Part shown: one piece after another, positions 1 through 19,998 of the stretch
How positions within the stretch are numbered: the first letter of the stretch is position 1
Layout of the letters: each line of letters begins with the position of its first letter
NCBI GenBank assembly: GCA_002686195.1
Contig: NZAS01000156.1
Span: forward strand, 1-19,998
Source of the DNA: Candidatus Pacearchaeota archaeon
GTDB taxonomy: Archaea > Nanoarchaeota > Nanoarchaeia > Pacearchaeales > GW2011-AR1
Direction: 5' to 3'
Length of the DNA: 19,998 nucleotides
The notes under the pieces: generated by a model
Databases searched by the model: none
The model's input: the letters and a program-made list of their open reading frames with translations, nothing else
What the model was told of the DNA's origin: nothing
Position numbers and translations under genes: made by a program

Positions 1-2073
1 TAACTTAACACAACTCTCAATGTCCTTCTTTGAAATCTCAGGCTCCCCAAAAAGAGATTCAAACATCTTTCTCAATTCTATAACAGCAAAATTATATCCC
101 AAAACATCTACATGCTTACTAATCTCCCTAATCGCATAATTAACCTTATGCTCAACTTTCCTCGAAGACTTCCCTTTCTTTACACTTTGCGTCCAATCAA
201 AAACCTTCTTAATAAACTTCAAGCTCCCTTCAACACCTTTATCACTCCAGTTAAAATCTCTATTTGGACTAGATATGCTCACTAAAAATAACCGTAATGC
301 ATCAGCCCCGTATTTCTCAATTGCGTCAAGAGGGTCAACAACATTACCCAATGATTTTGACATTTTATTTCCATCTTCTCCTTGAATAAATCCTTGAACA
401 AATAATCTTTCTGCAGGTTCATCTATTTTTAATATGCCTATATCACGTAGAAACTTAGTATAGAATCTAATATATATGTCATGCATAGTAGCATGCTCTT
501 TACCACCTATGTACAAATCAATAGGAATCCAATATTTAGCTTTTTTAGAATCAAAAATTTTAATTTTATTTTTTGGATCACAATATCTTAAATAATACCA
601 AGAAGAATTAACAAAAGTATCCATCGTATCTGTTTCCCTCCTTCCTTGTTTTCCACAATTAGGACATTTCACTTTTATCCAAATTTCTGCCTTCTCCAAA
701 GGATTCCCTTTCCCAAATTCAACTTTCTCAGGCAACTTCACAGGCAAATCTTTCTCTTTGATTGGCACAACGCCACAATCATCACAATAAACTACTGGAA
801 TAGGAGTTCCCCAATATCTTTGCCTAGAGATTAACCAGTCCCTCAACCTAAAATTAACAACTTTCTTCCCAAGCTTCTTCATCTTCAAAGCCCCAGCAAT
901 ATGCTCAATAGCCTCCTCACTTTTCAATCCATTAAATCCTTTTGAATTCACTAATTTACCATAGCCTTCAAAAGCTCCCTCTCCTTTCTTTTCACCCTCA
1001 ATAACCTGCTTAACCTCCAAGTCATATTTCTTAGCAAAATCAAAGTCACGAGCATCATGTGCAGGAACAGCCATCACCATACCAGATCCATATTCTGCTA
1101 AAACAAAATTCCCAGCCCAAATGGGAACTTCTTCTCCGGTTAAAGGATGTTTTGCTAAAGCGCCAGTAAAAACTCCTTCTTTTTCTATCTTATCAATATC
1201 TTCTTCTGCTACACTACCAGATTTACTTATAAATTTCTCAACTTCTTTCTTCTGCTCATCCGTAACAATACTCATAAGCTCAGGATGCTGCGCACTAATT
1301 ACCATAAAAGTCACCCCAAATAAAGTGTCAGCTCGCGTTGTAAATATTGGCCATTTTTTTCCGTTGATCACAAATTCAATCTCAACCCCCTCACTTCTTC
1401 CAATCCAATTTCTCTGCAATTTCTTAATAATTTCTGGCCAACCATCCAACTTATCAATCCCTTTATAGAGTTCGTCCGCATAATCAGTAATTTTCAAAAA
1501 CCATTGCTCCAAATGTTTTATTTTCACTTTTGTATCTTCATGCCTCCAACACCTCCCATTATGCACCTGCTCATTTGCCAAAACAGTATTACATTTCCCA
1601 CACCAATTAACTGGACTTTTCTTTCTATAAGCCAATCCCCTTTCCAACATTTTTAGAAATATCCATTGATCCCATTTATAATATTCTGGATCATGGGTAT
1701 TAAATTTTCTTTCCCAATCATAATAAAACCCCAATGCCTTAAGTTGCTTCAAAAAATTAGAAGTTGATTCATCAGTATATTTTTGAGGGTGAACACCTTC
1801 AGTTATAGCCGCATTCTCAGCAGGCAACCCTAAACTATCAAACCCCATAGGATGTAATACATTAAAACCATTCAATTTTTTAAATCTTGCATAAATATCT
1901 CCAAGTGTATATGTAAAGGCATGTCCCATATGTAAACCACTTCCACTTGGATAAGGAAATTGCTCAAGCACATAAAACTTCTTCCCTTTCCCTTCCTTGC
2001 TCTTAAAAGCCTTCGCCTTCTCCCACTTACTTTGCCACTTTTTCTCCAATTTACCAAAGTTTATCTCAACCAT
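1..2073 (-). CDS. leuS: Leucyl-tRNA synthetase, bacterial type (C-terminus cut by window edge)
   Basis: Class I synthetase charging tRNA-Leu. I translated the frame from ATG at 2073 and found it open for 691 codons to position 1; bacterial LeuRS is about 860 residues, so roughly the last 170 are outside. The HIGH-type motif is HMGH at residues 48-51, preceded by PYPSGSGL. A CP1 editing domain follows with TTRADTLFG and AVPAHDARDFDFA, then the RDWLISRQRYWG segment, a CxxC zinc motif and KMSKS at 570-574 (bases 352-366). These motifs match the bacterial LeuRS rather than the archaeal/eukaryotic one, so bacterial origin by transfer is inferred. It is the last gene of a minus-strand run with 43-nt gaps after aIF1A and a hypothetical gene. 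A tRNA-Leu lies at the far end of the window. Confidence 0.95.
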   Translation of the reverse strand, partial: MVEINFGKLEKKWQSKWEKAKAFKSKEGKGKKFYVLEQFPYPSGSGLHMGHAFTYTLGDIYARFKKLNGFNVLHPMGFDSLGLPAENAAITEGVHPQKYTDESTSNFLKQLKALGFYYDWERKFNTHDPEYYKWDQWIFLKMLERGLAYRKKSPVNWCGKCNTVLANEQVHNGRCWRHEDTKVKIKHLEQWFLKITDYADELYKGIDKLDGWPEIIKKLQRNWIGRSEGVEIEFVINGKKWPIFTTRADTLFGVTFMVISAQHPELMSIVTDEQKKEVEKFISKSGSVAEEDIDKIEKEGVFTGALAKHPLTGEEVPIWAGNFVLAEYGSGMVMAVPAHDARDFDFAKKYDLEVKQVIEGEKKGEGAFEGYGKLVNSKGFNGLKSEEAIEHIAGALKMKKLGKKVVNFRLRDWLISRQRYWGTPIPVVYCDDCGVVPIKEKDLPVKLPEKVEFGKGNPLEKAEIWIKVKCPNCGKQGRRETDTMDTFVNSSWYYLRYCDPKNKIKIFDSKKAKYWIPIDLYIGGKEHATMHDIYIRFYTKFLRDIGILKIDEPAERLFVQGFIQGEDGNKMSKSLGNVVDPLDAIEKYGADALRLFLVSISSPNRDFNWSDKGVEGSLKFIKKVFDWTQSVKKGKSSRKVEHKVNYAIREISKHVDVLGYNFAVIELRKMFESLFGEPEISKKDIESCVKL

Positions 2074-2116
2074 ACTAATCTCTAAGAAAGAGTTAATTTA
2101 AACTTTATCATGGATA

Positions 2117-2512
2117 CTATCTAGTATAAAGCTCAATCTCCTTCAAACTAAAAACACAAGGTCCTCCAATAATTTCAAACACCCCACCAACATCTCCTAA
2201 CATTTTTGTAAATTTATTTTTTCCCTGAACAATCCTTCCAAAGGCATTAGTAGGAATATAATGTGAAAAACAAATCATTTGAAACAAATCTTCAGACGCA
2301 ACATCCGGCCTTCTAAAATCATACAATCCTGAGTATCTAACAAATATTTCTGCACCTTTATGAGTTGGATGGTCAAAAACTCCAAAATAATCTTCACCCC
2401 TATTCTCAACAGGAAAATTTCTATGTTTCCAAGATTCTAAATTACTTAACAATCTATCATCAGTTAATCCACAATATTCCACACGTTGAGATTGAGTAAC
2501 TAATTCACCCAT
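2117..2512 (-). CDS. Hypothetical protein, 131 aa
   Basis: I do not recognise this family. The product is a soluble-looking mixed protein with no signal peptide or membrane segment. It is rich in aromatic residues in the middle (GEDYFGVFDHP, IFVRYSGLYDFRRPD) and ends in FSLKEIELYTR. Three cysteines (about residues 14, 81, 119) are not arranged as a zinc motif. It sits exactly 43 nt downstream of the aIF1A stop and 43 nt upstream of LeuRS on the same strand, so cotranscription with translation genes is plausible. No Shine-Dalgarno is visible before the ATG. Its coding status rests on length, position in the gap and protein-like composition. Confidence 0.65.
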   Translation of the reverse strand: MGELVTQSQRVEYCGLTDDRLLSNLESWKHRNFPVENRGEDYFGVFDHPTHKGAEIFVRYSGLYDFRRPDVASEDLFQMICFSHYIPTNAFGRIVQGKNKFTKMLGDVGGVFEIIGGPCVFSLKEIELYTR

Positions 2513-2555
2513 AAAACTCTATAGACAACATCCTTATAAAAATTGTTATACTCAA

Positions 2556-2933
2556 CTAAAACCCTTCATTCGAAAAATCGAGCATCCCTTTCTTCTTCAA
2601 CTGCGCTTTCTCGTTCTTCCTATACTGAAACACAATATCCCCTTTAGTATCATCATCTTCCCAAGGCACAATTAAAACCACATCTCCATCTCTAAGCCAA
2701 AATCTCCTTTTAAATCTTCCAGGGACCCTGCAATTTCTATTCTTCCCATCAGAACATTTTATATCCATTCTATTTCCCCCAAGCCTCTGCTCAACAACTC
2801 CCATTATTTGGCCATCTCTCGGAGTCCTAATCCTGGTCGGAACCTGCTCTTCCATGCCCGGCTGCTCCGGCTTCTTAGGCTCTTCTTCCTTAACTTCCTT
2901 GAAGTCCCCGAAGGAATTATCCTCATCTGTCAT
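2556..2933 (-). CDS. eif1A: Translation initiation factor aIF1A
   Basis: Archaeal homologue of eIF1A/IF1, which binds the A site of the small ribosomal subunit and assists start-codon selection. The OB-fold (S1-like) core covers about residues 35-107 with the signature RTPRDGQIMGVVEQRLGGNRMDIKCSDGKNR (split here for reading as RTPRDGQIMG and VVEQRLGGNRMDIKCSDG), then GRFKRRFWLRDGDVVLIVPW. It is preceded by an acidic, glutamate- and proline-rich N-terminal tail of about 33 residues (KEEEPKKPEQPGMEEQ), longer than in many archaeal aIF1A, where the tail is short and basic. The C-terminus LKKKGMLDF is typical. First gene of the run aIF1A, hypothetical, LeuRS. The assignment is firm; the role of the acidic tail is unknown. 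Confidence 0.95.
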   Translation of the reverse strand: MTDEDNSFGDFKEVKEEEPKKPEQPGMEEQVPTRIRTPRDGQIMGVVEQRLGGNRMDIKCSDGKNRNCRVPGRFKRRFWLRDGDVVLIVPWEDDDTKGDIVFQYRKNEKAQLKKKGMLDFSNEGF

Positions 2934-3047
2934 TTTTCTTATTTTGTCCTTAAAAATGATAGACTAGAAACTTTTAGTTTCTTTGTCTGTCATACAAACC
3001 CTTAGAAAAATACCTTTTTAAAATTATTTAATCACTATCAAGAAAAA

Positions 3048-3296
3048 TCAATAATCAATCTCAACCCAACTCGGCTCCTCTTTAGGTCTAGAAATATTAA
3101 TATATAATCCTTCAATATAAATTTGTGCTCTCCTAGAAGATACTCTTAATCTATATCCTAAAACACCATTATGAACCAAAGTACTACCATCTCCAAAGTC
3201 ATCACTAGTTCTATTATGAGAATTATCAACCTTATCTTTTATACCAAATAAAACACTACAGTCATCTGTCACGTCAACCACATTTACCAAACTCAT
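3048..3296 (-). CDS. Hypothetical protein, 82 aa
   Basis: Unrecognised small protein. It is acidic at the N-terminus (VVDVTDDCSVLFGIKDKVDN) and ends in YINISRPKEEPSWVEIDY, with alternating hydrophobic stretches suggestive of beta strands (VLGYRLRVSS, AQIYIEGLYINI). No membrane segment or known motif. It lies between aIF1A (114 nt downstream) and the divergent EndA gene starting at 3347, with which it shares a 50-nt promoter region. The reading frame is supported only by absence of competing genes and sensible composition. Confidence 0.5.
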   Translation of the reverse strand: MSLVNVVDVTDDCSVLFGIKDKVDNSHNRTSDDFGDGSTLVHNGVLGYRLRVSSRRAQIYIEGLYINISRPKEEPSWVEIDY

Positions 3297-3346
3297 ATTT
3301 TTTTACAATTAACAAACTATAAAAACATTCACATACTATAATTAAA

Positions 3347-3859
3347 ATGATACAAGCACAATTGTCTTCAGAGAAAATTTCCTCAAATTCAAAGGAAGCT
3401 TTCACACTATATGACAAATCACGCTTCGGAGAAAGAGCAAGAAACAAGATAGAATACTCCTTAGTCGAAGCCCTCTTCCTCGTTCAAGAAAAGAAAATCC
3501 AAGTTTTCTCAGGAAAAAAGGAACTAGACGAAGATGCCCTATTAAAAAAGCTAAGAAGCATCGACAAGAAGGTAGAAACAAAATTAGCAGTCTTCTCAGA
3601 TTTAAGACAAAGAGGTTTTATAGTAAAAACAGCCTTAAAATTCGGAGCAGAATTCCGAGTCTATGAAAAGGGCGTAAAACCTGGACAAGACCACGCTCGC
3701 TGGGTCCTATTCACAGTAAAAGAATCAGACAAAATAAACTGGCATGACTTCTCAGCCAAAAACCGCGTAGCACACTCAACAAAAAAGAAACTTCTAATAG
3801 CAATTGTCGACGACGAATCCGACGTAACTTACTATGAGATAGGTTGGATTAAACCCTAA
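3347..3859 (+). CDS. endA: tRNA-splicing endonuclease (tRNA-intron lyase)
   Basis: Cleaves bulge-helix-bulge structures at both ends of archaeal tRNA introns. At 170 residues it matches the single-domain enzyme that forms homotetramers. The catalytic triad is visible: Tyr106 in FRVYEKG, His116 in GQDHARW and Lys147 in HSTKKKLLIAIVD, spaced as in the Methanocaldococcus enzyme (115/125/156 by my recollection). The region around ALKFGAEF before the tyrosine is the family's usual glycine-containing strand. A TATA-like element (actataaaaac) lies about 30 nt upstream of the ATG with no Shine-Dalgarno, so the mRNA is probably leaderless. Two substrates are in this window: the tRNA genes at 6505-6658 and 12997-13137. 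Confidence 0.95.
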   Translation: MIQAQLSSEKISSNSKEAFTLYDKSRFGERARNKIEYSLVEALFLVQEKKIQVFSGKKELDEDALLKKLRSIDKKVETKLAVFSDLRQRGFIVKTALKFGAEFRVYEKGVKPGQDHARWVLFTVKESDKINWHDFSAKNRVAHSTKKKLLIAIVDDESDVTYYEIGWIKP

Positions 3860-3876
3860 TCAATAAGAAGGTAAAA

Positions 3877-4407
3877 TCAAAAATTATATTTTCTTTTCAA
3901 TGCTGAAAATTTAGTAATCTTAATATTTTTCATTGGAATATTAGCACTAATCCATAACTCTGGGACCTTTATTTCTTTCAAATCTTTCAAATTTTTAAAA
4001 ACTTTATTTGATTTAATATATTTATTCCAAATTTTTGTTAGGTGTGGTTCTGGAACTTTCATAAATTGGTCTAAACCAAATTGCTTTTTCGTTTCAACAG
4101 GAGAAGTATAATTGTGTTCTCTTACAAATTTAAAACAATTTTTTGGTATATCAAATTCCAAAACATATTCTGGCTTGATAAAAAACTCAATTTCTTTCAT
4201 AAAACCACTTTTAATCCAGGATTGAATTCTAAACTTGGGAATTGCGCAAATATACTTCATATTTAAAGCATTCTTGAAATCTTTTTTAGGCTTACCATAA
4301 CCTTTCTCATCATTCTTATCTTGAAAAAAAGGAGTATTTACTTTTAATACACCTGCTTTTTGTAAAGATTTTAATTTCCTTGCTGTTACAGTGTGGATTA
4401 CCTTCAT
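3877..4407 (-). CDS. Hypothetical protein, 176 aa
   Basis: Unrecognised basic protein, lysine- and phenylalanine-rich. It begins MKVIHTVTARKLKSLQKAGV, then ICAIPKFRIQSWIKSG, FFIKPEYVLEFDIP and, near the end, VPELWISANIPMKNIKITKF. The succession of an N-terminal His/Thr strand, a hydrophobic strand followed by a Glu-Trp-Ile segment and ANIPMKNI is loosely like small ADP-ribosyltransferase-fold proteins, but I see no decisive triad, so this is only a suggestion. The gene converges on endA, whose stop is 17 nt away, and diverges from the winged-helix gene at 4516. It is more A/T-rich than its neighbours (many aaa/ttt runs), which could mean later acquisition. Confidence 0.6.
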   Translation of the reverse strand: MKVIHTVTARKLKSLQKAGVLKVNTPFFQDKNDEKGYGKPKKDFKNALNMKYICAIPKFRIQSWIKSGFMKEIEFFIKPEYVLEFDIPKNCFKFVREHNYTSPVETKKQFGLDQFMKVPEPHLTKIWNKYIKSNKVFKNLKDLKEIKVPELWISANIPMKNIKITKFSALKRKYNF

Positions 4408-4483
4408 TAATATTCAAAATGTTATTTCAATATAAATCTTCTTATTTCAAGTTTATCTAATTCCATAAAAAACTACCACAATA

Positions 4484-4495
4484 ATCTTTATAACC
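4484..4495 (+). promoter_or_regulatory. TATA box of the winged-helix gene
   Basis: The stretch atctttataacc lies about 25-30 nt upstream of the ATG at 4516, the standard distance for a leaderless archaeal transcript. No Shine-Dalgarno is present before the start, which fits. Confidence 0.55.
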
Positions 4496-4515
4496 CAATT
4501 AATTCTAAAACAATT

Positions 4516-5493
4516 ATGCCTGATCTCGTCAAGCTAAATCAAACAAAAGAGGACATCTTATCAACAATAAGACTCAAGGGGCCTTCATTGCCAATACAAA
4601 TAGCAAAAGCCATATCTGTTGATCCCCTTTTCGCAGCAGCATATCTCTCAGAACTCCTCTCCGAAAAAAGATTAAAAATCAGCAACATGAAAGTCGGCTC
4701 CTCCCCACTATACTACATTCCAGGACAAGAACCTCTTTTAGAAAACTTCTCTCAACATTTAAACAACAGAGAAAAAGAAGCCCTAATATTACTAAGAGAA
4801 AAGAAAATCCTAGAAGACACAAACATCACTCCAATAAACCGCGTAGCCCTAAGAGCGATTAAAGACTTCGCAATTCCATTAAACATAAACCTAAACGGAC
4901 AAACAAAATTATTCTGGAAACATTTCCAAACAAATGACGAAGAAATCAAATCATTAATAACTTCTTCTTCAAATGCCTTGAGACAAGACGATCGGGCTTC
5001 GGGCGGGAGGGTGGGTTCGTCCTCAACCGCAGAAAAAAAAGAATCTGCTCTAAAACCAACTCCTCAACCAAAAAAAACAATAACAACTCAAGCACAAATA
5101 ACATCTAACAATGCTTCCGAAACGAATGCCTTGGGGCGGGCGGGAGGGTTACCCAATAAACCAATTAAAAAACCAGTTCCAGAATCAGAATTCTCAAGAG
5201 TAATCAAATCCTATTTACAAGGCAAAGATCTAGAAATCCTAGAAATCATCTCAGAAAAGAAGCGAGAACTGGAAGCAAAAGTCAGTACAAACACTCTATT
5301 CGGAAAACAATCTTTCTACCTCTCAGCAAAAGACAAGAAGTCAATAAATGACAATGACTTATCATTAGCAATCCAAAAAGCCCAAACAGAAAAAATGCCA
5401 GCCTTATTAATTTCCCCAGGAAAACCAAATAAAAAAGCCCAAGAATACCTAGAAGAATGGGACAACCTAGTAAAGTTCGAGCAAATCAAATAA
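4516..5493 (+). CDS. Winged-helix protein with G-quadruplex repeats in its linker, 325 aa
   Basis: Family name unknown to me. Residues 8-75 read as a winged helix: TKEDILSTIRLKGPSLPIQIAK, LSELLSEKRLKI and SSPLYYIPGQE. A second helical region follows to about 147. Residues 150-220 form a low-complexity Ser/Ala/Lys/Pro linker. The C-terminal part (225-325) is alpha/beta, with SFYLSAKDKKSINDNDLSLAI, MPALLISPGKPNKKAQEYL and a final VKFEQIK. It recalls restriction-endonuclease-like folds, but I see no convincing catalytic set. Two GGGN repeats lie inside the linker (about residues 160-167, RASGGRVG, and 206-211, GRAGGL) and stay in frame, so they look inserted where the protein tolerates it. A DNA-binding role is inferred from the winged helix only. 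Confidence 0.8.
   Translation: MPDLVKLNQTKEDILSTIRLKGPSLPIQIAKAISVDPLFAAAYLSELLSEKRLKISNMKVGSSPLYYIPGQEPLLENFSQHLNNREKEALILLREKKILEDTNITPINRVALRAIKDFAIPLNINLNGQTKLFWKHFQTNDEEIKSLITSSSNALRQDDRASGGRVGSSSTAEKKESALKPTPQPKKTITTQAQITSNNASETNALGRAGGLPNKPIKKPVPESEFSRVIKSYLQGKDLEILEIISEKKRELEAKVSTNTLFGKQSFYLSAKDKKSINDNDLSLAIQKAQTEKMPALLISPGKPNKKAQEYLEEWDNLVKFEQIK
4994..5015 (+). repeat. G-quadruplex repeat, copy 1 (in CDS)
   Basis: Five GGG runs separated by CTTC, C, A and T. The last four have single-base loops, the arrangement that gives very stable parallel G-quadruplexes. It lies within the linker of the winged-helix gene and is in frame. The flank (cttcggg before the dense part) is shared with copies 4 and 5. 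Confidence 0.85.
5133..5148 (+). repeat. G-quadruplex repeat, copy 2 (in CDS)
   Basis: GGGG, GGG, GGG, GGG separated by C, C and A, in the same linker as copy 1. Both copies are preceded by a similar aatgcctt context encoding Asn-Ala-Leu, which suggests a local duplication or a common insertion context. Confidence 0.8.
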
Positions 5494-5512
5494 TTTTGGC
5501 TTCCTTTCTTTC

Positions 5513-5527
5513 GGGAGGGTGGGTGGG
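5513..5527 (+). repeat. G-quadruplex repeat, copy 3 (intergenic)
   Basis: Four GGG runs with single-base loops A, T, T, preceded by ttc. It lies 20 nt after the stop of the winged-helix gene and 28 nt before a copy of the 34-nt hairpin repeat, so it could fall within the 3' end of that transcript. Confidence 0.8.
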
Positions 5528-5554
5528 CTCCTTAATAAGAAACCAAAATTAAAC

Positions 5555-5589
5555 AATAAGACTGCGCAACTCAAAATTACAGTCCAATT
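5555..5589 (+). repeat. Dispersed hairpin repeat, copy 1
   Basis: AATAAGACTG, a 15-nt loop, then CAGTCCAATT. Both arms carry the same base change relative to copies 2, 3 and 5 (GACTG/CAGTC instead of GACAGT/ACTGTC), so pairing is preserved. It lies between the winged-helix gene and eS17, almost abutting copy 2. Confidence 0.8.
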
Positions 5590-5594
5590 AAAGC

Positions 5595-5628
5595 ATAAGA
5601 CAGTAAAACTAAATTCAACTGTCCAATT
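5595..5628 (+). repeat. Dispersed hairpin repeat, copy 2
   Basis: ATAAGACAGT, a 13-nt A-rich loop, ACTGTCCAATT. In tandem with copy 1, with 5 nt between them, and upstream of the eS17 promoter. Confidence 0.8.
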
Positions 5629-5678
5629 TCAAAAACAACTTAGTAACCTTTAAAAACCTGATTTCCAAATCATAAACT

Positions 5679-5876
5679 ATGGGAAGAATAAAATCTACAA
5701 TGGTTAAAAGAGCAACGAAAAAGTTACTCAAGAGTGAAAATGTCTTTTCCTCAGATTTCGAAAATAACAAAAAACTATTAAAAGACACAATGCCTTCAAA
5801 ATCCATAAGAAATAAGATCGCAGGATACATCGCGAGATTAATGAAAGCAGAAGAAGCAGAAAAATCAAAAGAATAA
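5679..5876 (+). CDS. rps17e: Small-subunit ribosomal protein eS17
   Basis: Archaeal/eukaryotic-specific small-subunit protein of about 65 residues, the usual archaeal length. It starts with the family signature MGRIKSTMVKRATKKLL, continues with FSSDFENNKKLL and has the conserved MPSKSIRNKIAGYIARLMK near the C-terminus, followed by a short Glu/Lys tail. A TATA-like tttaaaaacc about 28 nt upstream suggests a leaderless start. The Alba gene follows within 10 nt on the same strand, so the two are probably cotranscribed. Confidence 0.97.
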   Translation: MGRIKSTMVKRATKKLLKSENVFSSDFENNKKLLKDTMPSKSIRNKIAGYIARLMKAEEAEKSKE

Positions 5877-5877
5877 T

Positions 5878-5883
5878 AGGTGA
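5878..5883 (+). promoter_or_regulatory. Shine-Dalgarno deciding the Alba start
   Basis: The sequence aggtga just upstream of ATG 5886 matches the anti-Shine-Dalgarno end of 16S rRNA. As an internal operon gene, Alba uses a ribosome binding site, whereas first genes in this window mostly look leaderless. Confidence 0.6.
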
Positions 5884-5885
5884 AC

Positions 5886-6212
5886 ATGGCAGAAGAAAAC
5901 AAGACCTTGGATCTCAATCCAGGGAAAGAACAAAAAGGTGAAAACAATATAGTTTTTGTAGGAAGTAAACCTCTCATTAATTACATTCGTTCTGTAACAA
6001 TTCAATTCAAAAGAGAGAATTCCCAAGAGGTTGTAATCAAATCCCGTGGTAAGTTCATATCAAAAGCAGTCGACATCGCAGAAGTCGCAAGAAGAAATTT
6101 AGAAGACTTAAAAATTGCAGTAAAAGACATTAAAATCAACAGCGAATCTTTCCAAACAGCCGAAAAGAAAACTAATATTTCAACTATGGACATAACACTA
6201 GCGAAGCAATAA
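5886..6212 (+). CDS. alba: Chromatin/RNA-binding protein Alba
   Basis: Small basic dimeric nucleic-acid-binding protein of archaeal chromatin, also known to bind RNA. The core is NIVFVGSKPLINYIRSVTIQF (shown here as FVGSKPLINYIRSV), SRGKFISKAVDIAEVARR and ITLAKQ at the end. Lys28 within GSKPL corresponds to the lysine that is acetylated in the Sulfolobus protein. I chose ATG 5886 rather than an in-frame GTG at 5880 because the Shine-Dalgarno aggtga overlaps that GTG and is correctly spaced for the ATG. The first 20 residues are a polar extension (TLDLNPGKEQKGEN) not needed for the fold. It is the second gene of a pair with eS17. Confidence 0.96.
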   Translation: MAEENKTLDLNPGKEQKGENNIVFVGSKPLINYIRSVTIQFKRENSQEVVIKSRGKFISKAVDIAEVARRNLEDLKIAVKDIKINSESFQTAEKKTNISTMDITLAKQ

Positions 6213-6213
6213 T

Positions 6214-6247
6214 ATAAGACAGTACTCTTCAACGCAACTGTCCAATT
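6214..6247 (+). repeat. Dispersed hairpin repeat, copy 3
   Basis: ATAAGACAGT, a 13-nt loop (actcttcaacgca), ACTGTCCAATT. It follows the Alba stop immediately. The loop is nearly the same as in copy 5 at 19570, indicating common descent rather than chance. Confidence 0.85.
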
Positions 6248-6262
6248 TCCAACTCTAAAAAA

Positions 6263-6454
6263 CTACTTTTTCTTCAACAACTTATCAACCTTCATATCAA
6301 TCCTTTTCAAAATCTTAATTCTTCTCCTATTCATAATCAAATTAATGATATCAAAAATAACCCAAATAACAAATATAATACCAACAGTTCTAAGCCAAAT
6401 CCCTATCTGTCCAACTTGAGTAACCAAATCACCTACTGTTTCTTCTAAAACCAT
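6263..6454 (-). CDS. Small membrane protein, 63 aa
   Basis: One transmembrane helix at about residues 17-41 (IGIWLRTVGIIFVIWVIFDI) is followed by a strongly basic tail (NRRRIKILKRIDMKVDKLLKKK), which by the positive-inside rule places the C-terminus in the cytoplasm. The N-terminal 16 residues are acidic and amphipathic. No family recognised. The gene converges on Alba and is close to the oppositely oriented tRNA at 6505; the two starts share a short promoter region. Confidence 0.65.
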   Translation of the reverse strand: MVLEETVGDLVTQVGQIGIWLRTVGIIFVIWVIFDIINLIMNRRRIKILKRIDMKVDKLLKKK

Positions 6455-6504
6455 ATATACAAAACAATCCCAATCTTTAAAAACCTTTCAAAATTCATAC
6501 TTTC

Positions 6505-6658
6505 GGCTCTGTAGCTCAGGGATAGAGCGCCGCTCTCATGACTCGAAGGTGCGTAAGCATCGAGAGCACAACGGACTTCCTGTCTGTTGTGTTGGCTAAT
6601 GCGAAGCATTAGACAATGGGAAAGGCGGAGGTCGAGGGTTTAAATCCCTCCAGAGCCA
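6505..6658 (+). tRNA. tRNA with CAU anticodon (Met, or Ile2), intron-containing
   Basis: Acceptor GGCTCTG pairs perfectly with CAGAGCC (6651-6657), discriminator A. D stem GCTC/GAGC, anticodon stem CCGCT/GGCGG with one G-U pair, T arm GAGGG-TTTAAAT-CCCTC. Anticodon CAT is at 6537-6539. The 82-nt intron is about 6541-6622. The anticodon loop CTCAT can pair with intron ATGGG (6616-6620), leaving bulges GAC and AAA, a relaxed bulge-helix-bulge and thus an EndA substrate. The lack of three consecutive G-C pairs in the anticodon stem argues against the initiator. Elongator Met versus Ile2 (modified C34) cannot be separated by anticodon alone. A TATA-like tttaaaaacc is about 25 nt upstream. Confidence 0.9.
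6541..6622 (+). other. tRNA intron with three hairpins
   Basis: Inside the intron I see three separate stems: CTCGA...TCGAG enclosing TGC-GTAA-GCA (6542-6564), CACAAC...GTTGTG with an inner GAC/GTC (6567-6591), and CTAATGC-GAA-GCATTAG (6595-6611). This is long and highly structured for an archaeal tRNA intron. No open reading frame is present, so it is not a homing-endonuclease intron. Confidence 0.7.
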
Positions 6659-6661
6659 TAT

Positions 6662-7069
6662 TTACAAAGCAGCATTAATCTTATCAAAAATCTCTTTCAT
6701 CTCTTCTTCACTTGGCTTTGGCTCTAAAGGTCCTTTAGGCAACTCTCCCAACCCATCATCAAATTGCCTAGGCAACAAGTGCACATGAGTATGTTCAACA
6801 CCAACCCCAGCAACAACCTGTTCTACCCATTCAGTATCAAATGCTTTCTTCAAAACCCCAGCCATATAATAAGTATCGTCCATCAGTTTACCATAATCTC
6901 CTTTATTCATATCCCACACCCACCTAGAATGCTCCTTTGGAATTATCAATGTATGTCCTTTCGATTGCGGATTAACATCTAACAAAGCAATATTGTCCTT
7001 ACTTTCCCAGAGGAAATTTTCTTTCCCACCCTTCACAATCTTACAAAAAATACAATTATCTTCTAACAT
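6662..7069 (-). CDS. HIT-family nucleotide hydrolase/transferase
   Basis: Histidine-triad protein of 135 residues, the usual size, acting on nucleoside phosphoramidates, dinucleotides or adenylated intermediates. The triad HTHVHLLPR is at residues 93-101. CIFCK at 6-10 with His47 provides the likely zinc site of the family. IALLDVNPQSKGHTLIIPKEH is the conserved strand-helix region. The C-terminal 25 residues are acidic. The start at 7069 overlaps the 3' end of the upstream membrane-protein gene by 14 nt, so the two are translated from one mRNA. The exact substrate cannot be told from sequence. Confidence 0.95.
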   Translation of the reverse strand: MLEDNCIFCKIVKGGKENFLWESKDNIALLDVNPQSKGHTLIIPKEHSRWVWDMNKGDYGKLMDDTYYMAGVLKKAFDTEWVEQVVAGVGVEHTHVHLLPRQFDDGLGELPKGPLEPKPSEEEMKEIFDKINAAL

Positions 7070-7352
7070 AGTTCATACCCTTAACCTGTTCAGCCCTTCT
7101 TGCCCTAATCTTCCCATATATCCATCCTATCAAAGCCCCAACAAGAAAATAAATAAAAAACATAAGAACATAACCTAATCCAGTAAAAATATAAGCAAGA
7201 GCCATATTAGTTATATCTAAATTCTCTATGAAAAACATTGGTAAATCTTCAAAAAAATCAAATAAATAAAAAAACCTAAATTGATAAACAATATACACAA
7301 CTAAAAGAACCACTCCACCCTTCAACCAATAAGGCCAATTTCTCCAACCCAT
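7056..7352 (-). CDS. Membrane protein, 98 aa
   Basis: Two transmembrane helices: residues 11-30 (KGGVVLLVVYIVYQF) and about 52-79 (LAYIFTGLGYVLMFFIYFLV, GALIGWIYG), with a very aromatic loop between (FRFFYLFDFFEDLPMFF). The C-terminus is basic (KIRARRAEQVKGMNYVRR). No family recognised. It lies 6 nt after the MinD-like gene, overlaps the HIT gene, and has a partial ribosome binding site (taggtt) inside the end of minD. Tight packing implies one operon, and a membrane partner for the MinD-like ATPase is a reasonable guess but not demonstrated. Confidence 0.75.
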   Translation of the reverse strand: MGWRNWPYWLKGGVVLLVVYIVYQFRFFYLFDFFEDLPMFFIENLDITNMALAYIFTGLGYVLMFFIYFLVGALIGWIYGKIRARRAEQVKGMNYVRR

Positions 7353-7358
7353 TTTAAC

Positions 7359-8171
7359 CTAATTCCAAGAAAACACTCCTCTATAAAAACTTTCCTTCAT
7401 CAACTGCCTATTAACATCTTCTCTCCTCATACTCTTAGGTGTAAACATCCTAAAGAACCGACGCTTCTCATCTTTCCCAAGCATCGCAGCACTCAACCTA
7501 TTTATCTCTTTAGAAAACTTGCTCTTCCGATTATAAACCGAAGTCGGTATCCTAGTAAACAAGGCCCTAACATTTTTCTTATCATCAGGAATTCTAGCAA
7601 CAACAGGAATTCCAACACTCTTTTCAATATCTTTCAAACCAATCTCATACAATTTATCCCTAGTCTTATTAACAATAATCCCTGAAATTGGCTTCCCTCT
7701 CTGTTCAGCCAACTTAGCAGCCCTAAGTGAAGTACTCAAGGTAGGATAATCTGGCGTCGTCACCACAAAAAGTGCATCAGACGCAAGCATTGTACTCAAA
7801 ATCTCCGCATTCAGCGACGGACTCGAGTCAATAATAATAAAATCATAATCTCCCTTAAGCCCTTTAATCTTATCCTTCAACTTAAAATAATTAAGTCTCC
7901 CATTCCAAACATAACTTCCAGGTATCACATCAACTCCAAACTTATTATGGACAGCACTTGACATCTTAGCCTTCCCATCAAGAACTTCATGAATTGTCCT
8001 CTTAGGTTTAACAATGTCCATGTGCAACCCAAGATTCGGAGCAGAATAATTCGCATCAATCAAAAGCACTTTCTTCCCATGATGATTATGCAAATCAGCA
8101 GCAAGAGAACTCGCAATCGTCGTCTTACCGACCCCTCCCTTTATTGAAACTATTCCAATTGTCTTAGCCAT
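7359..8171 (-). CDS. minD: MinD/ParA-family P-loop ATPase
   Basis: SIMIBI-class ATPase with the deviant Walker A KGGVGKTT at residues 11-18, switch-type residues in LIDANYSAPNLGLH, and Walker B DFIIIDSSPSLNAE. VVTTPDYPTLSTSLRAAKL and GIIVNKTRD match the MinD branch that cycles between dimer and monomer with ATP. At 270 residues the length is typical. The C-terminal tail is unusual, basic and aromatic (KRRFFRMFTPKSMRREDV, ESFYRGVFSWN), and could be a membrane or partner contact. The Shine-Dalgarno aggtga precedes ATG 8171; an upstream ATG four bases earlier is out of frame. It heads the operon with the membrane and HIT genes. Whether it positions division or other structures is unknown. Confidence 0.9.
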   Translation of the reverse strand: MAKTIGIVSIKGGVGKTTIASSLAADLHNHHGKKVLLIDANYSAPNLGLHMDIVKPKRTIHEVLDGKAKMSSAVHNKFGVDVIPGSYVWNGRLNYFKLKDKIKGLKGDYDFIIIDSSPSLNAEILSTMLASDALFVVTTPDYPTLSTSLRAAKLAEQRGKPISGIIVNKTRDKLYEIGLKDIEKSVGIPVVARIPDDKKNVRALFTRIPTSVYNRKSKFSKEINRLSAAMLGKDEKRRFFRMFTPKSMRREDVNRQLMKESFYRGVFSWN

Positions 8172-8217
8172 TCATATCACCTTAAACAAAGAAAACTCTT
8201 ATCCTTTAAAACCTTTT

Positions 8218-8655
8218 CTAATTCCTAGAATAAGTCCCAACCAACTCTGCCTGCCCAACAATATGCCCTTCCATCGCATCTAACAATTGTTGCTTCCCTG
8301 CACCTTCTCCAAGATTCAGCTCCTGACTTAAAGCATAAACCTTAAAGAAATAATTATGCTCTCCCGACGGTGGACAAGGCCCTCCATATCCAATATTTCC
8401 AAAGCCGTTTGTCCCTGAAATTCCTACCTGTTGTCCTCCAGCAATCTTCACACTTTCTGCAACGGGAACATTCCAAACAAGCCAATGTACAAAAGTCCCC
8501 CCCGGTGCATCAGGATCATCAACAATCAAAGCCATTGTCTTCGCCTCCCTGGGGATTTCCGAAATTTCAAGCCCAGGACTCATATTACTACCATCACACG
8601 TATACTCCGGAGGAATCGGCTCATCCTGCCCAAAAGCCTCAGATTTAATTTCCAT
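8218..8655 (-). CDS. PEBP-family protein (YbhB/YbcL type)
   Basis: Phosphatidylethanolamine-binding-protein-like protein of 145 residues, cytoplasmic. The ligand-pocket motifs are present: IVDDPDAPGGTFVHWLVWNVP, and GYGGPCPPSGEHNYFFKVYAL, with TCDGSNMSPGLEIS near the start. These match the bacterial/archaeal YbhB/YbcL branch. I prefer ATG 8655, giving MEIKSEAF, because the family normally starts just before this strand; an in-frame ATG at 8673 would add six residues (MWAFFR). Function of prokaryotic members is poorly known; inhibitor or small-anion-binding roles have been proposed. Single gene between ZIP and minD. Confidence 0.93.
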   Translation of the reverse strand: MEIKSEAFGQDEPIPPEYTCDGSNMSPGLEISEIPREAKTMALIVDDPDAPGGTFVHWLVWNVPVAESVKIAGGQQVGISGTNGFGNIGYGGPCPPSGEHNYFFKVYALSQELNLGEGAGKQQLLDAMEGHIVGQAELVGTYSRN

Positions 8656-8685
8656 TCTAAAAAAAGCCCACATAACTATTTATAA

Positions 8686-9450
8686 TTACTCAAGCAAAGT
8701 CAAAGCCCACATGACCCCAATCCCTAACAAGAACGCAATCAACTGCCCTAAGCCATGACTCAATTTAGTAGAATGTTTATGTAACTCAGGTATTAAGTCA
8801 CTTCCAGCAATATAAATAAAGCCCCCAGCCGCAATTGGAACTAAAATCATTTCAATATCGAAGACAACACTTCCAACTAAGAACACAACAACAGCCCCTA
8901 AAACAGCCAACAAAGCACTACCAAAATTCATTAACAAAGCCTTAGCCTTAGAAAATCCTCCATGAATCAAAACTCCGAAATCACCTATTTCCTGAGGAAT
9001 CTCGTGCAAAGCAACAGCAATCGTTGTAGCAATTCCTGCAGGAATCGACACTAAATAAGAAGCTGCAATAATCACCCCATCCAAGAAATTATGCAAACCA
9101 TCTCCAATCAAATTCATATAAGCAAACGGATGCACTTCCGCGTGCTTCTCATCTAAAACATCTCCATGACAATGATGCCAATGAATCACTTTTTCCAAAA
9201 CAAAAAATATAACTATCCCTAATAAAAAGTAAAGACTAATATTAATCCCAAAGCCATTTTCAGCAACAGCCTCTGGCAACAAGTGGATAAACGCATCTCC
9301 AAACAAAGCCCCAGCAGAAAAACTAATTAAATAAATCAAAGCCTTTCTCAATTTAGCAATTTGAATCCCAAGAGTAAACAGCCCAACTAAACTCACTAAG
9401 CTAACAATAATCACAGATACTAAACTATAAACAATTATTTCATTCACCAT
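8686..9450 (-). CDS. ZIP-family divalent metal transporter
   Basis: Integral membrane importer of zinc or related metals, about 8 helices in 254 residues. The metal-site helices are clear: HNFLDG (residues 120-125) and HEIPQEIGD (149-157), with His163 following. HLLPEAV at 56-62 is conserved too. A histidine-rich cytoplasmic loop, HWHHCHGD, lies at 90-97 where ZIP proteins usually carry metal-binding histidines. The order of elements resembles the ZupT/GufA-like ZIP subgroup. It is 31 nt upstream of the PEBP gene on the same strand, with no obvious functional link. Confidence 0.95.
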   Translation of the reverse strand: MVNEIIVYSLVSVIIVSLVSLVGLFTLGIQIAKLRKALIYLISFSAGALFGDAFIHLLPEAVAENGFGINISLYFLLGIVIFFVLEKVIHWHHCHGDVLDEKHAEVHPFAYMNLIGDGLHNFLDGVIIAASYLVSIPAGIATTIAVALHEIPQEIGDFGVLIHGGFSKAKALLMNFGSALLAVLGAVVVFLVGSVVFDIEMILVPIAAGGFIYIAGSDLIPELHKHSTKLSHGLGQLIAFLLGIGVMWALTLLE

Positions 9451-9480
9451 CGCATAAAAAGAAAAATTAACTATAAAAAC

Positions 9481-9948
9481 CTACTCACAATTCCTGCTCT
9501 CAATCTCCCCATCAGAATCAAAGTTATAAGTGCAAAATGTTCCAAATTCTGGAATTGTCTCTGAAAACTTAACATATTCCCCACCTTCAAATTCAAAAGC
9601 TACTCTCGTCTCCTTATCTGTTCCTAAATCTCTATCACAAATCTTAAGCTCTTTATCAGAATTAATAACAGTTACTTCATGGCAACATAGTTCAACAGTG
9701 TCCCCGTTCTTTAAAGTAAAACTCTCAACACCAGTAACTTCACCTACAGCAGATCCAAAAGGAGTTGGCGTGCCAACACCATGTCCCACATTACATGTTA
9801 GAGTTTCTGTTTCAACATCTTCTGCCCCAGATGTCTGAGTACCATCATCTCCATTAGAACTAAATAAAAAATATAATGCCCCTCCAACAACAGCTACAAC
9901 CAACAATATTACCACAAACGAAATCACACCAAATCCTCGTGCATTCAT
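9481..9948 (-). CDS. Membrane-anchored extracellular protein, 155 aa
   Basis: One N-terminal hydrophobic helix (about residues 8-29, VISFVVILLVVAVVGGALYF), then an acidic Ser/Gly/Asp linker and an exported domain with six cysteines (LTCNVGHG, ELCCHEV, KICDRD, TFCTYN, RNCE) that could form disulfides. The MNARGFG start resembles type IV pilin-like leaders, but the usual glutamate five residues into the mature protein is absent, so I do not call it a pilin. The family is not recognised. The gene lies between ZIP and a two-helix membrane protein, all on the minus strand. Confidence 0.7.
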   Translation of the reverse strand: MNARGFGVISFVVILLVVAVVGGALYFLFSSNGDDGTQTSGAEDVETETLTCNVGHGVGTPTPFGSAVGEVTGVESFTLKNGDTVELCCHEVTVINSDKELKICDRDLGTDKETRVAFEFEGGEYVKFSETIPEFGTFCTYNFDSDGEIESRNCE

Positions 9949-9978
9949 ACTAAACCTAAGAAATAATCCTTTTTAAAA

Positions 9979-10197
9979 CTAACCAACAGTAATAACTCCA
10001 AAAATCTCCAAAATACCAATAACAATAGTTGCAAGCCCTCCCAACCTAATAAGCCAAGTAGGTCCCTGCCTTCTCTTAAAATCAACGCCAACACTTCCCT
10101 TCCCAATCTTAGGCAAAAACGGAAGAGAATAAATAAAACCAGGAGCTAACAAAAGCAACAATCCAATTACAATCCCAAGTATTCCATAAATTCCCAT
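9979..10197 (-). CDS. Small two-helix membrane protein, 72 aa
   Basis: Helix one is about residues 3-24 (YGILGIVIGLLLLLAPGFIY) and helix two about 49-69 (LIRLGGLATIVIGILEIFGV), separated by a basic cytoplasmic-looking loop (KIGKGSVGVDFKRRQGPTW). Glycine spacing suggests close helix packing. Its start codon overlaps the last base of the GlyRS stop region (both at 10197), so it is translated from the GlyRS mRNA. No known family. Confidence 0.7.
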   Translation of the reverse strand: MGIYGILGIVIGLLLLLAPGFIYSLPFLPKIGKGSVGVDFKRRQGPTWLIRLGGLATIVIGILEIFGVITVG

Positions 10198-11969
10198 TAT
10201 TTCTTCCTCGTATCTACTTCTTTCCCAATATCATCAACAAGAACTTCACCTTTAATAAGTTTATCCAAAACATCTCTTAAGTCCCTTACCTTAACTCTAA
10301 CTTGCTTTTCACTATCGCGGTCCCTAATCGTCACATCATTCCCTTCCAAAGAATCATAATCAACTGTAACAGCAAAAGGCGTCCCAGCAGTCGCACTTCT
10401 TAAATACCTTCTCCCTATACTCCCAGAGCCATCATAAACAACAATAAAATCTCTCTCAAGCTCCAACTGAACATCTTTAGCAAGTTTCACAAGCTCTGGC
10501 TTTTTCATCAAAGGAAAAACAGAAACATCAATAGGTGCCATATGATAAGGAATTGCAAAAACAGTCTTCCCTTCTTCTTCTCCTTTCTTCTCATAAAACA
10601 AATCAATCAAAGCATAAGTCGGCCTATCAGTACCAAAAGCAATCTCTAAAACATGAGGCACAAAACTCTCACCATTTTCTCTTTGTGCTTCCAATTTTTC
10701 TCCAGAAGCCTTTCCATGCTGAGTCAAATCATAATCAGTCCTATCATGCACCCCACAAACCTCTGTCCAGCCATAATTATTCAACTGAATCTCAACATCC
10801 CACGCATCATCAGCATAAAACGCCTTTTCATCAGGATGATGCTGCCTCAACCTTATTTTCTCCTTAGGAATCCCAAAATTAATAAAATGCATATAAGCCA
10901 AGTAGATACACCAACCATAAGCCTGACTCTTAATCAACCCCTTCTTCAAAGCATCCTCAACACTAAATTCCTTCCTCTCATAATCTTTCTCCTGAGCTTT
11001 ATGATCCCAAAAAGGTAAATTTTCTTTCTTTATTTCCTCAAAGCCTTCCCAATTATTTTTCTCCTCAGGATCAACAAAAATCTGTCCTTCTGCTTGCGTA
11101 AATTCCCTCCCTCTCAAAACACTCTGCCTCGGACTTATTTCATTCCTATAAGCCTTCCCAATCTGAAAAACTCCAAAAGGCAATTTCTTCCTAAAGTAAT
11201 TATAAAAATTCAAATAAGGCAAATAAGTTACAGTAGCAGTCTCAGGTCTAAGAGAAGCCTCTTCTCCCGCAACTTCAGTCTTCATCATCAAACTCTGTGC
11301 CTCAATCTTCATTTCAAAGCCACCTTTACAACTCGGACACTTTATATCCTTCTCCTTAATAAAATCCAAAAGCTTTTTATCAGAAAACGCATCTGCAGCA
11401 ACATCAAACTTTTCCTCAATTAATTTATCAGCTCTAAAAACAGACTCGCAATTCTTGCATTTTATTATTCTATCTTTAAAAGTTTTCAAATGTCCGGAAG
11501 CTTCCCAAACATTGTCAGGCATAACAGTAGGTCCTTCAAGTTCCCTAAAACCGAAAGTATTGAAAACCCTCCTAACAGAATTCTCAACTTTATTCTTTAA
11601 CAACTTTCCTAAAGGTCCATAAGTATAAAATCCAGCCATCCCACCATAAATTTCTGGCTCAGGTCCCCAAATCAAACCACCTTCTCTAACAAAACTCAAA
11701 AACTCCTTTGTCTCACCAGTTTCAAACTCATCACTAGTTTTTTCACCCATAGATTCTTTCTTTTTCTTTTGTATTATTAAATCCTTCGCTTCGTCTGTGG
11801 ATACCTTTCTGTCTACCTTACTTTCAATTTCCCTAGCTTTCTTCTCAGCTTCCTTCAAATCCTTCCCCAAATAAGCAACGCTTTTTGACTTCACCTTCCC
11901 CTTCACCCTCTGACTCTTCCTCAAATAATAATATTCCCCTTTGCCAATTTTCTTCTTTACAATATACAT
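10197..11969 (-). CDS. glyS: Glycyl-tRNA synthetase, archaeal/eukaryotic type, with an added N-terminal domain
   Basis: Class II alpha2 enzyme charging tRNA-Gly. Motif 2 region: FQIGKAYRNEISPRQ followed by LRGREFTQAEGQIF. Motif 3: FGTDRPTYALIDL. Two CxxC pairs (CKNCESVF and CPSCKGGF) form the insert zinc site. The anticodon-binding domain is at the end (PIDVSVFPLMKK, YDGSGSIGRRYLRSATAGTPF). I take ATG 11969: it follows the ASCH stop by one base, while the upstream ATG at 11993 would overlap that gene by 23 nt. Residues 1-50 form an extra domain, MYIVKKKIGKGEYYYLRKSQ then VKGKVKSKSVAYLG and a Lys/Glu helix, unlike standard GlyRS and resembling the N-terminal module of IS4/IS1634-type transposases. 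Operon order is ASCH, GlyRS, small membrane protein. Confidence 0.96.
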   Translation of the reverse strand: MYIVKKKIGKGEYYYLRKSQRVKGKVKSKSVAYLGKDLKEAEKKAREIESKVDRKVSTDEAKDLIIQKKKKESMGEKTSDEFETGETKEFLSFVREGGLIWGPEPEIYGGMAGFYTYGPLGKLLKNKVENSVRRVFNTFGFRELEGPTVMPDNVWEASGHLKTFKDRIIKCKNCESVFRADKLIEEKFDVAADAFSDKKLLDFIKEKDIKCPSCKGGFEMKIEAQSLMMKTEVAGEEASLRPETATVTYLPYLNFYNYFRKKLPFGVFQIGKAYRNEISPRQSVLRGREFTQAEGQIFVDPEEKNNWEGFEEIKKENLPFWDHKAQEKDYERKEFSVEDALKKGLIKSQAYGWCIYLAYMHFINFGIPKEKIRLRQHHPDEKAFYADDAWDVEIQLNNYGWTEVCGVHDRTDYDLTQHGKASGEKLEAQRENGESFVPHVLEIAFGTDRPTYALIDLFYEKKGEEEGKTVFAIPYHMAPIDVSVFPLMKKPELVKLAKDVQLELERDFIVVYDGSGSIGRRYLRSATAGTPFAVTVDYDSLEGNDVTIRDRDSEKQVRVKVRDLRDVLDKLIKGEVLVDDIGKEVDTRKK

Positions 11970-11970
11970 T

Positions 11971-12330
11971 TTAATTAAACTCCCAAAACCCAAGCTTCCC
12001 TTTACAAGGAACTTCTTTCATCCTTTTAACATTTTCCAAAACAAATCCATAATTACCCCATTCCTGAGAAGCTAAATGCAACTCTTTATCTTTATTAAAC
12101 TCATCAACATCCTGATATTTCTTAACTCTTGTGATTTCCGCCTTTCCTACAATACATCCTAAAGGCAATTTATCAAATCCAAAAGCCTTCATAGCATTCT
12201 TATCAGGAATTTTAGAAGCATGTATTAAAAACTCTCCTCTAAATTTAGTATTCCACTTCCTCAGTTCTACCTTCTTCCTCCCAGAAACAACAAGTTCTGC
12301 ATATGGCTGCTTCAAAGACAATGCTTTCAT
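11971..12330 (-). CDS. ASCH-domain protein
   Basis: The 119-residue protein is a single ASCH domain, a PUA-like beta barrel thought to bind RNA. The start MKALSLKQPYAELVVSGRKK followed by VELRKW is the family hallmark; FRGEFLIHASK, LPLGCIVGKAEI and EWGNYGFVLENV are the other conserved strands. It is followed one base later by GlyRS, so the genes are probably coupled, which suggests a role near tRNA or translation, though this is only inferred. TATA-like ggtttataaata (12348-12360, minus sense) sits about 25 nt upstream of the ATG, consistent with a leaderless mRNA. Confidence 0.92.
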   Translation of the reverse strand: MKALSLKQPYAELVVSGRKKVELRKWNTKFRGEFLIHASKIPDKNAMKAFGFDKLPLGCIVGKAEITRVKKYQDVDEFNKDKELHLASQEWGNYGFVLENVKRMKEVPCKGKLGFWEFN

Positions 12331-12347
12331 ACATTACCCACTACAGT

Positions 12348-12361
12348 ATTATTTATAAACC
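12348..12361 (-). promoter_or_regulatory. TATA box of the ASCH-GlyRS operon
   Basis: Minus-strand ggtttataaata with a purine/G preceding it, about 25 nt before the ASCH start at 12330 and without a ribosome binding site downstream. Confidence 0.55.
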
Positions 12362-12402
12362 TTTCGATAGGTACTACAAAACAACAGAAAATAAGAAGAA
12401 AT

Positions 12403-12424
12403 AAAATTAAATAAAAAATAAAGG
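12403..12424 (-). terminator. T-rich terminator after the DUF5679 gene
   Basis: Read on the minus strand, the bases right after the stop at 12427 are T-dominated (ctttattttttatttaattt). Archaeal termination typically uses such T runs without a hairpin. Confidence 0.4.
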
Positions 12425-12426
12425 GC

Positions 12427-12576
12427 TTATTGAATTCCGCCCATTCGACACACAGTTGTGTCACAGTCAGGACACTTTCCCTTTGCAATCTTCGTTCCCT
12501 TCTTCGTCTTGCTCTCTTTAGGGTTCTGCATCTCAACCTTTTTCTTACATTTTACGCAATATCCTTGTGTTCCCAT
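12427..12576 (-). CDS. DUF5679 zinc-ribbon protein, 49 aa
   Basis: A short gene I found by translation from the ATG at 12576. The product begins MGTQGYCVKCKKKVEMQNP and contains KGKCPDCDTTVCRMG, i.e. CxxC pairs at 7/10 and 35/38 that would bind one zinc ion. Length, order and the GYCVKCKKKVEM opening match DUF5679, a family of tiny zinc ribbons of unknown function common in archaea. A strong Shine-Dalgarno (ggaggt) is 7 nt upstream and a TATA-like catttataag lies further up (about 12617-12628). It is on the same strand and downstream of the tRNA-Cys/Arg cluster. Confidence 0.9.
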   Translation of the reverse strand: MGTQGYCVKCKKKVEMQNPKESKTKKGTKIAKGKCPDCDTTVCRMGGIQ

Positions 12577-12597
12577 GAAAATACCTCCGTATTATTA

Positions 12598-12613
12598 GAA
12601 AACACACGTTTTC
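12598..12613. promoter_or_regulatory. Inverted repeat upstream of DUF5679, possible operator
   Basis: GAAAAC-ACAC-GTTTTC is a perfect 6-bp inverted repeat with a 4-nt spacer between the presumed TATA box and the ribosome binding site of the zinc-ribbon gene. Its place fits an operator or a short 5' leader hairpin. Confidence 0.4.
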
Positions 12614-12664
12614 GCGACTTATAAATGTATTTACACAGGAAAAACACATAAACTCTATCTAAGA

Positions 12665-12825
12665 AGCGCAGGGCATCTTTGCTCACCGTAGCGAGTCTCA
12701 GAGTTCCGAGGAGATTCGAGCAAGAGTGAGTCAAAGAAAAGAGCGCAGGGCAGGATTGGTTCAACACGTAAGTGTTGAAGCTCCAGCGGAATCTTTGATT
12801 CTGCTAGGACGTTCGAATCCTAGAA
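12665..12825 (-). repeat. Hairpin array with copies of the tRNA-Cys 3' end
   Basis: The sequence agcgcagggca is present at 12665 and 12742 and inside the tRNA-Cys 3' end at 12826; the last two share 16 nt. The spacers hold stems: TCTTTG-CTCAC...GTGAG-CAAAGA (from 12676), TTCAACAC-GTAA-GTGTTGAA (12760-12779), AGCGGAATC-TTT-GATTCTGCT (12785-12805, one G-U) and CTAGGA...TCCTAG (12804-12823). No reading frame or complete second tRNA is seen. Confidence 0.8.
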
Positions 12826-12898
12826 AGCGCAGGGCAGGATTCGAACCTGCGAATATCCGGGTTGCAGCCGAATGCGTTAACCACTTCGCCACCTGCGC
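12826..12898 (-). tRNA. tRNA-Cys (GCA)
   Basis: Read on the minus strand: acceptor GCGCAGG/CCTGCGC fully paired, discriminator U as expected for Cys, anticodon stem TTCGG/CCGGA, loop CTGCAAC with anticodon GCA, T arm GCAGG-TTCGAAT-CCTGC. Length 73, no intron. It lies downstream of tRNA-Arg on the same strand, about 98 nt apart, so both may be in one precursor. Both flanks carry extra copies of its ends (see the neighbouring repeat entries). Confidence 0.95.
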
Positions 12899-12993
12899 AT
12901 ACCTTACGTTGTGCAGGTACTGAGATGCTCTTGATCTCTCCACCTGCGCGTGTTCGCGTAGGCACTGAGACGTTCTAGTCTCTCAGCCTGCGC
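12899..12993 (-). repeat. Hairpin units with copies of the tRNA-Cys 5' end
   Basis: Between tRNA-Cys and tRNA-Arg, cctgcgc (the complement of the tRNA 5' strand) recurs at 12943-12949 and 12987-12993; the first is part of a 10-nt match, ccacctgcgc. Each copy pairs with a near-complement upstream (gtgcagg 12911-12917, gcgtagg 12956-12962, one G-U each) around an inner stem (GAGAT...ATCTC; GAGAC...GTCTC). The result is two stacked 7-bp plus 5-bp hairpins. Confidence 0.8.
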
Positions 12994-13032
12994 AAATGGC
13001 CCCGACAGGATTCGAACCTGCGACCTACTGCT

Positions 13033-13098
13033 TTCTCCTACTAATAAGACAGCATTTTCAAAACAGATGTCCAATTTCTCTCTAACGAGAGATCGCCT
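13033..13098 (-). other. tRNA-Arg intron containing a hairpin and a repeat copy
   Basis: The intron consists of a TCTCTC-GTTA-GAGAGA stem (about 13077-13093) and, directly next to it, a full copy of the dispersed 34-nt repeat in antisense relative to the tRNA. Without these two pieces hardly more than the splice-site bases would remain. Confidence 0.75.
13043..13076 (+). repeat. Dispersed hairpin repeat, copy 4 (in tRNA-Arg intron)
   Basis: AATAAGACA, a 16-nt loop, TGTCCAATT. It has the conserved outer ends and length of the other copies but a shorter central stem (GACA/TGTC). It is plus-oriented like all the others, so it is antisense to the tRNA. Confidence 0.8.
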
Positions 13099-13129
13099 TA
13101 GAAGGCAGTCGCTCTATCCAGGCTGAGCT

Positions 13130-13192
13130 ACGGAGCCATAAACTTTCTCCAAGGAAAGTTTTGGCCGCCGGGAACTTTCGTTCACGGAGCCA
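13130..13192 (-). repeat. Duplicated tRNA-Arg 5' end with hairpins
   Basis: acggagcca occurs at 13130-13138 (tRNA 5' end) and again at 13184-13192, 54 nt upstream in transcription sense. The spacer holds the stem AAACTTTC...GAAAGTTT (about 13139-13161) and GAAC-TTTC-GTTC (about 13172-13183). Confidence 0.75.
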
Positions 13193-13217
13193 CAATTAAT
13201 CAACTAAAATGATATTT

Positions 13218-15941
13218 TTAAACCTTGGGAATATTAAAATCCAAATCAATAAGCTCTTTATCAATCCCCAACCCCAAAAATCCTTTAGTTCTTCTATACC
13301 TCTTCCAAACAAACCTAGAAATAAAGAATACAAAGACAAGAGACAAAACAATTATCCCTACAATAGACAAAGTCCTTTGATTCTCCTCAGAAATAGCAAA
13401 ACCAGTCACACCCTTAGAAGGTAAGAACACCTCAGTCAAAAACTCTTCCAAACCAGTATCGTCAGCAAAACTAAGCTTTAATTTAAACTCTCCAAAAGAA
13501 TCTTTAGGCAATTCAAACTCCAAGACCTGCTCCCCACTAAAACCAGCTCCCAAAACCACACCTTCAACCCCAGACTTTCTAACAACATCATCAAAATCGA
13601 TAAATTCATAACTCAAAGCAAGCTCATGCTCAAGCCCCCCAAACTCTTCAATCAAATAAGTAACTCTCAAATCAGTGTCAGTTCTCTCATAATCAATAAC
13701 TTCCGCCTCAAAAATATTTCTATAAACGGTCAAACCAAATGTATGGCTTGCCTGTCCTTCATCACATTCAATCAAAACCTCTCCTGAATAAACACCAATA
13801 TCAACATTCTCAGGAACATTAATAACAAAAGAATATTCAAATTTCTCCCCGCCGCTCAAACCTTTCTCCTGTTCATTAGAAATCCACGTTTCAATTGCCC
13901 CAGATCCCTTCAACTTACAATTATTCAGAAATCTCATCCACTTATTAGTAACTTCCAAATCAAATGTTTCACTTGTTCCCTTCTTCATAATAATACCTCC
14001 AAGACCAGAAAATTCCAAATTAATTTTCCTAGTACTATTTTGCGTAACTATAAAGCCACCGCCCCCACCACCGCCTTCACCAGGACTCTCAGTAGGAGGA
14101 TATGATGCCGAGGTATCAACACTAAAACTAGAACTTGTGCTGTTAGAAGTTCCAAAAGTATTGTTAACATACAAATTAGCAACAAAATCCCCATCAGTCG
14201 AAACATTAAATGTTGTATCTGCACATCCAGTAAGGGTAGTATTTGCAATAATATCTCCCCCAATACTTGTCTCCACATTATAAATACAGGTCAAATTATT
14301 CCCAGTAGCAGTATAATCCAAAGTAATTCCAGTTCTAGAACTCTTCGTTCCAGTTGGCTCACTTATAGAGACAGAAACCCCTGTAACATCAACAGAAAAA
14401 CTCACACTCTGGCTCGTTCCCAACCCATTTGTATCATTAGCATATAAATTCAAAACATAATCCCCATCCCCAGTAACATTAAACGTTGTGTTCGCACAAC
14501 TAGTAAGCGTTGCATTACTCCCTCCATCAACATTATACCAGCAAGAATCTAAATTATCATCGGCGTCACTAGCACTATAAGTCAAATTCAAAGACTCATT
14601 CGTAGTAAACAATTGTCCTGCAGTAGGATTAGAAATACTCACAGAAGGCGCCTGATTTACCAAATCATAACCTATACTAACATTTACCAAATAAGGACTT
14701 GTCCCAGCACTTGGTGTAGTAAAGTTAGCCCTATATCTAAAATACCTTGACTGCAAATTTATACTAGCAAGAGTAACATCTTGCCAGCTCCCGTCTGCAC
14801 AATCAGAACTTGAACAATTCATAACAGCAAAACTCAAGTCACTTGCCTCATTCAAACCATTCAACCCAACATTATTTGAATTAGCTCCATTATAGTTAGA
14901 AACTAAAAGAGAAAAACTCGTTCCAGAATTAATTGATTTGAAAACATCCTCACTAGAATCAATAATAAAAATATCATCGTTTGAGTCAACATAAATTCTC
15001 TGCCCCGCATTTGAATCACTCCCTCCATTATAATCATCGTTAACTAAAGTCCAAGTCACACCAGAATCAGTAGAGGCCCATAGATCTTGAACATCTAAGA
15101 TGAATAAATCATCTGTACTATTAATAGTCATATCGCTTGCACCATTTCCATTTCCAGCATTATAATCATCGTTAACTAAAGTCCAAGTTACTCCTTCATC
15201 AACAGATTGCCAAACATCTGCTTGCGTATCAACTAAAAACAAACTATTAGAACTATTAGAAGACATACCATATGCATTCTCATTCCCACCATTAAAATCA
15301 TCATTTATAGACGTAAAGTTCAATCCAGAGTCAGTTGACTTCCAAGTCTCTTGACTTCCATCAACAATAAAAATATTATCGTTTGAATCCACCTCAATAA
15401 CTTGACCTGAACTACCATCTCCTGGATTAAAGTCATCATTCACTTTTGTCCAGCTCACACCATCAGTAGAACTCCATAGATCCTGCCCATTCATAATAAA
15501 CAAACTTCCCGAACTGTTCTTAACCATATAGTCTGCACTATTACCATCTCCTCCATTATAATCATCCTTAACCAACACCCATGTGACTCCATCCGTAGAA
15601 CTAAATATATCAGCATCTCTATCAACAGCATACAAGCTCTCAGCACCTGGCTCCCCTCCATTATAAGTCAAATTATTCCACGTTGCAGAATCTGTTGCAT
15701 CAAAAACCTGTGATGTAAAACTCCCAGTAGTATTTGTCCCAGTCAATATCACAGAAGTTCCATTATAACTAGTATTAACATAAGTCCCAGCATCAAAATC
15801 ACTTTGCCCAGTATCAGAAAAAATAGCAAAACCTGTAAACCCTCCAAATTGAATAAACTGCAAAACTCCTAACAAAGCCGCAAATGCCAGCAATAAAACA
15901 AAAAACTGGATCACCTTTCTTTTCATACTCTTTCTTATCAT
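13218..15941 (-). CDS. Large surface protein with Asp-box propeller and two membrane anchors
   Basis: 907 residues, exported. An N-terminal hydrophobic helix (about 9-32) is followed by TGFAI at 36-40. Residues ~103-350 hold six repeats of about 41 residues with LFIVD...W.STDSGVTWTLVNDDYNGG, i.e. Asp-box (BNR-like) motifs, probably a six-bladed beta-propeller. Two Ig/cadherin-like modules follow (PSVSISNPTAGQLFTTNESL; VSVSISEPTGTKSSRTGITL), each ending with Ser/Asn/Thr-rich Asn-glycosylation sequons. A polyglycine linker leads to further beta domains (LEFSGLGGIIMKKGTSETF). A second TGFAI at 846-850 precedes the C-terminal helix (IVGIIVLSLVFVFFISRF) and a basic tail. Adhesion or sensing at the envelope is inferred. 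An internal start at 15926 (MKRKV) is also possible. Confidence 0.88.
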   Translation of the reverse strand: MIRKSMKRKVIQFFVLLLAFAALLGVLQFIQFGGFTGFAIFSDTGQSDFDAGTYVNTSYNGTSVILTGTNTTGSFTSQVFDATDSATWNNLTYNGGEPGAESLYAVDRDADIFSSTDGVTWVLVKDDYNGGDGNSADYMVKNSSGSLFIMNGQDLWSSTDGVSWTKVNDDFNPGDGSSGQVIEVDSNDNIFIVDGSQETWKSTDSGLNFTSINDDFNGGNENAYGMSSNSSNSLFLVDTQADVWQSVDEGVTWTLVNDDYNAGNGNGASDMTINSTDDLFILDVQDLWASTDSGVTWTLVNDDYNGGSDSNAGQRIYVDSNDDIFIIDSSEDVFKSINSGTSFSLLVSNYNGANSNNVGLNGLNEASDLSFAVMNCSSSDCADGSWQDVTLASINLQSRYFRYRANFTTPSAGTSPYLVNVSIGYDLVNQAPSVSISNPTAGQLFTTNESLNLTYSASDADDNLDSCWYNVDGGSNATLTSCANTTFNVTGDGDYVLNLYANDTNGLGTSQSVSFSVDVTGVSVSISEPTGTKSSRTGITLDYTATGNNLTCIYNVETSIGGDIIANTTLTGCADTTFNVSTDGDFVANLYVNNTFGTSNSTSSSFSVDTSASYPPTESPGEGGGGGGGFIVTQNSTRKINLEFSGLGGIIMKKGTSETFDLEVTNKWMRFLNNCKLKGSGAIETWISNEQEKGLSGGEKFEYSFVINVPENVDIGVYSGEVLIECDEGQASHTFGLTVYRNIFEAEVIDYERTDTDLRVTYLIEEFGGLEHELALSYEFIDFDDVVRKSGVEGVVLGAGFSGEQVLEFELPKDSFGEFKLKLSFADDTGLEEFLTEVFLPSKGVTGFAISEENQRTLSIVGIIVLSLVFVFFISRFVWKRYRRTKGFLGLGIDKELIDLDFNIPKV

Positions 15942-15970
15942 TCCTATTTTATAAAAGTTACCTTAACAAC

Positions 15971-15980
15971 TTATATAAAC
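15971..15980 (+). promoter_or_regulatory. TATA box of RNase Z
   Basis: ttatataaac lies about 26 nt upstream of the ATG at 16001, with no ribosome binding site between, as in leaderless archaeal mRNAs. Confidence 0.55.
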
Positions 15981-16000
15981 TAATTTTCCCTCCACTAAAT

Positions 16001-16897
16001 ATGGAAAAAATAAACCTAACATTCCTAGGAACAGGAGACTCAATCCCAACCAAAAAACGTAGTCATACTGCTATTTTCCTAACCTACAAAAACGAAAACA
16101 TCTTAATAGACTGTGGAGAAGGCACTCAAAGACAATTCAAAATAGCCAAAACCTCCCCATCAAAAATCTCAAAAATATTCATAACACACTTACATGGGGA
16201 TCATGTCTTAGGTCTCCCAGGATTATTACAAACACTCCACATGAACAACTACACTAAAACCTTAGAAATCTACGGTCCTAAAGGCACGAAAACCTTTGTG
16301 TCCAAGCTAAAAGACATTTTCCAACTAAAAATCAACCTTAAAGTCCATGAAATTTCATCAGGCATAGCTTACGAAACAAAAGATCTTGAAATTTCAGCAG
16401 CCCAAATGAATCACGGAACACCAGCTCTAGCTTACGCTTTCAAAGTAAAAGACAAATTAAGATTAGACAAAGCCAAGTTGAAAACCTTGGGTCTTCCCCA
16501 CTCTCCATTACTAAAAAAACTTCAAGCTGGAAAGTCAATAAAATTTAAAGGCAAAACAATAAAACCAAGCCAAGTAGCTAAGGGACAATTAGGCCAAAGA
16601 GTAGTTTTCATCTTAGACACGGCCACAAATCCAAATGCAATTAAAATTTCCAAATCTGCGGATTTATTAGTCTGTGAATCAACTTTCGCAAATGCAGAAA
16701 AAGAAAAAGCATCAAGAAACAAACACCTAACAGCAGAGCAAGCAGCCACCATCGCAAAAAAAGCAAAAGTCAAAGCCCTAGTCTTAACGCACATCTCCCA
16801 AAGATACGACTCAAACCCAGAAAAAATTCTAAACGAAGCCAAGAAAGTTTTCAAGAATACATCTATTGTAAAAGATTTTGATAAATTAACTATTTAG
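16001..16897 (+). CDS. rnz: Ribonuclease Z (tRNA 3' endonuclease)
   Basis: Metallo-beta-lactamase-fold endonuclease that removes 3' trailers from pre-tRNA. The metal motif HLHGDH is at residues 63-68, preceded by ILIDCGEGTQRQ, the RNase Z-specific segment. LGLPGLLQTLHMNN, an AMNHG histidine, ILDTA aspartate and the late VLTHISQRY histidine complete the zinc ligands. At 298 residues this is a short-form enzyme. I start at 16001 (MEKINLTFLGTGDS) because the family begins at this strand and a TATA box is placed for it; a longer frame from 15884 lacks family sequence. It converges on LSm with a gap of 5 nt. Confidence 0.96.
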   Translation: MEKINLTFLGTGDSIPTKKRSHTAIFLTYKNENILIDCGEGTQRQFKIAKTSPSKISKIFITHLHGDHVLGLPGLLQTLHMNNYTKTLEIYGPKGTKTFVSKLKDIFQLKINLKVHEISSGIAYETKDLEISAAQMNHGTPALAYAFKVKDKLRLDKAKLKTLGLPHSPLLKKLQAGKSIKFKGKTIKPSQVAKGQLGQRVVFILDTATNPNAIKISKSADLLVCESTFANAEKEKASRNKHLTAEQAATIAKKAKVKALVLTHISQRYDSNPEKILNEAKKVFKNTSIVKDFDKLTI

Positions 16898-16902
16898 TAA
16901 TC

Positions 16903-17151
16903 TTATTTCTCAACAGAAGTACTTGCAGGTGAAATATAAATTATTGTATCTCCCCTTACAAAAGTCAAACCAATGTTTTTCTTTATTTCGCCTTCTACCA
17001 TTTCTTTCGCATTGTCCAATACAACATTGATATGTATATCGAATGCAACCAAAGTTCCGACGTATTGCTTGTCTCCCTTCAACTGCACTAACACTTCTTT
17101 GCCTTTTGATTGGTTCAAAAGATCCAATGGTCGTTCAATTCCGCTTGCCAT
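16903..17151 (-). CDS. LSm (Sm-like archaeal) RNA-binding protein
   Basis: 82-residue Sm-fold protein forming heptameric or hexameric rings that bind U-rich RNA. Sm1 motif: VLVQLKGDKQYVGTLVAFD (residues 20-38) with HINVVLDNA; Sm2 motif: LTFVRGDTIIYIS (62-74), whose RGD-type loop binds uridine. ERPLDLLNQSKGKEV is the usual N-terminal helix. The C-terminus is a short Ser/Thr tail. It is divergent from eS8, with which it shares the 180-nt region carrying a G-quadruplex repeat and two hairpins. Confidence 0.95.
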   Translation of the reverse strand: MASGIERPLDLLNQSKGKEVLVQLKGDKQYVGTLVAFDIHINVVLDNAKEMVEGEIKKNIGLTFVRGDTIIYISPASTSVEK

Positions 17152-17214
17152 ATTCTCTTTTCAATACGATGGTATTTAAAGTTATCGCTAATGATATCTT
17201 AATCTTCGGGTTTC

Positions 17215-17229
17215 GGGCGGGTGGGAGGG
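17215..17229 (+). repeat. G-quadruplex repeat, copy 4
   Basis: Four GGG runs with loops C, T, A, preceded by tttc and followed by taacc. It lies in the divergent LSm/eS8 region, G-rich strand in the direction of eS8. Confidence 0.85.
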
Positions 17230-17249
17230 TAACCAAATCCTTTTACCTT

Positions 17250-17311
17250 CAACTTTCCTTAATGATTTGAAAGTTGGAGGGATAAAGATTCCTTTAGGAA
17301 TCTTTATAAAC
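17250..17311 (+). promoter_or_regulatory. eS8 promoter with two inverted repeats
   Basis: CAACTTTC...GAAAGTTG spans 17250-17276, and a perfect 10-bp inverted repeat with a TTTA spacer spans 17283-17306. The latter runs into the TATA element ctttataaac (17302-17311), 26 nt before the eS8 ATG. A palindrome touching the TATA box is a natural repressor or activator site. Confidence 0.5.
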
Positions 17312-17331
17312 CCTCTTCGCAAATTTAATTC

Positions 17332-17694
17332 ATGGCACACGGAAGAAAAATATCAAGTGGGAAATACCACAAGCAAAAAAAGAAAAAGTTTTATGAAAAG
17401 CAAAGCCAAGAAAGACAAGTAACAATCGGAGATCCAAAAAGAAAATCATTAAGAACTCAAGGCGGAAACAAAAAATCCATATTGCTAAAAACAAATCAAG
17501 TAAATGTTCTAGTAAAAGACAAAACCCAAAAGGCAGAAATCAAAAACGTTTCAGAAACCCCTCAAAACCGTTTCTTAGCAAGACAGAACAGATTGCTAAA
17601 AGGTGCAATAATTGAAACATCCTTAGGCAAAGCCAAAATCACTAACCGTCCTTCTCAGGAAGGCCAAATCAATGCTATTCTTTTAGAGGAATAA
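17332..17694 (+). CDS. rps8e: Small-subunit ribosomal protein eS8
   Basis: Archaeal/eukaryotic small-subunit protein. The N-terminus MAHGRKISSGKYHKQKKKKF is the family signature, followed by RKSLRTQGGNKKSILLKTNQ and NRFLARQNRLLKGAIIETSLGKAKITNRPSQEGQINAILL (given here as fragments NRFLARQNRLLKGAII and KITNRPSQEGQINAILL). Length 120 matches the compact archaeal form. It stands alone, with TATA box at 17302 and probable leaderless start. TFB follows 110 nt downstream on the same strand behind its own TATA element. Confidence 0.97.
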   Translation: MAHGRKISSGKYHKQKKKKFYEKQSQERQVTIGDPKRKSLRTQGGNKKSILLKTNQVNVLVKDKTQKAEIKNVSETPQNRFLARQNRLLKGAIIETSLGKAKITNRPSQEGQINAILLEE

Positions 17695-17768
17695 CCTTTC
17701 ATTCTTAATTTTCTCGTCGATAATTTTCACAAGCATAGAAAGACTTAAATACTCGAGCGTCAATAACC

Positions 17769-17779
17769 CTTTATAAAAC
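17769..17779 (+). promoter_or_regulatory. TATA box of TFB
   Basis: ctttataaaac, centred about 30 nt upstream of the ATG at 17805. A second A/T-rich stretch (atataaa) directly abuts the start and is too close to act as its TATA box. Confidence 0.5.
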
Positions 17780-17804
17780 TTATGTTCTAAAAACCCCATA
17801 TAAA

Positions 17805-18740
17805 ATGTCAAACCAAGTAAAAACATGCCCAGACTGCGGATCCGTAAATCTTACATACGATGAACAAAGAGGCGAAATTGTTTGTAATGACTGCGGTTTA
17901 ATCGTAGAAGAGAAAATGGTAGACACTGGCCAAGACGCAGGAGGCCAATTCGACAAATCAGAAAAGAAAGGCAGGGGCGGAGCTCCAATTTCTATGCAAA
18001 AATTCGACAAGGGATTAACAACAAACGTGGGTGAAATCTCAGATATTTACAAATTAGAAGCAGGACAAACAAGAAAATTCTTAAGACTAAAAAAATGGCA
18101 AGAACGTGTCTCAACATCCATAGAAAGAAATCTAAGATTAGCAATGGCAGAACTCCGAAGAGTAGCTTCTTTCTTAAGTCTCCCTTCTGTAGTAAGAGAC
18201 GAAGCCTCAAGAGTTTACAATTATGTCTTACAAAGAGGTCTAGTTCGTGGAAGATCTATGGAATCAGTAATTGCAGCTTGCATCTATGCTGCTTGTAGAT
18301 CTTACAACATTCCAAGAACCCTAGATGAAATCGCAAACGCGTCAGATGTAGAAAGAAAAGAAATCGGAAGAACTTACAGATTCATAGTAAGAAAACTAAA
18401 AATCAAAGTTACTCCCTCAAGTCCAAAAGATTACATCTCAAGATTCTCTTCAATCTTACACCTTTCTCCAAAATCCCAAAACGAAGCCCTTAAAATATTA
18501 AAGAAAGCAGACATCTCTGAACTCACAAGTGGAAGAGGCCCAGCAGGAATTGCAGCAGCAGCCCTTTACGTCGCAGCCCTACTAAACGATGAAAAGAAAA
18601 CACAAAGAGAAGTCGCTGACGTCGCAGGAATAACAGAAGTCACAATAAGAAACAGATACAAAGAACTAATCGACAAACTCAAACTTGACAGCAAACTCCA
18701 AGCCAAAGTCGCCGCCGTTGAAAAAGCAACTAAGAAATAA
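17805..18740 (+). CDS. tfb: Transcription initiation factor B (TFB)
   Basis: Homologue of TFIIB that bridges TBP-DNA and RNA polymerase. The N-terminal zinc ribbon uses C8, C11, C27, C30 (CPDCGS; CNDCGLI). The B-reader/linker follows, then two cyclin-like repeats (about 108-205 and 206-300) with SVIAACIYAACR, DVERKEIGRTYRFI, GPAGIAAAALYVA and a BRE-binding helix EVTIRNRYKEL. 311 residues is normal. The B-reader is divergent: the usual EWRAFD after the zinc ribbon reads QDAGGQFD, and the RERRSRTGAP-type segment reads EKKGRGGAP. This might alter start-site selection; whether it is common in the lineage I cannot say. The stop overlaps the sigma-like gene's stop by 11 nt. Confidence 0.97.
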   Translation: MSNQVKTCPDCGSVNLTYDEQRGEIVCNDCGLIVEEKMVDTGQDAGGQFDKSEKKGRGGAPISMQKFDKGLTTNVGEISDIYKLEAGQTRKFLRLKKWQERVSTSIERNLRLAMAELRRVASFLSLPSVVRDEASRVYNYVLQRGLVRGRSMESVIAACIYAACRSYNIPRTLDEIANASDVERKEIGRTYRFIVRKLKIKVTPSSPKDYISRFSSILHLSPKSQNEALKILKKADISELTSGRGPAGIAAAALYVAALLNDEKKTQREVADVAGITEVTIRNRYKELIDKLKLDSKLQAKVAAVEKATKK

Positions 18741-19524
18741 ATCCTTCATTAGAACCTTCTACTTCAGCACGCCCCCTGATTTTTTCCAAAGCCCTCAATT
18801 CAACTTGCCTAACTCTCTCCTTAGTTAATTTTACAATTTTTCCAACATTCTCAAGTGTTGACACCTTTTCTCTACATCCTCCTTTTCTCCGATAAAGCCC
18901 ATATCTTCTTCTGATAATATAACTCTCCCTACTATTAAGACTGCCTAAATGTCTCTCAATCCAATATCCAGTATCTTTATCAGAAACTTGAGAACTCGGA
19001 TCTTCGAAATAAGGGTCTTTAATGAACTCATGTCTACTAAGACCATCCTCCGTGACTTCATCATCCAAAGAAATAAGATCTCTCCTTTGAGATAATCTAT
19101 AAACCGCATTATAAAGACTTCTTCCATAATAAGTACTAAACTTAATATCATTATGTTCTACAATATCAAACTTATCCCAACTTTCAAGTAACTTTTCCTG
19201 GCCAGAACTAAAAATATCCCTAATATCAACACTTGGAAATTTTTCTGAAAATCTAGCACTTAACGCCCTTACTAATCTCATATTACTTTTAAGAAAATAA
19301 TTTCTAATTCTTACTTCTCTCCTTCTTAATTGTTCTATTCTATTAGATATCGATTGTGCATCTCCATTGGCATCTTCCATTCCTTCTTCCAAAACACTGA
19401 TATCAGCTCTGATTCTATCCTTCGTTAAAAAGAACCTTCTTTCATTTTCTCTAGAAAATCCTCCAGCATTCTCAGAAAACCCATAAGCTTCCGCTTCTTC
19501 CGGTTTAAAATAGAGATCTACCAT
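18730..19524 (-). CDS. Sigma-70-family-like transcription factor in an archaeal context
   Basis: 264 residues with the organisation of a bacterial sigma factor. Residues ~72-145 match region 2: NMRLVRALSARF, then DIRDIFSSGQEKLLESWDKFD and FSTYYGRSLYNAVYRLS, parallel to the bacterial N-L-R-L-V, D-L-I-Q-E-G-x-x-G-L, K-F-D and F-S-T-Y-A patterns. Region 3 is absent or reduced to a linker starting ISLDDEVTEDG. Residues 196-251 match region 4: LNSRESYIIRRRYGL and TLENVGKIVKLTKERVRQVELRALEKI, including the region 4.2 helix-turn-helix. The aromatic residues of region 2.3-2.4 that melt the -10 element are partly replaced. Function with archaeal polymerase is unproven: promoter factor, anti-TFB competitor or polymerase-independent DNA binder are all possible. 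Base composition is like its neighbours. Confidence 0.85.
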   Translation of the reverse strand: MVDLYFKPEEAEAYGFSENAGGFSRENERRFFLTKDRIRADISVLEEGMEDANGDAQSISNRIEQLRRREVRIRNYFLKSNMRLVRALSARFSEKFPSVDIRDIFSSGQEKLLESWDKFDIVEHNDIKFSTYYGRSLYNAVYRLSQRRDLISLDDEVTEDGLSRHEFIKDPYFEDPSSQVSDKDTGYWIERHLGSLNSRESYIIRRRYGLYRRKGGCREKVSTLENVGKIVKLTKERVRQVELRALEKIRGRAEVEGSNEGFIS

Positions 19525-19549
19525 TTTCCTTAATAAAACAAGTCAAACA

Positions 19550-19560
19550 ACTATATAAAA
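19550..19560 (-). promoter_or_regulatory. TATA box of the sigma-like gene
   Basis: Minus-strand tttttatatag lies about 30 nt before the ATG at 19524. It looks like the archaeal TATA elements elsewhere in the window and has no bacterial -35/-10 pair beside it. Confidence 0.5.
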
Positions 19561-19569
19561 AGTCTTCTA

Positions 19570-19604
19570 AATAAGACAGTAATCTTCAGCGCAACTGTCC
19601 AATT
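19570..19604 (+). repeat. Dispersed hairpin repeat, copy 5
   Basis: AATAAGACAGT, a loop (aatcttcagcgca) nearly identical to copy 3, ACTGTCCAATT. It lies 7 nt before a G-quadruplex repeat in the region between the sigma-like gene and tRNA-Leu. Confidence 0.85.
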
Positions 19605-19611
19605 GAGCTTC

Positions 19612-19626
19612 GGGTGGGTGGGAGGG
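19612..19626 (+). repeat. G-quadruplex repeat, copy 5
   Basis: Four GGG runs with loops T, T, A, preceded by gcttc. It directly follows hairpin-repeat copy 5, the same partnership as copy 3 with repeats 1 and 2. Confidence 0.85.
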
Positions 19627-19676
19627 TTAAAAAGAAAAGGTTAACTTTAAAAGACTCCTTATTTTAATTTTTATAA

Positions 19677-19760
19677 GCGGGCGTGCCGGAGTGGTCAAAC
19701 GGGACAGGCTTAGGACCTGTTAGCTTAGTGCTTACAAAGGTTCGAATCCTTTCGCCCGCA
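19677..19760 (+). tRNA. tRNA-Leu (UAG)
   Basis: Class II tRNA of 84 nt. Acceptor GCGGGCG/CGCCCGC fully paired, discriminator A as for Leu. Anticodon stem ACAGG/CCTGT, loop CTTAGGA with anticodon TAG, a long variable arm (tagcttagtgcttac) and T arm AAAGG-TTCGAAT-CCTTT. No intron. CCA is not encoded. Upstream tttttataag is very close to the 5' end, so the exact promoter is uncertain. Confidence 0.95.
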
Positions 19761-19886
19761 TTTATGATATCTCAAAGAGATATCATTTATTCTCTGGGAA
19801 TTAGAAGCTCAAGGTTCAAATACTTCAATCTCGTTAGAGTTGAAGTTACCGCGGAGCTTTGCTCTGCGAGTACCTTTCGCCCGCAT
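19748..19886 (+). repeat. Duplicated tRNA-Leu 3' end enclosing three hairpins
   Basis: The 14-nt cctttcgcccgcat ends the tRNA (19748-19761) and recurs at 19873-19886. Between them are ATGATATCTC-AAA-GAGATATCAT (19764-19786, 10 bp), ACTTCAA-CTC-GTTA-GAG-TTGAAGT with one bulge (19822-19846) and CGCGGAGC-TTT-GCTCTGCG (19850-19868, one G-U). A T-loop-like aaggttcaaat (19811-19821) precedes the second hairpin. No gene is inside. Confidence 0.8.
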
Positions 19887-19915
19887 CTCTAACAATAAAA
19901 GAAGTTTTAACCAGC

Positions 19916-19998
19916 TCAATCCTCAATCAAACGATTATAATTCATTCCATTCAAACTATTCAAATGCTCTTTTAGTTCATTATCATCAATATCATTAA
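19916..19998 (-). CDS. C-terminus of a gene entering from the right edge
   Basis: The minus-strand frame ending with TGA at 19918-19916 is open to the window edge and gives 26 residues, NDIDDNELKEHLNSLNGM then NYNRLIED. The composition is polar and protein-like, and the space after the tRNA-Leu repeat is otherwise empty, so this is plausibly the end of a real gene. Too little is visible for identification. Confidence 0.45.
   Translation of the reverse strand, partial: NDIDDNELKEHLNSLNGMNYNRLIED

Follow-up and report, generated by a model that had tools for sequence, protein, structure and literature searches.

The sigma-70-family gene and its locus

The window, by which we mean the whole 19,998-nt stretch of Candidatus Pacearchaeota DNA analyzed here, carries an intact sigma-70-family open reading frame (ORF) of 264 aa with an ATG start, located between a convergent gene for the archaeal initiation factor TFB and a tRNA-Leu gene (Table 1). 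A preliminary description of this DNA had placed a sigma-70-like protein at 18730..19524; the ORF has exactly these limits, matches sigma-70 profiles and contains all the motifs that were quoted for it (NMRLVRAL, KFD, FSTYYGRSL, TLENVGKI and ERVRQVELRALEKI). The 3' ends of the sigma ORF and the TFB gene share 11 bp, and the tRNA-Leu gene starts 152 bp past the sigma start codon.

Table 1. Features at and around the sigma gene, in window coordinates
Feature	Position	Strand	Basis or remark
Sigma-70-family protein	18730..19524	-	ORF, profile matches, predicted structure
Sigma-2, residues about 70-147	19084..19317	-	
Region 3.2 / sigma-finger-like linker, residues about 148-186, ISLDDEVTEDGLSRHEFIKDP...	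18967..19083	-	
Sigma-4 with helix-turn-helix, residues about 187-250	18775..18966	-	Pfam Sigma70_r4 over cut-off
TATA-box-like TTTTTATATA	19552..19561	-	Sequence; 28 to 37 nt upstream of sigma ATG
TFB (archaeal initiation factor B), convergent	17805..18740	+	Pfam TFIIB E 1.4e-47 and zinc ribbon
tRNA-Leu (TAG), conserved archaeal neighbour, other side of sigma from TFB	19677..19760	+	
Ribosomal protein S8e, archaeal context	17332..17694	+	Profile match and synteny
LSM (Sm-like) protein, archaeal context	16903..17151	-	Profile match and synteny

Two further observations were made in the window. The 3' end of the tRNA-Leu gene occurs as a 14-bp exact direct repeat (19748-19761 and 19873-19886, 125 bp apart), which resembles the attachment-site scar of a tRNA-integrated element. 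In addition, positions 13218-15941 of the minus strand encode a 907-aa protein, perhaps a surface protein; by eye, STDGVTW-like motifs recur in it and hydrophobic stretches lie close to each terminus.

Family membership and domain architecture

We compared the sigma protein with profile libraries. The NCBIfam model TIGR02937 (sigma70-ECF) matched residues 74-251 with 55.6 bits (cut-off 42.9, E 4.7e-15), and Pfam Sigma70_r4 matched with 35.2 bits (cut-off 24.1, E 8.5e-9). TIGR02393 (RpoD_Cterm) scored 80.4 bits (E 1.5e-22), which is under its equivalog cut-off of 354; Pfam Sigma70_r2 reached 13.6 bits, under its cut-off of 24 (E 0.059), and PF04539 (sigma-3) showed no match in the Pfam scan. 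Matches to PHROG 351, a sigma factor (E 1.8e-18), and to a PDB SigA chain (E 2.3e-11) were also obtained. Of the region 2 and region 4 patterns named in the preliminary description, region 4 is therefore backed by its Pfam profile, as is the assignment to the superfamily, whereas region 2 stays below threshold. The TFB next door also passed the Sigma70_r4 cut-off (26.4 bits vs 24.1). Therefore, a Sigma70_r4 match alone is not diagnostic of a sigma factor in an archaeon, and annotation by this domain alone could mistake TFB for one.

Structure prediction of the sigma protein alone gave a sigma-2 fold, recognized by superposition of the sigma-2 part. Whole-length superpositions were poor (rmsd >20 A, TM-scores of 0.25-0.39 among the matches listed) because the two parts of the model are placed freely, and the structural comparison uses the sigma-2 fit alone. 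At the level of profiles and predicted fold, it is confirmed that the ORF encodes a sigma-70-family protein.

The domain order in Table 1 is preceded by N-terminal helices (residues about 25-80) that are region 1.2-like. The linker is largely of low confidence in the predicted model, and the sigma-3 domain is missing, with almost zero residues opposite RpoD sigma-3 in the alignment. RpoD/SigA is the best alignment partner of the linker and region 4 and has the sigma-2 fold in common with the window protein, but it also has sigma-3, the large non-conserved region and region 1.1, all three of which the window protein lacks. ECF (group 4) proteins likewise consist of sigma-2 and sigma-4 without sigma-3, in line with the TIGR02937 match over cut-off. 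Unlike them, however, the window protein has a finger-like linker, an RpoD-like sigma-4 and an extra N-terminal region, and it scores higher with RpoD_Cterm than with the ECF-named superfamily model (80.4 vs 55.6 bits).

We then considered individual residues, whose numbering and roles (R584, E585, R586, R588 and Q589 in sigma-4) we take to be as in E. coli RpoD. In sigma-2, DIFSSG lies opposite DLIQEG of E. coli RpoD and KFSTYYGRSLYNAVYR lies opposite KFSTYATWWIRQAITR; D403 is retained, Q406 and E407 are both replaced by S, and the region 2.3 tryptophan pair is replaced by R-S. The sigma-4 recognition helix reads KERVRQVE, so that E585, R586, R588 and Q589 are retained in the alignment and R584 is changed to K. 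Position 407 is presumably a core RNA polymerase contact, and E585 and Q589 are presumably -35 contacts. In a set of selected, non-independent rows, the bacterial ones picked by likeness to the query, position 407 was E or D in 30/30 bacterial rows and non-acidic in 12 of the 35 archaeal-group rows (S in the window protein, A in its homologue P0002, and 10/33 others), and E585 and Q589 were each retained in 33/35 archaeal-group rows, P0002 counted. Conserved positions between the window protein and P0002 amount to 55/78 in sigma-2, 27/39 in the linker and 44/64 in sigma-4, with the N-terminus conserved alike; therefore, no region looks like a relic.

Archaeal context of the sigma gene

Among ten proteins scanned on the contig, archaeal genes were found for TFB, S8e, LSM, tRNase Z, aIF1A and a tRNA-splicing endonuclease. 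The TFB reaches 94% identity with TFB of Candidatus Pacearchaeota contigs, and the flanking tRNA-Leu reaches 94% with its counterpart in a related genome. Of 80 TFB loci from related genomes, 59 carry a tRNA-Leu gene on one or the other strand no more than 5 kb downstream of TFB, and a contig end is the reason for its absence in several of the other 21; the sigma gene occupies this conserved TFB/tRNA-Leu gap. Its codon score (0.305 per codon) was the second highest of 19 window genes (range -0.159 to 0.345), on a background of mostly minus-strand genes, which score above plus-strand ones and favour the sigma gene somewhat. Judged by eye, several other genes of the window are likewise preceded by a TATA-like box.

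An assembly chimera or bacterial contamination would agree with the very small number of close relatives of the sigma protein. Contamination may in fact account for L112, a sigma from an archaeal bin that groups tightly with bacterial-type RpoD and could be a contaminant. In the window, however, the sigma gene is flanked by TFB and S8e on one side and by an archaeal tRNA-Leu gene on the opposite side, this gene order is conserved, the 11-bp convergent overlap with TFB is unbroken, codon usage looks native, and there are records of the protein from 5 contigs. Mis-assembly is very unlikely because of the TFB/tRNA-Leu order, the tRNA identity, the native-looking codons and the TATA-like box. We therefore regard this explanation as scarcely credible and rejected it for the window on sequence grounds (context, TFB overlap, codon usage). 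The preliminary description had raised the possibility that the contig is a bacterial-archaeal chimera at this point; as far as gene order and codons tell, it is not.

We also rejected the idea that TFB and the sigma gene form an operon, as the two run towards each other and neither tblastn (E 0.01) nor an HMM built from archaeal sigma proteins, the window's included, which is blind to ECF types, detected a homologue of the sigma protein in the 80 TFB loci. This HMM missed an ECF-looking sigma ORF (L085, G018:C3:15358-15807) at locus L018, which occupies the TFB/tRNA-Leu gap there and points the same way as the sigma gene of the window; ORFs downstream of TFB were read in 30 of the 80 loci. 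We treat this ORF as a case of a shared insertion spot or of coincidence, not of orthology. A phage origin was likewise rejected, as no phage relatives were found: tblastn of the sigma protein against 50,697 phage records gave zero matches at E 1e-3, and viral contigs scanned with the two-row alignment described below yielded no relative, which is a weak test using patterns from the N-terminal half only.

Relatives and phylogeny

A single-sequence search of about 5.8 billion proteins, which scores only candidates with exact shared words, returned one close homologue, P0002, which is 69% identical and is encoded on a 1005-bp contig. The next matches were two proteins with the full sigma-70 domain set (E 4e-7 and 5e-5). 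Of 8,000 candidates scored with a two-row profile made from the sigma protein and P0002, 3,922 matched at E up to 1. After P0002, the best of these were sigma-70-family proteins with regions 2 and 4 and without region 3, and RpoD types were mixed in further down the best 120 of the 3,922. The sigma-3-less proteins with an organism name among these best 120 belonged to Planctomycetota, namely P0006 (Tepidisphaeraceae), P0015 (Phycisphaerae), P0054 and P0061 (Planctomycetes/Planctomycetota), and P0092 and P0111 (Phycisphaeraceae).

Like the window protein, the sigma-3-less relatives have PF04542 and PF04545 without PF04539, the sigma-2 match of the window protein being sub-threshold. They show about 27-35% identity over 67-97% of the window protein among the matches listed, and its N-terminal helices are often included in the match. 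They also share the change of Q406 to S, the loss of W433/W434 and a TKERVRQ-type recognition helix. However, they keep an acidic residue at position 407 (13/13 aligned rows), where the window protein has S; its ISLDDEVTEDG stretch is absent from the sigma-3-less relatives shown; and the window protein and P0002 form a deep branch of their own.

We built a tree of 65 rows, in which bacterial rows are few and were picked by similarity, and from which 9/22 bacterial sigma-3-less rows and five short or very divergent archaeal ones (L133, L126, L095, L131 and L124) were left out. In this tree the archaeal label has to change 11 times, with six or more of the changes forced by well-supported branches, and we therefore suggest that sigma genes were transferred into archaea several times. 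The window protein and P0002 form a pair (100/97) on a deep branch beside two very long archaeal branches. A starred split (96/91) joins them, next to long branches, with 13 bacterial sigma-3-less rows and 7 other archaeal rows, and the nearest rows to the window protein by path length after P0002 are RpoD rows; we are unsure of the exact place of the pair. The preliminary description had proposed an ancient transfer that is now domesticated. Bacterial ancestry agrees with our results, but for archaeal sigmas at large a single event does not, since the tree needs several. The view of a sigma-70 of bacterial ancestry in an archaeal chromosome is upheld, and the gene looks domesticated in its codons, its TATA-like box and its evenly conserved 69% homologue.

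The tree also contains a supported archaeal clade (98/89) of ten full-length sigma-70 rows (L115, L119, L122, L123, L127, L132, L134, L135 and L136, with L134 representing two adjacent genes in G176). This clade is perhaps an old archaeal sigma lineage.

Sigma-70 proteins in other archaea

In textbook accounts, bacterial transcription is set apart from archaeal by its use of sigma factors instead of TBP/TFB. Rinke et al. 2013 (Nature) reportedly described archaea with complete sigma factors. We scanned 79 related genomes for the sigma-70 superfamily: TIGR02937 was over cut-off in 29 of them (17/40 and 12/39), one of which, G002, is doubtful, passing only by summing weak pieces. In a control set of ten bacteria and four archaea, 10/14 genomes passed in both scans, the passing ten being given as a count only. 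The two-row profile matched 35 of the 200 genomes searched in the order at E up to 1e-3 and, with the limit set to 1e-8, 26 of the 371 searched in the phylum, the searched genomes coming without completeness values.

The architectures of the other archaeal sigma ORFs were read by eye from sequence. We distinguished full-length RpoD-like forms (L205, L206, L136), ECF-like forms (L083, L085, L088), sigma-3-less forms (L208, L111, L128, L094) and proteins with a Cro-type HTH and sigma region 4 but without region 2 (L116, L118, L121, L140). The joining of a Cro-type HTH to region 4 is a recurring archaeal protein design. In addition, one 513-aa ORF (L089, G028:C218) has two sigma-like matches in tandem. 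Some archaeal sigma genes are clearly chromosomal: in G177 the sigma gene is on a 623-kb contig that also carries TFB, and in G197 the divergent sigma L139 shares a 62-kb contig with Rpo1.

PMC8204110 reports sigma-70 genes in DPANN as particularly prevalent in Woesearchaeota, with mis-binning excluded by co-encoded proteins, anti-sigma factors not identified and the mechanism unclear. Its family fam00359 is, like the window protein, a sigma-70 in archaeal genomes with TBP, TFB and TFE; the passages on it stress Woesearchaeota and do not describe sigma-3-less forms such as the window protein. Thus, a sigma-70 in an archaeon, which the preliminary description could not place as known or new, is already in print, and the window protein is an unusual variant. 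Among the matches listed from the open-licence literature, there was no experimental test of an archaeal sigma.

The polymerase and the possible role of the protein

Bacterial rpoB (TIGR02013) was over cut-off in none of 30 related genomes, which were hand-chosen, most for having a sigma match; 29 of them gave a weaker match, as expected of archaeal Rpo2, and G017 gave none. Therefore, a sigma in these genomes presumably must use the archaeal polymerase. We next compared Rpo1 and Rpo2 of relatives, as stand-ins for those of the window organism. The clamp coiled coil was present in all six readable Rpo1 sequences (eight were tried, L200 and L202 being left out; two further loci, L203 and L204, one of them a broken gene, were unused). 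In the same six, the E. coli clamp positions R275, E295 and A302, which we take to be sigma contacts, are A, L and H. The flap-tip insertion of beta, presumably the docking site of sigma-4 on the bacterial polymerase, was absent in 10/10 related Rpo2 sequences.

The interpretation that best fits these sequence data is that of a domesticated sigma which would still read DNA and whose polymerase contact has changed, being either redirected to the archaeal clamp or lost altogether. A bacterial sigma-70-family gene would have been transferred into the Pacearchaeota lineage and then domesticated, and its transcription probably depends on an archaeal TATA promoter, in a genome that also has a complete TFB. 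We infer that the protein binds the archaeal polymerase and selects promoters: sigma-2 may dock on the Rpo1 clamp coiled coil via its altered surface, the finger-like linker may enter the polymerase cleft, and sigma-4 may read a -35-like element. We see an even chance that the protein would work in this way together with the archaeal RNA polymerase, as an accessory factor for initiation at specific promoters or for DNA binding. The preliminary description had proposed action with or against the archaeal polymerase, and the evidence on this is mixed. The family and fold, the archaeal embedding, the native-looking codons and TATA-like box, the even conservation between the window protein and P0002, the -35-reading residues, the lack of bacterial rpoB in the genomes tested, the clamp coil and the superfamily matches in 29/79 related genomes speak for such a role, whereas the missing flap tip, the loss of E407, the changed clamp contacts, the sub-threshold Sigma70_r2 match and the R-S pair speak against it. 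A more specific version, which we think rather unlikely, is that in some Pacearchaeota a domesticated sigma-70 uses the clamp alone, without a flap tip, and brings the archaeal polymerase to bacterial-type -35 promoters beside TBP/TFB, the window protein being a slimmed two-domain-plus-finger version. In a lineage with many sigma genes gained repeatedly, changed core contacts and no bacterial rpoB in the genomes tested, a possible re-wiring of sigma to the archaeal polymerase is directly testable.

The loss of E407, with non-acidic residues in 12/35 archaeal-group rows vs 0/30 bacterial rows, together with the retention of E585 in 33/35, would also be expected of a DNA-binding regulator without a sigma-like polymerase contact. 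Its sigma-4 would read a promoter element and repress or activate TBP/TFB promoters, for example by covering them, and sigma-2 and the linker would be a dimerisation or single-strand-binding part. The relatives' Rpo2, with no flap tip for sigma-4, and the proteins of Cro-type HTH and sigma-4 only that we saw by eye in these archaea point in the same direction. However, sigma-2 and the linker are conserved between the window protein and P0002 as well as sigma-4 is, which would be needless for a pure sigma-4 regulator. We consider such a regulator a possible but less probable alternative to an accessory factor acting with the polymerase.

The sigma could also be delivered to the polymerase of a bacterial partner and redirect the partner's transcription. 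PMC8204110 proposes, based on large murein-transglycosylase-domain proteins, that some Pacearchaeota/Woesearchaeota might be bacterial episymbionts, and the -35-reading residues of the window protein are retained. However, the residues that would hold the bacterial core are partly lost, and delivery to a partner seems to us very unlikely.
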